A stretch of DNA of 64,000 nt from Akkermansia muciniphila (GTDB taxonomy: Bacteria > Verrucomicrobiota > Verrucomicrobiia > Verrucomicrobiales > Akkermansiaceae), in NCBI GenBank assembly GCA_945890645.1, contig CAMDCV010000022.1, positions 1 to 64,000 of the forward strand, read 5' to 3'. The notes under the pieces were generated by a model that did not search any database, was not told the DNA's origin, and worked only from the letters and a program-made list of their open reading frames with translations. Positions 1-64,000 of this stretch are shown piece by piece. How positions within the stretch are numbered: the first letter of the stretch is position 1; every line of letters starts with the position of its first letter. The translations under genes were made by a program, and so were the position numbers.

Positions 1-116
1 CTGGGGTTGTGCACGATACATGCCACTCTGTTACGTGAGAGGTGCACGGATTTTTGCGACGAAATGTGCAATTCCGTGCATTTGTGTGAGGCAATCATGC
101 CAGCATCGATTGATAG

Positions 117-377
117 CTAAAGGCTTTTCGCGTTATTCAGGAAGCTCCACGTAGGTGGTGACTGAGGTTGAATCGGTGCCGGATTGTGAGTGGGAGTCAG
201 TAGCTTTGGTTTCCTGGACAACGACTCAGGAAGAGAATCCGAGCCGCCCTGATCCGCTTGAGGGGCTGCGACTTGAAAATGCGCGCCGCATGAAGGGCAA
301 CAATAGACGCTGTCAGCCGGAGATTGTTCCACAGACAGGTCAATTCCGCAGCTCGAACATTGAATCAGTGTTTGCAT
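117..377 (-). CDS. small zinc-ribbon protein
   Basis: This encodes 86 residues with two CxxC knuckles, CSSC near residue 7 and CPSC near residue 28, spaced as in a zinc ribbon. The rest is a proline- and serine-rich tail with no recognisable domain. Such short ribbons usually bind one zinc and mediate protein or nucleic-acid contacts, but nothing here fixes a function. It is transcribed away from the BMC operon. An ORF of similar length lies on the opposite strand; the zinc-ligand pattern favours this one. There is no clear ribosome binding site. Confidence 0.5.
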   Translation of the reverse strand: MQTLIQCSSCGIDLSVEQSPADSVYCCPSCGAHFQVAAPQADQGGSDSLPESLSRKPKLLTPTHNPAPIQPQSPPTWSFLNNAKSL

Positions 378-670
378 AATGGGATGTGATGAAATGTAGT
401 GATATGAATACGAGGGGAATTAAAAATGATGTCGTTAGCGCAGTTGAATAATTCGATGCTTCCTTTCGACGGTTTAGCCAATCATCTAAACATCGCTCAC
501 CAACATTTACTGTTGTTAGAAGTTATTTGTGGGGTCGCATCCGTCAAGGATTTTTGCCTTTTTTGGTTTATATAACGCCTCTTGGAGAAAAGGTCTCAAA
601 ATTGGACTTTTTTGGAAATTTCTGGTTTTTTGTTGACAAAAGCGACAAAACAAAGAAATTCGGTGTGTCG
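378..670. promoter_or_regulatory. divergent intergenic region upstream of the BMC operon
   Basis: This 293-base gap separates the zinc-ribbon gene from pduL and should hold the operon promoter. A TTGACA hexamer lies at 633-638 and a TATAAC at 571-576 on the plus strand, but neither has a convincing partner at normal spacing, so no promoter is asserted. An ORF runs from 527 into pduL; its first 48 residues look like non-coding translation. No clear operator dyad was seen. Confidence 0.3.
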
Positions 671-1345
671 ATGTCCTCTTCCACCCAACCCAAAGTTTCC
701 CGAGATGTGATTGAGCAGCTCGTGCGCGAGCAAGTGTATGCGACTCTGAAACAGTCCGTGCCGCGCCAAGCTCCGAACAAATTGTTGGTCAATATCAGCG
801 CCCGTCATTGTCATTTGACGCAGGCAGCGGTCGAGGCCTTGTTCGGTCCTGGCTACCAGTTGCAGCCAATGAAAGACCTTTATCAAAACGGTCAATACGC
901 TGCCAAAGAGACGGTCACCTTGATCGGCCCGCGCAGTCGTGTGATTTCCAATCTTCGCATCCTCGGCCCGTGCCGGAATCTGAATCAGGTCGAGCTTGCT
1001 TACACCGATTCGATTGCACTGGGCTTTGATATCCCCGTGAAAATGTCGGGCGATATCGCCGGTACACCAGGCGGTATGCTCATGGGCCCTCATGGCTACT
1101 TTGAAATGAACGAGGGCATCATCCGCGCCCAACCGCACGTCCACATGCATCCGGACGACGCCTCTTATTACGGCGTGAAACATCTTGATATCATGAAGCT
1201 GAAAGTGCACGGCCCGCTTGGCATGACCTTCGACAAACTGGTCGTCCGCGTCGATCCCACCTTCAAACTGGAAGTGCATATCGATACCGATGAAGGCAAC
1301 GCCTGCGGTCTCAAACCCGATACTTTTTGCGAACTGACCAAATAA
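671..1345 (+). CDS. pduL: PduL-type phosphotransacylase of the microcompartment
   Basis: This 224-residue enzyme interconverts acyl-CoA and acyl-phosphate, recycling CoA inside the compartment. It has the zinc-binding histidines of the PduL family: H46 and H48 in SARHCHL, and H156/H158/H160 in PHVHMH. Residues 5-28 form an amphipathic helix (VSRDVIEQLVREQVYATL) set off from the catalytic domain, typical of an encapsulation peptide. The ATG at 671 was chosen over the in-frame start at 527 because it places this helix at the N-terminus. It is the first gene of the BMC operon, and the acyl-phosphate it makes is the substrate of the downstream acetate kinase. Confidence 0.93.
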   Translation: MSSSTQPKVSRDVIEQLVREQVYATLKQSVPRQAPNKLLVNISARHCHLTQAAVEALFGPGYQLQPMKDLYQNGQYAAKETVTLIGPRSRVISNLRILGPCRNLNQVELAYTDSIALGFDIPVKMSGDIAGTPGGMLMGPHGYFEMNEGIIRAQPHVHMHPDDASYYGVKHLDIMKLKVHGPLGMTFDKLVVRVDPTFKLEVHIDTDEGNACGLKPDTFCELTK

Positions 1346-1388
1346 TTTTTTCTAACCAACGAACAACTCCCATCAACAACATACCATT

Positions 1389-1661
1389 ATGAGTGCAGCA
1401 CTCGGATTCATCGAAACCAAAGGATATGTCGGCAGCGTAGAGGCTACCGATGCCATGACGAAAGCGGCGAACGTCGAACTCGTTAAACAAATTCAAACCG
1501 GTGGTGGCTTTCTCACCGTCATCGTCAAAGGCGATGTCGGCAGCGTGAAGTCCGCCGTCGCCGCAGGTGCGGATGCCGCTGGTCGCGTAGGCGAACTGGT
1601 CGGATCGCATGTGATCGCTCGCCCGCACAACGACCTGCTCGTGCAGCTCGGTATCGCATAA
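1389..1661 (+). CDS. BMC-H hexameric shell protein (copy 1)
   Basis: This 90-residue protein is a single BMC domain of the PduA/EutM type. It begins LGFIETKGYVGSVEATDAM and ends with the conserved SHVIARPHNDL segment. Such proteins form hexamers that tile the flat facets of the shell; the pore loop falls in the glycine-rich TGGGF stretch. It follows pduL by 43 bases and precedes a second BMC-H gene by 28 bases. The two copies are clearly related but not near-identical, so they may have different pores. Confidence 0.95.
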   Translation: MSAALGFIETKGYVGSVEATDAMTKAANVELVKQIQTGGGFLTVIVKGDVGSVKSAVAAGADAAGRVGELVGSHVIARPHNDLLVQLGIA

Positions 1662-1689
1662 TCTTTCACCAATCTAACCAACTACCATT

Positions 1690-1968
1690 ATGGCCAAACA
1701 AGCAATCGGAATTATTGAAACCAAAGGCTTCATCGCTTTGATCGAAGGGGCCGACGCCGCCTTGAAATCCGCCGACATCCAAATGACCGGCTGGGATAAA
1801 ATCGGCTCGGGTCTGGTGACCGGATTTTTCACTGGCAACGTCGCCGCTGTGAAAGCAGGTCTCGATGCCGCCGCCGCCGCTGCCTCCAGCGTTGGCACCG
1901 TGACCTCGGTCCAAGTGATCGCCCGTCCGCACGACGACCTCAGCAAACTCGGCACCTGGATTGGCTGA
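1690..1968 (+). CDS. BMC-H hexameric shell protein (copy 2)
   Basis: This is a 92-residue BMC domain protein beginning AKQAIGIIETKGFIALIEG and ending with VIARPHDDLSKL. Compared with copy 1 it has an aromatic residue in the central region (MTGWDKIGSG) where copy 1 has KQIQTGGG, so its pore surface probably differs. The alanine run at about residues 58-65 lies in the helix after the GNVAAVKAG segment and is common in this family. Translation is probably coupled within the shell gene pair. Confidence 0.95.
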   Translation: MAKQAIGIIETKGFIALIEGADAALKSADIQMTGWDKIGSGLVTGFFTGNVAAVKAGLDAAAAAASSVGTVTSVQVIARPHDDLSKLGTWIG

Positions 1969-2014
1969 TCGATCTGATTTCAGATTTTCAGCATTTCAGA
2001 TTTTCAGCGTTTTT

Positions 2015-3199
2015 ATGCTAGTCCTCATCGCCAACCTGGGTTCCACCTCTTTCAAGTACCGTCTCTATCGCATGGAGTCCACGGGACAGGAAGTCTTGGC
2101 GAAAGGGGGCTACGAGCGTGTGACGGATTACGCGGCGGTGATCGAAGATGCACTCGCTACCCTCACCAAGGATGGCGTGATCGCTTCGTCGGACGAGATT
2201 GATGCGGTCGGTTTTAAAACCGTGCTCGGCAAAGATCTCAGCGGCTGCGTATGGGCGGATGAGACCTGCGTGAAAGCGCTTGAAGATTTCGCCGCTGTCG
2301 CACCCGCGCACAATCCGCCTTATGCCAACGGCATTCGCCAGTTCGCTCAATCGCTGCCAAAAGCGCGACTGGTGGCCTTGTTCGAAACCGCCTTCTACCA
2401 ATGGGTGCCGCAAGCACGCAGCACCTATGCCTTGCCAGCAACGTGGCGCGATGCTGGCATTCAACGCTACGGATTTCACGGCGCGAGCCACAAGTTCGTA
2501 GCCGAACGATCCGCAGAGTTGTTAGGTCGTCACGATGTCGCTGCGGCGACGGCTGCACTCTATCAAAAAGGCCCCGCCACGCTGAGTGATAAACCGTTGC
2601 GCGTTGTCTCCTGTCACCTCGGCGGCAGCAGTTCGGTCACGGGAATTCTCAATGGTGTTGCCATCGGCACCAGCATGGGATTCTCTCCTCAAAGCGGACT
2701 GCCCCAAAACAATCGCGTCGGTGATCTCGACTCCGGTGCGATTCCTTATGCGATCAAAACACTCGGCATCTCGCTCGAAGAAGCGGAGCGTCAACTCACC
2801 AAAGAGTCTGGCTTGCTCGGTCTCTCCGGCGTGAGCAATGACATCCGCGACATCAACGATGCCTGCCAAAATGGCAACGCGAATGCGGGATTGGCGATTG
2901 ATCATCTCATCGATTCGATCCGCCATTGGGTCGGCGCTTTTGCCTGGCAAATGGGCGGGCTCGATGCCCTGGTCTTCACAGCTGGCATAGGCGAAAATGG
3001 CCAGGCGTTGCGCGCTTCCGTGTGCGCGGGGCTCGAAGAATTCGGTCTCATTCTCGATCCTGAACGCAATCTCGCCTGTCGCGCCGTCGAAGCACAATTG
3101 CAGGCGGATGACTCACGCGTCAAGGTGCTCGTCATTCCCGCCAACGAAGAGCTCGTGCTCGCTCGCGAAGTCTATCGCAAACTTTCTTCTCTCTCGTAA
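2015..3199 (+). CDS. ackA: acetate/propionate kinase
   Basis: This 394-residue ASKHA-fold kinase transfers the phosphate of acyl-phosphate to ADP. It opens with the family's N-terminal phosphate loop (ANLGSTSFKYRLY) and has HGASHK at about residue 161 and the HLGGSSS segment. The region usually reading MGTRSGDxDP is here LPQNNRVGDLDSG, which keeps the arginine and the GD pair but is otherwise divergent. An in-frame TTG at 1961 would overlap the preceding gene; the ATG at 2015 puts the beta-strand motif at the N-terminus and is preferred. Its place between shell genes ties it to the ATP-yielding end of the compartment pathway. It has no obvious encapsulation peptide, so it may act in the cytosol. 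Confidence 0.93.
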   Translation: MLVLIANLGSTSFKYRLYRMESTGQEVLAKGGYERVTDYAAVIEDALATLTKDGVIASSDEIDAVGFKTVLGKDLSGCVWADETCVKALEDFAAVAPAHNPPYANGIRQFAQSLPKARLVALFETAFYQWVPQARSTYALPATWRDAGIQRYGFHGASHKFVAERSAELLGRHDVAAATAALYQKGPATLSDKPLRVVSCHLGGSSSVTGILNGVAIGTSMGFSPQSGLPQNNRVGDLDSGAIPYAIKTLGISLEEAERQLTKESGLLGLSGVSNDIRDINDACQNGNANAGLAIDHLIDSIRHWVGAFAWQMGGLDALVFTAGIGENGQALRASVCAGLEEFGLILDPERNLACRAVEAQLQADDSRVKVLVIPANEELVLAREVYRKLSSLS

Positions 3200-3243
3200 A
3201 AAACTTTTCTCAAACCATCACCAACAACAAACGAAATACACAT

Positions 3244-3546
3244 ATGGCTAAACAAGCAGTAGGACTATTGGAAACTCGCGGGCTCGCCTGCCTCGTCGTC
3301 GGAGTCGATGCGATGCTCAAATCCGCAAACGTTGAACTCGCCGGTCCGATGAAACAAGTCGGCAGCGCTCTTTGCAACGCCGTCATCACAGGCGATGTCG
3401 CCGCCGTCAAGGCTGCGATCGACACCGGTGCCGCCGCTGCCAGCAGCTGCGGAGAAGTGGTCAGCGCCCACGTGATCGCTCGTCCTGACGACGCTCTCGA
3501 AGGTGTTCTTCCGAAAGATGCCGCCGCCCGCGCTCCACGCAAGTAA
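3244..3546 (+). CDS. BMC-H hexameric shell protein (copy 3)
   Basis: This is a 100-residue BMC domain protein starting AKQAVGLLETRGLACLVVG and carrying the SAHVIARPDDALE closing segment. It is about ten residues longer than the other copies because of a basic, alanine-rich tail ending RAPRK. It lies 44 bases after ackA. The tail could face either side of the shell and may affect packing or cargo contact; this is inference. Three distinct BMC-H genes in one operon suggest facets of mixed composition. Confidence 0.94.
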   Translation: MAKQAVGLLETRGLACLVVGVDAMLKSANVELAGPMKQVGSALCNAVITGDVAAVKAAIDTGAAAASSCGEVVSAHVIARPDDALEGVLPKDAAARAPRK

Positions 3547-3608
3547 CCGGTGAATTCGTGCCCGCCGCAATCGCGTGGTGGGCGCGCTTTCTCTAACGAA
3601 GAACTCTT

Positions 3609-3917
3609 ATGTTTCTCGCAGAAGTCATCGGCCAAGTAGTGGCAACGAAAAAAGACGAGCATCTTACGGGGCGCAAGCTCCTGATTCTCCGTCCCAAACT
3701 CGTTGACGAAAAGGACAACCGCCAATTCAAAAACGGCCAGAACACGGTTGTCGCCATCGACACCGTCGGTGCTGGGGTAGGGGAGTTGGTGCTTTTTTGT
3801 CAAGGCAGCAGCGCCCGCCAAGCTGGTGACCTAAAACCCGTCCCCGTCGATGCCGCTGTCGTAGCGATCGTTGACCAGGTAGAGGTGCTGGGGCATACGG
3901 TTTATAAGACCAATTGA
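3609..3917 (+). CDS. BMC-P pentameric vertex protein (EutN/CcmL family, copy 1)
   Basis: This 102-residue protein has the EutN/CcmL barrel pattern: MFLAEVIGQVVATKKDEHL at the start, a GRKLLILRP strand and the AIDTVGAGVGELVL segment. The family forms pentamers that cap the vertices of the shell. It is the first of three BMC-P genes in the operon and is separated from the next BMC gene by the GxxExxY unit. The insertion begins only about 30 bases after its stop codon. Confidence 0.94.
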   Translation: MFLAEVIGQVVATKKDEHLTGRKLLILRPKLVDEKDNRQFKNGQNTVVAIDTVGAGVGELVLFCQGSSARQAGDLKPVPVDAAVVAIVDQVEVLGHTVYKTN

Positions 3918-3945
3918 AGCTCCTCAATACTAAGAGACATTTTTT

Positions 3946-3972
3946 AACCACTGATACACTGAGATCCACTGA
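3946..3972 (+). repeat. left inverted repeat of the GxxExxY unit
   Basis: This 27-base repeat begins AACCACTGATACACTGAG and ends CCACTGA. It matches the reverse complement of 4458-4484 at 25 of 27 positions. It is built from a repeated CACTGA core, which recurs further inward at about 3976-3981. Confidence 0.85.
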
Positions 3973-4002
3973 AAGCACTGATTTTATGAAGGGTTTATAT
4001 TT

Positions 4003-4404
4003 ATGAAGGCTTACGATGATAAAAATTATCCTCACAGCGAACTCAGCGGTAGAATTATTGCTGTGGCCAAGGCTGTGCATGATCATTTTCGTCCGGGTCT
4101 TGATGAAAAACTTTATGAGCGATCCATGTGCATTGAGTTTGCAGATCGCGGTATCTTCTTCGAGGTGCAAAAGGCATTCGATGTTCATTACAAAAATAAA
4201 TACATCGGAGAACTCATACCAGATTTGATTGTGGAAGGCGCCGTCATTGTGGACCTCAAAGTGGTGGATGACTTCAGTGATACTCACATCGCTCAAATGC
4301 TCGGTTATTTGAGCATCACCGGATTAGAAATTGGTCTACTCATCAATTTCAAACACGCAACCCTCCAAATCAAGCGAGTCGCCAATATCAAAAAAAATCA
4401 GTGA
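4003..4404 (+). CDS. GxxExxY protein, PD-(D/E)xK-like
   Basis: This 133-residue protein carries the family signature as G32-x-x-E35-x-x-Y38. The nuclease-like core shows D74 in LIPDLIV and D84-L-K86, the latter resembling the (D/E)xK motif, then a QMLGYL helix. The fold is related to PD-(D/E)xK nucleases, but to my knowledge the family has no settled function. It has nothing in common with the compartment enzymes around it and is bounded by inverted repeats, so it is best seen as an insertion. It is co-oriented with the operon and probably cotranscribed. The ATG at 4003 is preceded by an AT-rich leader rather than a clear ribosome binding site. Confidence 0.85.
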   Translation: MKAYDDKNYPHSELSGRIIAVAKAVHDHFRPGLDEKLYERSMCIEFADRGIFFEVQKAFDVHYKNKYIGELIPDLIVEGAVIVDLKVVDDFSDTHIAQMLGYLSITGLEIGLLINFKHATLQIKRVANIKKNQ

Positions 4405-4457
4405 TTCATCTCGTCAAAACAACCCCAATGAATTTTCAACCTCAAACATCAGTGAAC

Positions 4458-4484
4458 TCAGTGGTCCTCAGTGTATCAGTGGTT
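4458..4484 (-). repeat. right inverted repeat of the GxxExxY unit
   Basis: The reverse complement of this segment reads AACCACTGATACACTGAG, then two bases differing from the left copy, then CCACTGA. It ends 46 bases before the aldehyde dehydrogenase start, so the insertion sits in the leader of that gene. Confidence 0.85.
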
Positions 4485-4530
4485 CCTTTTTTGTTTGCTC
4501 TCTAACTTTATATCGCCCTAACAACTTTTT

Positions 4531-5994
4531 ATGACTCTCGATCAAAAACAAATTCAATCCGTAGTGGAAAGCGTACTGTCGCGTTTGGCGGCGGCGAATG
4601 TCACTGCCGCTCCCTCTTCTGTCGCTGCTTCAGGTTGCGGTTGTGGCTGCGCTGGCTCTGATGGCGATTACGGTGTGTTCACTTGCGTGGACAAGGCTGC
4701 CGATGCGGCACATCACGCGCATTTGAAATTGAAAAAAGCCGGGATCGGTGCTCGTGCCAAAGTGATCGAGATTGTCAAAACTCTCGCCGTGGCAAATGCC
4801 GAGCCGTGGGGAAAATTTGAAATGGAGGAAACCAAGATCGGCCGCCTTGATCACAAGATTGGCAAGTTGTTGATCACGAAAAATGTTCCTGGTGTCGAAT
4901 TCCTTCGCCCCGATGCAATGAGTGGTGATGGCGGCATCATGATGGAAGAATTCGCGCCATTCGGTGTGATCGGTGCCATCCTTCCCGTAACGCACTCGGT
5001 GCCGACACTGACGGGCAATGTCATCAGCATGGTGGCTGCCGGCAATGCGATTGTTTTCAATCCGCATCCCGGTGGTGCGCGAAGCGCTGCCATGGCGGTG
5101 CGCGCCTATAACAAAGCGATCGAACGCGAATTAGGTATCTCGAATCTGATTACTTGCATCGAACAGCCAACGCTGGAGTCGTTCAATCTTATTTGTGAAA
5201 ACGAGCAGATTACCTTGCTTGCGATCACCGGTGGTCCTGCTGTGGTCAGTGCCGCAATGAAGTCAGGTAAGCGCTCCATTTGCGCCGGTCCGGGCAACCC
5301 AACCGTGGTTGTCGATGACTCAGCCGACCTCGCCAAAGCCGCGCGCAGTGTGATCGAAGGTGGTGGCTTTGATAACAATCTTTTGTGCATCGGTGAAAAA
5401 GCCGTGTTTGTCGTTGGCTCTGTCTTTAATAAATTCATGGAAGAATTGGAAAAAGCCGGAGCTGCGCGACTCAATGCTGGACAAATCGATACGCTCACCA
5501 AGTCTGCCTTCACCTATAAAGAGACCGATGGTGGTTGCTCGCATGCCGCCGTGAACCGCGATTTGATCGGTGCCGATCCATCCGTTCTCGCGCGTCATGC
5601 CGGTGCGAACGTATCCAGCAGCGCGCCGATTTTGTTTGGCGAAACCAGCGCTGATCATCCGTTCGTGCAAGAAGAGCAAATGATGCCGATGATTCCCATC
5701 GTCGCATGCCCCGATTTCGCCACTGCGGTGAAGCATGCGAAACAAGCCGAGCACAACTACCGTCACTCCGCCATGATCCATACGCGCAACGTCGATAACA
5801 TGACTGCGATGGCGAAGGAAATGGACACCACGATTTTCGTCAAAAATGGTCCCAGCACCGCTGGTCTCGGCCTTGGCGGCGAGGGCTACCTTTCCTACTC
5901 GATCGCCACCACCACGGGTGAGGGCATCACCACTCCCAAGACCTTCACCCGCGTTCGTCGCTGTGTGTTGGTCGATAACCTTCACATCATCTAA
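4531..5994 (+). CDS. CoA-acylating aldehyde dehydrogenase of the microcompartment (PduP-like)
   Basis: This 487-residue enzyme should oxidise the aldehyde released by the aldolase to acyl-CoA with NAD+ and CoA. The catalytic cysteine is C286 in DNNLLCIGEK, and the GPGNPTVVVDDSADL and EEQMMPMIP segments match the CoA-dependent branch. Residues 5-22 (QKQIQSVVESVLSRLAA) form an amphipathic helix followed by an alanine/serine linker, which fits an N-terminal encapsulation peptide. A short cysteine-rich run, GCGCGC at residues 35-40, lies in the linker and is unusual; it could bind metal or form disulfides. It follows the inserted GxxExxY unit and precedes two BMC-P genes. Confidence 0.94.
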   Translation: MTLDQKQIQSVVESVLSRLAAANVTAAPSSVAASGCGCGCAGSDGDYGVFTCVDKAADAAHHAHLKLKKAGIGARAKVIEIVKTLAVANAEPWGKFEMEETKIGRLDHKIGKLLITKNVPGVEFLRPDAMSGDGGIMMEEFAPFGVIGAILPVTHSVPTLTGNVISMVAAGNAIVFNPHPGGARSAAMAVRAYNKAIERELGISNLITCIEQPTLESFNLICENEQITLLAITGGPAVVSAAMKSGKRSICAGPGNPTVVVDDSADLAKAARSVIEGGGFDNNLLCIGEKAVFVVGSVFNKFMEELEKAGAARLNAGQIDTLTKSAFTYKETDGGCSHAAVNRDLIGADPSVLARHAGANVSSSAPILFGETSADHPFVQEEQMMPMIPIVACPDFATAVKHAKQAEHNYRHSAMIHTRNVDNMTAMAKEMDTTIFVKNGPSTAGLGLGGEGYLSYSIATTTGEGITTPKTFTRVRRCVLVDNLHII

Positions 5995-6008
5995 CAAACT
6001 CACCTTTC

Positions 6009-6284
6009 ATGCTCGTTTGTCGCATCGTAGGCAATGCCATTGCCACCCATTGCCACCGCTCTCTGAGTGGGAAAAAGTTGCTGCTCTGTCAGCAACTCGG
6101 CGATGCTGATGTCGAGATCGGAGCCCCGTTTGTCGCGATTGATTTGTTTGGAGCCGGACTGCACGAGCGGGTGCTCGTGAGCACAGATGGCCTCGGTGCC
6201 CGTCACCTCGTGGACGATGATTCCTCGCCGATCCGCATGTTTGTGCAGGGGATCATCGATGAGACGCAAGATTCTCAGACATAA
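6009..6284 (+). CDS. BMC-P pentameric vertex protein (copy 2)
   Basis: This 91-residue EutN/CcmL-type protein starts MLVCRIVGNAIATHCHRSL and keeps the SGKKLLLCQQL strand and the AIDLFGAG turn. It begins 14 bases after the aldehyde dehydrogenase stop. Its C-terminal codons overlap the left arm of an inverted repeat that separates it from the third BMC-P gene. It is the shortest of the three vertex proteins. Confidence 0.92.
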   Translation: MLVCRIVGNAIATHCHRSLSGKKLLLCQQLGDADVEIGAPFVAIDLFGAGLHERVLVSTDGLGARHLVDDDSSPIRMFVQGIIDETQDSQT

Positions 6285-6354
6285 GACATAAGATGAAGAA
6301 TTTCTTTGAACACAATCTAACCATTCAGCCTCAAGTCTTATGTCTTTTGTCTGA
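6275..6354. repeat. 19-bp inverted repeat between two BMC-P genes
   Basis: The arms are 6275-6293 and 6336-6354. The left arm reads TCAGACATAAGACATAAGA and matches the reverse complement of the right arm at 18 of 19 positions, around a 42-base loop. The left arm includes the stop codon of the upstream BMC-P gene. There is no U-tract, so it is not a standard terminator. It may set the relative stability of the mRNA for downstream genes. Confidence 0.6.
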
Positions 6355-6371
6355 AAATCTATTTTCTTAAT

Positions 6372-6683
6372 ATGCGCATCGGACAAGTCATCGGAAAAAC
6401 CGTCATGAGCGTGCAGGATCCTGCGCTCAAGGGCGGCCGTTGGCTGATTGTCAGCCCCTTGGATGCCGCGCAATTTTCCACCGCTTGCGGCAAGAAACAA
6501 ACCATCAGTGCCCAGTCGTCGTTGGTGGTGTTTGATAACATCGGCGCGGGTGATGGCGACATCATCGGCTTCTCCGAAGGGGCTGAAGCCACTGCTCCCT
6601 TTGCGGCACCGATTCCCATCGATGCGCTTTGCATCGCGATTTTTGATCGCATCGACTACACCCCTTTTCCCCAAACGAACTAA
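6372..6683 (+). CDS. BMC-P pentameric vertex protein (copy 3)
   Basis: This 103-residue EutN/CcmL-type protein begins MRIGQVIGKTVMSVQDPAL and carries GGRWLIVSPLD and the DNIGAGDGDIIGFSEG segment typical of the family. It lies 88 bases after copy 2, across an inverted repeat, and 33 bases before the aldolase gene. Three distinct vertex proteins for one compartment is characteristic of the PVM-type locus. Confidence 0.93.
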   Translation: MRIGQVIGKTVMSVQDPALKGGRWLIVSPLDAAQFSTACGKKQTISAQSSLVVFDNIGAGDGDIIGFSEGAEATAPFAAPIPIDALCIAIFDRIDYTPFPQTN

Positions 6684-6716
6684 GCATTTTACCAACCCAC
6701 ACTTGATTTTACCCTT

Positions 6717-7772
6717 ATGAAAAAAGTCATCACCGCCGCCGACGCCGAAGCCATGATCCGCAGTGGCAACACCACCATTCCTGCCGGAGCTATCGTCACT
6801 CCTGCCGCTAAAGATGTATTTAGTTCTGCGTCGAAATCCTACGGTGTCAGCACGGCAGCTCCGACAAAAGAAGAGCCGATTTTGCCGAACTACGAGTTTC
6901 ATTGGACACCCGGCAAGGATCCAAAAACACCTGCCGAAATCCACGCGTTCTTCCACTCGCCTGCGATCGTAAAACTCAAGGAGCGCATGGTGGAAATCGG
7001 TCAACGCATGTGGGCTCGCGAATACACCGACGGCAACGGCGGCAACCTCACCATCCGCGTGGGTGACAATCTCGTGCTGTGCACACCAACGCTTGTTTCG
7101 AAAGGCTTCATGACTGTCGAACAAATGGGACTGGTCGATCTCGAAGGCAATCAGTTGGCTGGTAAATTCAAGCGCACCTCCGAGTGCATGACTCACCTTG
7201 CGATCATGAAGCGTCAGCCGAAAGCTAAAGCCTGCTGCCATGCACATCCTCCACACGGCACTGCCTTTGCCGTCGCTGGTGTGCAGCCACCGACTTGCAT
7301 GATTCCGGAAGCAGAGGTGTTCCTCGGTCAAATCGGAATGGCCGAATACCGCACACCCGGCACCCCCGCGAATGCCGAAGTTGTGGGCAATGCCGCCGTC
7401 GATCACATGGCCGTGTTGATGGTCAATCACGGCGTCATCACCTGGGGCAAAGACATTGAAGATGCCTATTGGAAAATGGAAAACGTCGAGTCGTATTGCA
7501 AAACCGTATGGGTGGCATCGCAACTCAACGGTGGCAACCTTCTCACCATCACCGGTGGCCAAGCCAAAGAACTCATCGCCCTGCGCAAAGTTCTCGGTAT
7601 GGAAGACAAGCGTGCAAACTGGAAAGAGTGCGAACTCTGCGACAACGCCGAGTTTCGCCCCGGCACCGTCTGCGCCGTTGGCGGTTCGTCAGCATCGGGC
7701 ACTTCCAGCAATGCCGATGCCGAAGCCGTTGTCAAAGCGATCACCGACCAAATCATGGCGGGCTTGAAGTAA
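6717..7772 (+). CDS. class II aldolase (fuculose-/rhamnulose-1-phosphate type) of the microcompartment
   Basis: This 351-residue enzyme should split a deoxyketose 1-phosphate into dihydroxyacetone phosphate and lactaldehyde. The catalytic acid is probably E156 in TSECMTH; the zinc ligands are H175 and H177 in CCHAHPPHG and H238 in VNHGVITWG. The first 35 residues (ITAADAEAMIRSG...IVTPAAKD) resemble the N-terminal segment of several BMC-associated proteins and are not part of the aldolase fold. After the catalytic domain comes a serine-rich linker and a C-terminal helix, AEAVVKAITDQIMAGL, that looks like an encapsulation peptide. As last gene of the operon it supplies the aldehyde for the dehydrogenase. 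No sugar kinase or isomerase is in the window. Confidence 0.93.
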   Translation: MKKVITAADAEAMIRSGNTTIPAGAIVTPAAKDVFSSASKSYGVSTAAPTKEEPILPNYEFHWTPGKDPKTPAEIHAFFHSPAIVKLKERMVEIGQRMWAREYTDGNGGNLTIRVGDNLVLCTPTLVSKGFMTVEQMGLVDLEGNQLAGKFKRTSECMTHLAIMKRQPKAKACCHAHPPHGTAFAVAGVQPPTCMIPEAEVFLGQIGMAEYRTPGTPANAEVVGNAAVDHMAVLMVNHGVITWGKDIEDAYWKMENVESYCKTVWVASQLNGGNLLTITGGQAKELIALRKVLGMEDKRANWKECELCDNAEFRPGTVCAVGGSSASGTSSNADAEAVVKAITDQIMAGLK

Positions 7773-7779
7773 GCGTGGC

Positions 7780-7796
7780 GGCGGATTCCATCCGCC
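7780..7796. terminator. hairpin between convergent aldolase and mrr genes
   Basis: A perfect 7-bp stem, GGCGGAT with ATCCGCC around a TCC loop, lies just after the aldolase stop and just before the mrr stop on the other strand. No long U-tract follows on either strand, so it is at best a weak intrinsic terminator or an mRNA 3'-end stabiliser. Confidence 0.35.
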
Positions 7797-7805
7797 AAGC
7801 CAATA

Positions 7806-8720
7806 TTATAAAGCGTCGTTGAAGTAATCAGAATCGATTTTCTTCACTTCGTATTTCGATGCGGTTGCAACTCCAACGTTGTGATCAAACATCAACTTGG
7901 CGAGTTGCTGTCCATCTATCAAAATGATTTTCGTTTCGATGCGTGCCGCAAAATCTTTTGCTTCTGCCGTAAACGAAGAGGTGGTTATGAAAATTCCTTT
8001 TTTGGCTCGCTGCCCCTGTAAAGCACCAGCAAATTTTTGGATCTCTGGTCTTCCGACTGTTCCCTCCCAGCGTTTTGCTTGCAAATAAATGATGTCGAGC
8101 CCGAGCGGATCTTCATTGATGATTCCATCGATCCCCTCATCACCGCTGCGACCAAGAGCTTTTCCAGCATCTTTGCGACTGCCTCCGTAGCCCATGCGAA
8201 CAACAAGATCCACTACGACGCGTTCAAGAAAATCCGGTGGGCTAGCCATGATCTGTGCCAATAAATCACTTTCAATTTGCCGTCTTACTTGTAGGTAGGC
8301 ATTTTCAAGAATTTCCTCAGGCGTTTGTGAATTTTCTACTTCTTCGATTTGTGGTGTAGATTCATCATCGCCTTTCCGGCGGTTGCGAAATTCACGATAA
8401 TCTTCATAGCCCTGTAGCACCCGCAAGTCGATCCGCTCGGGATTTTGTTGCAGGGCTTGCTGTCCCCGCGGCGTGATCTGGGAAATGGCCCGGCGAGGAG
8501 CGGAAAGCAATCCTGCCTGACTGATATGAGATTTGGCCCATCCAATTCGATTATCAAATAAACGTGCACCACCACTGGGAAGCATTTCGCGACGTTCTTC
8601 TTCCGTAAGCCCAAATTGCTCCGCGAGTTGAGATACAAGATCACGATTCAGATGCTCTAGTCCATCGGCGTGCGCAAGAAGCAATGGTCGCATTAATGTC
8701 TGGAAATCGGGAATGGGCAT
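7806..8720 (-). CDS. mrr: Mrr-type restriction endonuclease
   Basis: This encodes 304 residues, the usual length for Mrr. The N-terminus (MPIPDFQTLMRPLLLAHADG) is the Mrr winged-helix DNA-binding domain, followed by a charged linker at about 100-140 and the nuclease core. Core residues visible are D198 in GDEGIDGI and Q214-A-K216 in IYLQAKRW, the D...QxK pattern of this PD-(D/E)xK branch. Mrr enzymes cleave modified foreign DNA without a partner methylase. The open frame continues upstream to 9323, but that part is antisense to holA; MPIPDFQ is the family start. It stands alone with no other restriction genes adjacent. Confidence 0.92.
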   Translation of the reverse strand: MPIPDFQTLMRPLLLAHADGLEHLNRDLVSQLAEQFGLTEEERREMLPSGGARLFDNRIGWAKSHISQAGLLSAPRRAISQITPRGQQALQQNPERIDLRVLQGYEDYREFRNRRKGDDESTPQIEEVENSQTPEEILENAYLQVRRQIESDLLAQIMASPPDFLERVVVDLVVRMGYGGSRKDAGKALGRSGDEGIDGIINEDPLGLDIIYLQAKRWEGTVGRPEIQKFAGALQGQRAKKGIFITTSSFTAEAKDFAARIETKIILIDGQQLAKLMFDHNVGVATASKYEVKKIDSDYFNDAL

Positions 8721-8787
8721 AGGTAGTAAATTTCTAGCCAACGCTGACATTAGGAGCCAATTCTGCAAGCAGTATTTGAAACGCCAT

Positions 8788-8887
8788 GCCCCGCTGCGCG
8801 GGGCGGCGGATGATTTTTTTGGAGAGGATCGATACCCAGGGTAGCGTCGAAACGCCGCAACCCTGGGCTGTACTAAGCAACGGCGTT
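8788..8887. repeat. interspersed palindromic repeat between mrr and holA
   Basis: The 267-base divergent gap 8721-8987 contains nested dyads. A 7-bp stem GCCCCGC/GCGGGGC lies at 8788-8804, followed by a run of T. A second stem CCCAGGGT/ACCCTGGG pairs 8835-8842 with 8860-8867, and AACGCCG at 8851 pairs with CGGCGTT at 8881. The composition recalls dispersed CCCAGGG-type elements of this phylum, which is a recollection only. Promoters for mrr and holA must also lie in this gap. Confidence 0.45.
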
Positions 8888-8987
8888 GCCGTAGTTGAGG
8901 GTAGAGCAGCAAAACATTAGAATCCTTATTTCTCAAATCCCCGCATGCACTCTTGCGCGCACGAAGGGTCTCAGCTAAAACGGGCTT

Positions 8988-10130
8988 GTGGCGGCGAAAA
9001 AACAGGTCAATGACTCGCGCATTCATGTCGTGATCGGCACGGATGAGGGGATGGTGCGCGAACAGGCGCTCAAGCTGTGGAAAGAGCTGACCGATGGTGT
9101 GGACGATGGTTTTACCCACGAAACCGTCGAGGGCAATGCCACGAATGTGGATGCGGTGAATGACATCGTCGCGCGCTTCATGCAGGCGCTGTTGACTTAC
9201 TCGATGTTTGGTGGCGACAAGGTGGTGTGGTTGCGCAATGCGACGTTCATGGGTAACGACCGCACTTCGGAATCCGAGAACGTGCAAAATTTGGTGGTTT
9301 CCATCCATCAGCAACTCGAGCAAGGCCTGCCGGACGGTGTTTCGCTGATCATCAGTGCGGAGAAAATCGATAAACGACGTGCCTTCTGGAAGTTCCTCGA
9401 GAAAAACGCCAGTATCCAGATTTACGACCGCATTGACATGAGTCGCGATGGTTGGGAAGATGAGGTGGCGGATTTAGTGTTGGAGAAGTCGAAGCAGGTA
9501 GGACTGAGTTTCGAGCCCGATGCGCTTGATTTATTCATCCGCCTCGCCGGTGAAGCGACGCAACAGATCGTCAACGAATTAGAGAAACTTCACCTCTATC
9601 TCGGCGAACGTAAGGTTATCACCATCGATGACGTGCGGGTGATGGTGCCGCTGAGCCGTGAAGGGGTGATTTTTGAAACCGGACGCGCCCTGCAAGCAGG
9701 CAATGCCGCGCGGGCGATCGAACTCATCAACGAGCAAATGGAGATGGGGGAGTCGGCGGTGGCCATCATGCGCGCATCGATCATCACCACCGTGCGTAAT
9801 TTGTTTATGGCGCGGATTTTGCTCGATCAGGCCAAAGCCTCGGCGCGTAACTACAATGAATTTCAGTCCGCTGTCAATCGGCTACCCGCCGAGCAAAAGG
9901 CGTGGTTGCCACAGAAAAAATCCGGTGATGGGGTGAACATTTATCCGCTGTTTCTCTCGGCGCAAGGCGCGCAATCGTTCACTTTGAAGAACCTAGAAAA
10001 AATCATGCACGCCACCGCGCGGGCTGATAAAATGCTGGTGACCACAGGTCTGGATGATCGCATGATTTTGCATCGTCTGGTGACGGAAATCGCCACACTC
10101 GCCACCCCTGCACGCGCCCGCGCCCGCTGA
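8988..10130 (+). CDS. holA: DNA polymerase III delta subunit
   Basis: This 380-residue protein matches the clamp-loader delta subunit, which opens the sliding clamp. The N-terminal domain starts SRIHVVIGTDEGMVREQAL and has the TYSMFGGDKVVWLRNATF segment. The middle holds the GEATQQIVNELEKLHLYLG helical segment, and the C-terminal collar domain follows from about residue 225. It starts with GTG at 8988. The last residues, ARARAR, are an arginine/alanine tail. A TauE-like gene starts two bases after its stop, suggesting cotranscription. Confidence 0.9.
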   Translation: MAAKKQVNDSRIHVVIGTDEGMVREQALKLWKELTDGVDDGFTHETVEGNATNVDAVNDIVARFMQALLTYSMFGGDKVVWLRNATFMGNDRTSESENVQNLVVSIHQQLEQGLPDGVSLIISAEKIDKRRAFWKFLEKNASIQIYDRIDMSRDGWEDEVADLVLEKSKQVGLSFEPDALDLFIRLAGEATQQIVNELEKLHLYLGERKVITIDDVRVMVPLSREGVIFETGRALQAGNAARAIELINEQMEMGESAVAIMRASIITTVRNLFMARILLDQAKASARNYNEFQSAVNRLPAEQKAWLPQKKSGDGVNIYPLFLSAQGAQSFTLKNLEKIMHATARADKMLVTTGLDDRMILHRLVTEIATLATPARARAR

Positions 10131-10132
10131 CC

Positions 10133-10492
10133 ATGAAAAGCATCCTGATACTCCTCTTGATTGGCGCCGCTGCCGGCTTGCTCGGTGCGCTTTGTGGTGT
10201 CGGTGGAGGCATCGTGATGGTGCCCGCTTTCGTTCTCGCTCTCGGGCTCGAGCAACGGCAAGCCGTAGCGACATCGATGGCGGCCATCGTCGTGACGGCA
10301 TTAGTCGCCACAGCGAACAATATGCGCAGTGAGGGGCTAATTCAGTGGAAAATGGTGTTGATCGTTTCCCTCAGCGCGGCGGTTTTTTCGTGGTTTGGCA
10401 GCGACTTGATGAAAGAACTCTCCAATCCCGTGCTGACAAAAATTTTCGCCGTGGTGATGATCGCGATCGGCGTGCGGATGCTGTGGGAATAA
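10133..10492 (+). CDS. short TauE/SafE-family membrane protein
   Basis: This 119-residue protein is almost wholly hydrophobic. It has three to four membrane segments and the family motif GALCGVGGGIVMVPAF after the first helix. TauE/SafE transporters normally have about 250 residues as two such repeats, so this is a single repeat that presumably dimerises. The substrate is unknown; relatives move sulfur-containing or organic anions. It begins two bases after holA and is probably expressed with it. Confidence 0.8.
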   Translation: MKSILILLLIGAAAGLLGALCGVGGGIVMVPAFVLALGLEQRQAVATSMAAIVVTALVATANNMRSEGLIQWKMVLIVSLSAAVFSWFGSDLMKELSNPVLTKIFAVVMIAIGVRMLWE

Positions 10493-10515
10493 GAAGTTGC
10501 AAAACGTGAAACGAA

Positions 10516-10779
10516 ATGAAATCAAACCAATTACTCGCAGGTTTCCTAATTGTGACTGTGATTGTAATTCTTCTTATTCAGAATTTTAGTTTCATTAAGC
10601 GGTATATCATAGCTACTACTATAGACGTTATCCATGATTCAAAAATGGAGGAGTATGAAGCATCGCACTTATACTGGCAAGAACTAGAGAGAAAAAGTTG
10701 TACAAAAGCTGAGTATTGGACACAAGATGATGAGAAAGAATTAATTCGTTTGAGAAAAGAAGCGAGAATATCGCCCTGA
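10516..10779 (+). CDS. small single-pass membrane protein, unknown function
   Basis: This encodes 87 residues. Residues 7-22 (AGFLIVTVIVILLI) form one membrane helix, followed by a charged cytosolic or periplasmic segment of about 60 residues with two cysteines. No family was recognised. It starts 23 bases after the TauE-like gene. Its base composition is more AT-rich than its neighbours. The start is plausible but has no strong ribosome binding site, so this is a tentative gene. Confidence 0.45.
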   Translation: MKSNQLLAGFLIVTVIVILLIQNFSFIKRYIIATTIDVIHDSKMEEYEASHLYWQELERKSCTKAEYWTQDDEKELIRLRKEARISP

Positions 10780-10885
10780 AATAACCGCATATATCGTGAA
10801 CGTGCTCCATAAATTCTGCGCTCCATCGTAAATATTTTTGAGAACGTGAAAGATTGTCATGCGCTAGAGTGTTTGCATCACTGGG

Positions 10886-13800
10886 ATGAATACCATCCCG
10901 ACTATGAAAACAAACATTGCCTCTTGGGCTAAAGGACTGATTCGCGTAGCGAAATCAATTATCCGTATCTTCGCGCTTATTCTTAGCGCTTTGATCGGAA
11001 CATGGCAGCCGCCGACATGGATGTGCTGGATCACTGGGAAAACCACCGCCATTTTGGCGAAACGACCGAAAACTTGGGCGGGCCTCGCGGTTGCCGCGCT
11101 GGCAATTGGCATCGGCGTGCAGCAATGGCAGCGCTGGTGGGAAATGCATCGACCGCAAGAGCGGCAACTTGTCGTCAAACGGGAACTTACCTGGACGATT
11201 CAAGCGCCTGCAATCACAAGCTGGAGCAATGGGGCTCCTACCTATGGTTCTGTGGTCGTATCATTTAATGATGCCGCGGCACCTTTAGAAATGATCAAAA
11301 AAGTCGCCACCAATACGGTCGTGATGAAACCTTCCGTACCCGGCGAGTGGAAATGGACGAATGACCGTAGCTTGTTATTTATGCCGCAACAGGATTGGCC
11401 GGCCGGTCAGGAGTATTCTCTGGCTCTGCAAAAATCCGCGTTCCCTGAGGAAGTGGAATTTTCCTCGCCCGAATCAACTTTCCGCACGGTGCCACTCGAT
11501 GTAAGAGTGGAGGAATACAAATTCTACACTCAGCCCGATCAACCGGAAGTGCATCAGTTAACCGCTACTTTGTATGCAAACTATGCGCTGACCCAAGATG
11601 CCTTGCAGGCTCAGCTCAGCTTGCTACCGTTTGCGGAAAAGCCTGAGTCTTTTGGCGGAGCAACGCCCACTTTCACGCTGACCGCGAGTTCTGCGCCTAA
11701 CAAATGGTATTTCCGCAGCGCTCGCGTGCAGGTGCCTAGCAAGTCAGAGGAGGTGAAATTAACCGTTGCCAAGTCATTGCGCGCGCTTAGCGGTGGAACC
11801 GCCATGGCCGCCGATGTGGTAGCCAAGGCCATGGTGCCAGATAAATATTCGGCCATGAAGATCGCCAACGCCGATCTGAGAATCATCAAAAATGAGCAGG
11901 GCGAGCCGAAGCAGTTTTTGTTACTCAGCACCAGTCTCGGTGTGACGCCTGTCGAGATGAATCAGCGTGTGCGACTTTATCGACTCACTGATGATGACGA
12001 TGAATCCCTGCGCAACGCGCGAAAATCCGTGAACGACGTGACCCCTGAAATGGTGTCGCGTGCGATGCAGATTCCGATCGAAAGAGTCATCCAGGATGAA
12101 GAACCGCCGCATCCAGTGGCACATGCCTATCAGTTTTTCTCGCCGAAACCGGGTCGTTTGTTGTTGCTAATTGATTCGGGAATGCAGGCACTAGGTGGCT
12201 TTGCTCTGGCCGACGAATACCGTAATTTCTTGTCACTGCCTTCGTATCCGGTCGAACTCGAATGGACTGGCAAGGGTAATGTTCTCGCACTGAATGGCGA
12301 GAAAACGATCCAATTCAAGTCGCGTGGTGTGGATTACATTCAAATCACCTGTGGACGCGTGCGTTCGGGAGAGGTCAATCACATGGTCACTCAGAATGAC
12401 TACGGTGATTTTTCCGATCCTTCGTTAGAGGGCGATTTCAGTAAAGACAGCCTAGTGCGCAGTCAGACCTTTATTGTTCGGGTGGATAAAAAGAATGACT
12501 GGGAAGCTTTTTATACGCCCTTCGATCTCAGCAAAGCCATTGCCCACGCGGATCCCAGCGATCCCGATCCATCGCGCGGATTGTTTTTCGTTCAGGCAGA
12601 TGCTGTGAAGGCAACGCTCCCGGGGGAAATGGATACTTCGGTCCACTCACGTGTGACTGAGCCAGAGGACTACAGCGGCTATGAGGACGGCGATGACGGC
12701 TATCACGATATCGATGAAGATGCCGGCGAAAAGATTTGCCTCAATTCTGATGGCACCGTTGCGAAGCCGAGTGATTGGTTTTCCGATGTCAAACCCGGTG
12801 GCTCCGTGATTTGGAGCGGACGTGGTTTAGACGCGGATCGCTTTGTGATGTTGACGGACTTGGGCCTGCTTGTGAAAACCAATGCAGATCTGAGCCGCGA
12901 TGTATTTGTAATGTCGCTGAGCTCGCAAGGACCGGTAGTTGGAGCCGAAGTGTTGATGATTTCTCGCAACGGCAGCACGCTGGAGCAGAGCATTACTGAT
13001 GCCACGGGTCGCGCGGCACTTTCTAAACCAACGGTGACAGCAAAAGAAAAACAAGCGGTGGCGATCATCGTGCGACGCGGCACTGACCTGTCATTCATTC
13101 CACTGCGCCCCGGGCATTTGCCGGCGATGGATTATTCGCGTTATGATATTGATGGTGTGCTGAGTTCTCGTACGCAGGCTGTTGAGGCGCATCTCTTCAC
13201 CGAGCGCGGTGTGTATCGTCCTGGCGATAAGGTGCATTTTGGTGGCATCGTCAAACGTCGCGATTGGAAAGCCGTAATTGAGGGTTTGCCAGTAAGGGCG
13301 ATTCTCCGCGACAGCGAGGGCAATCAAATCGCCACGAAGGATTTCCAACTGCCAGCCGATGGGTTGATTGAGGGCGATGTGTCAACAGCGGAGACCCATC
13401 CCACGGGCGTTTACGAACTTTCGTTGTGGGTATTAAACCGTGGCGAGAATTCCGTGAAATTTCTGTTAGGCAGAACTCCTTTGCGTGTGGAAGATTTTCG
13501 CCCGGATCGATTGAAGATGAAAGTCGAGATCGAACCAGCGCTGGCGAAAGGCTGGCTCAAGCCCGCCGATCTGAAAGCAAAAATTTCGTTAGAGAATCTT
13601 TATGGTGCTCCTGCGGACAGCCGTCGGGTCACGGGCGATTTAACTCTGAATCCTGCGGACTTCCGTTTCGCGACTTGGTCGGACTATGAATTTTACGATA
13701 AGTCGAGAAACCAATCGAACTCCATCGCGGGTAAGAATATTTCTCTGGGCGAGGTGAAAACGTCACCCCTCGGTCAGGCAGAAATGGCTCTGAATTTATC

Positions 13801-16800
13801 GAATCTGGAAAGAGTCAACATGAGTATCTCCATGCAGTTGGAAGCGTTCGAAAGCGATGGCGGTTTTGGTGTGCGGGATCACCAGAGTTTTCTGGTTTCA
13901 CCGTGGGACTACGTCGCTGGATACGATGCCGATTGTCAGTTGGACTACATGGGGAAAGATACTGTGGGTAAGGTGAAATTCATTGCCGTGGATCAAAACT
14001 TGCAACCGCTGGCGGTCGAGGGTCTACGCTATCGCATCACCGAAAGGAAATACGTTTCCGTGTTGCGCAAACAGGACAATGGCAATCTGAGCTATCAATC
14101 CGAGGCTCGCACCGTATTGGTGCGTGAGGAAAATAGCGTCCGCTGGTCGGCTGGACCCGTGGAAGTGAATTTGGACACTAGCAAGGTCGGAAATTTCACT
14201 TGGCAGGTGCTCAACGACAAAGAAGAAGTGATCTGCGTTTTCACCTATCAAGTCATTGGCAAAGGCGATGAAGATCGCAGCCTCGAGCGCGACGCGGAAC
14301 TCACACTGACAGTAGCGCAACCTAAGGTGCAAGCTGGTGGAGTGGTGGAGGTGTCCATCGTCGCTCCTTATGCCGGTGCGGGTCTCATTACCATCGAACG
14401 CGAAAAAGTTTTGTATTCGCAATGGTTTGTTGCTGATACGACTGCCAGCGTGCAGCGAGTGCGCATCCCAGCAGGACTGGAAGGCACTGTATATTGCAAT
14501 GTTTCATTTGTGCGGTCGCTGGACTCGCCGGATATTTTGATGTCGCCTCTGAGTTATGCCACGCAGCCATTGACCATCGAACCAATCGAGCGGCAACTAC
14601 AAGTGGATTTAACGGCACCGAAACTGGTGAAACCCGGTGAGACGCTCAAGGTGCAATATCGTACGAATCATCCTGCACGTATTGTTGTTTATGCGGTGGA
14701 TGAAGGCATTCACCAAATCACACGCTACAAACGCCCGCAACCGTTAGACTTCTTCTTCCGCAAGCAGGCGCTAGAAGTGCGCACGCAGCAGTGGTTTGAC
14801 TTGTTAATGCCGGAGTATCGTTTCCTCAAACAAAATGCAGCATTCGGTGGCGACGGCGGCGAAGAATTGGAAGCACTGACGCTAACGTTGAATCCGTTCA
14901 AGCGCAAACGCGATGCTCCAGTGGTCTGGTGGTCTGGCATTCAGGTCGCAGGCCCGGAGACCAAGGAGTTAACTTATACGGTGCCTGATTACTTTACGGG
15001 AACTTTGACCTTGATGGCGGTGGCCGTATCGGAAACACGCGCTGGTTCCGCGCAAGCAGCTACCTTGGTGCGCACGCCCTTGGTGCTGACACTGAACTCG
15101 CCCACTACGGTGACTCCTGGTGATGAGTTTGTTGTATCGGTAACTCTGACGAACTTACTGGATAAAGAAGGTCCGTCAGACGTGGCATTGCGCATGGAGC
15201 CATCCTCCCATTTGCAGATGATCGGCGATGCAGGAACTACAATGACAGTGGAGAAATCGCGTGAAGTCACGCAACGTTTCCGCTTCAAAGCACTCGACTC
15301 ACTCGGATCGGCGAGCGTCAAGTGCTATGCCTCATCTGGTTCGGAAGCGTCGACCCGCACAGAAACCATGAGTATCCGTCCGGCTACGCCTTTCCGCACG
15401 CAGGTGCGCAGTGCCTACATTCGTACGAGCAAGCATGAGCAAGAAGTAACGCGGAGTTTGTATGATGCCTATCGCCGTAGCGAGGTCGTGGCATCGCCGT
15501 TGCCGGTGGTGCTAGCGCTCGGCATGCGCGATTACATGAATGCGTATCCCTACGATTGTACCGAGCAATTGACGAGTAAGGGCCTAACATTGCTATCGTA
15601 TCGAGGAATGAAAGCACTGCCGCAGCAAGGTAGTTTGACGACGCAGAGTTTGGCGCAGATCATTTCCGAACTGCAGAGCCGACAAAGCAACAGTGGTGGA
15701 TTTGGTTACTGGCGTGGCAGCACGAGTGAGAGCGATGATTTCCTCAATATCTATGCGGCGCATTTCCTGTTAGAAGCGAAAGAGGAAGGATTCGCGGTGC
15801 CGCATCAAATGATCACCCGGATGAATGCCAAGCTCCATGCGATTTGTCAGTCGGGTGAGGTGTCGAATCTCGCGATGGCTGACCGCAAGGCCTATGCGAT
15901 TTATTTGCTGACGCGTCAGGGACAACGCCCCAATGGACTATTGTCACTGCGCGAAACTCTCGATCGTACCCAGGCCAAGCTGTGGCAGACACGATTGTGC
16001 GGCAGTTTCCTCGCGGCGGCGTATTTGTTGCAGCAAAACAACAAGGAAGCCGAAGCCATCGTGAAAACGTGGAAGCTCGCGAAGGCGGACGAGTATCGCA
16101 ATGGTGAGGACTACTGGTCGCGTGTGGAGGTGGATGCTTTGTTGTCCTTCGCCATCCGTGCCCGGCATTTTCCTGATGCGGTGAAAAACTATGGTTATGC
16201 CGATTGGCAGAAGCTCTATGGGGTGTTGTGGCAAGATCGCTACAACACAGTTACGGCGTCATGTGCGACCTTAGGCATGCGAGAGTTTGCCAAGGTAGTA
16301 GCGGCGAATGCCTTTGAGTTCGAAATCAATGCACTGCCTAGAGATGGTTCGCCTGCAATATCCTTGGTGAAAACGAAGGAGATTTTTGCAACGGCGCCGT
16401 TTGCGGAGCAGATGAAAGCCTTACAATTCCGCCTCGATCAAAAGGACGGAGATCAGGGGCTATTTTATCAGGTGGTGGAAGAGGGCTTTGATCGAAAACT
16501 GCCGACTGAACCACAGAAAGACGGCATTGAAGTGTATCGTGAAATCACTACGATGGAAGGCAAGCCTATCGAATCGTTGACTGTTGGCGACTCTCTGAAA
16601 ATGACATTGCGAGTGCGCAACATTAGCAATATTCCGTTAGGGAATCTGGTGCTCGTTGATTTGCTGCCCGGTGGATTTTCCTTAGAGCCAGGTGGCCTGC
16701 GTCCGGGGATCAATACGGTATCGGGAACCGAGCGCGCTGACTTGCGTGAAGATCGCAATCTATTCTTTTTCTCCCTGCATAAGGCGAAAGATCTGACGAT

Positions 16801-16930
16801 TCATTACGTTTTACGTGCTACTTGTGCTGGAGAATTTCTTGTGCCGCCCTTGTATGCAGAGTCAATGTATGACCGTGGTATCAACGGAGTCGGGCTAGGT
16901 CGTAGTATCAAAGTTCTCACACGCGAGTGA
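10886..16930 (+). CDS. bacterial alpha-2-macroglobulin
   Basis: This 2014-residue protein is a proteinase-trapping macroglobulin of the YfhM type, thought to guard the cell envelope by covalently capturing attacking proteases. Two hydrophobic segments at about 24-40 and 63-80 anchor it. MG-type beta domains fill the middle, including the HLFTERGVYRPGDKVHFGG segment typical of the family. The thioester motif C-T-E-Q is intact at 1558-1561 in PYDCTEQL, and an all-helical domain follows it. It is longer than E. coli YfhM because of an extended N-terminus and an acidic insert near residue 600. No lipobox is visible, unlike many relatives. Its stop overlaps the start of pbpC, the classic pairing. 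Confidence 0.93.
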   Translation: MNTIPTMKTNIASWAKGLIRVAKSIIRIFALILSALIGTWQPPTWMCWITGKTTAILAKRPKTWAGLAVAALAIGIGVQQWQRWWEMHRPQERQLVVKRELTWTIQAPAITSWSNGAPTYGSVVVSFNDAAAPLEMIKKVATNTVVMKPSVPGEWKWTNDRSLLFMPQQDWPAGQEYSLALQKSAFPEEVEFSSPESTFRTVPLDVRVEEYKFYTQPDQPEVHQLTATLYANYALTQDALQAQLSLLPFAEKPESFGGATPTFTLTASSAPNKWYFRSARVQVPSKSEEVKLTVAKSLRALSGGTAMAADVVAKAMVPDKYSAMKIANADLRIIKNEQGEPKQFLLLSTSLGVTPVEMNQRVRLYRLTDDDDESLRNARKSVNDVTPEMVSRAMQIPIERVIQDEEPPHPVAHAYQFFSPKPGRLLLLIDSGMQALGGFALADEYRNFLSLPSYPVELEWTGKGNVLALNGEKTIQFKSRGVDYIQITCGRVRSGEVNHMVTQNDYGDFSDPSLEGDFSKDSLVRSQTFIVRVDKKNDWEAFYTPFDLSKAIAHADPSDPDPSRGLFFVQADAVKATLPGEMDTSVHSRVTEPEDYSGYEDGDDGYHDIDEDAGEKICLNSDGTVAKPSDWFSDVKPGGSVIWSGRGLDADRFVMLTDLGLLVKTNADLSRDVFVMSLSSQGPVVGAEVLMISRNGSTLEQSITDATGRAALSKPTVTAKEKQAVAIIVRRGTDLSFIPLRPGHLPAMDYSRYDIDGVLSSRTQAVEAHLFTERGVYRPGDKVHFGGIVKRRDWKAVIEGLPVRAILRDSEGNQIATKDFQLPADGLIEGDVSTAETHPTGVYELSLWVLNRGENSVKFLLGRTPLRVEDFRPDRLKMKVEIEPALAKGWLKPADLKAKISLENLYGAPADSRRVTGDLTLNPADFRFATWSDYEFYDKSRNQSNSIAGKNISLGEVKTSPLGQAEMALNLSNLERVNMSISMQLEAFESDGGFGVRDHQSFLVSPWDYVAGYDADCQLDYMGKDTVGKVKFIAVDQNLQPLAVEGLRYRITERKYVSVLRKQDNGNLSYQSEARTVLVREENSVRWSAGPVEVNLDTSKVGNFTWQVLNDKEEVICVFTYQVIGKGDEDRSLERDAELTLTVAQPKVQAGGVVEVSIVAPYAGAGLITIEREKVLYSQWFVADTTASVQRVRIPAGLEGTVYCNVSFVRSLDSPDILMSPLSYATQPLTIEPIERQLQVDLTAPKLVKPGETLKVQYRTNHPARIVVYAVDEGIHQITRYKRPQPLDFFFRKQALEVRTQQWFDLLMPEYRFLKQNAAFGGDGGEELEALTLTLNPFKRKRDAPVVWWSGIQVAGPETKELTYTVPDYFTGTLTLMAVAVSETRAGSAQAATLVRTPLVLTLNSPTTVTPGDEFVVSVTLTNLLDKEGPSDVALRMEPSSHLQMIGDAGTTMTVEKSREVTQRFRFKALDSLGSASVKCYASSGSEASTRTETMSIRPATPFRTQVRSAYIRTSKHEQEVTRSLYDAYRRSEVVASPLPVVLALGMRDYMNAYPYDCTEQLTSKGLTLLSYRGMKALPQQGSLTTQSLAQIISELQSRQSNSGGFGYWRGSTSESDDFLNIYAAHFLLEAKEEGFAVPHQMITRMNAKLHAICQSGEVSNLAMADRKAYAIYLLTRQGQRPNGLLSLRETLDRTQAKLWQTRLCGSFLAAAYLLQQNNKEAEAIVKTWKLAKADEYRNGEDYWSRVEVDALLSFAIRARHFPDAVKNYGYADWQKLYGVLWQDRYNTVTASCATLGMREFAKVVAANAFEFEINALPRDGSPAISLVKTKEIFATAPFAEQMKALQFRLDQKDGDQGLFYQVVEEGFDRKLPTEPQKDGIEVYREITTMEGKPIESLTVGDSLKMTLRVRNISNIPLGNLVLVDLLPGGFSLEPGGLRPGINTVSGTERADLREDRNLFFFSLHKAKDLTIHYVLRATCAGEFLVPPLYAESMYDRGINGVGLGRSIKVLTRE

Positions 16931-19185
16931 AAAAGAAACGTCATAGAATCCTACGCGGATTGATTCTCAGCAGCGGCATAGTCTTGCTGCTGTTGGGAAT
17001 TCTGTGGCTGACGATTCCTCGTTGTGAGCTGTATCGCGATGACATCACATGGTCACCCGTGCTTCGCGATCGCGATGGTAAGGTGTTGCATCTGGGTTTA
17101 GCACGCGATGAGCGCTATCGAATTCGTGTTCCGTTGGAAGAAATTTCGCCGACCATGCGACGTGCGACATTGGCTTATGAAGATGAGCAGTATTTTTCCC
17201 ACCCCGGTGTGAATCCGCTGTCGCTCATCCGTGCGATCAGTGGCCGTTTGCAAGGTGTGTCACGCGGCGGCGGTTCGACGATCTCGATGCAGTATGCGCG
17301 ACTGCGTTTCAATTTATCGACACGGACAATTCCTGGAAAATTGCAGCAGTTGCTGTGTGCGATTCTGTTAGAAAAATACTACACCAAGGAACAAATCCTC
17401 GAAGCGTATTTCAACACCGTGCCGTATGGAGGAAATGTGGAAGGCATCTCTGCCGCGAGCTTGCGCTGGTGTGGCAAAGAATGTCGAGATCTCGAACTAG
17501 CGGAATCAGTGGCACTGGTGATGTTGCCGCAACGGCCTGCTCTGCGACGTCCGCGACCGGGTGTTGAAGAGGTGCCCGCGACTTTAGCCGCTCGCAAACG
17601 TTTGCTGCAAAAGCTGGGTCAGGCCGATGCGATGCTCTCGGATTATCGATGGGAATCCATCGCTGTGCCGCGTGAAGCCCCGCATTTGGCACGTCGATTG
17701 CGAGGTGTTTCTGAGCCATCGACCCTTGATCGCAACTTGCAAATTGTAGTCGAAGAATCCGTTCAAGATTATCTTCTTCGCGTGCATGAGAAGGGTGTTG
17801 GCAATGCTGCTGTCATCGTGGTGGATGCTCCGACGCGGGAGGTGCGTGCGTATGTGGGTTCCGGTGGATTCTTCAATTCAAAGATCGAAGGGCAGATCGA
17901 TGCTTGTCGTGTGAAGCGATCGCCGGGTTCGCTTTACAAACCCTTTATTTTCGGACTCGGCATCGAGCAGGGATTGCTCCATCCGAATACATTGTTGGCC
18001 GATGCGCCGATGCATTTCCGTGATTACAATCCAGAAAACAATGAGCGCGATTTCCTCGGTCCGGTGAAAGCTAGCGAGGCGCTATATCGCAGTCGTAATC
18101 TTCCCGCTTTGGCATTGATGCAGCGGCTGAAAGGTAAGGGTTTGTATGGTTATCTAACAGATTCGGGACTGCAATTGGATCATGAGGCTGAGCATTATGG
18201 ATTGGCATTGGCATTAGGTACGGCAGCGGCCACCCCCGAAGAAATGGGGATGTTCTATGCGGCTCTTGCAGATGATGGTCTGTCACGACCACTAATTTAT
18301 CAGCGCGGTGGGAAAGTAGATTTAGCGATGCAAACACCCATGCTGAGCGATGGCACGCGTTGGCTCGTGCGGCAAATGCTCTGCGACCCGCAGCAAGCCG
18401 AACCGTTTTCCGAGCCTACTATTTCGTTTAAAACGGGTACTTCGCAAGGCTATCGCGATGCTTGGGCTATTGGAATCAGTGGACGCACGGTGATTGTTGT
18501 GTGGGTTGGGAATTTCGATGCGTCGTCGAACCCAGCTTTCAAAGGTCGAACCATGGCCGCGCCCTTGATGGCGGAGTTGTTTCGTCGCACCAAATTAGCC
18601 GAACCATTTCCGGCACCTCCCGCGAGTGTGAAGCAGATCGAAATGTGCGCGTCCTCGGGCATGATTCCCTGCGATCATTGCAAGCAGCGCAGCAGTGGCT
18701 GGTTTCTCTCTAATGTCTCGCCGATTGTGCCCTGTGATTTGCACCGATTGGTATGGGTCGATCAACGCACGGGGCTGCGTGTCGCGCCGCGCGATGACGA
18801 TACTAACATCAAAGCGCAAGTGTGTGAATTTTGGTCGCCCGAATTTCTCGAATTGTTTCGCCTCGCTGGCATGCCGCGTCGAGCGATTCCTGAAAGTCTC
18901 GAGGTCATGACGCAGTCGAACGATGCACCACAAATCCTCTCGCCATTAAACGATCATCTTTATCAAATCGGTGATGGCTCTCAAATGGGGCTGATCTGCA
19001 AAGCAAAGGCGGCAACAGGAGTGAGCCGATTGTTTTGGTTTGGCAATGGCGTCTTTCTCGGCTCCACCGAACCAAGTGAAGCGTTTGTCTGGCACGAGGC
19101 GTCTGGTAATAGCAAAATCCATGTCATGGACGATCGCGGCATGTCCGCCACCGTGCGCGTGCAAGTCGAGCGTCGCGCGCCGTAA
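16927..19185 (+). CDS. pbpC: penicillin-binding protein 1C
   Basis: This 752-residue bifunctional peptidoglycan synthase has one N-terminal membrane helix (13-30). The glycosyltransferase domain has its catalytic E85 in LAYEDEQYF and the GGSTISMQ motif at 115-122. The transpeptidase domain has S335-L-Y-K338, SRN at 389-391 and KTG at 502-504. The C-terminal part from about 600 matches the PBP1C tail, with cysteine pairs in CASSGMIPCDHC. The GTG start overlaps the macroglobulin stop (GTGA), so translation is coupled. Known pairs of these two genes suggest that the synthase repairs wall damage while the macroglobulin traps proteases. Confidence 0.95.
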   Translation: MKKKRHRILRGLILSSGIVLLLLGILWLTIPRCELYRDDITWSPVLRDRDGKVLHLGLARDERYRIRVPLEEISPTMRRATLAYEDEQYFSHPGVNPLSLIRAISGRLQGVSRGGGSTISMQYARLRFNLSTRTIPGKLQQLLCAILLEKYYTKEQILEAYFNTVPYGGNVEGISAASLRWCGKECRDLELAESVALVMLPQRPALRRPRPGVEEVPATLAARKRLLQKLGQADAMLSDYRWESIAVPREAPHLARRLRGVSEPSTLDRNLQIVVEESVQDYLLRVHEKGVGNAAVIVVDAPTREVRAYVGSGGFFNSKIEGQIDACRVKRSPGSLYKPFIFGLGIEQGLLHPNTLLADAPMHFRDYNPENNERDFLGPVKASEALYRSRNLPALALMQRLKGKGLYGYLTDSGLQLDHEAEHYGLALALGTAAATPEEMGMFYAALADDGLSRPLIYQRGGKVDLAMQTPMLSDGTRWLVRQMLCDPQQAEPFSEPTISFKTGTSQGYRDAWAIGISGRTVIVVWVGNFDASSNPAFKGRTMAAPLMAELFRRTKLAEPFPAPPASVKQIEMCASSGMIPCDHCKQRSSGWFLSNVSPIVPCDLHRLVWVDQRTGLRVAPRDDDTNIKAQVCEFWSPEFLELFRLAGMPRRAIPESLEVMTQSNDAPQILSPLNDHLYQIGDGSQMGLICKAKAATGVSRLFWFGNGVFLGSTEPSEAFVWHEASGNSKIHVMDDRGMSATVRVQVERRAP

Positions 19186-19197
19186 TTCGTTAGATTT

Positions 19198-19953
19198 TCA
19201 CGCTTTCCTAGCAATGGTGGAGAGAATTTGCGCCTGCGCGAGGGATTTGCGGTGGGGCTTGAAATCGGGGTGTTGTTTTTCGATGACAAAGCCGGCGGCC
19301 TTGAGATGGGCTTTGAGTTGCTCGCGGGTGAACCAATAAAGTTGTTGGGTGGATTCGTGACTAGCTGTGAGTTCTCCCTCCGCATTATTAATCTCGTAAC
19401 GATGCTGACGATGGAGAATTTGTTTTTCTCGATCGATTTGGTGCATCGTCTGAATGGATGCGAGCGTGCCATCATCGAGCAGAGTTTGGTGGTCGGGATA
19501 CCATTGGTTTTCAGGGAGGTCTCCGAGAATTTCCGCGAGTGGGGTGAAGGTGCTGAGATAGAGTGCGCCTTGGTCTTCGAGCATCGCAGAGAAGCGTTTC
19601 AGGGCAGACACAGGATCGCGGGAGAGTTGCAAGGTAAAGGCGGGCAACATCAGGCTGGCATAAGTTTGAGGGGCATGCCAATCGTCCATATTGCCGTGGT
19701 GCAGACTAAGATCGGCGTGCTTCGATTGTTGACGACAAAGGTCGAGCATTTCTTGCGATAGTTCTAGGCCTTCGACGATAAATCCTTCGTCGAGCAATGG
19801 CAACAGCAAGCGACCCGACCCACAGCCGATTTCCAAACTTCTGCCGGGATGTTCGTTGAGGAATTCTCTGAGTAAGGGCAATTCTAACGATGGCCCCTCA
19901 CTGGCCCAGAAAACATCGTGCAGCGTGGCTTCTAGCGAATCGTATGAGTTCAT
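19198..19953 (-). CDS. class I SAM-dependent methyltransferase
   Basis: This encodes 251 residues. The SAM-binding motif I is SLEIGCGSGRLLLPLLDEG, with the acidic motif II residue in VEGLELS and the HGNMDDW segment near motif III. The rest fits the methyltransferase type that often modifies small molecules, but the substrate cannot be told. The ATG at 19953 was chosen over an upstream TTG at 19986 because it is a stronger start codon. It converges with pbpC, whose stop is 12 bases away, and lies downstream of DAHP synthase on the same strand, separated by a twin-hairpin repeat. Confidence 0.82.
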   Translation of the reverse strand: MNSYDSLEATLHDVFWASEGPSLELPLLREFLNEHPGRSLEIGCGSGRLLLPLLDEGFIVEGLELSQEMLDLCRQQSKHADLSLHHGNMDDWHAPQTYASLMLPAFTLQLSRDPVSALKRFSAMLEDQGALYLSTFTPLAEILGDLPENQWYPDHQTLLDDGTLASIQTMHQIDREKQILHRQHRYEINNAEGELTASHESTQQLYWFTREQLKAHLKAAGFVIEKQHPDFKPHRKSLAQAQILSTIARKA

Positions 19954-19990
19954 CTTTGAGTTATATAGCTTCCTTTGGTTCTGCAAAAAA

Positions 19991-20050
19991 GGAGCACAGG
20001 CGTCACGCCTGTGTTTGTGCTTAAGGTCACAGGCAAGGTGCCTGTGCTCC
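19991..20050. repeat. twin-hairpin palindromic repeat
   Basis: The element holds two hairpins with the same stem. CACAGGC-N5-GCCTGTG occurs at 19995-20013 and again at 20028-20046. The outer ends GGAGCACAGGC and GCCTGTGCTCC also pair, so the whole 60-base unit can fold as one cruciform. It lies just past the DAHP synthase stop and could end or stabilise that transcript. It has the look of a dispersed REP-like element. Confidence 0.65.
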
Positions 20051-20059
20051 TTTCCGATT

Positions 20060-21118
20060 TTATTGCTCGCGGCGTGTGCGCACTGCTTTAGCGAGACGGT
20101 CGAGCACTTCGACTGTGTCTTGCCAATTGATGCATTGGTCGGTGACCGATTGACCGTAAGTCAATTTCTTAAGATCTGGGACCAGCTTTTGTGCGCCTTC
20201 GACGAGGTTCGACTCAATCATGCAAGCGGCAATGCAGCGAGAACCTTCTTCGATTTGATGGGAAATGGCGTTAACAACTAAGGGTTGATTGCGGAAGTCT
20301 TTCATGGAATTTCCATGAGAGCAATCGACCATTACGTAGGGCGGGAGGTTCTGCTCCTTGAGAGAGTGCTCCACATCGCGGATGCTTGCTTCGTCGTAGT
20401 TCGGGCCTTTTGATCCGCCGCGCAAGATGACGTGGCAGGAGTCGTTGCCTTTGGTGGAGACGATAGCGGAGACACCCTGCTTGGTAACCGAGAGAAAATG
20501 GTGTGGTCGTGAGGACGACTGGATGGCATCGAGCGCAAGTTGAATCGATCCGCCAGTGCCGTTTTTGAATCCGACAGGCATCGACAGCCCCGATGCGAGT
20601 TCGCGGTGAATTTGTGATTCCGTGGTGCGAGCACCGATCGCACCGTAAGTAATAAGATCGGCGATATACTGCGGAGAAATGGTGTCGAGAAATTCGGTGG
20701 CAGCAGGCACGCCGCGATTGGCGAGCTCTAACAACAATCCGCGTGCCACGCGCAGGCCATGGTTGATATCGAACGAATCATCGAGATGCGGATCATTGAT
20801 CAAACCTTTCCAACCAACGGTGGTGCGAGGTTTTTCAAAATAGACTCGCATGATGATGAGCAAGTCTTTGCTAAGGCGTTGCGCCTCGGCATTCAGTAAA
20901 TCGGCGTATTCGAGCGCTGCCTTGGGGTCATGAATGGAGCAAGGGCCTACGACAGCGAGGAGTCTGTCATCTTCGCCCTTGAGAATTCGATCGGCGGCGA
21001 CGCGAGTCGAGCTCACGAGCTCGGCGGCTTTTTCCGACATCGGCAAATAATAGGCAAGAATCGAGGGCGAAATCAGTGGGTTGATTCCAGCAATGCGGAG
21101 GTCGTCGGTACGCGTCAC
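20060..21118 (-). CDS. 3-deoxy-7-phosphoheptulonate synthase (DAHP synthase, type I)
   Basis: This is the first enzyme of the shikimate pathway, joining phosphoenolpyruvate and erythrose 4-phosphate. The sequence follows the AroF/G/H family closely: GPCSIHDP, MRVYFEKPRTTVGWKGL, GARTTESQIHRELASGL, PVGFKNGTGG and VDCSHGNSMKDF. The GTG at 21118 aligns with the E. coli start (TDDLRIAGINPL against NDDLRIKEIKEL) and gives 352 residues. The frame stays open to a GTG at 21235, which would add 39 residues with no family match. Which feedback class (AroF, G or H) it belongs to cannot be judged. It is the last of three genes in the same direction. Confidence 0.92.
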   Translation of the reverse strand: MTRTDDLRIAGINPLISPSILAYYLPMSEKAAELVSSTRVAADRILKGEDDRLLAVVGPCSIHDPKAALEYADLLNAEAQRLSKDLLIIMRVYFEKPRTTVGWKGLINDPHLDDSFDINHGLRVARGLLLELANRGVPAATEFLDTISPQYIADLITYGAIGARTTESQIHRELASGLSMPVGFKNGTGGSIQLALDAIQSSSRPHHFLSVTKQGVSAIVSTKGNDSCHVILRGGSKGPNYDEASIRDVEHSLKEQNLPPYVMVDCSHGNSMKDFRNQPLVVNAISHQIEEGSRCIAACMIESNLVEGAQKLVPDLKKLTYGQSVTDQCINWQDTVEVLDRLAKAVRTRREQ

Positions 21119-21241
21119 GCGCGGGAGAGTGGGGTAAGAATTTCCGATAATCAATGATGAAATCGGACAAATGCTGCACAGATATGTGCCGTTTGGATGT
21201 TTTGTGTGGTCTGAGAGATCGGAGTATTCCGCCACTGCTGG

Positions 21242-22132
21242 CTAGGGTGCAATGGGGGCAGCGGCTTCTGGTCGGCGACGAAGGATGACTGATTGTAGAA
21301 AGCCCCCAGAAGATCCGTCGTTTGAGAGGAAGTATTGGTTTTTACTTTTGAGTATAATCATCTGCGTTTGCTCGTTTTGGCGTACTGGAATGATGTTGTT
21401 CTCAACGATACGCCATTCATCTGTGTCTTTGCATGCGATTTCATAGAGGCACTGTTGATTGGTAATAGGAACGATCTTGGTATCGCGGGTTTTCATTTCC
21501 TTCGCATTATCGCCATTGCAACGCACAGCAATCAAGTAGGGGCTGAGGTTATGGATGCGCAGTTGTCCCATGGGCAACTTGGTCGGGTCATCGTCGATTA
21601 CATAAGCGACAAATGTATCTCCTGTGGCAGGAGCAAGAAGGACTGTTGCACGACGGCAGTTAGCAGGAAGTTGAGCGAGGGCAACAAGAGTGGGCTTTTC
21701 CTTGCGACGTTTTTCCAATTCGAGTGCCAAGGGACTTTTCGCCGCGGCATCTTGCGCTCGATTGGCGGGGGTATCCTCAAGGCGCAGCGGCATGCTTTGA
21801 TGGAGTTTATCCTCTTCGCTGGGTTCGGGTTTTGGTGGTAAGCCGCCGTCTCCAGATTTGTAGATTTCCATCAATGCGGGACCACTGTATTCGACGGGTT
21901 TGCTATACTTAAAAGCCATTGCGATGAGGGTGCCATTGGCTTCGGCGGTTTTGAGGGATATCCCCCCGATGGAGTCACCCCATGCGACGAGATCAAGCTT
22001 TATCGAAACAGTCTCTTCCTGCGCAGTAAGCAAAGACAGCGGGCAAAAGAAAGCGAAGAGGGAGTAAACGATTCTGTTATACTTCCTGAGCGCTGAGCCA
22101 GCGGAAGGATACGATTTTGAATTGACGTCCAT
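21242..22132 (-). CDS. secreted protein of unknown function, partner of the prepilin-like giant
   Basis: This encodes about 296 residues with a hydrophobic segment (IVYSLFAFFCPLSLLTA) followed by QEE, which looks like a signal peptide preceded by an unusually long N-terminal region. The mature part has a charged linker near residue 130 and beta-rich segments such as MGQLRIHNLSPYLIAV. I recognise no domain. The start at 22132 overlaps the end of the upstream gene by 56 bases; a non-ATG start nearer the signal peptide is possible. The overlap suggests the two products work together in the envelope. Confidence 0.65.
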   Translation of the reverse strand: MDVNSKSYPSAGSALRKYNRIVYSLFAFFCPLSLLTAQEETVSIKLDLVAWGDSIGGISLKTAEANGTLIAMAFKYSKPVEYSGPALMEIYKSGDGGLPPKPEPSEEDKLHQSMPLRLEDTPANRAQDAAAKSPLALELEKRRKEKPTLVALAQLPANCRRATVLLAPATGDTFVAYVIDDDPTKLPMGQLRIHNLSPYLIAVRCNGDNAKEMKTRDTKIVPITNQQCLYEIACKDTDEWRIVENNIIPVRQNEQTQMIILKSKNQYFLSNDGSSGGFLQSVILRRRPEAAAPIAP

Positions 22133-25100
22133 AGGTGCGATTAAGGGTGGTAAGTTTTTTTTCTGTAAGAGTATCGCGGATTTCAGGTTTGTTGGTCGGA
22201 TCGACATAATGTGGCATACGTTGTATGATCGCTTCGCAATAGGCTTTGGCAATCGATTTACCAGTGGTGTCGAGAGCCTCACCGAAAGAACGGATGCGGA
22301 AGGTGTCCGATCGAGGTGCAATCGAAGGCCCGATGACTTGGAGGACATCGGCTTGAGTCAACCAACTAGGAATAGCGGTTGAGCGAAAGCCTTGTTCGTT
22401 TTTGAGACTGCTGAGCATTTCTCGATCTGCGATGATGCTGGCAACTGCACCGAAGTGGTTGTCTTGGGAGGTATTAGCCCAATCGGGCACTAATGGGTCT
22501 ACGTTTTGCAACTGACCAGCCAGGTCTGTTCCATCCAGGTCAGCACGAGGAGCGCCGTTTTTTTCCAGTAAGTTGACCCGGTCCGTGGTTGCGTCCACTT
22601 TACTAAAAGATTTTTTATTGCCAGCGACATTGACATTGATACCCGATTCATCAATAGCCGACTGCAAGGCTCCGCTGCGAGTAAGCGCGGCATTGTTAGA
22701 AATGTTAGCGATGGCGCGATTGACAAAATGCGAGTGCGAGAGGAAAGGGCCGCGCATACGCACTTGTTTTACCATTTCGGTGGCAAGGGCATCCAGTTCC
22801 GTATCAGTGAGGCGGCGGTAGCCAGAGAATGAATCTGCATCGTTACCTGTGGGTGGGTTAGTCGATGTGGTAATTTGCTCGAGGGTGCGTGGAAAGGCCG
22901 CGCCTGGCGAAGTGGTTGTATCGGCTTTGTGGCGAAAATGTTTTGAGCTGCCGAGAAACGCTTTCCAAGCATTTTTGTCTGTTGAGTTGAAGTTGAAGGC
23001 ACCGTCCACTATTAGCTTTGTCGCTGCCGTGATAGGGTCGCTCAAGTCTGCCGCAGTTGTGCCTGGGGCGGTGCCAATGAGAGTTGGGTTATCCGACGGT
23101 ATGGAACTGTTACTCTCGGGCAAAGCGGAAAGAAAGTAAGTATCCCAGAGAGAAGCATTGAGTAGGTAAGCAATGTCAAAGTAATTGCGGTCAACGTAGC
23201 TACTACCACCGACTCGTAGCACTGTGTAATCTGAGCGTCTTTGCTGAGTAGAGGTGCGTTTGACGAAAGGATTGGCATAAGAATTGCCGACGGCATAGGC
23301 GGGTTGGTGGCCAAGAGAGCCCGCAATTTCATCGCCTGTAAGGTCTGCGTGTTGGAACTGTGCAAGCGAGGTGAACTGCCTTGGTGTGGAAAAAAGAATT
23401 GTTTTCGGGCTAGAGTTGATTAGAGAGCGGGCCCAAGGCAATTGGCTAGATACGAGATTGCGGGTGAACGCCGTGCCAGTGTCGCCACCGGGAGGATCTT
23501 TTGGCATATCCGCGTGACCATTGCTGCTTTCCATGAAAAATGGTGCGGGATTATAGCTGGCAATGGATTTATAGAAGCGTGTGCCCTGCATATTGAAATC
23601 ATAGAAAGTTCGTAGAGTCGATCCACGCTGGCCCATTTCGTGAGTGGCGGGCATGTAGTCATTGTAAATCATACCCGGACGGCTGATTTGGAAGCTGTAA
23701 AGCATAAGACCCACAGGTCCAGTGAGCTGGGATACCTCAGACTCAGTGAATCTGCGGGTGTTTTGCACAAAGAAACCGTTGTCTAATTCAAAGTCCTCGA
23801 TGCGGCACAGTGACTCCGAGCTAGAGCTACCAGCAGTCTTCATATCGACGATGATTTGGGTGGTGTTTTGCGATTCGCGGATGTCAAAGCCGACGTTGGC
23901 GACTTCGGCTGCGGAGTTGAAAATCCGCGTGCTGTCGAGTTCTACGCAGCGATTAAAATCAAATGGCGCCGAGGAGTTAAACGGCGCTAAAGGCACCACC
24001 ACACGGCTAGCGCCTGTGCCTTGTAGACGTTTGGTGTAGCCTGCGAGGGTATAAGCGCGTGCTTCACCGGGTTGGAGCGTGCTTTTGCCGATGCTAAAAA
24101 AAGCATTGTTGAATACAGCTTGCTCAGTCGTGTCCTTATTGATGTAAACACAGTTTCCCCCCAAGTTCCAGATTCGTGAAGGACTATTGCCTGAGGGGGT
24201 ATCGTTGCGCACCTCGATTTCGAGGTCATTATCCCACCGCAGTGGAACTGAATACGGGTTGGAAATGACGATGGCAATTTTCCCACAGGGATTAGTTTTA
24301 AAGGTGGTTCCGTTTTGCACAAATTTCACGCCCATGAGGATTCGGAAATCGGTGATCATTGGAGAAATGGATGGCTGCGTGGAGGAGGTGGCGGCTTTCA
24401 CTAGGAGTGCACCAGAGGTAAGATTTTTTCCCCGTGTGTAAAATTCCTGCAATGTATTCCAACTAGGCGCCACCATGGAGCTTGCCACCGATTTGGGAAT
24501 GATGGTGGTGTTGTTAATGGGATAATTGAGAACTGCGGTTGTGGGGATCGTACTAGGCTTGGTGGAAGGAAGTTGTTTCGAAAGAATTGTGTGCAAGTCC
24601 ACTTTAGTGCCGCCGTTTAGATTGTCGACGAGAAGGCCGAAGCTGTCAACGGTAGCGCTATGAAATGCCGCTTGTAGAGGAGATACCCCAGAACTTCCGA
24701 TAGCAGCCGCAGGCATGAGTAGTTCGGCCTGATTGATTGTAGAGAGTTTTGCCAATGATGGGTGAGTCGCAGAGGTGGGTGTAGGGTATTCGCTAAAGCC
24801 CGCGATGGAATCCCAGCCGCGTCGTTGCGCGGTGAGCGATGCATATTGCGTGTTGTCAGTGTTTGATTGGATAATGTTGAGCTTTGCTTTTGCTCCCTCA
24901 TCACCGACCCACCAAGCGTATCGACCATTGTTTTTACCCGCAGCATCCTTGATATTGACTAGTGGAGCAGAAACGTAATTGCCAATTGTGTTGGCGCCTG
25001 CCTTTCCGACACTGGCTTCACCCACTAGAACCACAGCCTTTTTTGGATCAGAAATAGATCCACTGGAACCCACAGTAATACTTGAGTTGCTAGGGACAAT

Positions 25101-25604
25101 ACCGTTATGCGCGGTGTATGCTGTGCCAACCAAGGTTGCTTGCATGGTTTCATTGCCGCTGACAAGCCATTGCAAAAGAGCGGGTGAAGGAGTTTTCGTA
25201 TGAATGGATGCTGCGGTATCGCGGTTTGTGAATACGCCAGTCCAGAATCGTGACCCGTTTTGCACAGCAGTAAGACCTTTATTCTGACCATTGATCGATG
25301 TGTTATTGAGTGGCGCCGCCCCGGCCGCCAAGGTAATGCCTGCCGCGCCGGCAGCGATGTCCGCTGTGGCTGTGATGCGAGAATCGACTCCTGCGTGTTT
25401 TTGTAACTGCCCAATGGCGATGATCATTGCCATTTTAGCATTATCTTTCGCGATGCGCTGGGCATTTGACTGAGCGCTGCCTCGCAGGGTTACAGCGGAG
25501 AGCGACAAGAGTCCGATGCCGATCATGATGAGCAAAACGAGAAGACTGATCGTTATGATGAGTGTAAAACCATTTTTCAGTTGTTGATGGGGATTTCTTA
25601 TCAT
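22077..25604 (-). CDS. large prepilin-like protein, Verru_Chthon cassette protein A type
   Basis: This encodes 1175 residues. The N-terminus is a type IV prepilin signal: a short basic leader, then G-F-T-L and a long hydrophobic helix (IITISLLVLLIMIGIGLL). The stretch after it, including RGSAQSNAQRIAKDNAKMA, QLQKHAG and a DxRITA element, matches what I recall of 'Verru_Chthon cassette protein A', a family abundant in Verrucomicrobiota and of unknown role. The remaining 1100 residues are serine/threonine/asparagine-rich and presumably extracellular. Unlike typical cassettes, no B, C or D prepilin genes are adjacent; only one secreted protein follows. Confidence 0.85.
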   Translation of the reverse strand: MIRNPHQQLKNGFTLIITISLLVLLIMIGIGLLSLSAVTLRGSAQSNAQRIAKDNAKMAMIIAIGQLQKHAGVDSRITATADIAAGAAGITLAAGAAPLNNTSINGQNKGLTAVQNGSRFWTGVFTNRDTAASIHTKTPSPALLQWLVSGNETMQATLVGTAYTAHNGIVPSNSSITVGSSGSISDPKKAVVLVGEASVGKAGANTIGNYVSAPLVNIKDAAGKNNGRYAWWVGDEGAKAKLNIIQSNTDNTQYASLTAQRRGWDSIAGFSEYPTPTSATHPSLAKLSTINQAELLMPAAAIGSSGVSPLQAAFHSATVDSFGLLVDNLNGGTKVDLHTILSKQLPSTKPSTIPTTAVLNYPINNTTIIPKSVASSMVAPSWNTLQEFYTRGKNLTSGALLVKAATSSTQPSISPMITDFRILMGVKFVQNGTTFKTNPCGKIAIVISNPYSVPLRWDNDLEIEVRNDTPSGNSPSRIWNLGGNCVYINKDTTEQAVFNNAFFSIGKSTLQPGEARAYTLAGYTKRLQGTGASRVVVPLAPFNSSAPFDFNRCVELDSTRIFNSAAEVANVGFDIRESQNTTQIIVDMKTAGSSSSESLCRIEDFELDNGFFVQNTRRFTESEVSQLTGPVGLMLYSFQISRPGMIYNDYMPATHEMGQRGSTLRTFYDFNMQGTRFYKSIASYNPAPFFMESSNGHADMPKDPPGGDTGTAFTRNLVSSQLPWARSLINSSPKTILFSTPRQFTSLAQFQHADLTGDEIAGSLGHQPAYAVGNSYANPFVKRTSTQQRRSDYTVLRVGGSSYVDRNYFDIAYLLNASLWDTYFLSALPESNSSIPSDNPTLIGTAPGTTAADLSDPITAATKLIVDGAFNFNSTDKNAWKAFLGSSKHFRHKADTTTSPGAAFPRTLEQITTSTNPPTGNDADSFSGYRRLTDTELDALATEMVKQVRMRGPFLSHSHFVNRAIANISNNAALTRSGALQSAIDESGINVNVAGNKKSFSKVDATTDRVNLLEKNGAPRADLDGTDLAGQLQNVDPLVPDWANTSQDNHFGAVASIIADREMLSSLKNEQGFRSTAIPSWLTQADVLQVIGPSIAPRSDTFRIRSFGEALDTTGKSIAKAYCEAIIQRMPHYVDPTNKPEIRDTLTEKKLTTLNRTYGRQFKIVSFRWLSAQEV

Positions 25605-25751
25605 CGGGTCTGGTTTTCGCTAGTAGTTGGCAAATTTACGCTTGCCATTGTAAATACATTGTTTGTTTTTGCAGATAAAAACTAGCGAGAAAAAACAGCG
25701 CCCCACAGGGATACTGTTGAGTCTTAAGCTTTACGCAGTAGAACCATTTTT

Positions 25752-26699
25752 CTAAATGATATACCCTGATTCTTCAAGTGCTAGAGTCGCAGCGCCTACC
25801 ATACCTGCTTCCGAACCAAATCGAGCGGGGAGAATACTCAAATGATCTTTAAAAGGACCAGATAGCTGAGAAAATAAATGTTTCTGGAGCGGAGCGAGAA
25901 GAAGATCGCCTGCCTTGGCGACTCCGCCCCCAATCACGATGGCTTCAGGGTTGAGTAGCCAACAGCAATTCATCACGGTGGTGGCGAGTTTTTTCGCAAT
26001 ATCATCCCAAACTTCCAAGGCAATCGGGTCGCCATTGGTTGCAGCTGTAGCTAGTACAGCAGGGGAACAGTCGCTAATGTTTTTGTAGATACCCCGTGCT
26101 TCATAGAGATTGCGAGCATCGGCTGCAATTTCGTTGTTGCCGACGTAATCCTCGAGAGCGCCACGATTGCCATAGGCACCGACACGACCTTCGAAATTGA
26201 TGGAAGTTTGGCCGATTTCGCCGGCGCCATATCGGGCCCCGCGGACCATTTGTCCATTGACGATAATGCCGCCACCCACTCCCGTACCCATGGTAATAGC
26301 GACGAGGTGCTTCAGCCCTCTCCCTGCGCCGCGTTTCCATTCAGCATAGGCCATGCAGTTGGCATCGTTTTCGACTACGGTTGGTAAGTGGGTGGTTTCG
26401 AAAAGTCGTTTTTTTAGTGGTATCTCCACCCATCCTCGAACATTGGTCAGATTGTGGACAATGCCATTTTCAAAATCTACAAAACCAGGCATGCCAACAC
26501 CGATGGCAGCGATTCCAGGGTGCTGCTCGCGCAATTCATGAATCACACGCACCATGGCCTCGATGAGAGAATCGGGACCATCAAAGTCCTGTGTTGCGAT
26601 CGGAGGGGCAGAATCGATCAAATTACTGCGATAGAGCACACCGATCTTAATCGTGGTGCCGCCAAAATCGATGCCGATGGCCAAAGGTGTGTCAGTCAT
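25752..26699 (-). CDS. ROK-family sugar kinase (glucokinase-like)
   Basis: This 315-residue kinase has the ATP-binding motif GIDFGGTTIKIGVL, the catalytic region VVENDANCMAYAEW and the glycine-rich ITMGTGVGGGIIV. Most ROK proteins carry a CxCGxxGCxE zinc site after the GEIGH helix. Here the equivalent reads GEIGQTSIN...YGNRGALEDY, so the GxxGxxE frame is kept but the cysteines and the usual histidine are gone. It lacks a DNA-binding domain, so it is an enzyme and not a repressor. The likely substrate is glucose or another hexose. It stands between the prepilin-like gene and pxpA, with gaps of about 120-150 bases on both sides. Confidence 0.88.
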   Translation of the reverse strand: MTDTPLAIGIDFGGTTIKIGVLYRSNLIDSAPPIATQDFDGPDSLIEAMVRVIHELREQHPGIAAIGVGMPGFVDFENGIVHNLTNVRGWVEIPLKKRLFETTHLPTVVENDANCMAYAEWKRGAGRGLKHLVAITMGTGVGGGIIVNGQMVRGARYGAGEIGQTSINFEGRVGAYGNRGALEDYVGNNEIAADARNLYEARGIYKNISDCSPAVLATAATNGDPIALEVWDDIAKKLATTVMNCCWLLNPEAIVIGGGVAKAGDLLLAPLQKHLFSQLSGPFKDHLSILPARFGSEAGMVGAATLALEESGYII

Positions 26700-26823
26700 A
26701 GAGTTTCCTTACGCTAGAAAAGCGCAGGCATTACAGCAAGGATAAAAACAGAGAGACGATTCTCCTTAATTGGTGCTAGAAACGTGAAGTAATTTCTACA
26801 ATGGATTTACCGTGGTAAGGAGT

Positions 26824-27552
26824 TCACTTTTGCCTTTGATTGGAAAAGAAATTTTTTGCGATTATGGCGAATTCTCGCGCATGCGGAGTATCGCTGTGGA
26901 GGCAAAATGTTTGACAAGCGAGTGGAAGAAGTTCTCCGCTGTGTGCTTTTATCCCTTGTTGATTTATCCAGAGTTGGAGGCGGTCATGCAGTGCTTTTGG
27001 ATGAGTTAATATAGCATCAGGATGCTGTCGATCTCGCAGTGTTCCATCCATTTCGTAGGCACGATCAAGAAAGCATTCGTTCCAAAAGGGTGTCTTTTTC
27101 TCTTGTGCCATTTTCGCAGTGAGACCCCCGCTGCGGGCAAAAACGAGGGATTCGGGAACAAACTCTCTGCACCAATCCAAATAAGCTGCGGCAAGATCGG
27201 TATCCTGATCGGTGGCATGATAAAGAGTGCCGTGAAGTTTGATGTGATGCAAAGTAGCACCTTGAGCCACAACAAGTTGGTGAAAGGGGAGCACTTGATC
27301 CTCTAAAAGTTGCAACAATTCTTTTGAGCTAGGAAAGCGGTGACCGCGACCACCTGCCTCGGGGAGTCCGGGATGCGCACCGATTCTGACTTCGTTTTTG
27401 ATTGCGAGATCAAGACAGAGTTTCATCGAGTTTAGATCGCCGGCGTGACCACCGCAGGCGATGTTGGCAGAGTCGATCCACTGCATCAGTTCCGCTGTGG
27501 CGGTGGGGGATTCGTGCTCGCCAAGGTCGCAGTTAAGGTCAGGAAAATTCAT
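26824..27552 (-). CDS. pxpA: 5-oxoprolinase subunit PxpA (LamB/YcsF family)
   Basis: This 242-residue subunit opens with the family signature LNCDLGEHE and has IACGGHAGD, a GAHPGLPEAGGRGHR metal-site segment and VKLHGTLYH (here IKLHGTLYH). With PxpB and PxpC it forms the ATP-dependent bacterial 5-oxoprolinase that opens pyroglutamate to glutamate. It is the last gene of a pxpB-pxpC-pxpA operon; its start overlaps the pxpC stop by four bases. Together the three genes suggest salvage of 5-oxoproline formed from glutamine or glutathione. Confidence 0.93.
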   Translation of the reverse strand: MNFPDLNCDLGEHESPTATAELMQWIDSANIACGGHAGDLNSMKLCLDLAIKNEVRIGAHPGLPEAGGRGHRFPSSKELLQLLEDQVLPFHQLVVAQGATLHHIKLHGTLYHATDQDTDLAAAYLDWCREFVPESLVFARSGGLTAKMAQEKKTPFWNECFLDRAYEMDGTLRDRQHPDAILTHPKALHDRLQLWINQQGIKAHSGELLPLACQTFCLHSDTPHAREFAIIAKNFFSNQRQK

Positions 27553-28436
27553 GATGAAAGAGAGAATTGAACAGCTCGCCCCGGCGGCAATTGTCGAAAA
27601 CGATCAAGGTCATCGGTGTGAATCAAAGCAATTTTTGAGTAGCCTCCGATGGTAGGTCCATCATTCAGCAAGACAATCGGTTGACCATTAGCGGGCACTT
27701 GTATTGAGCCTACTATCGTGGGTTCGCTGATGATTTCCTGAGCAGGAACTTGCAAAATTGGTCCCTGCAAACGAAATCCCGCGCGATTACTCTGGGGGGA
27801 AATGTGCCACTCTGAGTGCAGAAACTTTTGCTGTGATGAATCAGGAAATGCATCCCATTGTGGTCCTATGGATATACGGAAAGGCGATGATTCATGTCGA
27901 AGTCGAGGCCGCAGCATCCGTGCCGCGACACCTGTAATGGGGCTCCATTCGCTTTGACTCGATGAGTATAGAAAATCGCCATTAGCCATGCATTTTCCCA
28001 TGCCGCCATCGGGCCACACTGACTGACTACTGAACCATTGTGGTCCATACCAACCGTTGGGAGTGGCAAGATAAGTCCAAAGAGATTTTCCTTGCGGCAT
28101 GAAACGCAATGTCTCGCCGCGATGAACGCGCACGGTGCGCTCGGCATCGACCGCTTTGCCATCCAGCCAGCCTTGAGAATCACCGCTGTAGGCAATCCAG
28201 CAATCATTAATACACTCCAACTCCACGCCACCCCAAAGCATTTCCCACGCGGCCGTGTTTGGATCTTGATCGAAAAGTCGATTCACTCGCTCTAACGCAA
28301 CGAGATCCATTGCGCCGCCGCGAGGAATCCCATAGGCTTTCAAGCCCATACGTCCCTCATCTTGCAAAGCAGTCATTGTTCCGGCGTGGATCACGCGGAA
28401 TAGGGCATTCGATGGTGGATTACAAATCGACATCAA
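27549..28436 (-). CDS. pxpC: 5-oxoprolinase subunit PxpC (KipA/carboxyltransferase-like)
   Basis: This 295-residue subunit belongs to the KipA / urea-amidolyase carboxyltransferase-like family. It has the opening TALQDEGRMGLKAYGIPRGG (typically a phage-coat-like GxxxGVPxxGxMD pattern) and the closing GGYSKIALIHTDDLDRFRQL segment. It is the middle gene of the operon and overlaps pxpB and pxpA by four bases each, consistent with strict co-expression and a joint complex. Confidence 0.93.
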   Translation of the reverse strand: MMSICNPPSNALFRVIHAGTMTALQDEGRMGLKAYGIPRGGAMDLVALERVNRLFDQDPNTAAWEMLWGGVELECINDCWIAYSGDSQGWLDGKAVDAERTVRVHRGETLRFMPQGKSLWTYLATPNGWYGPQWFSSQSVWPDGGMGKCMANGDFLYSSSQSEWSPITGVAARMLRPRLRHESSPFRISIGPQWDAFPDSSQQKFLHSEWHISPQSNRAGFRLQGPILQVPAQEIISEPTIVGSIQVPANGQPIVLLNDGPTIGGYSKIALIHTDDLDRFRQLPPGRAVQFSLSS

Positions 28437-29092
28437 GAAAATGAACGAACAGGGATAAAGCGCACGGAGTCGCCTGCTTGCAAGAAAGTAGCTTCGGGAA
28501 GTGGGGCATTGGGATTGAATAGGTTCTCACGGACCTGGCCGATCAAATTCCAGCCTCCAGCGGTGGGTAGTGAATAGATGCCCGTTTGTCCCGCACCGAT
28601 GGCCACCGACCCTGCGGGAATGCGCAATCGAGGCGATGGCAAACGCGGCGTATGGAGGCAAGCAGGCATTCCGCTGAGATAGGGAAATCCCGGGGAAAAG
28701 CCCAAACAGTGTACTTGATACAGGGGTTCGCTATGCCGATGGATCACATCTTCAATTGTCATGCCACAATGTTTTGCCACGCGGTCAAGGTCTTCCCCAT
28801 CGTAGCAAACTTCTAACGTTTTAATCGCTGTGTCGGACGATGAAATGTTGATTCGTTGGAATGATGGGGCGTTTTCAGGGCAGTGGGATGGCATGAATTC
28901 CAACAAAACTCGTGTGTAGGAAAATGTGAATTCACGCAATTGAGGAAGGGGGCTTTCCTGCAATTGCTGCCGTATCATCGCCGCGATGGCGAAAGACTCG
29001 TCGCTCACTACAGGGGCAAATTCAATCAACCAAGCATCCGCACCATAGCGAATGCCTAGCGTGGGTAGCACGGTTGACGAGTGATCGAGCAC
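28433..29092 (-). CDS. pxpB: 5-oxoprolinase subunit PxpB (KipI/allophanate-hydrolase-like)
   Basis: This is the KipI-type subunit, with the signature HCLGFSPGFPYLSGMP and RLRIPAGSVAIGAGQTGIY. The GTG at 29092 gives 219 residues, close to the 218 of E. coli PxpB, and has a GGA-containing sequence about ten bases upstream. A second GTG at 29071 is also possible. The frame is open to 29260, but that part would overlap the divergent trmO gene and shows no family similarity. It heads the pxpBCA operon, whose promoter must lie in or near the trmO 5' region. Confidence 0.88.
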   Translation of the reverse strand: MLDHSSTVLPTLGIRYGADAWLIEFAPVVSDESFAIAAMIRQQLQESPLPQLREFTFSYTRVLLEFMPSHCPENAPSFQRINISSSDTAIKTLEVCYDGEDLDRVAKHCGMTIEDVIHRHSEPLYQVHCLGFSPGFPYLSGMPACLHTPRLPSPRLRIPAGSVAIGAGQTGIYSLPTAGGWNLIGQVRENLFNPNAPLPEATFLQAGDSVRFIPVRSFS

Positions 29093-29170
29093 GAGGTCAT
29101 TTTTCCGCGAAGTCTTGCATTGAGCAAGGGAAAAGCTTGCAAGACAGACCGTGCCTAGCATCATCGCGGC

Positions 29171-29989
29171 GTGTCCGATGACCCCACATCTCAGGAACTG
29201 TTGATTCGCCCGATCGGATTCATTCGTAGTGGCAAGGCTGTGAAATTTGAGGCACTTCACCAGCCCGATGAAAGTGCGGCCGAAGAAAATATGTTAGAGA
29301 TATCGCCACAGGAAGAATTGCGCCGCGGCTTGCAAGACTTAGAGGGTTTCTCCCGCATCTGGTTACTTTGGTGGTTTCACCGCAATGACACGTGGCGCTC
29401 GCTGGTTTTGCCACCGCGTGGGGTAGCGCAGCGACGGGGTGTCTTCGCCACACGTTCTCCGCATCGTCCCAATGCGATTGGCATGACTCCAGTAAAATTG
29501 TTAGGCATTGATGGCTTTTGTCTCCGTCTGGGTCCCTGTGATTTGGTGGATGGAACTCCTGTTTTTGACATCAAACCCTACATACCTGCTTACGATGCGT
29601 TTCCCGAAGAATCTGCGGGATGGCTTGATGAAGTGGAGGCATGGATGCAACAGGAGCCGAGCTATCGGGTGACTTACAGTTCTCTGGCCACTGCTCAGGT
29701 GGAGTGGTTACGCAATTTTTGGCAGATTGATTTCACTGCCCGGGTAGAAGAAATTCTCTCACGCGATCCATCGCCGCATCGCACGCGACGGGTGCGCAGT
29801 AAGGGTGATGGTCACTACGAAATCGGCTGTGGAGCGTGGCGCGCGCGTTTTGATGTCATCGAAAAAAACGTTTGTATCGAGAAAATCACCGCAGGTTTTC
29901 CCATGAAATTATTGTGCGGAGAATATGCAGAGGAAGTGCCTGATCGTGAGGCGCAACTGGCATTTCTTCAGCAATGGCAGATCGAATGA
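29171..29989 (+). CDS. trmO: tRNA (N6-threonylcarbamoyladenosine37-N6)-methyltransferase TrmO
   Basis: This 272-residue protein is of the TsaA/YaeB (TrmO) family, which methylates t6A37 in tRNA-Thr using SAM. Signature segments are RGVFATRSPHRPNAIGMTPV and DIKPYIPAYDAF, within an N-terminal beta-barrel domain. A C-terminal domain with an extra strand-rich segment (GDGHYEIGCGAWRARFDVI) follows. It starts with GTG at 29171, divergent from pxpB and 78 bases from its preferred start. It meets the nusB stop head-on with no gap. Confidence 0.9.
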   Translation: MSDDPTSQELLIRPIGFIRSGKAVKFEALHQPDESAAEENMLEISPQEELRRGLQDLEGFSRIWLLWWFHRNDTWRSLVLPPRGVAQRRGVFATRSPHRPNAIGMTPVKLLGIDGFCLRLGPCDLVDGTPVFDIKPYIPAYDAFPEESAGWLDEVEAWMQQEPSYRVTYSSLATAQVEWLRNFWQIDFTARVEEILSRDPSPHRTRRVRSKGDGHYEIGCGAWRARFDVIEKNVCIEKITAGFPMKLLCGEYAEEVPDREAQLAFLQQWQIE

Positions 29990-30883
29990 TTAGGCCTTTT
30001 CTTTCGCCAGTTGATCGAGAACACCATTTACGAAACGACCTGAGTCATTGGAGCCAAATTTTTTGGCGAGGTCGATTGCTTCGTTGATGACGATCTTTGC
30101 ATTGATGTCGGGGCGGGTCAGTAATTCACAGGCACTGAGGCGCAGCACCGCACGGTCAACTGGATCGATGCGCTCTGGAGCGAAATTTTCGATGACTTCG
30201 GCCAGCGCCTTATCGATTACTTCTTTGTGAGCTAGCACGGCATCTACCATGAGATCAGCTTCATTACGAAGGTGAAGTAAATCAGACTGTGAATCACGCA
30301 AATGTTTTAGGTCGCTTTGTTCGGGAAATTGTTGGGGGTTTTCCAGCATTTGCACACGATCCGAAATTCGTTGCATACGACGTAGGGAGGCGGTAACTGG
30401 CTCTAACACTGGCCGTAGATGGGGATAATCGTCTAGGCCGCGCTGAAATCGTAGACGGGCGGAACTGAGGTCGCGGTCAACGGCGTAAAGTTTTTTGAGA
30501 AACGTGTCCAATTGACCGAGAACGGTATCGTTTTCAACATCCTGTAGGGGCAGTTTTTTGAGCTGCTCCCATTGCATCGACCATATCGATTCATATTGTA
30601 AAATATCTTGCAGATCTTTTTTGATCGCTGCGGTATCGGCAGCGGCACTCAGGCGAGCGAGGGCGTTTGGTGCGCGTTCGGAAAGTTCCAACAAACGGTC
30701 AGCACGGCCTTGCGTGATGTGCTCCAGTGCGCGGTAAGTGCTGTTAAGTAAGCGGCGTCGATCAGATTCGGTCAGCAACTCCCAGAATGTCGTACGATAC
30801 TCCACGGCATGTGGGCCACCTTCAAGGTCGGCACAGTAAAGAAATTGCACAGCGGCCTCGCGGATTTGGCGTCGACTAGGCAT
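29990..30883 (-). CDS. nusB: transcription antitermination factor NusB with a large central insertion
   Basis: NusB binds boxA RNA with ribosomal protein S10 in antitermination. The N-terminal RNA-binding helix is at residues 2-20 (SRRQIREAAVQFLYCADLEG) and the C-terminal half at about 205-297 (ENFAPERIDPVDRAVLRLS and INEAIDLAKKFGSNDSGRFV). Between them lie about 150 residues of charged helical sequence that ordinary NusB (about 140 residues in total) lacks. The ATG at 30883 begins the family N-terminus; the frame stays open to 31021 inside ribH. It overlaps ribH by eight bases, the usual ribH-nusB arrangement. Confidence 0.9.
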   Translation of the reverse strand: MPSRRQIREAAVQFLYCADLEGGPHAVEYRTTFWELLTESDRRRLLNSTYRALEHITQGRADRLLELSERAPNALARLSAAADTAAIKKDLQDILQYESIWSMQWEQLKKLPLQDVENDTVLGQLDTFLKKLYAVDRDLSSARLRFQRGLDDYPHLRPVLEPVTASLRRMQRISDRVQMLENPQQFPEQSDLKHLRDSQSDLLHLRNEADLMVDAVLAHKEVIDKALAEVIENFAPERIDPVDRAVLRLSACELLTRPDINAKIVINEAIDLAKKFGSNDSGRFVNGVLDQLAKEKA

Positions 30884-31382
30884 TGGAACGTGGGGTGGTG
30901 CGGATGATCGAACGTTCCAGCTCTTGGAACACATCGACCATAGAAGTCGCGGCGCGGGCGGCCTCGCGACCGCGGTTGATGTTCGCACCAATGCAGCGCG
31001 CGTAGGCTTGTTTTTCATCATCGACCAAAAGCACCTCGTGAATGATCGGCACGCGATGTGTAACGGCGAGTTGTTGTAACGATGCAGTGACTGACTCAGC
31101 TACCAGATCCGCGTGGGCGGTGGCGCCGCGAATGATTAGGCCGAGTGCAATGATGCAAACGGGAAGCTCGCGATTCAAAACATTTGCCACGGTCACGGGA
31201 ATTTCAAACGCGCCCGGCACCCGTATGAGATCGACTCGGGATTGTGGCATGAGCTCGCTCAATTCATCGATGGCGTTTTCGACTAGGGCATCGGTAAACT
31301 CTTCGTTGTATTTTGAAGCGACAATACAGATACGCACTTTTGCGCCCAAGTGTCTGGGCCTAGGTGGGAGAATGGAAGACAT
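30876..31382 (-). CDS. ribH: 6,7-dimethyl-8-ribityllumazine synthase
   Basis: This 168-residue enzyme makes the riboflavin precursor. It has the family opening ICIVASKYNEEFTDALVENA, the substrate loop VPGAFEIPV, GLIIRGATAHADLVAESV and a C-terminal helix NRGREAARAATSMV. The variant RGATAHADLV replaces the more common RGxTxHFxxI, with alanine where the phenylalanine usually is. It precedes and overlaps nusB. No FMN riboswitch was noticed upstream. Confidence 0.94.
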   Translation of the reverse strand: MSSILPPRPRHLGAKVRICIVASKYNEEFTDALVENAIDELSELMPQSRVDLIRVPGAFEIPVTVANVLNRELPVCIIALGLIIRGATAHADLVAESVTASLQQLAVTHRVPIIHEVLLVDDEKQAYARCIGANINRGREAARAATSMVDVFQELERSIIRTTPRSNA

Positions 31383-31476
31383 CAGAGGCGGGTTATGCGG
31401 CGAAATGACAATGATGTCAATGCCCGGAGTGTCTAGATGATAAAATTTTCCGAGTGATCAGCATCAGTAAAATTCC

Positions 31477-32607
31477 TCATGCGAGATCGCCATCATCTCC
31501 ATGACGCAAGAGGCCGATTTCGTCTGCTTCCAATTGAATACGATCGTTCAAGTTGCGTGCCTTGACGCGATGATCGCGTTTGGCTCGGCGCTCGGTATTG
31601 ATTTGCCGCTTCTTTTGCCGACGCCGGAGTTTTTCTATTTCCTCGTCCAGTCGGAGATAGCTATCGAGGCGGGCAAAGTCGAGTATGCCTTGTTCGACAG
31701 CATCGCGGATGGCACAGCCTTTGTCGTTATGGTGCTTACAATCCTGGAAGCGGCACTGTAGTGCGAGTTGATCGACATCAGAAAAGCTCTCGCGCAGCGT
31801 TTGCTCGTCTGTCCACATTTGGATTTCCCGCATACCGGGATTATCGATGATAAGCCCGCGTTTTGGCAGTGGAACGAGTTCCCGCGCGGTAGTGGTATGA
31901 CGTCCCTTGCCGGTGACTTCGTTGACATCGTCCGTCCACTGCCAATCCTCGCCGTAGAGTTGATTGACTAAAGTTGATTTACCCACACCACTGGAGCCGA
32001 CGATGCACATGGTAGTGCCGCGCTTGAGGTGGGCGAGTAATACTTTTAATCCGGTATTGTGAAGTGCGCTTGTAATGTGAATCGATGCTTCTGGGCAGAG
32101 TGCCTGAAGGCTTTCCGCAGCATCTTGATTTTGCTGTTTCGGATAGAGATCAGCCTTGTTTAATAAGACGACAGCTTTGGCACCAGCGCGTTGGATTAAT
32201 GTGAAGTATCGCTCCATGCGTCGTGGATTGAAGTCCTCTCCTGCATCTGTCACGACTGCGACAATATCGATGTTCGCGCCGATAACTTGTTCCTCGGTGC
32301 TTTTGCCAGGCATTTTGCGAGAGAAACAAGACTGACGGGGAAGTCGGGCGCGGATCACGTGATCTTCGTTTTCTCCGCCGAGTTTGACTGCCACCCAATC
32401 GCCTACGGCGGGTAAGTCAGCATCGTTGGCGGCATCGTGCCAAACTTTTCCTGAAAGCACGACATCGATTTCTTCGCCATCGCCGAGAAAGGCTCCGTAA
32501 TTGATCGGGCTCTCGCGGATCAGACGTGCTGGCACCCAATCATTCTCCGGCAGTGTAGAAAATGATTGGGCAAAAAATTCGTTCCAGCCGAGGTCGAGTA
32601 AGGTCAC
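31477..32607 (-). CDS. rsgA: ribosome-maturation GTPase RsgA
   Basis: This 376-residue protein is a circularly permuted GTPase acting late in 30S subunit maturation. The order is an OB-fold N-terminus, G4 as NKAD at 150-153, G1 as GSSGVGKS at 204-211 and G3 as DNPG. The zinc knuckle follows in CRFQDCKHHNDKGC at about 285-298. The C-terminus is very basic (RRRQKKRQINTERRAKRDHR) and probably contacts rRNA. It is a single gene, with an LprI-like gene 52 bases upstream on the same strand. Confidence 0.95.
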   Translation of the reverse strand: MTLLDLGWNEFFAQSFSTLPENDWVPARLIRESPINYGAFLGDGEEIDVVLSGKVWHDAANDADLPAVGDWVAVKLGGENEDHVIRARLPRQSCFSRKMPGKSTEEQVIGANIDIVAVVTDAGEDFNPRRMERYFTLIQRAGAKAVVLLNKADLYPKQQNQDAAESLQALCPEASIHITSALHNTGLKVLLAHLKRGTTMCIVGSSGVGKSTLVNQLYGEDWQWTDDVNEVTGKGRHTTTARELVPLPKRGLIIDNPGMREIQMWTDEQTLRESFSDVDQLALQCRFQDCKHHNDKGCAIRDAVEQGILDFARLDSYLRLDEEIEKLRRRQKKRQINTERRAKRDHRVKARNLNDRIQLEADEIGLLRHGDDGDLA

Positions 32608-32659
32608 AGGCGAGAATCGTAGCGCAGGAACGGGGGCGGGGAAATGCTTATTTTACCCA

Positions 32660-33070
32660 TCATTCCATCGTCACGTTTTGAAGCATGTTTTCGAGAAATT
32701 GCGCGCGTTGGCGGGTGATATTCATCGCCATTTCCGCACGAACGGGAATCCACATGGTTCCTTCCATGCGTTCGAAGGTGGCATCCATCGCTTTGATCTG
32801 AGCATCGCGGAAGGCAACCCACGCGCGTTGCGCGATCACTAGTTCCTTCCACTCGTTGGCGGGTAGTTTGGCCTGAAGTCCTTTGTAGCTTGCGTTGAGT
32901 TTTTTATCCCACTGGACCAATGCTTTATCGATCGCATCAACCATGCCAGCGGTGGAGGAATTTTTGGTCATAGCAGCTTCCATGGCGACATCGATCGGGT
33001 CTTTTTTCTGACCGTAGGAGGGGCTTAGGCAAAAGAGAAAGTAGAGCAATACGAGCAGACGTTTCTTCAT
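32660..33070 (-). CDS. LprI/DUF1311-like secreted protein
   Basis: This 136-residue protein has a signal peptide at 1-20 ending SPSYGQ. The mature part contains the DUF1311 pattern: KLNASYKGLQAKLPANEWKE, then QRAWVAFRDAQIKAM, a helical hairpin typical of this family. Some members inhibit lysozyme and so protect the wall, but the two cysteines of that subgroup are not seen here. The role is therefore only a family-level call. It may be cotranscribed with rsgA. Confidence 0.8.
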   Translation of the reverse strand: MKKRLLVLLYFLFCLSPSYGQKKDPIDVAMEAAMTKNSSTAGMVDAIDKALVQWDKKLNASYKGLQAKLPANEWKELVIAQRAWVAFRDAQIKAMDATFERMEGTMWIPVRAEMAMNITRQRAQFLENMLQNVTME

Positions 33071-33136
33071 TCCAAAACTCTATCCACACCGGCAGCTGCG
33101 GCAAGGAAAAAGCAGAGCTGAAATCAATATGTGCAC

Positions 33137-33166
33137 AAAAAAGGCATGGACCGCAGTCCATGCCTT
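33137..33166 (-). terminator. intrinsic terminator of the beta-barrel protein gene
   Basis: On the minus strand a perfect 10-bp stem (AAGGCATGGA with TCCATGCCTT) around a six-base loop runs into a tract of six T. It lies 27 bases past the stop of the outer-membrane protein gene and should end that transcript before the LprI-like gene. Confidence 0.85.
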
Positions 33167-33192
33167 GGTTGATTTGTTAGGAAATACTAAAA

Positions 33193-33858
33193 TTAGAAGC
33201 TGTAACGCAGACCGACTTCGTATCCAACGCTGTCGTCGAGCTCGCCACCATCGGAGCCGAAATCGAGATCGCTGAGGTAGAGCCAGCGGGCACCACCGTA
33301 GATTTCCCACTGCTCATTGATGTCGTATGCGAGACCAATTGTAGCTTGGGCGTAGAAACCACCGTCATCGTCGCTGCCAAGACCTTCAACATCAGTTTCG
33401 GTAAAGGCGTAACCGATACCAGCGGTGATATAACCTTTGATACCAGCGAAGAACATGCGTTCTGCTTTGAGGTTGATAGTGATAGGAATAATATCAATGT
33501 CGATGTCAGCGACGATATCTGGACCGGGGACGAAAAGTGTGCCGGTAGCGTCGCCGGTGATGTAACCGACTTCAAAATAGGCAGCCAAATCACAACCGAG
33601 GAATTGTGTGCCGAGATCCTGACCTACGTGAAGGGTATACATTTCGAATTCGAAATCATCGATAGAACCGTTGTAGCCGGATTGATTGTAAGCAACTTGT
33701 TCAGTGTTGCTGTCGGTCTCAAGCATGCCAAATGTGCCACCTACGAACCAACCACCAAGTGTCGGTGCGGGAGCGGGAGCAGTTTGAACAGGAGCGGGTT
33801 CTCCAGCGAATGCCGTAGCAGTCACTGAGCTAGCGGTGAGTAATGTGACGAGTTTCAT
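33193..33858 (-). CDS. outer-membrane beta-barrel protein
   Basis: This encodes 221 residues. The signal peptide is at 1-18 (ending TAFAG), followed by a proline/alanine linker. The rest is made of alternating strands, with a GGWFVGGTFGM opening, strands such as AYFEVGYITG and GYITAGIGYAF, and a terminal LRYSF. The final phenylalanine is the usual outer-membrane insertion signal. The size suggests an eight-stranded OmpA/OmpW-like barrel. It is strongly acidic. It has its own intrinsic terminator and a 229-base gap upstream, so it is a single-gene unit. Confidence 0.85.
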   Translation of the reverse strand: MKLVTLLTASSVTATAFAGEPAPVQTAPAPAPTLGGWFVGGTFGMLETDSNTEQVAYNQSGYNGSIDDFEFEMYTLHVGQDLGTQFLGCDLAAYFEVGYITGDATGTLFVPGPDIVADIDIDIIPITINLKAERMFFAGIKGYITAGIGYAFTETDVEGLGSDDDGGFYAQATIGLAYDINEQWEIYGGARWLYLSDLDFGSDGGELDDSVGYEVGLRYSF

Positions 33859-34087
33859 AATTTTATGTTAGTTGCAATGTTGCGAGCTCAGGATGCCATC
33901 ATAATCCCATTTGGCAAGTGTTTTTTCTAACAAAAATAGGCAGGGAAAAAATGGGAATTCAGTTTAGCAGGCTTCATCACATGCGTTTGCAAGAATAACT
34001 CAGCGAAATCGCTGCATTTCCCGGGGTAAGGAATCTTTTTTCTAGACTTGGCAAGCTGTTTGCTAGGATGAGCAGAATACATAACCC

Positions 34088-35527
34088 GTGAATACGCTCT
34101 TTAATGGATACACACCCTGGTCTGGTTACGATGAAATGTTTGCACCTGATGGCGTCGTGCGACCGTGTTGCGAGCCGCTGCACCAAGTCTTCGAAGGGCT
34201 AACGCAAAAAGAGTTTGAGGAGCGTAAGGCCGCAAGTGATATGTATTTTTTGCGCCAAGGGATTACTTTTAATGTCTATCACGACGATAAAGGCACTGAG
34301 CGGATCTTTCCCTTCGACCCAGTGCCACGTGTGCTAACAGCGGCCGAGTGGGAGCATTTGGAGGCTGGATTGACGCAACGGATCATTGCGCTCAATCTGT
34401 TTCTCCATGATATCTACCACGATCAGCATATTCTCAACGATGGCACTATTCCGCGCATGTATGTGGATGAGGCGAAAAATTTCCGTGAAGCTTTCCGCGG
34501 CGTTGATGTGCCGAAGGATATCTACATTCACATCTGCGGATCCGACCTGGTGCGCGGTGGCGATGGCAATTTTTACGTATTGGAAGACAATGGTCGTTGT
34601 CCATCTGGGGCATCGTATTTGTTAGAAAATCGGAACGCACTCAAACGGGCGTTTCCTGCATTGTTTGAGACGTCCGACGTTCGACCGCTTGATGCCTATC
34701 CCCGCGAACTGCTGAATATGCTGCGTTTCATTTCGCCCGTGCGTGAGGGAGATCCGGTCTGTGTTCTGCTGACGCCGGGATGTCACAATAGTGCCTATTT
34801 TGAACATTGTTATTTGGCACGGGAAATGGGGATTCCCATTGTCGAAGGTCGTGATCTGGTGGTGGTGGATCAATTTGTATTCATGCGCACCACGAAGGGC
34901 TTGCAACGGGTGGATGTGATCTACCGCCGCATTGATGATGACTTTATCGATCCCGTCGTGTTTCGTAAGGATTCCATGCTCGGTGTGCCAGGGTTAATGA
35001 GCGCCTATCGTGCGGGAAATGTCGCGCTTGCAAATGCGGTGGGCACGGGTGTGGCCGATGACAAAGTCATGTATACCTTTGTGCCGAAGATGATCGAGTA
35101 TTACCTTGGCCAAGATCCAATCTTGCCAAACGTGGAAACCTATCTCGCCTCAGAGGAAAAAGATTTATCATACATTCTTGATCATTTGCCCGAGTTAGTG
35201 GTGAAAGCGGCAAACGAATCTGGGGGCTACGGCATGCTCATGGGGCCGTCGGCGAGCAAGAAGCAAATCGAGGAATTCCGTGCGAAGTTGATCGAGGATC
35301 CTCGCAATTACATTGCACAGCCGGTGGTTTCACTATCGCAGTCGCCGACATGGACCGGTGATGAAATGTCCGGCCGTCATGTGGATCTGCGTCCTTACAT
35401 TATCTATGGCGAAGATGTGAAAATTGTGCCGGGCGGTTTGACGCGCGTGGCCTTGACCAAGGGCTCGTTGGTGGTGAATTCCTCGCAGGGGGGGGGCAGC
35501 AAAGACACATGGGTGTTGCGGAGTTAA
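34088..35527 (+). CDS. circularly permuted ATP-grasp type 2 protein
   Basis: This 479-residue protein matches the DUF404/DUF407 circularly permuted ATP-grasp family. It has NGYTPWSGYDEMF, a YVLEDNGRCPSGASYLLENR core, GREL...VVDQFVFM and the C-terminal VVKAANESGGYGMLMGP. Such enzymes are predicted to make amide bonds with ATP; the product is unknown. It begins with GTG at 34088 and heads a three-gene operon with alpha-E and transglutaminase genes, a combination previously noted as a putative peptide-modification module. Most relatives start MxxxYDEMF, so the start is well supported. Confidence 0.9.
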   Translation: MNTLFNGYTPWSGYDEMFAPDGVVRPCCEPLHQVFEGLTQKEFEERKAASDMYFLRQGITFNVYHDDKGTERIFPFDPVPRVLTAAEWEHLEAGLTQRIIALNLFLHDIYHDQHILNDGTIPRMYVDEAKNFREAFRGVDVPKDIYIHICGSDLVRGGDGNFYVLEDNGRCPSGASYLLENRNALKRAFPALFETSDVRPLDAYPRELLNMLRFISPVREGDPVCVLLTPGCHNSAYFEHCYLAREMGIPIVEGRDLVVVDQFVFMRTTKGLQRVDVIYRRIDDDFIDPVVFRKDSMLGVPGLMSAYRAGNVALANAVGTGVADDKVMYTFVPKMIEYYLGQDPILPNVETYLASEEKDLSYILDHLPELVVKAANESGGYGMLMGPSASKKQIEEFRAKLIEDPRNYIAQPVVSLSQSPTWTGDEMSGRHVDLRPYIIYGEDVKIVPGGLTRVALTKGSLVVNSSQGGGSKDTWVLRS

Positions 35528-35551
35528 TCGAAATTTTATCTCAGAGAAACG

Positions 35552-36574
35552 ATGTTATCACGAGTAGCAAATACCCTGTATTGGATGGTGCGGTATGTCG
35601 AGCGGGCCGACAACCTAGCGCGCTTAATTGATGTCAATGAGCAGTTATTGCTCGATTGGGAGCGGTTGGATAGTGAGCGGCTGCGGGATTTCTGGATGCC
35701 GATCGTGTGGAGTGCGGGCGATGATGCCCTATACAGCGAGCTTTACGGCAGCGGTCACAGTGCTGATGTAATTCGATTCCTCACCGATGACCGCCGCAAT
35801 CCGAACAGCATTGTTTCCTGCCTGATTCAGGCGCGGGAAAATGCCCGTACGGTGCGCGACCAGCTTTCTGACGAGTTGTGGGAGGAATTGAATTCGATCT
35901 ATCTGTTTTTAAATTCGAGCAATGCGGAAAAAATGCTTCGCGATGATCCGCCACGTTTCTATGGGATGATACGTCGTTCGGTGTTCACCTTTCAGGGAAT
36001 TGCGGCGGCTACGATTGATCGCGGCATGGGTTGGGATTTCATGGATCTTGGGCGACATCTGGAACGAGCTGATAAAACGACGCGCTTTCTGGATATTTCC
36101 ACCTTCCTGCCGCCGTCAGCACCGATGGCGATGCACTGGAATGCGATCGTGCGTTCGTGCGGGGCGATGGGAGTTTATCGGGCACAGCATGCGGGCAACG
36201 TTGAGCCGCGCAAGGTGGTGGAGTTGTTGATTTTTTCCCGCACCTTTCCGCGCAGTGTGCGCTATTGCATGACGCGGGTGGAGCATTGCTTGCATTCGAT
36301 TTCTGGAACACTGATGGGCGACTACAGCGACAATGCGGAGCGTGCGACTGGTCAGATCATGGGGCAGCTCAACTATGGCGCGGTGGAAGAATTTTTAAAC
36401 GGCGGCCTGCATGAGGCGCTCGATGGTTTGCAAACGCAGTTCAACACCATTGGCGAGTCGGTGTTTGAAAGCTACGTGCTGATGCCGCATGTGATCGATA
36501 CGTCACTGCCGAGCAATCACAGCGCCGCGACGATGCGAGCGTGGAAACACCAACAGGAGCAGGAACAACAATGA
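35552..36574 (+). CDS. alpha-E domain protein (DUF403)
   Basis: This 340-residue all-helical protein starts MLSRVANTLYWMVRYVERADN, the hallmark of the alpha-E family. Conserved points include the ENARTVRDQLS helix, the MGWDFMDLGRHLERADKTTR segment and the late FPRSVRYCM motif. It is thought to be the partner of the adjacent ATP-grasp protein. It lies 24 bases after that gene, and its stop overlaps the start of the transglutaminase (ATGA). Confidence 0.92.
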   Translation: MLSRVANTLYWMVRYVERADNLARLIDVNEQLLLDWERLDSERLRDFWMPIVWSAGDDALYSELYGSGHSADVIRFLTDDRRNPNSIVSCLIQARENARTVRDQLSDELWEELNSIYLFLNSSNAEKMLRDDPPRFYGMIRRSVFTFQGIAAATIDRGMGWDFMDLGRHLERADKTTRFLDISTFLPPSAPMAMHWNAIVRSCGAMGVYRAQHAGNVEPRKVVELLIFSRTFPRSVRYCMTRVEHCLHSISGTLMGDYSDNAERATGQIMGQLNYGAVEEFLNGGLHEALDGLQTQFNTIGESVFESYVLMPHVIDTSLPSNHSAATMRAWKHQQEQEQQ

Positions 36575-37500
36575 ATTCTGAGCCGGGAGAACCGCCTCAA
36601 GAAGCTTGTCAGAATCAGGTAATTGCCGCATACAATCGTGAGCCGATGGTGGGAACGAAATTGCAAGTCACGCACAGCACCTTGTTTGAGTATGCGGCGC
36701 CGGTGATCGAGAGTGTAAACACGCTGCATCTGGAGCCGCGCACTTTTCCGTTTCAGCGTACGATTTCAGCGACGATACGCGTCATGCCGCCGACACGGAT
36801 GCGGCGTTTTTGTGATCTGTTTCAAAATATTACGCATCACTTTGAAATCGTGAAACCGCACACGCGTCTGGAAGTGCAGAGTCGCTTGCGCGTGCATAAC
36901 TTGCCATTGGCGATTCCCGATCGCAGTCGTGAGGCGACGAAAAAAGACCTCGCTGACTCATCGACACGCGAGCGCACGTGGCAATTTTTGCATGATAGCA
37001 ATTTGATCGTTCATCACTCAGCGCTTTGGCATGCTGCCGTGGATCTTTCGGAAGGAAAGCAAAGCATCCATGAGCAAGCGGAGGCTTTCATGCACTGGAT
37101 TCACCAGAATTTCCATTATCAACCAGGGGCGACGATGGTGAATACCAGCCTCGCGCAATCCTTCGATTTGCGTGCCGGAGTTTGTCAGGATTTCACTCAC
37201 GTGATGGTGGCGATGTGTCGTTCGGTGGGGCTGCCATCGCGCTATGCATCGGGTTATCTTTACAATGGTCCGTCGGATCTGTTAGTGGGCGCGCAGGCTT
37301 CGCATGCATGGTGTGAAGTGTATTTGCCGCATGTGGGATGGATCGGCTATGATCCTACAAATGGCACGCTGGCCGATGAGCGCTATGTTAAAGTCGCCAT
37401 CGGGCGCGATTATGACGATGTGGCTCCTGTGAAAGGTGCCTATCGCGGTACGGCGCATTGCATGATGAGCGTGAAGGTATCGGTGGAGAAAGTCGATTGA
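36571..37500 (+). CDS. transglutaminase-like cysteine protease
   Basis: This 309-residue protein carries an N-terminal beta domain (TKLQVTHSTLFEYAAPVIES...LEPRTFPFQ) and a transglutaminase-like core. The catalytic cysteine lies in DLRAGVCQDFTHVMVAMCR, the histidine in ASHAWCEVYLP and the aspartate in GYDPTNG. It should cleave or form amide bonds, probably on the product of the two upstream genes. The ATG at 36571 overlaps the preceding stop, so translation is coupled; a start at 36541 would only lengthen the overlap. The 366-base gap after it holds a structured RNA candidate. Confidence 0.92.
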   Translation: MNSEPGEPPQEACQNQVIAAYNREPMVGTKLQVTHSTLFEYAAPVIESVNTLHLEPRTFPFQRTISATIRVMPPTRMRRFCDLFQNITHHFEIVKPHTRLEVQSRLRVHNLPLAIPDRSREATKKDLADSSTRERTWQFLHDSNLIVHHSALWHAAVDLSEGKQSIHEQAEAFMHWIHQNFHYQPGATMVNTSLAQSFDLRAGVCQDFTHVMVAMCRSVGLPSRYASGYLYNGPSDLLVGAQASHAWCEVYLPHVGWIGYDPTNGTLADERYVKVAIGRDYDDVAPVKGAYRGTAHCMMSVKVSVEKVD

Positions 37501-37594
37501 TCACTCCATACATAACAAATTCAATTGCAGTAGTGCCTCACTTTCCGCTTAAAACCATTCTGTATTGCCTATTTAATTCCATAATCCTTGGAAT

Positions 37595-37855
37595 ATCTGG
37601 CGTAGATACAAATTTCCTTGCCTAAAATTTTACTGATGAGAATATGAACATATCCGCGCAAGCGGATGAGGTCTGAATAACCTCGCTTCAGGCGGTTAGC
37701 AATGACCGCAAACATTGCTGCCAAACTAGCCGAAAGGCCGGGGAGGCAGCGGCGCATGTCCAAGCCGCTTCCTCGGGAGCGGCTAAAGGCCGTTGCGGTC
37801 GACCTGTTGCGACTTATTCACTCCCCGTCCACCTGTGAGGATCAAACATCACAAT
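37595..37855 (+). ncRNA. structured RNA resembling HEARO (IscB-type omega RNA), without an IscB gene
   Basis: The 366-base gap 37501-37866 has no convincing gene but is packed with hairpins on the plus strand. ATCCGC-GCAA-GCGGAT lies at 37652-37667. GAGGT/ACCTC pairs 37668-37672 with 37680-37684. GCGGT/ACCGC pairs 37692-37696 with 37705-37709. GCTGCC at 37717 pairs with GGCAGC at 37745 around GCC-GAAA-GGC. AGCCGCT/AGCGGCT pairs 37763-37769 with 37778-37784. Two loops are GNRA. The segments TTCAGGCGGTTAGC and AAACATTGCTGCCAAAC agree with what I remember of HEARO/omega RNA scaffolds. No nuclease gene follows, so it would be an orphan copy. The ends are approximate. Confidence 0.6.
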
Positions 37856-37866
37856 ACTGAGAACAA

Positions 37867-38721
37867 ATGAAAGCCTCATACTTCCTCCTGCTTTTCCTAG
37901 TCACAACACTAACCGCCCAAGAGGTTGCCACCCGCGCCACCCTGCTCGCTCCCATCATCCGCGAGCCAGTTGTTCAGCCTCCCCCAAAACCCGTCCTGCG
38001 CATCGAAGTCCCCGCAGACAGCATCATCGAATCCCAGGACAGCATCATCGACGGCCAAAAAATCACCATCCAAGAAATCGAGCCCATCGCCCTGCCGCCG
38101 ATTCCACCACCGCCAGTGCCCCGCCCCCTCACCGCCGAGCAAATCGCCGCCCGTGAGGCCCTGATTGCACGCGCTCCGAAACACCGCAGCCTCATGCTCT
38201 CCTGCACCGTTTACGATGGCAAACACACCCTCATACGCGGCATCACCCGCACCGAAAACACCGCTCACCACTGGGAAGCATGGAGCAACATCAACTTCCG
38301 CCACTTCAACACCCTCCAACGCTTCCAAAAAAACGACATCGTCTTTTCCCTTCTCTTCGGTATCGGCGATGAAGACACCGCCAGAAACGCCGCCCGTCAT
38401 GCTCGCTTTGGCAAAGCCTACACACCACCCGCCATCCCCGAGCTACCTGCCGACTCCACTACCGAACCACGCTTCATCGTTACCAAAGGCACACCCACCG
38501 CCGAAGACCTAGCCCCCATCATCGGCCTTCACGAAATTTATCATGACCACCATATCGATCTCATCAGCGAATACCACCGCATTAAAACACTGCGCGAACA
38601 AGAAGCCGCCGAACGATTAGCCAATCCCCCCGATCCCAAACCCGACATCATCATCCAGCACTGTACCGTTAGCCCCGACGCCCAAACCCCAACCGCAAAT
38701 GAGGGAGGAGAGAACAAATGA
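37867..38721 (+). CDS. secreted proline-rich protein of unknown function
   Basis: This encodes 284 residues with a signal peptide at 1-18 (ending LTAQ). Residues 30-100 are proline-rich, including a PPIPPPPVPRP run, and may span the periplasm or cell wall. A globular middle part (SLMLSCTVYDGKHTLIRGIT...HHWEAWSNINFRHF) follows, with a HEIYHDHHIDLI stretch near residue 225. No family was recognised. Its stop overlaps the start of the 1529-residue gene (ATGA), so the two are translationally coupled and probably act together. It begins just after the HEARO-like RNA. Confidence 0.75.
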   Translation: MKASYFLLLFLVTTLTAQEVATRATLLAPIIREPVVQPPPKPVLRIEVPADSIIESQDSIIDGQKITIQEIEPIALPPIPPPPVPRPLTAEQIAAREALIARAPKHRSLMLSCTVYDGKHTLIRGITRTENTAHHWEAWSNINFRHFNTLQRFQKNDIVFSLLFGIGDEDTARNAARHARFGKAYTPPAIPELPADSTTEPRFIVTKGTPTAEDLAPIIGLHEIYHDHHIDLISEYHRIKTLREQEAAERLANPPDPKPDIIIQHCTVSPDAQTPTANEGGENK

Positions 38722-41700
38722 AATCCTCCCCACATCTACGCGTTCTCTCCGTCATAGCCGTTCAATTTCTCCTTCTCACTCCAAGCCACGCCATCCTCGA
38801 TACTAACAGCAATGGCCTATCAGATATTTGGGAAAAACAATACAACGAAGGCGCATTACTTCCTAACACCTTCCTCCCCACCGGAGATCAAGACCAAGAC
38901 GGCTGGAACAACATCACAGAATCCATTGCCGGCACCAATCCCTTCGATGCCAACCAACCCGGCGGCATCGTAATACCCCAAATCCAAGCCAGTCCCGCCC
39001 AGGGATTTTTCCACATAGACCACCCCACCATCCTTGGTAAAACCTACCTCCTCCAAGGCTCCGTCGATCTCATCTCTTGGCTCGACATCAACGATACCGT
39101 CCTCGCCCGAGAAGAACAACTTAGCTCCGTCAGCGCCGTATCCACCACCACTGGCGAGCCGCCATCCAAATTCTTCTGGCGCGTTCAAATCGGCGACATC
39201 GATAGCGACACCGACGATCTAACAGATGCCGAAGAAATCATCATCGACACCAATCCCCACCACAACGATACCGATAATGATGGCATCCACGACAAAGCCG
39301 AACTCCTCCGCGCCCTCGATCCCCTCAACCCCGATACCGACGGCGATGGCCTCTACGATGGCTACGAAGACACCATCCTCACCAATCCCCTAAACCCCGA
39401 CACAGACACTGATGGCATTAACGACGGCCAAGAACTCTACGACGGCACCAATCCACTCCTCGCCGATACTGACAGTGATGGCCTTAATGACCTAACAGAA
39501 AAAAACCACGGCACCAATCCATTAGTAGCCGACACTGATGGCGATGGCATCAACGACGGCCAAGAAATCACTAACGGCACTAGTCCCTTCACCAACGACA
39601 CCGACCTCGATGGCATTGCAGACGGGCAAGACACGCTTCCACTGATCAACGGAAACTACGCTAACCCCGATGGCATAGCTCTCTCCCAAGAAATCTTCAT
39701 AGGAATGACCTCGCTTTGGGATTTTGAAGACATTCAGCCCATTGATCACAACAATGTGTCATCTCCCAATTTTGCAAATTTGATTACGGCAACAATGCCT
39801 GCACGAATACACGGGCCTGTTGTCTCTTTAAATGGTATGATTTCCCGCTCAGCTCGTTTTCAAAGTGCCAATCACAGCCTTATAGCCTCCCCACAAGTAT
39901 TGGGAGAATTTATAAACTGGACAGTCTCTTGTTGGTATAAAATGCCCATCGACTCACTTCAAAATAGAGTCAGCACAGCTAGCACCACTTTTTGGGCATA
40001 CAATGACACAAGCGATTTAACTCCTGACATAAGCGTCAAAGCACTCAAAGCAATCGGCGCTTTAGATCATCAAAAAATCATTATTACATTGCGCGAAAAT
40101 GAGGCAGAACCAACAAGTCTTATTGCAGAAATTCCCATCATTGATCCATTGGACAATGATACTTGGCAACACCTCACCGTTGCCAAGCACAACGGCGTAA
40201 TCAAACTCTATCGCAACGGCCTATACTTGGGCCAGATTGCCACCGACGCGTCTTCCTACACCCCAGAGTCCAATGGATATTTTGCCATAGGAAGACTTCA
40301 TCAAACGGCACCTGAAAATTCTTCACTTTATGGAAATATAGATCGATTCATCATTCACAACAGGTCACTGTCAGAAGCTGAAATTGCATCACTTTGCAAT
40401 CTTGATACAGACAAAGATACCGTGCCAGACCGTATTGAAGCAGCCACAGCAGTTTGGCGCGACTTCAATTCCAACGGTTTACGCGAAAGCAACGAAACGA
40501 TGTATTTGCGAAATCCATACGTTTGGGAACCCATTACAAAAGATTCCGACCAGGATGGACTCACCGACGAACTTGAAATAGTACACAACACCCGAATCGC
40601 TAACCCCGATACTGATGGTGACCTCATACCAGACGGCTGGGAAATCCTTCACGGCACAAATCCACTTGACTCGGCAGATGCGTCAAACGATCTCGACAAC
40701 GATGGATTGCCAAATATTTTTGAATACCAATGTAACTCCAATCCAACCGTAGCAGACACAGATAATGACGGCACAGAAGATGGAGCAGAAGCAAATGGGC
40801 CAGATGGCAACATTGCTACGGATGACGGATCATTTCCTAACGACGCCTCCGACCAAGGAACGCGTCCAGCTTCCGAAGAAATGATAACCCTAAAACTCGG
40901 GGTAGGAGATCGTAGCTCCAGTCACAGCGAAAACTACGCGCTGCACGTATATCAAATCCAACAAGATGGAACAGAAAAGCGAATCCACACACTTGAAAGC
41001 GGCGGATACGGATATTACGCCGAAGAAACACGCAGTTTCCTAAAAAAATATTCCTACACATTTCAAATCGATTGGAAAGGCACATCGGTGCCTCCCTCAG
41101 AACCCGCTACTGGTATTGTCCATACATTTTCAGAAGCCAATGACTTCGATTACCACCTCGTCGTAGAACCCCTCAGTGGCAACCAAGGACACGTCTTGAT
41201 CGACTCCTACGATCCCCGCACCAAAACCGCCGATCCCACCACGCCACTACTTGACCCCCAAGACATCAACCCAACCGACGATGACGACGACAACGTAGCA
41301 AGCTTCCTCGAAACCCACGAACCCAAAAGAGTAGTCCTCCTCCGCGCCAGCATCCTAGTAGATGCCAACCGTGACGGCCAATTCAGCAAAGAAGACGATG
41401 GCCAATTTACTGAACAAAACCCCTGGCGAATCTGGATTAACAATGATGATGACTCAGGTGAGACCGGAGGCACTGATGGTCCGAGTGAACACTTCAAAAA
41501 CTACTACACTCATTACGTTGATCAAATGCGCGACTTAATTGATTTTTTCCCTTGTACCTTAAAGTTAAAAGACGCCTTACGCATGTTTCCGACTGCAAAA
41601 AATAAGTACGTTCTAAAAACCACAAATGACACAGCTTACTCTCCAGTAGCGGCTGCTTGGTTACCTTCAATTCCACTGTTAAATAATTACGGCAAATGTA

Positions 41701-43307
41701 ATGCATACCTCGAAGACATTGCAATCGCAAAGGAAGTCGAAAATAAAAAAACTCATCTGATTAATAGTGCTGGTAGAGAACTACCCTCAGAAATGACTGA
41801 CCAGCTTCATAACGGTAGTGGTATGATGTTGATCGAGGGGCGGATACCCCAAGCATGTGAGATCACCCTAGAAATCATTGATAAATCATCAAATGTAATC
41901 GTTGGTTCGATTAATCTTTCCACTTCAATCAGTTCAGTTATGGACATGCTCCGTTACAAATTCGTGATGCCGAATGCTCCCCAAATTACAGAAGGAGATG
42001 TACCCATCTCTCCACCTAATTGGCCTGACACTGAAAGAAATGATAAACATTTTGTATTCGTGCACGGATACAATGTGAATGACCAGCAATCAAAATTCTG
42101 GGCAGCAGAAATATTTAAGAGAATGTACCATGCGGGAAGTGATGCGAAATTTACTGCATTTGCTTGGTATGGATATGACAGTCAAATTACTGCATTAAAG
42201 CTCACGCCGAACTACCAAGTCAATCTCATTCATGCCATAGAAACAGCAAAATCGTTCACAGAATTTCTCAATTTGCTTGAAGGTCAAAAAACCGTGGCAG
42301 CACATAGTATGGGTAATGTTTTAGTTGGAGCTGCCATGACAGATACAGGAAATTGCCAACCAGCGAACTACGTGATGTTAAATTCGGCAGCGGCAAAAGA
42401 ATGCTACGACGAAAATGAGATTTACGACCAAGCACAAGAGACTGTTATGATTCATCCGTGGTGGAAAAATTACATGAAGCAAGTTAGAGCAAGCGAGTGG
42501 CATGACCGAGCTTGGCCTTCAGGGGACGAGAGAAAAAAATTAACGTGGCGTGGTCGATTAAGTGGTGTATTTAACAACGCGCAAACGACTCAAGTTTATA
42601 ATTTTTATTCCAGCGGTGAAGAAGTATTGAATAATCCACAAGAAAACAACCCTGACCTTAGTGCTAATAATCCTTCTGTACGCGGTAAAATGGCGTGGTT
42701 AACTGCAAACAAAACGTGGGCGATGCAAGAGAAGCGCAAAGGCTGGGGGTTGACAGGCGTTGTTCACAGCAGTAACTATGGCGGTTGGTATCCAAATATT
42801 TTTCAATATGATCCAGTATTGCATGTGCTACTAGAATCAAATTCCCCTTGGCGAATGCGCTTACCTTCGGAAATTCCGAATTCACCTCTTGAAAATGGCT
42901 ACGGTCCATTTGTCGCATCACTTATGGAGAAACCATTTTTCGACAGCAGCCAACACGCGCCATTATTTGACTTTGAAAAAGGCGCTAATACTCAAGGTTC
43001 AAACTATGCGAAGCAACACGCCAGCAAATTGATTTCGGAAATGATCCCTTGCACCACCTTGGCTACTGGAAGAAACCCCTTAATCGCATTGGGCGAAGAT
43101 ATCGATCATCCTGTAAATCCAGGAAATAATGTGGATATGCATCGTCTTTTCATGACCGATCCTCAACTTTGGCCTTATAGACCAAAGAACCACGATCCTG
43201 AAGAAGAACTCCCACGCGCGTGGTGTCACAGTGATATACGCGAAATTGCATATACTCATAACTGGAAAGCATTCAAAAAAATTGTTGAAATTGGAAACCT
43301 AAAATAA
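38718..43307 (+). CDS. giant secreted protein: Ca-binding repeats, LamG-like domain and C-terminal alpha/beta hydrolase
   Basis: This encodes 1529 residues. A signal peptide (1-25, ending SHA) is followed by thrombospondin type 3-like repeats at about 160-305 and again at about 562-705, built from DTDGDGxxDG units that bind calcium. A LamG/concanavalin-like domain lies between them (about 330-560, with DTWQHLTVAKHNGVIKLYRN). From about residue 1110 comes a hydrolase fold: FVFVHGYN as the oxyanion turn and nucleophile S1197 in AAHSMGN, a variant of GxSxG. The first third is GC-richer than the last third, so the gene looks mosaic. An esterase or lipase acting on the cell surface or on neighbours is possible; the substrate is unknown. 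Confidence 0.85.
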   Translation: MKSSPHLRVLSVIAVQFLLLTPSHAILDTNSNGLSDIWEKQYNEGALLPNTFLPTGDQDQDGWNNITESIAGTNPFDANQPGGIVIPQIQASPAQGFFHIDHPTILGKTYLLQGSVDLISWLDINDTVLAREEQLSSVSAVSTTTGEPPSKFFWRVQIGDIDSDTDDLTDAEEIIIDTNPHHNDTDNDGIHDKAELLRALDPLNPDTDGDGLYDGYEDTILTNPLNPDTDTDGINDGQELYDGTNPLLADTDSDGLNDLTEKNHGTNPLVADTDGDGINDGQEITNGTSPFTNDTDLDGIADGQDTLPLINGNYANPDGIALSQEIFIGMTSLWDFEDIQPIDHNNVSSPNFANLITATMPARIHGPVVSLNGMISRSARFQSANHSLIASPQVLGEFINWTVSCWYKMPIDSLQNRVSTASTTFWAYNDTSDLTPDISVKALKAIGALDHQKIIITLRENEAEPTSLIAEIPIIDPLDNDTWQHLTVAKHNGVIKLYRNGLYLGQIATDASSYTPESNGYFAIGRLHQTAPENSSLYGNIDRFIIHNRSLSEAEIASLCNLDTDKDTVPDRIEAATAVWRDFNSNGLRESNETMYLRNPYVWEPITKDSDQDGLTDELEIVHNTRIANPDTDGDLIPDGWEILHGTNPLDSADASNDLDNDGLPNIFEYQCNSNPTVADTDNDGTEDGAEANGPDGNIATDDGSFPNDASDQGTRPASEEMITLKLGVGDRSSSHSENYALHVYQIQQDGTEKRIHTLESGGYGYYAEETRSFLKKYSYTFQIDWKGTSVPPSEPATGIVHTFSEANDFDYHLVVEPLSGNQGHVLIDSYDPRTKTADPTTPLLDPQDINPTDDDDDNVASFLETHEPKRVVLLRASILVDANRDGQFSKEDDGQFTEQNPWRIWINNDDDSGETGGTDGPSEHFKNYYTHYVDQMRDLIDFFPCTLKLKDALRMFPTAKNKYVLKTTNDTAYSPVAAAWLPSIPLLNNYGKCNAYLEDIAIAKEVENKKTHLINSAGRELPSEMTDQLHNGSGMMLIEGRIPQACEITLEIIDKSSNVIVGSINLSTSISSVMDMLRYKFVMPNAPQITEGDVPISPPNWPDTERNDKHFVFVHGYNVNDQQSKFWAAEIFKRMYHAGSDAKFTAFAWYGYDSQITALKLTPNYQVNLIHAIETAKSFTEFLNLLEGQKTVAAHSMGNVLVGAAMTDTGNCQPANYVMLNSAAAKECYDENEIYDQAQETVMIHPWWKNYMKQVRASEWHDRAWPSGDERKKLTWRGRLSGVFNNAQTTQVYNFYSSGEEVLNNPQENNPDLSANNPSVRGKMAWLTANKTWAMQEKRKGWGLTGVVHSSNYGGWYPNIFQYDPVLHVLLESNSPWRMRLPSEIPNSPLENGYGPFVASLMEKPFFDSSQHAPLFDFEKGANTQGSNYAKQHASKLISEMIPCTTLATGRNPLIALGEDIDHPVNPGNNVDMHRLFMTDPQLWPYRPKNHDPEEELPRAWCHSDIREIAYTHNWKAFKKIVEIGNLK

Positions 43308-43315
43308 TCAAAATC

Positions 43316-44344
43316 ATGAAATATTATTATACCATTGCATTAGTGTTTTTAACCTTAGCTAGTGCATCATGTCAAGAAGTGCAAAAAGAAAAATTCAAAA
43401 TTGAAGTGCATGTCAGTGACATAGATAAATTGCCCGTAAAAGACGCAGTAGTGACGGGAGGTAGCGAAAAAATACTTAAAAACACTTCTATACCACAGGC
43501 AAATTATGAGAACGTAGTTGCAAAAACAGACATCAATGGCAGAGCAATTTTGGATCTTACCCGGTATTCTGGAAGTCCATCTGCTGTATTAATTAATAAA
43601 GAGGGATATTACAAAACTAAGCAGGCAATAAAATGGACTAAGAATGCTGATGGAATATCTAATAATGATGCGAAGTTTAATGCTACACTCAAACCTGTTA
43701 AAAACCCAGTGAAGATGATTTATCACAGAGCATGCGGCACGCCAATACACGAACTAAATAAAAATTATGGTGTAGATTTAGAAATCGGTGATGCAGTTGC
43801 TCCGTTAGGTAAAGGAAAAACGGCAGATATTTTTGTCAGTATAACTGAAGTTTCACGTGAAGAAAACATGCCAAATGCTTACGTGGCTACAATAGTTTTT
43901 GCTAATCCACTAGATGGATTCACGGAATTCATTGTAGATAACAAAGCTAATAACGAGGGTTCTGTTTTATGGAGTGATTATAAAGCACCATTGAGCAATT
44001 ACAAAAATAATTTAACTAGGGAAACCACAAACTTGAGAGACTCGAAATTCTTCGAAAATCTAGAGAACGAAAAAACTAAGTGCTATTATTTTAGGGCTCG
44101 CTCTGTACGCAATTCTGACGGTGCATTCATTGAAAGCAATTATGGCAAAATCTATGGAGCTATAAAAATAAGCATGCCAAGTAAATTTTCTAATAACAAC
44201 AATTCTCCATTTGTCTATTTTATTATCGAAGACGTTTATTTCAATTCTAACAATAATGATATAAATGTAGAGTGTGATACTACCTTAAATCTTTCACCTA
44301 AACTAGACGAGTATGGCAAGCCTATTAAAATAACCCGACCCTAG
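43316..44344 (+). CDS. AT-rich lipoprotein of unknown function
   Basis: This encodes 342 residues with a lipoprotein signal peptide: LTLASASC, cysteine at 19. A beta-rich domain at about 28-120 (KIEVHVSDIDKLPVKDAVV...TDINGRAILDL) looks like a carboxypeptidase-regulatory or Ig-like fold. The rest was not recognised. The gene is clearly more AT-rich than the chromosome around it, as is the 3' part of the giant gene eight bases upstream. It could anchor, or protect against, the upstream hydrolase; that is inference from position only. Confidence 0.75.
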   Translation: MKYYYTIALVFLTLASASCQEVQKEKFKIEVHVSDIDKLPVKDAVVTGGSEKILKNTSIPQANYENVVAKTDINGRAILDLTRYSGSPSAVLINKEGYYKTKQAIKWTKNADGISNNDAKFNATLKPVKNPVKMIYHRACGTPIHELNKNYGVDLEIGDAVAPLGKGKTADIFVSITEVSREENMPNAYVATIVFANPLDGFTEFIVDNKANNEGSVLWSDYKAPLSNYKNNLTRETTNLRDSKFFENLENEKTKCYYFRARSVRNSDGAFIESNYGKIYGAIKISMPSKFSNNNNSPFVYFIIEDVYFNSNNNDINVECDTTLNLSPKLDEYGKPIKITRP

Positions 44345-44483
44345 TTAACTTTTTCATACTTGCGCAGGAAATCTGATGGGTGTGTAAGAAAAGTTTGTTA
44401 CAGGCGATTCGCGCTCTCTTTCTATCGTGCGAATGCCCTAACATTCAATTCCATCCAAAATCTGACTTGCCGCGCAGGGGGGC

Positions 44484-45578
44484 ATGTGGCAGGAGGTGCT
44501 TGTGCAAAATGATGTGCGTGCCGTGTTGCAGTATGTTCCGCAGTTCCGCGGGCGGCTATTTGTGGTGATGATCGAGGCGGGGAAATTGCCCGAGGCTGCT
44601 GTGGCGGAGTGTTTGCTCGATCTCGCGGCACTCGAAGACGTGGGTGTCAAACTCGTGATCGTGGTGCTCGGTGGCGATGTGAAAGACCTCTACGATTGGA
44701 GCCTAGAGTGCGAAATCAAAGTCGCGATGGCGCGGCAGAAAATCGATAGCACGCAACTCGCACAGGAAGTGCGCGATATTTTGGCGCGAGGTCAGGTGCC
44801 GGTGGTGGATGGCTCGGGTCATGGCGCGCTCGACGATGCGATGGTGAAATTAGTCATCGATCTCGGTGCGGCGAAATTGATCGCCTTATTAGAGAAGGGG
44901 ATCCTTGTGGATGGTGCTCCAGTGCATGCGGTGCGCGCGGCGGATGTGACTCTCATGGCGCAGAGTCGTGAGGTGGTGGGGGCAGAGTTACTGCAACAAG
45001 CCGCCATCGCCTGCACGCGTGGTGTGCCGCGGGTGCATGTGCTTGATGGTTTGCAACAAGGGGTGCTGGTGGACGAACTTTTTTCCAACGAAGGTGTCGG
45101 CACCATGGTTCACGCGGATAGCTATCAGGTCATCCGCGCATTAGCCGCTGAGGATATCCCGGAGTTGTTAGGTATGATCGGTCGGTCTGTACGCCGGAGT
45201 TTTTTGGTGCCGCGTAATTATGAGGAGATCGAGAGTCGGATTGAAGATTATCGCGTGATGCTCATCGACGATAACGTGGTCGGTTGCGTGGCATTGCACG
45301 AGTATCCGGAAGACCAGTGTGCGGAAGTGGCTTGCCTGTATGTGAAACAGGCGCACGAAGGTCGCGGCTATGGGGCGGTCTTGGTCAAGCACGCGGAGCA
45401 GATGGCAGTAGAAAAGCGAATTCCACGCGTGTTCGCGCTGACAAATCGAGCCGTGGTGTTTTTCCGTGATCGCATGGGCTATGGCGAGGTGGGGGTCGAG
45501 AAACTTCCTGCCACGCGTCGTGCGATGTTAGAAACGAGTGGACGGCGATCGCAGGTGTTTGAAAAATTGCTATCGTGA
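44484..45578 (+). CDS. argA: N-acetylglutamate synthase (amino-acid kinase fold plus GNAT domain)
   Basis: This 364-residue enzyme would acetylate glutamate with acetyl-CoA to start arginine synthesis. The N-terminal half is an amino-acid kinase fold (FRGRLFVVMIEAG, KLVIVVLGGDVKDLYD, GVLVDELFSNEGVGTMVHAD). The usual GG phosphate loop is degraded, as expected where this domain is only regulatory. The C-terminal GNAT domain has the acetyl-CoA loop in KQAHEGRGYGAVLVKHAE and the FFRDRMGY end. It is about 80 residues shorter than E. coli ArgA, mostly at the N-terminus. The start at 44484 follows an in-frame stop and a G-rich ribosome binding site. Confidence 0.88.
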   Translation: MWQEVLVQNDVRAVLQYVPQFRGRLFVVMIEAGKLPEAAVAECLLDLAALEDVGVKLVIVVLGGDVKDLYDWSLECEIKVAMARQKIDSTQLAQEVRDILARGQVPVVDGSGHGALDDAMVKLVIDLGAAKLIALLEKGILVDGAPVHAVRAADVTLMAQSREVVGAELLQQAAIACTRGVPRVHVLDGLQQGVLVDELFSNEGVGTMVHADSYQVIRALAAEDIPELLGMIGRSVRRSFLVPRNYEEIESRIEDYRVMLIDDNVVGCVALHEYPEDQCAEVACLYVKQAHEGRGYGAVLVKHAEQMAVEKRIPRVFALTNRAVVFFRDRMGYGEVGVEKLPATRRAMLETSGRRSQVFEKLLS

Positions 45579-45653
45579 GCCAGCGCGGAATCGGCATATT
45601 TCTTGCTAAACATCTTGCATGAACCAGCGTTCTTGGCAAACTTCCGTGCGACC

Positions 45654-47261
45654 ATGATGAACATTTGCAGACTGTGGACATTATTGCTGGTTTTCTTGTT
45701 GGCGGCTTGCCAACGCGAGACGCAGGTGCAGAAAGCGAATCGAGATAAAATTCTTCTCGTCGGCAATAGCAGCGAGCCGAAAGCACTCGATCTGCAACTC
45801 GTGACCAGCGTAGTCGAGAGCAAGGTCTTGACGAGTTTGTTCGAGGGCTTAGTCGGCGATCATCCGACCAGCGACACCGAGATGCCTCCGGGAGCTGCGG
45901 TAAAATGGGAGCACAATGAGGATTACACCAAGTGGGTGTTTCATTTGCGTCAGGGCGCGAAGTGGTCCGATGGCGAAGACCTCACAGCGCATGATTTCGC
46001 TTTTGCGTATAACCGCATGCTGCACCCGGAATTTCCCGCGCCTTATGTGGAGATGCTGTATTTTATCAAGAATGCGCAGGAGTTCAATAAGGGCAAGGTG
46101 AAGGACTTTGCCGAAGTGGGTGTGAAGGTGATCGATGACTACACTCTAGAATTAACGATGAAAGAGCCAGTGCCCTATCTCCCCGGCGTGACGCGGCATT
46201 TTACTTGGTTTCCTTTGCCGAAACATGCGGTGCTTGCGTATGGCAAAATGACGGAACAATTCACGCCATGGACTGAGGTCGGCAACTTGGTTTGCAACGG
46301 GCCGTTTGTTTTGCAGTCATGGCAGCTCAACGATCACATTCAGGTGAGCAAAAATCCCCACTACTGGGATGCCGCAAACGTAAAACTCAACGGCATACGT
46401 TTCCTGCCCGTGGAAAATGCCTACACCGAGACGCGTGCCTTTCTCGCTGGTCAACTGCATACCACCTACCGCGTGCCGGTGGACCTAATGTCCTACATGC
46501 AGAAAAATCACCCGCAGTATCTTAAGCAAGAGCCGTATATTGGATCGCAGTTTATTCGCACCAACATCAACCGTCCTGGTCTCAGCGATGTGAGAGTGCG
46601 CAAGGCATTATCGATGGCGATCGATAGCAAAACAATTTGCGCTACGATCCAGCGTGGCTTTGAGCCAGCTACTTCATTGACTCCGAATCTCGGTGACTAT
46701 CGTCCTGAGCCCGTGCTGACTTTTGATCCTGAAAAAGCGCGGCAATTGCTCGCCGAAGCCGGCTACCCCGGTGGCAAAGGCTTTCCTCGTTACTCCATCT
46801 TGATTTCTTCTGGTGGCAGTCGCAATGTTTCGGAGACCGTGCAAGCCATGTGGAAAGAGCACCTCGGCATCATGTTAGACATTCGCTCGATGGACTTCGC
46901 TTCCTACATCGATACGCAGAACAAGCTCGATTTTGATATTTCCATCGCTGGTTGGGTAGGGGACTATTTGGATCCCACGACATTTTTGCACATGTGGACC
47001 AAGGGCAATGGCAACAACAACACTGGTTGGCACAGCGAGGAATATGAACGTCTGCTCAGTGAGGCTGCGCATAGTGCTGATCCAGCGCAGCGTTTGCGCA
47101 CCTTCGAGAAGGCGGAAAAATTGCTCATGGATGAGCGTCCGATTCTCCCTTTCGCTTGGCAAGCGCGCAACTACCTGCATCACTCCTCTGTAAAAGGCTG
47201 GCACCCCTTGTTGTTGGATAATCATCCTTGGAAAGATGTCTCGCTAGAAGAAACCGACTGA
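45654..47261 (+). CDS. oppA: oligopeptide ABC transporter substrate-binding lipoprotein (OppA-like)
   Basis: This encodes 535 residues. The lipobox is VFLLAAC, cysteine at about 19. The body is a family 5 solute-binding protein, with FEGLVGDHPTSD, WVFHLRQGAKWSDGEDLTA and VRKALSMAIDSKTI, and ends with PILPFAWQARNYLHHSSVKG. It matches the OppA group that binds oligopeptides. An in-frame TTG at 45603 was rejected because the ATG at 45654 puts the signal peptide at the N-terminus. It is followed by two permease genes; no ATPase genes follow, so the energising subunits must be elsewhere. Confidence 0.92.
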   Translation: MMNICRLWTLLLVFLLAACQRETQVQKANRDKILLVGNSSEPKALDLQLVTSVVESKVLTSLFEGLVGDHPTSDTEMPPGAAVKWEHNEDYTKWVFHLRQGAKWSDGEDLTAHDFAFAYNRMLHPEFPAPYVEMLYFIKNAQEFNKGKVKDFAEVGVKVIDDYTLELTMKEPVPYLPGVTRHFTWFPLPKHAVLAYGKMTEQFTPWTEVGNLVCNGPFVLQSWQLNDHIQVSKNPHYWDAANVKLNGIRFLPVENAYTETRAFLAGQLHTTYRVPVDLMSYMQKNHPQYLKQEPYIGSQFIRTNINRPGLSDVRVRKALSMAIDSKTICATIQRGFEPATSLTPNLGDYRPEPVLTFDPEKARQLLAEAGYPGGKGFPRYSILISSGGSRNVSETVQAMWKEHLGIMLDIRSMDFASYIDTQNKLDFDISIAGWVGDYLDPTTFLHMWTKGNGNNNTGWHSEEYERLLSEAAHSADPAQRLRTFEKAEKLLMDERPILPFAWQARNYLHHSSVKGWHPLLLDNHPWKDVSLEETD

Positions 47262-47266
47262 TCTCT

Positions 47267-48193
47267 ATGTTTCAAAAACTTTTTCATCGTTTAGTTCAGG
47301 GCATCGTTGTGATGATCGTGCTTTTTACGATCACATTTTTCCTTTGCCGCGCCTTGCCGGGCGGACCTTATGTTTCGGAGAAAGCATTACCTGCTCACGT
47401 CAAGGAGTTGATGATGGAGCGTGATGGCTACAACAAGCCCGTGCACATTCAGTACTTAAAGAGACTGGGAAATTTACTGCAACTTGACACGGGATTATCG
47501 AGTCGTTTGTCCGGACGTCCGGTGAATGAGGTGATCGCGCAGTCCTTTCCGGTATCGCTGCAACTCGGAGTGATCTCGATGCTTTTGGCTCTGACGATTG
47601 GCATCCCTGCCGGAGTGATCGCGGCATGGAAGAAAAATTCCAGTGTTGATTTTATCGTCATGGCAGTGGCGATGGTGGGGCTATGTTTGCCGTCATTTGT
47701 GGTGGGGCCCATTCTTGCCGAGGTCATAGGCCGCAAGTTGGGCTGGGTTCCGGCGATGGGATGGTCGACTTACGACGTGATCAGTTGGGTTCTGCCGATG
47801 GTCACTCTGGGCATGGTATATGCCGCATATCTGGCGCGTTTGACACGCACGGGGATGCTGGATGTGCTCTCGCAGGACTTCGTGCGCACGGCCAAAGCGA
47901 AGGGTGTGCCGATGCATCGCATCCTGGTCAAACACTGCCTGCGCGGTGGATTGATCGCGGCTGCCGCGTATCTTGGCCCGGCCTTTGCGGGTATCATCTC
48001 GGGTTCGCTCGTGATCGAAACAGTTTTCCAAATCCCCGGACTGGGACGGCATTTCATCAAGGCCATCGAGACCAATGACGTGAATGTCATCATGGGTATC
48101 GTGCTTCTCTATGGTGGTCTCGTCGTTCTCGGGAACATCGCCTCCGATTTCCTCATCCTCTGGCTCAACCCGCGCGCCCGCTCGCAATCCTGA
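47267..48193 (+). CDS. oppB: oligopeptide ABC transporter permease OppB
   Basis: This 308-residue membrane protein has the OppB/DppB architecture: a first helix at 10-30, a periplasmic segment with RALPGGPYVSEKALP, and five more helices. The EAA loop appears in DFVRTAKAKGVPMHRILVKH, which contacts the ATPase, and the IPGLGRHFIKAI element follows. The ATG at 47267 lies five bases after the oppA stop; an earlier in-frame ATG at 47228 would overlap oppA. It pairs with OppC to form the channel. Confidence 0.93.
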   Translation: MFQKLFHRLVQGIVVMIVLFTITFFLCRALPGGPYVSEKALPAHVKELMMERDGYNKPVHIQYLKRLGNLLQLDTGLSSRLSGRPVNEVIAQSFPVSLQLGVISMLLALTIGIPAGVIAAWKKNSSVDFIVMAVAMVGLCLPSFVVGPILAEVIGRKLGWVPAMGWSTYDVISWVLPMVTLGMVYAAYLARLTRTGMLDVLSQDFVRTAKAKGVPMHRILVKHCLRGGLIAAAAYLGPAFAGIISGSLVIETVFQIPGLGRHFIKAIETNDVNVIMGIVLLYGGLVVLGNIASDFLILWLNPRARSQS

Positions 48194-48202
48194 TCGATTT
48201 CC

Positions 48203-49174
48203 ATGTCACTCGTTATTCAGAAAGGAACCTCGTTACGCGCTGATGCGATGCAGCGCTTGAAAAAAAACCGTGCCGCGGTGGTGGGGCTCTACTGCTTGGG
48301 GCTTATCGTCCTCGCTTGCCTGGTGCTGCCCTTCACGCCGATTCTTGTCGATCCGAATGCCACGAGTTTGGTGGATCAGAATCTCGCGCCATCGGCGAAA
48401 TACTGGTTCGGCACGGACAATCTCGGTCGCGATATTTTCTCGCGCGTGTTTTTTGGCGGTCGTATCTCGATTGCTGTGGCTGTTCTGACCACACTCGTCG
48501 CGGCCACCATCGGCGTGACCTACGGTGCGATCTCGGGCTATTCCGGCAGCAAGGTGGATGCCACCATGATGCGCGCGGTGGATGTTCTTTACGGCATGCC
48601 GTTTTTGATCGTGGTGATTTTGTTTGGTCGTGTCTTGGAAGCGAAGACGACACTCTGGTCGCAAGCCGTGGTGGATCTTTTCACCTCGGAAAATTCGACC
48701 TCGCAACAGATCAACGACGTGCGCACTGCCGTGGAGCCATTGGTAACCATGGCTCCGTTGTTCATTGCCATCGGGGCCTTGTCGTGGTTGACGATTTCAC
48801 GCATCGTGCGTGCGCAAGTACTGAGCGTGAGAAAACTGGAATTTGTCGAAGCGGCGCGTTCGTTAGGATTGTCCCACACGAAAATCCTCTTCCGTCACAT
48901 CCTGCCGAATTGCATGGGCCCCATCATTGTTTACACCACGCTCACCATTCCCGGCATCATGCTGTTTGAGGCAGTCTTATCATTCTTGGGACTCGGCTTG
49001 AAGGCTCCTAACAGCTCCTGGGGCGTTCTGATCAAAGAAGGTGCCGACCTGATGCTGACGAATCCCTGGTATTTGTTTTTCCCCAGTGTGTTTTTCTCGC
49101 TCACCTTGCTGTCGCTCAATTTCCTCGGTGATGGTCTGCGCGATGCCTTTGATCCGAAGTCATCGAAGGATTGA
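48203..49174 (+). CDS. oppC: oligopeptide ABC transporter permease OppC
   Basis: This 323-residue protein has the OppC/DppC pattern: an N-terminal helix, LAPSAKYWFGTDNLGRDIFS, five further helices, and the EAA loop FVEAARSLGLSHTKILFRH. A loop of about 50 residues between helices (roughly 150-195, TTLWSQAVVDLFTSENSTSQ) is longer than usual and hydrophilic. It is the third gene of the transporter operon, nine bases after oppB. No oppD or oppF follows; the next gene is the TIR protein. Confidence 0.92.
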   Translation: MSLVIQKGTSLRADAMQRLKKNRAAVVGLYCLGLIVLACLVLPFTPILVDPNATSLVDQNLAPSAKYWFGTDNLGRDIFSRVFFGGRISIAVAVLTTLVAATIGVTYGAISGYSGSKVDATMMRAVDVLYGMPFLIVVILFGRVLEAKTTLWSQAVVDLFTSENSTSQQINDVRTAVEPLVTMAPLFIAIGALSWLTISRIVRAQVLSVRKLEFVEAARSLGLSHTKILFRHILPNCMGPIIVYTTLTIPGIMLFEAVLSFLGLGLKAPNSSWGVLIKEGADLMLTNPWYLFFPSVFFSLTLLSLNFLGDGLRDAFDPKSSKD

Positions 49175-49238
49175 GTTGAGAATTTAACTGCGGCATTTAT
49201 GCTTTTCACCGCATCGGTCCATTGCTAAATTTTTGCGC

Positions 49239-52200
49239 ATGGGTTCACTGCATTATTGGGCGTTTCTCTCCTATTCCTCGAAGGATGCGGACTTCGTCAA
49301 AAAGCTGCATGCGAAGTTAGAAACGTACCGCATGCCGCGCGATTTGGTGGGGCGTCCGGGGCTGGATGAGCCGATTCCGAAAAAGTTGTTTCCTGTCTTT
49401 CGTGATCGCGATGAATTGCCGCTCGCTTCTGACCTCGGCTCGACGATCCAAGACGCGCTGAAGGCCTCGCGCTATCTGATCGTAGTCTGTTCGCCGAACT
49501 CTGCTCGCTCGCAGTGGGTGAATGAGGAAATCCGCTATTTCAAATCCATTGGCCGCTCGAACCGAATTCTCGCCTTGATTATAGGAGGAGAACCGCATGC
49601 GAGTCAGGATCCGAATTCATCGCTGGAGGAATGTTTTCCGCAAGCCTTGCGTTTTCATGTCGATGCCGATGGCACAATCACGAATCAACCGACCGAGCCA
49701 ATAGCCGGCGACCTGCGACCAGGCAAGGACGGCTGGGACATGGCATTTCTCAAGTGCATTGCGGGTATCACGGGTTGTGGTCTCAATGCCCTAACAGCTC
49801 GTGAAAAAAAGCGTGCGCGGCGCAGGAAATTACTCATGGCAGCAGCGGGCCTGGTGATGGCAGCGGGGCTCACGGGTTGGTGGGATTACACACGAACGAA
49901 GACGTATTATTATGCCGAAATTGCTGACCGCTTCGGTGTGCCCGAGGGGTATTATGAATTGAGCAGTGACCAGGTGAATCATCGCTCAGTCTCCTACAAA
50001 ATCGAGTCTTCAAGTCGTAAAGTTCGCAGCATCACCAGTGTTCACTCGTCCGATACTCCGGTGGAATCGGGCGATTTTGAATCGGCGATCCAAGAATTGA
50101 AATTTGGAGAAGACGGCAGCCTCCAGGAAATTGTTTACCGTAACCCGTCGCGACGCATCACGGCGCGGAGAATATTTTCTGCTTTGAAAGACAACAGTCG
50201 AATCATTGAGTTCAAGAGCGAGCACGACGATTCCCCAATGGCTCTCTCCGCCAAGGATATTTCGATGTCGTCTGTGGCAGCAACGGCCGCGCGCACCGAG
50301 GTTACAGCACAGCGTGCGAGTTATTTTGACAATGGTGCCCTGAAAGAAATTCGCTTTCTTAGTTCGTGGCGAGAGCCCCGCGCTGACCCTGATGGGGTTT
50401 TTGGCATGCGTTATGAATACGAAGGAAGTTTGCTGCCTGCGAAGATTACCAATCTGGATGTTTCAGGGCAGGCCGTGAAAAACCGTCGAGGCTTTGCCAT
50501 CGCGCGCTTTGGTCGTACGGAGATGGGTGCTCCGCATCAAGTTTCGTTATTTGATGAAATGGAAAAACCGGTGGTTGAGCCTCAGTTGTATCATTGCTTT
50601 CGCTATGAATACGATAGTTATGGAAACCGCATCGCGAAGTACTTTTATGATGATGCGATGCTGCCAACGGAGGCTGAGTTAGGGTTTTACAAAATGGCTC
50701 TCACTCGCACTTCATCCGGCGACATTGTAAAAACGTCCTACTTTGATAAAGCGCTGCAACCAGTAATCAGCTTGGAGGGATATCATGAGGTGGGGGAAAC
50801 ATACGACTCACAGGGTCGCACGATATCCCAACGATTTTACGACTTACAGCAGCAACCGGCGACCGATAAAACGAATGTGCATGAAATTCGTTCTACGTTT
50901 GATTCGCTGGGCAACCTGATCGCACGCAATTATTATGATGGGAAAGGAAACCCCTGTGTCGGTGGTGATTTTCAAGTGCACCGCGAGGCGTTTTCTTGTG
51001 ATGCTAACGGATTGTTGACCCGGTATTCCTATTTTGATGTGAAGCTTGAGCCAATGGTGCCGCCAGGGTATGTCGCACATCGTGTCGAGTTCCAACATGA
51101 CTCGGCAGGACGTGTCAGTTCTTGGATGAATTTCGATGCAAAAGGGCAACCGATTCTCGGCTCGGTCGATGAGTCCGTAGTGCGCGTGCGATACGATCAA
51201 CGCGGCAATATGATCGAATATGCCAATTTCGATGCATCTGGCCAAGCGTACAATGTATCGGGATTTCAAAGAATCACTCATGAATACAATGATCGTGGAC
51301 TGAGAGTCAAAACGTCCCATTGGGATGCTGACGGTAAGGCCGCGAATGGTTTTCAAGGCATCCATCGCACGGAAACGACCTACGACGATCGCGGTCACAA
51401 ATCAGGTGAACGTTATTTTGCCGCTGACGAAAAGCCGACTACCGATGTCATCGGCGTACATCGTTATCTGTATCGAAAAGATGGGCGGGGCAATATACTG
51501 GAAGAGCAATCTTTTGATACAGAAAATCAACCACTGGCTGCGAGCAATGGCGTCTACATACGTCGCTTTGCCTACAACGATGCGGGCAAAGCGACGCGCA
51601 CAGAATATTTTGATCAATCCGGTAAGCCGATGATCTCGCGCGATGGCTTTCAGTTCTTTACTTCCACCTATGACAGTCGAGGAAATCTGTTAGAAATCGC
51701 CTATTTCGGGCTGGACGGGCAGGCCGCGCTGCATAGCAGTGAATTAGCTCATTGCATCGCTTATGCTTATGATTCACGCAATCGCGAAGTGGGTATCTGT
51801 TATCTTGATGACAAACGTCAGCCCATGATCGGACGAGAGGGGTGGTATGAGCGGCGATATGTATTGGATCTGCGCGGTAATATTACGGCCACTCGCTTTT
51901 TTGGAGCGGACAAGAATCCGATGATTAATGATGAAGGCTTGCATTTGCTTCGCGTGCGCTATGATCAAAAGAATCGGGTAATCGAAAAAAGTTGTTTTGG
52001 CGTTGAAGAGGAACCTGTGCTGTGCCGCTCAGGATGGCATCGTTTGTCGACTTTATTCAGAGACGTATCCGACGATAGCGTCCAAAGCTTCTTTGTTGGC
52101 AAAAGCAGTTTTCGGGTAAAGTCTGCCAATGATAAACACATTCAAAAATTGGAGGTGTTAGACCAGGCGAATCTAAGAATCTTGAATTATTTTGGCATTC

Positions 52201-53498
52201 GCAATGAAGCGATTATCGATTCAGAGGGAGTTCATTGTTACGTATATGAGGTATCGAATGGCGATGATGTGGCTTGCTCGTATTTCGACGCGAATGGCAA
52301 TGCGCATTACGTTGGAGAGTTTTGTCGATGGGAAAAAAGTTACACCATCAATCATGAATTAAAAGAGATTCGTTGGTTTGATGAAGATGTTGAACCAGCA
52401 ACGGATATCAATGGTGTCTATCGACGAAGTAAACGAATTCTTGCCAACACGAGCATAACGGAATTCGCCAATTTTGATGGCAAAGGTCAACCGATGAAGG
52501 ACAAAGATGGGATTCATCGTTGGCAACAATCAACGGACGAAAAGGGTCGAATTACGGAGCTCTGGTACTTTGATCCCAATGGAGAGCCTGCAAAAGAAAT
52601 CAATGGTGTTCACCATGTTAAAAACACTTACGACGACCGTGGTAACATCGTGCGAAAAGATTTTTTCCATGCCAGTGGCAAAGCAGCCCTTGTGCCTGCG
52701 GGGCATGCGGGCTTCCTTGCGGAATTTGATGAAAACAATCGTGAGGTTTCTCACACATGGCTGGGCGAAGAGGGGAAACCGATAGCATTGAGCGATGGTG
52801 TGGCTCGTTGGACATCGAGTTATGATAAAAATGGTTATGAAATCGAGCGGCGGTTCTTCGATGCTTCACTACAAGCGACATTAGGTACTGGCGGACATCA
52901 CCTACGACGCTCACAGTTCGATGCTCTGGGAAGCGAGCTGGAACGGAGTTATTTTGGTATAGATGACAAGCCTGCCGCGCTGGCGAACGGTTTGCATCGC
53001 TGGGTAGCTCGCTACAATGAGCGTAAACAGTTACTGGAAAAATCGTTGTTTGGAGTAGATCAAATACCCATCTGTCACCCTGAAGGGCATCACCGATTCG
53101 TGCAAACATACGATGACCGCGGCAATCTCATTTGCGTGGAAAATTTTGGCATCAACGGCGAACCTGTGCTTTGGCAGAAGCAATATCATCGCGTGGAACG
53201 AACCTACGATGAGGATGATAACGAATCTTCAGTGAGCTATTATGGACTCCAGAAGGAACCGATCGAAAATGATGATGGCTACCACATGCTTGAAACGACT
53301 TATGACGACTTAGGTCGTCCAGCTACGATCACTTTTTCGGATCGCGATGGCAAGCAACCGACCAAAATGAAATTTCGCAAGATGAGCTTGAGTTATTATC
53401 TCGCATTGCCGATCGTGGAGAAAAAATCGTATTTTGACAGCAATGACACGCTGCTCTTTGAGCAGAAATTAGACATGCGAGGGAATCCGATTGACTAG
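49239..53498 (+). CDS. membrane-anchored TIR protein with about 28 tandem 32-residue YD-like repeats
   Basis: This encodes 1419 residues. Residues 1-190 are a bacterial TIR domain: WAFLSYSSKDADFVKKLH, FRDRDELPLASDLG, and SARSQWVNEEIRYF with the candidate NADase glutamate at E96 or E97. A basic stretch (KKRARRRK, about 190-197) leads into one membrane helix at about 198-215. By the positive-inside rule the TIR domain is cytosolic and the rest extracytoplasmic. From about residue 440 to the end run tandem repeats of about 32 residues with the pattern YDxxGN.....YFDxxGxPxxxxxGxHR, related to but longer than RHS/YD repeats. Two units near the middle (about 945-1010) are degenerate. The ATG at 49239 is preferred to a TTG at 49233. 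No recognised partner gene is adjacent. Confidence 0.88.
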   Translation: MGSLHYWAFLSYSSKDADFVKKLHAKLETYRMPRDLVGRPGLDEPIPKKLFPVFRDRDELPLASDLGSTIQDALKASRYLIVVCSPNSARSQWVNEEIRYFKSIGRSNRILALIIGGEPHASQDPNSSLEECFPQALRFHVDADGTITNQPTEPIAGDLRPGKDGWDMAFLKCIAGITGCGLNALTAREKKRARRRKLLMAAAGLVMAAGLTGWWDYTRTKTYYYAEIADRFGVPEGYYELSSDQVNHRSVSYKIESSSRKVRSITSVHSSDTPVESGDFESAIQELKFGEDGSLQEIVYRNPSRRITARRIFSALKDNSRIIEFKSEHDDSPMALSAKDISMSSVAATAARTEVTAQRASYFDNGALKEIRFLSSWREPRADPDGVFGMRYEYEGSLLPAKITNLDVSGQAVKNRRGFAIARFGRTEMGAPHQVSLFDEMEKPVVEPQLYHCFRYEYDSYGNRIAKYFYDDAMLPTEAELGFYKMALTRTSSGDIVKTSYFDKALQPVISLEGYHEVGETYDSQGRTISQRFYDLQQQPATDKTNVHEIRSTFDSLGNLIARNYYDGKGNPCVGGDFQVHREAFSCDANGLLTRYSYFDVKLEPMVPPGYVAHRVEFQHDSAGRVSSWMNFDAKGQPILGSVDESVVRVRYDQRGNMIEYANFDASGQAYNVSGFQRITHEYNDRGLRVKTSHWDADGKAANGFQGIHRTETTYDDRGHKSGERYFAADEKPTTDVIGVHRYLYRKDGRGNILEEQSFDTENQPLAASNGVYIRRFAYNDAGKATRTEYFDQSGKPMISRDGFQFFTSTYDSRGNLLEIAYFGLDGQAALHSSELAHCIAYAYDSRNREVGICYLDDKRQPMIGREGWYERRYVLDLRGNITATRFFGADKNPMINDEGLHLLRVRYDQKNRVIEKSCFGVEEEPVLCRSGWHRLSTLFRDVSDDSVQSFFVGKSSFRVKSANDKHIQKLEVLDQANLRILNYFGIRNEAIIDSEGVHCYVYEVSNGDDVACSYFDANGNAHYVGEFCRWEKSYTINHELKEIRWFDEDVEPATDINGVYRRSKRILANTSITEFANFDGKGQPMKDKDGIHRWQQSTDEKGRITELWYFDPNGEPAKEINGVHHVKNTYDDRGNIVRKDFFHASGKAALVPAGHAGFLAEFDENNREVSHTWLGEEGKPIALSDGVARWTSSYDKNGYEIERRFFDASLQATLGTGGHHLRRSQFDALGSELERSYFGIDDKPAALANGLHRWVARYNERKQLLEKSLFGVDQIPICHPEGHHRFVQTYDDRGNLICVENFGINGEPVLWQKQYHRVERTYDEDDNESSVSYYGLQKEPIENDDGYHMLETTYDDLGRPATITFSDRDGKQPTKMKFRKMSLSYYLALPIVEKKSYFDSNDTLLFEQKLDMRGNPID

Positions 53499-53506
53499 AT
53501 TTCCCC

Positions 53507-54115
53507 TCATTTTTCCGGCTGTAAAGCCTGACAGAGCCAAGCGATGCGACCCGCGGGCGACTCTGTTTCTAAAAGCATTTGGCGCAGTTCGGTATCGTGG
53601 ATGAATTGCTGCGAAACAATGTCTGCGAGGATCACTGGGTCATCGGTGCGATGCAGCATTTCCATCACAGCCTTCTGCACTTCATCGGGCAACTCTTTGA
53701 TGGCGTCCTCCACGCAACCGCGTAGCGTCGCTACTGCGGCAGTGGCTTGGTGGGGCGGTTCGAAAAGCGAGGGAATGGGTTCGATTTCTGCAAAGGGATA
53801 TGGCTTTCCCTCAAGCCAGCGCAAAAATTTCACACGGATCACTCCGTGCAACAGGAGATTGGATGTTCCATCCCCTTGAATGTGCGATGCACGCACGATG
53901 CCGATAGTGCCGACGTCGGCCGCGCTTTCACTGGGGTCATCGGAGTCAGAAATTTGATTTGCTACGGCAAAGAAGCAATGAGTGTCGATGGCTTCCTGCA
54001 GCATCATGCGGTAGCGCTCTTCAAATATATGCAAAGGCAGACCACCGTGGGGAAACAGCACGCAATCGGGAAGAATCATGACACCGACTTGTTCGGGCAA
54101 ATGAAGAGCAGACAT
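53507..54115 (-). CDS. stand-alone LON substrate-binding domain protein
   Basis: This 202-residue protein has only the N-terminal domain of Lon, with no ATPase or protease part. The start MILPDCVLFPHGGLPLHIFEERYR and the GTIGIVRA element are characteristic. Similar single-domain proteins are common, and their role is unclear beyond possible substrate recognition. It is seven bases upstream, on the same strand, of nothing but the TIR stop, and it follows lpxA by six bases, so lpxA and this gene probably form one transcript. Confidence 0.9.
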   Translation of the reverse strand: MSALHLPEQVGVMILPDCVLFPHGGLPLHIFEERYRMMLQEAIDTHCFFAVANQISDSDDPSESAADVGTIGIVRASHIQGDGTSNLLLHGVIRVKFLRWLEGKPYPFAEIEPIPSLFEPPHQATAAVATLRGCVEDAIKELPDEVQKAVMEMLHRTDDPVILADIVSQQFIHDTELRQMLLETESPAGRIAWLCQALQPEK

Positions 54116-54121
54116 GGAAAA

Positions 54122-54910
54122 TTATAGGGATTGAGTTCGAGTGAGAATGCCTTTGCGTGAGGGATGTTTCACGGCTTCGACAAGGGCCTTGGCCGAGTCA
54201 GACCAAGCGATGAGTTCTGCTTGTTGCAAGGCGACCTGGCGGTTGCCTTCTAGCAGCAGTCGGAAAGCGCGTTTGATCTCAGCGCGTTGTTCCGGACTGA
54301 ACCCAGCGCGCTTTAGGCCGATCACATTGAGTGCGGCCAGCAGATTGTTGCCATGAGCCATGCAGTAAGGCGGGATGTCTTGGCTGATCGCGGCGTTGCC
54401 TTGGGCGATGGCGAAGTCGCCAATATGAATGAATTGGTGAAACACTGAGCCGCCGCCGAGAAAGCATCGATCACCCACACAAATATGTCCGGCCAGCAGC
54501 ACATTATTGGCAAGCACATTGTGATCGCCCATCTGCACGTCATGGGCGAGGTGGACCCCAGTCATGAGGAAATTATGAGCACCGATGCGAGTCATGCCTC
54601 TTGCTTGCGAGCCCCGATGAATCGTGACATACTCGCGAAGGGTGTTGTTTTCACCGATTTCGACACCGGATTCTGTTTGCGGATCAAATTGCAAATCCTG
54701 GGGATCAGCTCCAATCACCGAGCCCCAACCGATCCGAGTGCCGCAGGCGATGGTAACACGGCCTCGAATCAATGCATGGCCGGCAATTTCGCAATTTTCT
54801 GCAATCGAGACCGGACCGTCGATCACTGAGAAAGGCCCTATGCGCACGCCCTCGGCGATGTGGGCTTCGGGAGAAATCAAAGCGGTGGGATGGATCAAGG
54901 AAGTTTGCAA
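54122..54910 (-). CDS. lpxA: UDP-N-acetylglucosamine acyltransferase LpxA
   Basis: This 262-residue enzyme catalyses the first step of lipid A synthesis in the cytosol. The N-terminal two thirds is a left-handed beta-helix of hexapeptide repeats (IHPTALISPEAHIAEGVRIG and on). The catalytic base is probably H123 in TGVHLAHDVQMGDH, and QDLQFDP and GNLL-type (here GNNLLAALN) elements match the family. A C-terminal helical domain follows. It shows that the organism makes lipopolysaccharide. No other lpx genes are adjacent. Confidence 0.94.
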   Translation of the reverse strand: MQTSLIHPTALISPEAHIAEGVRIGPFSVIDGPVSIAENCEIAGHALIRGRVTIACGTRIGWGSVIGADPQDLQFDPQTESGVEIGENNTLREYVTIHRGSQARGMTRIGAHNFLMTGVHLAHDVQMGDHNVLANNVLLAGHICVGDRCFLGGGSVFHQFIHIGDFAIAQGNAAISQDIPPYCMAHGNNLLAALNVIGLKRAGFSPEQRAEIKRAFRLLLEGNRQVALQQAELIAWSDSAKALVEAVKHPSRKGILTRTQSL

Positions 54911-55027
54911 AGCGGCTTTAGTGTGGCGCAGATTTGCGAATGGAAAAGCAGAAAGATGGGAAACTCACAGACAGAGTGCATTTTGACGTTGAAAATCGTG
55001 GCGGATTGATGCTTGCTCAGCTCGCTT

Positions 55028-56902
55028 ATGTCCGACAGAAAAACTTTAGAAGAACGTCATCAAATGTCCGATATGGACCGTCTCCGCCATTCTTGCGCGC
55101 ACGTGATGGCGACTGCGATCTCGCGGATCTGGCCTGATGTGCAGTTCGCGGCCGGTCCGCCGGTGGAAAATGGTTTTTATTACGACATGCAACTTGAGCA
55201 TCGCATTAGCCCCGACGACTTCCCACTCATTGAAGAGGAGATGAAAAAAGTCGTGAAGGACAATGATGCCTTCGAACGTGTCGTAGTTTCTCGCGATGAA
55301 GCCATGGCTCTCGCGCAAAGCGGTCGTCTTAGCTTCGTTAGCGAGCGTCCCGAGCCCAGTATTTTCAAAGTCGATCTGCTGAACGACATCCCAGCCGATG
55401 AAGAAATTTCGCTGTATAAAAATGGCGACTTCTGGGATCTCTGTGCTGGCCCGCACGTGGGACGCACGGGCAACTGCAAAGCGTTCAAATTGATGAGCGT
55501 GGCAAGTGCCTTTTACAAAGGCGATAAAACCCGCCCGGTGCTGCAACGTCTGTATGGCACTTGCTTCAAAAACTCGACCGATCTACAAGACCATCTGGTG
55601 AAGCTGGAGGAAGCGAAAAAACGCGACCACCGCAAGATTGGCAAGGAGATGGGATTGTTTCACATCGATGAAATGGTCGGTCAAGGCTTGATCTTATGGA
55701 AGCCGAAGGGTGGATTGATTCGTCGTGCCTTGCAGGATTTTATTACCTCTGAACTTGACCTTCAAGGCTACTCGCAGGTCTTCACGCCGCACATTGGCAA
55801 ACTCGATCTCTACCGCACTTCCGGTCACTTTCCCTACTATCAGGAAAGCCAGTATCCCGCGATTCCGGAACGAAGTGTGTTAGAAAAACTCGCGGATGAA
55901 GAGGCCACCTGCGCCACACTGATCAACGGCCTCGAACAGGGCGAATATGAAGGCTACATGCTGAAGCCAATGAATTGCCCGCACCACATCAAGATTTTTG
56001 ATAGCGAGCCGCATTCCTATCGCGATCTGCCTGTGCGCTTGGCGGAGTTCGGCACCGTCTATCGTTGGGAACAATCCGGCGAACTCGGCGGTATGATGCG
56101 CGTGCGCGGATTTACGCAAGATGACGCCCATTTGTTCTGCACACCCGAGCAAGTCGCGGCAGAAGTGGAAGGTTGCCTCGGTCTAGTCAAAAAAGTGTTA
56201 GGCACACTCGGTATGAACGACTATCGCATCCGTCTCTCACTGCGCGATCCGGATTCTGACAAATACGTCGGCGATCCCGCGAACTGGGACAAAGCGGAAG
56301 ATGCCCTGCGCGATGCCGTGAAGAAGCTCGGCGTGTCCTACCAAGAAGAACCAGGCGAAGCGGCATTCTATGGTCCGAAAATCGACTTTGTGGTCAAGGA
56401 TGCCATCGGTCGCGAATGGCAACTTGGCACTGTGCAGGTGGATTATAATTTGCCCGAGCGCTTTAATCTCAGCTATGTCGGCGAGGACAATCGCCCGCAT
56501 CGTCCCGTGATGATTCACCGCGCACCGTTTGGTTCGTTAGAGCGTTTCACGGGCGTCTTGATCGAGCACTTCGAAGGAAAGTTCCCGACATGGCTCGCGC
56601 CAGAACAAGTACGAGTGTTGCCCATTTCCGAAAAATTCCTCGAATACGCTGAGACCGTCACGGCCCGCCTTGCCGATCAGAAAATTCGCGTGAGCATGGA
56701 TCGCACTTCGGATAAAATCGGAGCAAAAATCCGCAATGCCCGTCTGGAGCGCATTCCTTACATGTTAATCATCGGTCAAAAAGAGTCCGATGAAAACACT
56801 GTCTCTGTACGCCATCGCGAGCGGGAAGATGTTGGCTCTCAGTCACTCGACGTGTTTGTCAAAAACATCGTCACAGAAGTTCAGACGCGCTCCTTGAAAT
56901 AA
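55028..56902 (+). CDS. thrS: threonyl-tRNA synthetase lacking the TGS domain
   Basis: This 624-residue class II synthetase charges tRNA-Thr. It starts directly with the editing-domain region (MDRLRHSCAHVMATAISRIW) and so lacks the roughly 60-residue TGS domain of the E. coli enzyme. A zinc ligand is C317 in PMNCPHHIKIF. Motif 2 lies in RVRGFTQDDAHLFC and motif 3 in HRAPFGSLERFTGVLIEHF. The C-terminal anticodon domain has EQVRVLPISEKFLEYAE. An insert of about 30 residues (PERSVLEKLADEEATCATLI) lies before the zinc site. The ATG at 55028 was preferred to a TTG at 55013. It is divergent from lpxA. Confidence 0.95.
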   Translation: MSDRKTLEERHQMSDMDRLRHSCAHVMATAISRIWPDVQFAAGPPVENGFYYDMQLEHRISPDDFPLIEEEMKKVVKDNDAFERVVVSRDEAMALAQSGRLSFVSERPEPSIFKVDLLNDIPADEEISLYKNGDFWDLCAGPHVGRTGNCKAFKLMSVASAFYKGDKTRPVLQRLYGTCFKNSTDLQDHLVKLEEAKKRDHRKIGKEMGLFHIDEMVGQGLILWKPKGGLIRRALQDFITSELDLQGYSQVFTPHIGKLDLYRTSGHFPYYQESQYPAIPERSVLEKLADEEATCATLINGLEQGEYEGYMLKPMNCPHHIKIFDSEPHSYRDLPVRLAEFGTVYRWEQSGELGGMMRVRGFTQDDAHLFCTPEQVAAEVEGCLGLVKKVLGTLGMNDYRIRLSLRDPDSDKYVGDPANWDKAEDALRDAVKKLGVSYQEEPGEAAFYGPKIDFVVKDAIGREWQLGTVQVDYNLPERFNLSYVGEDNRPHRPVMIHRAPFGSLERFTGVLIEHFEGKFPTWLAPEQVRVLPISEKFLEYAETVTARLADQKIRVSMDRTSDKIGAKIRNARLERIPYMLIIGQKESDENTVSVRHREREDVGSQSLDVFVKNIVTEVQTRSLK

Positions 56903-57022
56903 TCTTTCAGTCGCTACTTGGACATGGCCAAAATTCTCGGTGATGCCGAGAACAGCGTGCATTAATGAATGCGTGGTAGGAGATTCTGTCGCGTTGCTGC
57001 ATTTTGCTTCACATCTCTTGAT

Positions 57023-57051
57023 TTTCACAAAGCACAATATCTTGTGTGAAA
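57023..57051. promoter_or_regulatory. dyad in the thrS-smc gap
   Basis: The 269-base gap 56903-57171 holds a clear double dyad. TTTCACA at 57023-57029 pairs with TGTGAAA at 57045-57051, and inside it CACAA-TATC-TTGTG lies at 57033-57046. This could be an operator for smc or a promoter element. A further 7-bp hairpin, TTCTCGG/CCGAGAA at 56934-56952, follows the thrS stop without a U-tract. Nothing else recognisable was seen in the gap. Confidence 0.35.
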
Positions 57052-57171
57052 CGTTTGCTTTATGTAGTATGGGTGGTGGTGTAGGCAAATGTTCCATTGC
57101 GTTTTTGGTTGAGCTTGGTAGGATTTGCCTCGCGAGTGCGCCTGTGCTCGAAACTTTTCTTCCTTACGCAT

Positions 57172-60100
57172 ATGTATCTCAAATCTCTCGAAATCCACGG
57201 CTTCAAGTCTTTCGCTGACAAGACCATTTTTGAATTTGCCACGGGCGTGACGGGCATTGTCGGACCGAATGGTTGCGGCAAGTCAAACGTCGTCGATGCG
57301 ATTCGCTGGGTGCTGGGCGAGACCTCGGCAAAAGCCTTGCGCGGTGGCGAAATGGCCGACGTCATTTTCAACGGTACCGAAAAACGCAAAGCGCAAGGCA
57401 TGGCCGAAGTAACGCTGACGATGGCCGATTGTGAGGAATCGCTCAAGGTGGATTACAATGAAGTTTCGATCACGCGCCGCGTATTCCGCGATGGCAAGTC
57501 CGAGTATCGCATTAATAACACGCTCTGCCGTCTAAAGGACATTCACGATTTGTTCATGGACACGGGTATCGGTCGCACCGCTTATTCGATCATGGCGCAG
57601 GGGCAGATCGATCAGATTCTTTCGTCGAAGCCCGAAGAACGCCGCGCGGTGTTTGAAGAAGCAGCGGGTATTACCAAATACAAACGCGAGAAAAAAGAAG
57701 CACTGCGCAAACTCGAATACACCGAGGCGAATCTATTACGCGTCAGTGACGTGCTGGCGGAGCAGGAGCGACGCATGAATTCACTCCGTCGTCAGGTGGC
57801 GAAGGCGCGTCGTTATCAAGCACTGGCCATCGATGTGAAAATTCTCGACACGCATCTGAGTCACAAGAAATTTCTCGAACTGTCTGCCGAGTTGGGCGAG
57901 TTGAAAACATCGATCCGTTCGCTGGACATCAAGGAAACAGAAATCGAAGCACAAATTCCGGGCAAAGAAGAGCTTGTCGCCGAGGCTCGCACCATAGCGC
58001 GTGGATTTGAATCCGAGCTGGCAGAAATCCGTCAACGTTTGAACGAGCATCGCAATCAATTGAATGCGGCGCAAGGTCGTGTGGCATTCAATGCCGAGCG
58101 CAAAGCTGAACTTGATGGTCGCATCCGTCAGAATCTCGAAGACGTGGAAGACACTCGTCAAAAGCTCACGCAGCAAGAATTTGCCTTTCAAAATTGCCAC
58201 GCGGAATTGGACAGCCTGACCAAGCGCATCATCGAGCGCGAGATGGAAGTGCAGACGCATGAAGAGCGCACGATGTCTGCCAAGGCCCGTCGCGAAAGTC
58301 TTGAATCGAACCTGCGTGAGAGTCGTGTCGAAGCAAATAAAACGCAGACCATCGTCGCTTCCTCGCAAGCAAAAATCGAAAGCTCGATGGCGCAACTTGA
58401 AGGCAATCGCGATCGTTCTCGTCAACTGTCTGATGAAGAGCAACGTCTGCGTTTGACGCTGGAAGAACTCCGCAGTGAGGAAGGCCGTGTGGTGCAAGAA
58501 CTCGACCAACACACCGGTGCGCAACAAGCTCTGGAAGAAGAATTCCAAAGCTCCGAACGCAGCTACCAGCGCATTCGTGGCGATCTCGATGCAACACGCA
58601 TCCACGCAGCGGAAACGCACAAACTTTTCGCGCAGCGCTCGTCACGTCTCGAGGTCGTAAGCCAATTGGTGAAGAGCGGCGAAGGCTATGAAAAAGGCAC
58701 ACGCAGTGTGTTAAACGGCCTTGGTGCTCCCGATCAATTTTCGCAAGGTGTGCATGGTGTGCTGGCGTCCTTTCTCGATGCTGAGAGCACCTGCGCCCGC
58801 GCTATCGAGGCTGCGCTTGGTTCGCATGTGCAAGCTGTTCTCGTGCAGGATGAAAATCTGGCTGCAACGATTGTGGATCGTCTTACCGAGCAAAAACTGG
58901 GCAAGGCAGCAATACTTCCCGAATCGTTTATCGGTTCCGCAATCGGCACACAAATGGAAGCCTTGCCCGAAGGTGGCATCGCTTGGGCGCTCGACCGCGT
59001 GAAGGTGGATAGGCGCGTTTTGGCAGTGGTCGAAAAGTTGTTAGATCACGTCATGATTGTGCCGGACCTCGCTACGGCGATTCGTTTGCGCGCAGCGATT
59101 CCCACCGCGACCTTTGCGACTTTGCAAGGGGAATTGCTCAAGCCCGAGGGCACCATCTGTGGCGGCATGTCAGGTGAAGGTGCGGATTCTTTGTTAGAGC
59201 GACAAAACGAAGTACGCGACCTTACACTCGAAGTGGAAAAACTATCCTCAGAAGATGAAGCGTGCCGTCAGAAGCTCGCTGAGCTTGAAATTTTGTTAGA
59301 GCGACAACGCGAGGCAGTAGAGGTCGCACGTGATCGTTTGCAGCGCCAAAAAGTGGAAATTTCCACATTGCAAGGGCAACTGTCGCTGGCGAAGCGCGAG
59401 GTGGAATCATTCGAAACAAAATTGCAGAATGTGATATGGGAACGCGGCGAACTTGAGAAGCGCGAACAAATCGCTGCTGATAGCCGTGCTGGTTTGGAAG
59501 AAGAACTGCAATCGGCTCGCGTGCGCATGGAAGCGCTTGATGCCGATCAACGTCGTTTGCAAAGCGAGTTGGATTCTTCGTTGCGCGATGAAGCGGAACT
59601 GGCATCCATCCTCAATGAAATGCGCACCACACTGGCGGTCGATCGACGCGCCAAACAGGCTGCTGAAGAGCAACAAAAGCCGATGGAGCTGCGCTTGATG
59701 GAACTGCGCGAGCTTTCACTGCGTCGCGAGGCGGAGATTGAACAATTCACCCAGCGCATCGAAGCAGCAGTCGCGGAGAACGCCCGTCTTGCCGAGGAAA
59801 TCGAAACGCATTCAGCTGAATCGGAAGACCTACAAGAAGAACTCACGAAGCGTAGTGCGGGGCGTGAGGCGATCATGCAACGCATCGACGAAGCCGAAGC
59901 GCAACTCTCAGACATCCGTCGTCAGCATGCTCGATTCGCCGAACAGCGCGGACGCGAAGAGGTGGCTGCGACGAAAATTGAACTGCGTTTGGAAAGCCTG
60001 GTGCAAAATACTCACGAACGCCATCAAGTCGAGTTATCGGCCTTCGAACCCGATGCTCATGCTCTCCTGCAATGCATCGCACAGCAGAAAGCGCTGCAAA

Positions 60101-60969
60101 AAGAAGGTTCCCGTCGCATTGTAGCAGAAACCGAAGAGGGTGAAGAGGAACCTGACGTCGTGGTCTTCAATGAAGCCGGCAACAGTCGCACGATCACCAA
60201 CGATAAAGCCGCAGTGCTGCCTGGAGAAATGGAAGGTGAACCCGATTGGGATTTTGTTGAAGGAATCGTTGTTGATCTTAAGCGTCGTCTCGACTCCATG
60301 GGCCCGGTCAATCTCGATGCCATCGAAGAATTCGACGAACTCGAAGAACGCTTCAACTTCATGCGTTCCGAGCACGACGACCTCGTCAATGCCAAGACCG
60401 AGTTGCTCAGCATCATCGAACGCATCAACGTAGAAACGCAGCGTCGCTTCAGCGAAACCTTCGCCCAAGTGCGCGAGAATTTTAAAGAGATGTTCAAAGA
60501 ACTGTTCGGCGAAACTGGCAAAGCTGATCTATTGTTAGTCGATGAAAACGATCCGCTCGAGAGCGGTATCGAAGTGATCGCGAAGCCACCCGGCAAGAAA
60601 TTGCAATCGATCACGCTGCTCTCCGGTGGTGAGCGTTCGATGACTGCCGTGGCTTTGTTGTTCTCGATCTATATGATCAAGCCGAGTCCGTTCTGTGTGC
60701 TCGATGAGCTCGATGCACCGCTCGACGAATCGAACATCAATCGTTTCGTCAAAGTGCTCGATCGTTTCATCGATAACAGCCAGTTCATCATCGTAACCCA
60801 CAGCAAGCGCACCATGGCGCGTGCGGATGTGATGTATGGCGTGACGATGGAAGAGTTCGGTGTCTCGAAACCAGTGGGCATGCGTCTCACGAATGCCGAT
60901 GGCGGTGAAACGAAAAAAAATGATGCCAAGACCGCTGCGCAAAAAGCTGCGTTGCGCTTAGACGCGTAG
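57172..60969 (+). CDS. smc: chromosome segregation protein SMC
   Basis: This 1265-residue condensin ATPase organises the chromosome. The N-terminal head has Walker A in GPNGCGKSNVVDAIRW. Long coiled coils at about 165-500 and 690-1000 flank a hinge at about 520-660 (GVHGVLASFLDAESTCARAIE). The C-terminal head has the signature LLSGGERSMTAVALLFSIY and Walker B in FCVLDELDAPLD. The ATG at 57172 starts the canonical MYLKSLEIHGFKSFA; an upstream frame from 57097 was rejected. A 60-residue acidic insert (about 985-1045, EEGEEEPDVV) before the C-terminal head is longer than usual. Confidence 0.95.
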   Translation: MYLKSLEIHGFKSFADKTIFEFATGVTGIVGPNGCGKSNVVDAIRWVLGETSAKALRGGEMADVIFNGTEKRKAQGMAEVTLTMADCEESLKVDYNEVSITRRVFRDGKSEYRINNTLCRLKDIHDLFMDTGIGRTAYSIMAQGQIDQILSSKPEERRAVFEEAAGITKYKREKKEALRKLEYTEANLLRVSDVLAEQERRMNSLRRQVAKARRYQALAIDVKILDTHLSHKKFLELSAELGELKTSIRSLDIKETEIEAQIPGKEELVAEARTIARGFESELAEIRQRLNEHRNQLNAAQGRVAFNAERKAELDGRIRQNLEDVEDTRQKLTQQEFAFQNCHAELDSLTKRIIEREMEVQTHEERTMSAKARRESLESNLRESRVEANKTQTIVASSQAKIESSMAQLEGNRDRSRQLSDEEQRLRLTLEELRSEEGRVVQELDQHTGAQQALEEEFQSSERSYQRIRGDLDATRIHAAETHKLFAQRSSRLEVVSQLVKSGEGYEKGTRSVLNGLGAPDQFSQGVHGVLASFLDAESTCARAIEAALGSHVQAVLVQDENLAATIVDRLTEQKLGKAAILPESFIGSAIGTQMEALPEGGIAWALDRVKVDRRVLAVVEKLLDHVMIVPDLATAIRLRAAIPTATFATLQGELLKPEGTICGGMSGEGADSLLERQNEVRDLTLEVEKLSSEDEACRQKLAELEILLERQREAVEVARDRLQRQKVEISTLQGQLSLAKREVESFETKLQNVIWERGELEKREQIAADSRAGLEEELQSARVRMEALDADQRRLQSELDSSLRDEAELASILNEMRTTLAVDRRAKQAAEEQQKPMELRLMELRELSLRREAEIEQFTQRIEAAVAENARLAEEIETHSAESEDLQEELTKRSAGREAIMQRIDEAEAQLSDIRRQHARFAEQRGREEVAATKIELRLESLVQNTHERHQVELSAFEPDAHALLQCIAQQKALQKEGSRRIVAETEEGEEEPDVVVFNEAGNSRTITNDKAAVLPGEMEGEPDWDFVEGIVVDLKRRLDSMGPVNLDAIEEFDELEERFNFMRSEHDDLVNAKTELLSIIERINVETQRRFSETFAQVRENFKEMFKELFGETGKADLLLVDENDPLESGIEVIAKPPGKKLQSITLLSGGERSMTAVALLFSIYMIKPSPFCVLDELDAPLDESNINRFVKVLDRFIDNSQFIIVTHSKRTMARADVMYGVTMEEFGVSKPVGMRLTNADGGETKKNDAKTAAQKAALRLDA

Positions 60970-61041
60970 ATTCGAATTCGTATGTGGTGAGTTGTCCGAC
61001 TGTGAATCTATTGCGGTATCTGACCCTTTGCGCCGTGGCAC

Positions 61042-61073
61042 AAAAAATCACCGCGCCCGGTTAGGGAGCGGTG
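61042..61073 (-). terminator. intrinsic terminator of the rpmF operon
   Basis: Read on the minus strand, CACCGC and GCGGTG (61068-61073 and 61049-61054) pair, with an inner CCC/GGG extension. They are followed by a run of six T (61047-61042). It lies 33 bases past the rpmF stop, between the convergent rpmF and smc genes. Confidence 0.75.
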
Positions 61074-61105
61074 TTAAAAAAGATTCGAATGAATCGCGCT
61101 ATTGT

Positions 61106-61288
61106 TTATAGAGCATCCACTACGAGAACCTTACGGTCCTTGTAGTAGCCGCATGATGGGCATGCGATGTGCGAAGGAATCTTCGTTGCACACTCTGGGC
61201 AAGATTTCAACAATGGTGCTTTCCAGCGTTTGGCGCCACGACGCATTTTCTGGCGGCTCTTGGATTGACGGCGTTTTGGTACGGCCAT
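61106..61288 (-). CDS. rpmF: 50S ribosomal protein L32
   Basis: This 60-residue protein starts MAVPKRRQSKSRQKMRRG, typical of L32, and has the zinc pair CPEC and CPSC at about 35 and 48, so it is a zinc-binding (C+) form. It follows yceD by twelve bases, the common yceD-rpmF order, and ends before an intrinsic terminator. Confidence 0.97.
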   Translation of the reverse strand: MAVPKRRQSKSRQKMRRGAKRWKAPLLKSCPECATKIPSHIACPSCGYYKDRKVLVVDAL

Positions 61289-61300
61289 GGTAGTAGGTAG

Positions 61301-61801
61301 TTAGTGGTTGTCGTTAAGGTCTGAGAGGGCATCGAGAGCCGACCAGCGGAGGTCCGCAGGAGGCGGGGGCGGCGAACTTAGAGTAGAGTCCGTGGTTTTG
61401 TCGAGTACTAAATACGGGGAATTTAATTTGCATTCCATGGGCACATCTCCCTCGTCGCAGCGCGGATCAAGGGGGATTTCGATGACCACTTCTTCGCGCA
61501 GGGCTTCGGCGATGTCGACAGGGGCCTCGCTCTCCAATTCTAGGGAAACGGCAATTTGTGTCAGGCGAATGGTCTGCACAAAGCGCTGTAAGGTGACCAC
61601 GCAGGTGAATTCAAAGCTTGCTGACAAATCCCCGCGCAGCAGTAGTTCCGTACCAAATCGCTGCACATCGATTTCGTAATGCAGCGGCGAAACGGCTTTT
61701 GCATCATCGTGCTCAGGAAAATCAAAGATTTCCGCAGGGAGATCACCGACAAGCGAAATTCCTTCTTCGGGCAGTGTGCTGGGATCAACAAAGAGAGGCA
61801 T
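61301..61801 (-). CDS. yceD: YceD/DUF177 family protein
   Basis: This 166-residue acidic protein fits the YceD family found upstream of rpmF, which is linked to 23S rRNA accumulation. Conserved points are the SFEFTCVVTLQRFVQTI segment, where the family usually has a CxxC-like pair that is here reduced to one cysteine, and the late EIPLDPRCDEGDVPMEC. It lies between a SurA-like isomerase gene (17-base gap) and rpmF. Sequence identity in this family is low, so context carries much of the call. Confidence 0.85.
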   Translation of the reverse strand: MPLFVDPSTLPEEGISLVGDLPAEIFDFPEHDDAKAVSPLHYEIDVQRFGTELLLRGDLSASFEFTCVVTLQRFVQTIRLTQIAVSLELESEAPVDIAEALREEVVIEIPLDPRCDEGDVPMECKLNSPYLVLDKTTDSTLSSPPPPPADLRWSALDALSDLNDNH

Positions 61802-61818
61802 GGAGGCAGGGGAAATCG

Positions 61819-62865
61819 TTACTTTTTCTTGCTAATCATCGCTTTCGCGCGAAGCACTTTGATCCAGCGTTCATAGCGTTCTGCCGACTTTTGGCGCGCC
61901 ACACGTTGCTCGATATCGTCGTGCACTTTCGAGAGTGGAGGCACTGGGCCATAGAATTTTTCCAAGACCTTGACGATGGTCAATCCCCGAGGGTCCATAA
62001 GCGGTCCGATAATCGTGCCTTCCGGCGGACGCATGATCAAAGCGGCGAATTCAGGAGCAAGGTCGGTGCGTGGAACGTTTTCCTGCTTGCCACCTTGTTC
62101 GGCAAAGGCATCACGTGAATGGATTTTGGCAAGTTCTTCAAAGTTTGCACCTTCTTTCAATTGCTTGACGATGCTATCGGCCAGATCCAACTGGGATTCC
62201 GGGGTCGCGGATGCATTTTTGGGATCAACGGCGGGAATATAAATTTTCAAGAAACTAATCTTGTCGCCATTGGTATCGCGAATGTTGAGTTTTACCTCAT
62301 TGTATTCTTTCTGGATTTCATGGGGCAGGGGCGGTGCTGTATCGCTGAATTTCGAAGCCCGCATGGCCTGAACGATCAATTGACGTTCCGTCATGACGCG
62401 AAACCCTTCCATCGTCAGTCCGGCACTGGCGAGACTTTCGCGGAATTTTGCGTCGCTGCCATTATAACGCTCGCGCTTTTGGCGATCGACTTCCTCGTCA
62501 ATGGCTTGCGGACGGATTTTTCCGCCAAGGGTTTTGAATTCGCTCATGATGATCTCGCGATCGATGAAATCATTAAGAGTTTTATCATAGGATTCTTTAA
62601 TGCGCTTTTCGAATTCGGGACCACGCCGTGGGAACTCTGCGGTTAGCTCGGCGACAATCGGTGCCATGGCAAACGCCACTTCCTTTTTGGTCACCACGAG
62701 TCCGTTCACGGTGGCGGCGATGCCATTCACTTCGCGTGGGCTGTTAGATGCAGGGCGAGCTGGTGCAGCAGGTGGTGCTGGTGCAGGAATCGGGGCGGGC
62801 AATGGTTCGGTCTGAGCGAACAATGATACAGTGGACAGCAAACTGCATACGGCTACGTGCTTCAT
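61819..62865 (-). CDS. periplasmic peptidyl-prolyl isomerase, SurA-like parvulin
   Basis: This 348-residue protein has a signal peptide at 1-16 (ending SLFAQ) and a proline/alanine linker. A SurA-type N-terminal domain follows (GIAATVNGLVVTKKEVAFAM...DRQKRERYNG), then a parvulin domain at about 225-320 with KEGANFEELAKIHSRDAFAE and RPPEGTIIGPLMDPRG. It should help fold outer-membrane proteins. The ATG at 62865 was chosen because the frame further upstream would precede the signal peptide. It is the second gene of the operon that ends in yceD and rpmF. Confidence 0.9.
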   Translation of the reverse strand: MKHVAVCSLLSTVSLFAQTEPLPAPIPAPAPPAAPARPASNSPREVNGIAATVNGLVVTKKEVAFAMAPIVAELTAEFPRRGPEFEKRIKESYDKTLNDFIDREIIMSEFKTLGGKIRPQAIDEEVDRQKRERYNGSDAKFRESLASAGLTMEGFRVMTERQLIVQAMRASKFSDTAPPLPHEIQKEYNEVKLNIRDTNGDKISFLKIYIPAVDPKNASATPESQLDLADSIVKQLKEGANFEELAKIHSRDAFAEQGGKQENVPRTDLAPEFAALIMRPPEGTIIGPLMDPRGLTIVKVLEKFYGPVPPLSKVHDDIEQRVARQKSAERYERWIKVLRAKAMISKKK

Positions 62866-62899
62866 AGTGATAAATTTATTGGGTTCAACCGGGACGGTG

Positions 62900-63754
62900 T
62901 TATTCCTCAACTCGTTTCGATGCCAGTGTGACAAGTTTCGCCGATTTGGCAAGAATGGATGCGACCATGGGCTCGGTAACAGTTTTTTTCTGCTCTTCAT
63001 CCATGATCATGTCATTCCGCAAGCCTGACAAGATTTCGCGCATTTCTACGAAGTTTGGTCGTTCGGAAATGCGCGGGTGAAGAGTGCCTAACGTCTCGGT
63101 GTAGTAGTCCGCGATATCTTCTCGCATCAACTCTTTTGCCCGCGCGGGCGTGTATTGTTTTTTGACAGCGGTCGATGCAACATGCAGCGCGCGCAGCCAA
63201 CCGCCGAGAGAAATCAGGTGGGCGAGGTCGGTATCACGCAGCGCGACCAATTCCATTTCCACATCCTTTTGCGTAGCGGCGAGTTCTTTTTTGAGTTGAT
63301 CTGGCTTGTTGTTTTTTGCGCTCTCCAACAACGAGGCGACGTGGCGCGATACTCGCTCGCCGGCACCTAGAGCCTTGCCGTATCGCGACAATTCTTTCGC
63401 GAGAGGTTCGACTTTCGCGAGGTCGTTCGTTTGCACGATGAGAAAGCCATCGGCGATGAGAAAACCAATTTCGATGGCGAGATCTGCGCGGTCAAGAGGC
63501 ATGCGCTCCGGGATGGTGCGCTCGACATCTGCCATGGGGAGGGGCGCGAGTTGTTGCAGCGATTCAAACACTTTCGCGATTGACGGTGCCGTGAAATCAT
63601 TCACGGCCAGTTCTTCACGCGCGTGATCGTCATCGATCAAGTCTTCAGGCGTGACAGGAGCGGCATCGACGGGTTCTTCGATATCATCCTTCTGGGCCCA
63701 CAAAGGAGAGGCAAGTATTAGCAGAGGAAGGAGGCTCAAGCGGATGAACTTCAT
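62900..63754 (-). CDS. secreted helical protein of unknown function
   Basis: This encodes 284 residues. A signal peptide at 1-20 (ending SPLWAQ) is followed by an acidic segment and then a mostly helical body (FESLQQLAPLPMADVERTI, ALGAGERVSRHVASLLESA, DVEMELVALRDTDLAHL). No cysteine occurs in the mature part. I recognise no family. It heads the operon, 34 bases before the SurA-like gene, so an envelope role is likely but unproven. Confidence 0.8.
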   Translation of the reverse strand: MKFIRLSLLPLLILASPLWAQKDDIEEPVDAAPVTPEDLIDDDHAREELAVNDFTAPSIAKVFESLQQLAPLPMADVERTIPERMPLDRADLAIEIGFLIADGFLIVQTNDLAKVEPLAKELSRYGKALGAGERVSRHVASLLESAKNNKPDQLKKELAATQKDVEMELVALRDTDLAHLISLGGWLRALHVASTAVKKQYTPARAKELMREDIADYYTETLGTLHPRISERPNFVEMREILSGLRNDMIMDEEQKKTVTEPMVASILAKSAKLVTLASKRVEE

Positions 63755-63843
63755 AGAGGAATTGTGACAGATATTCTTTGACAGTAAAGGGGAATCATGG
63801 GGGTTTGTTAGGCTTCCACTGGGAATCGCACCCAACCAACGGC

Positions 63844-64000
63844 TCAGCGCTTTTGCAGCACGAGAAAATTGCGAACGGGTTTGTTCCAGATGGCACGATG
63901 TGCGGCGGGTCCCCCAGCAATTTCTTTGGCTACGTACAGGTCAGCAGAAGTGCCACCGTCAAGATTGAGGGCAACGTGGATGGGGAAACCGCAGGGGCTT
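63844..64000 (-). CDS. phosphodiester-glycosidase-like protein, C-terminal fragment at window edge
   Basis: The window cuts this gene, leaving 51 codons before the stop at 63844-63846. The visible residues include GFPIHVALNLDGGTSADLYV and end PVRNFLVLQKR. The LNLDGG element and the NKPVRNFLV end match the C-terminus of phosphodiester glycosidase (NAGPA-like) proteins, which are often secreted. The N-terminal part is outside the window, so the domain order cannot be judged. Confidence 0.65.
   Translation of the reverse strand, partial: SPCGFPIHVALNLDGGTSADLYVAKEIAGGPAAHRAIWNKPVRNFLVLQKR

Follow-up and report, generated by a model that had tools for sequence, protein, structure and literature searches.

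The gene under study lies on the forward strand of the window, that is, the whole 64,000-nucleotide stretch analysed here, and consists of an open reading frame with no internal stop codons, which starts at an ATG (49239) or a TTG (49233), ends at 53498 and encodes 1419 to 1421 amino acids. The ATG is the more likely start, and it is from this codon on that the protein can be aligned with a full-length ortholog found in a Verrucomicrobiae MAG (L005, 67% identity). Its parts follow one another in the order TIR_2 domain, basic cluster KKRARRRK, a single charge-free helix of 18 residues, a juxtamembrane domain of about 230 residues and approximately 30 repeats of 32 residues. The first-pass annotation had proposed a TIR domain, one helix and 32-residue repeats, a layout borne out by the domain scan and by the comparison of the sequence with itself. 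The features are as follows:

49239..53498, + strand: whole gene, stop included, 1419 amino acids counted from the ATG
49263..49592, + strand: TIR domain, residues 11-120 in TTG numbering (TIR_2 2.5e-12, ThsB_TIR 4e-8)
to about 49796, + strand: conserved extension of the TIR domain
49527..49529, + strand: codon of the putative catalytic Glu in WVNEE, E97 from the ATG, based on conservation in homologues and on alignment with plant TIRs
49806..49829, + strand: basic cluster KKRARRRK, residues 192-199, on the predicted cytosolic side
49830..49883, + strand: single predicted transmembrane helix LLMAAAGLVMAAGLTGWW, charge-free, with a net charge of +7 before and -1 after
49884..50582, + strand: conserved juxtamembrane ectodomain of about 230 amino acids (A3 profile), common to kinase, nSTAND1 and TM-only versions
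50589..53354, + strand: YD-like repeats, about 29 in number and 32 residues long, each with two beta strands; degenerate copies at about 52038-52502
51261..52031, + strand: segment of eight repeats with its own AlphaFold2 model (mean pLDDT 95.1)
53355..53495, + strand: C-terminal tail with one partial repeat, in which neither an Rhs core nor a toxin domain was recognised

In a full-length scan of the protein, Pfam gave no match outside the TIR domain at E <= 1. A PDB sequence search with the whole protein returned no significant match, the TIR part yielding weak ones.

When the protein was compared with itself after residue 225, only the lags of 32, 64 and 96 residues stood out. A repeat HMM recovered 28 to 31 copies, of which about 23 score strongly (E < 1e-3) and follow one another every 32 residues from residue 453 to residue 1374, while more degenerate copies occur before residue 450, within 936-1090 and at the C-terminal end. 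The about 28 repeats counted in the first-pass annotation thus stand, but not their start directly after the helix, since the family domain of about 230 residues lies between; the A3 profile of this domain reaches an E-value of 1.4e-82 in the same genome and has matches in other families too. The unit is indeed longer than a standard YD repeat, as had been noted, and is nevertheless of the Rhs/YD type according to the modelled fold. The TIGR01643 YD repeat profile matches the protein with 25.8 bits (cut-off 15.8). A model of eight repeats, built from a small alignment of segments of the window protein and its ortholog, has a mean pLDDT of 95 and displays two strands per unit, in agreement with the beta structure that had been expected of the repeats. 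Its best matches are the YD-shell structures of Rhs, Tc and teneurin proteins (Foldseek E 3.4e-10 to RhsA; VIA Z 9.7 for Tse5, with teneurins and Tc proteins at 8-9). In a longer, mostly low-confidence model, the repeats align with an Rhs core with a Z of 13.3; the 846-residue model has a mean pLDDT of 55.9 and is of low confidence outside the repeats. As modelled, the repeats have the YD-type fold of Rhs, Tc and teneurin proteins, and they belong to the YD/Rhs repeat proteins in the broad sense of a YD profile combined with a beta-shell fold.

At the other end of the protein, residues 11-120 (TTG numbering) score 47.8 bits with TIR_2 (cut-off 28) and 34 bits with ThsB_TIR (cut-off 21.2). The TIR part of the model, which is of low confidence because only two sequences were usable, aligns with AbTir over 92 residues (Z 6.4, 2.9 A) and also with SPARTA TIRs, so that both the family profile (TIR_2 score) and the fold (model alignment) of bacterial TIR NADases are recovered. 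In every TIR-repeat homologue checked, a Glu lies four residues after the Trp of WVNEE, at the catalytic WxxxE position, and the residue preceding it is variable. This Glu, E97 in the window protein, aligns with that of the plant WCLDE motif. The first-pass annotation had pointed to it as the NADase glutamate, and its loss was looked for in the family and not found. These features suggest that the window TIR is likely an NAD+-consuming enzyme. Counted against this reading, and against a receptor, TLR2, a TIR protein lacking NADase activity, carries the same Glu in that alignment. Across TIRs, the frequency of this Glu does not follow the reported activity, and TIRs without NADase activity also carry it (PMC7075850), so the activity of the window TIR stays a prediction.

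The order TIR, helix, repeats, to which the first-pass annotation had drawn attention, is conserved across Verrucomicrobiae. Besides the ortholog, we identified at least 16 more proteins of this class with a TIR domain, a helix, the juxtamembrane domain and repeats, some of them in tandem: a genome of the same family (G462) has tandem pairs with differing repeat numbers (L084, 4742-12710; L085, 3707-11445), four proteins come from other families (L145, L146, L147 and L150), and several other genomes have single genes. Such proteins are rare, any match to the ectodomain profile being found in 24 of the 384 sampled genomes of the class. No relative was found in the phage and viral collections searched, and the plasmid search gave one weak match (22.8% identity), to a giant LysM protein of Undibacterium; this weakly repeat-like protein is encoded on a plasmid by a 24.7-kb gene (L165, NZ_AP018440.1, 58823-83488). 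Two small contigs of the same genome as the window (L080, 547-3849; L081, 4431-5111) carry a near-identical TIR gene (branch lengths 0 and 0.025), which may reflect a duplication in the assembly.

The same ectodomain is also found behind other outputs. One genus (g252) has proteins in which a protein kinase (PF00069, 7e-54) or an nSTAND1 NTPase (PF20703, 2e-30) is followed by a single helix and then by the repeats, and in two further proteins (L148, L149) the ectodomain and helix occur alone, without a cytosolic domain. With a profile built on the first ~65 juxtamembrane residues, this motif was located directly after the helix in the TIR, kinase, nSTAND1 and TM-only versions but not in shuffled sequences; for the kinase and nSTAND1 versions the match is weak (E 1e-6 to 7e-4, in a small set). 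The TIR-repeat proteins fall into at least two clades of the TIR tree, a distribution that counts for the receptor, and one of these clades is nested in a TIR radiation in which most of the other members sampled have WD40 domains; a single origin is weakly rejected (AU p = 0.039) in a tree that has long branches. The junction of the same ectodomain with a Hanks-type kinase or an nSTAND1 NTPase suggests a generic sensor module, and a receptor with exchangeable output would be the simplest reading of this module swap. We lean, with little more than even confidence, towards a single-pass inner-membrane receptor with a cytosolic TIR output and a repeat ectodomain outside.

Among the alternatives, we considered a structural or adhesive envelope protein, whose repeats would act as scaffold or adhesin and whose TIR would be non-catalytic, doing no more than self-associate so that the protein is clustered or anchored. 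The loose relation between the Glu and reported TIR activity, and the two proteins that keep ectodomain and helix without any cytosolic domain, are in keeping with it. The pair of orthologs has a dN of 0.065 for the TIR domain and 0.17 for the juxtamembrane domain, rising to 0.24-0.33 for the repeats and 0.52 for an irregular stretch; this gradient from TIR to repeats counts for the receptor. We quote dN alone, and claim no positive selection, because over most of the ectodomain dS is either saturated or cannot be defined. Where the ratio could be estimated for this pair, there was no sign of dN/dS above 1, which also speaks for such a protein. It is set against this explanation that the Glu is kept in all TIR-repeat homologues while its neighbour varies, and that the other outputs joined to the ectodomain are signalling enzymes; we regard it as unlikely.

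The topology itself can be questioned, for the protein could be cytosolic, its hydrophobic stretch being non-membrane or inserted in the reverse orientation and its repeats serving as a scaffold inside the cell, comparable to the WD40 repeats found in paralogous TIR proteins. The helix reaches only a moderate hydrophobicity (KD mean no higher than 1.34 over 19 residues), which counts against a receptor, and in the paralogues an equivalent hydrophobic stretch precedes WD40 repeats, often cytosolic elsewhere. Two proteins are exceptions that also count against it: L157, with repeats on the predicted cytosolic side, and L151, a kinase homologue ending in TPR and CHAT on the predicted outside. L151 (5118-11603) is a kinase-helix-repeat protein whose repeats are followed by TPR repeats and a CHAT domain; TPR and CHAT domains are usually cytosolic. 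Against a cytosolic protein, a charge-free segment with net positive charge upstream is present in 27 of 27 proteins compared, which have a TIR, a kinase, an nSTAND1 or a TM-only architecture, so that the basic stop and single helix of the first-pass annotation amount to a strong positive-inside signal, and the arrangement is the same in the kinase and nSTAND1 versions. Moreover, a signal peptide or anchor was recognised by eye at the N-terminus of 15 of the 16 repeat-only relatives, in line with the earlier suggestion that the repeats are extracytoplasmic, and some relatives have PDZ domains C-terminal of the repeats, which counts for the receptor. We thus consider a cytosolic protein improbable; the sequence pattern argues for an N-terminus inside and repeats outside. 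A third proposal, an Rhs-type contact effector with the YD shell as delivery device and the TIR as delivered toxin, would explain the repeat fold, which is that of Rhs and Tc shells, but is very improbable, as the TIR is N-terminal with a helix in between, full Pfam and NCBIfam scans revealed neither an Rhs core nor a PAAR or C-terminal toxin domain, and no adjoining immunity or secretion gene was recognised. The identification as an Rhs polymorphic toxin was likewise rejected, the full-length protein having no core and no toxin domain in these scans and ending in repeats.

The genes around the locus were also inspected. Neighbours are not shared among distinct loci, except for the close pair L148/L149 and the weak pair L088/L092, and those identified are housekeeping genes (dnaE, gyrA, pilT, hemB, opp, lpxA). 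We rejected an operon or partner-gene reading on this ground, the Opp genes upstream being ordinary. Among the neighbours identified there is no defence island, and the idea that the protein detects phage is thus left without specific support; that no partner gene is conserved and no defence setting was seen among these neighbours counts against the receptor. Elsewhere in the window, positions 38718-43301 encode a protein of 1528 residues that combines TSP3 repeats with a laminin-G-like and a DUF900 hydrolase domain, the composition of the DNA there being unusual (GC skew -0.33 at 38-40 kb, GC 0.40-0.46 at 40-44 kb), and positions 10868-16924 encode a bacterial alpha-2-macroglobulin of 2019 residues. 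Remnants of the gene are present in two genomes of the same genus (L077, 8224-9286; L078, 7632-8318), which indicates that it is lost or decays: in the G007 remnant, the first part of the TIR abuts the last repeats and the reading frame is broken and contains a stop, and in the G003 remnant a C-terminal fragment alone is left.

In the receptor that we favour, the juxtamembrane domain and the approximately 30 Rhs/teneurin-type repeats would together build up a large ectodomain, located in the periplasm or the envelope, and one helix would span the membrane with the N-terminus inside. Binding of a ligand or partner by the ectodomain would cluster or reorient the receptors so that their TIR domains assemble; the TIR, a cytosolic output that is probably NAD+-consuming, would fire when brought together with others, and the outcome for the cell might be growth arrest, death or a signal. 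More tentatively, we propose as a possibility that Verrucomicrobiae have a family of immune-like receptors in which one Rhs/teneurin-type ectodomain perceives an envelope signal (another cell, a phage, a predator or damage to the own wall) and is wired to an exchangeable output, either a TIR NADase, a Ser/Thr kinase or a STAND NTPase. If this holds true, the TIR version would be a bacterial counterpart, in layout, of Toll receptors, acting by depletion of NAD+. The best-known bacterial TIR proteins sense in the cytosol. A TIR wired through the membrane to a teneurin-like ectodomain would show the layout of animal TIR receptors in bacteria, and Rhs-type repeats would gain a role in sensing instead of toxin packaging. 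In the full texts searched, which included few subscription journals, we found no paper joining TIR with YD or Rhs repeats and no transmembrane bacterial TIR receptor. A prior description of this exact architecture, which the first-pass annotation had named as something that would refute it, was not found there either. The protein has a real, conserved receptor-like architecture that is apparently undescribed in the literature searched.

With bacterial TIR NADases such as AbTir and the SPARTA TIR-APAZ proteins, the window protein shares TIR_2 and ThsB_TIR scores above cut-off, the Glu at the NADase position and a partial alignment of a low-confidence model, whereas its TIR is joined to a membrane helix and a predicted extracytoplasmic repeat domain of about 1200 residues, and no ThsA, Ago or SAVED partner was seen adjoining the gene. 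As regards Thoeris, no neighbouring ThsA effector was recognised at the locus, and a genome-wide STALD search gave no match, control genomes being equally silent. The TIR-TM-WD40 proteins of the same TIR clade, exemplified by L079 from the same genome, have a TIR 51% identical to that of the window protein and a similar basic cluster and hydrophobic stretch, with WD40 beta-propellers in place of the juxtamembrane domain and YD repeats. The Rhs and Tc YD-shell proteins share the repeat fold (Z 9.7-13.3) and the TIGR01643 match; the window protein differs by its membrane-anchored signalling domain, found instead of an Rhs core or C-terminal toxin. Teneurins are type II receptors of animals that cross the membrane once and have a YD shell; they resemble it in the N-in single-pass layout that is predicted for it and in the Rhs/YD-type repeat fold (VIA Z 8-10). 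The window protein has instead a cytosolic TIR and 32-residue repeats, and the EGF, NHL/beta-propeller and C-terminal Tox-GHH parts of teneurins were not found in it with Pfam. Finally, like Toll-like receptors, it would be a single-pass protein with the TIR predicted inside and a long repeat ectodomain outside, but its TIR is N-terminal, giving the opposite orientation, it has no LRRs and the ectodomains are unrelated: the resemblance is one of convergent layout.
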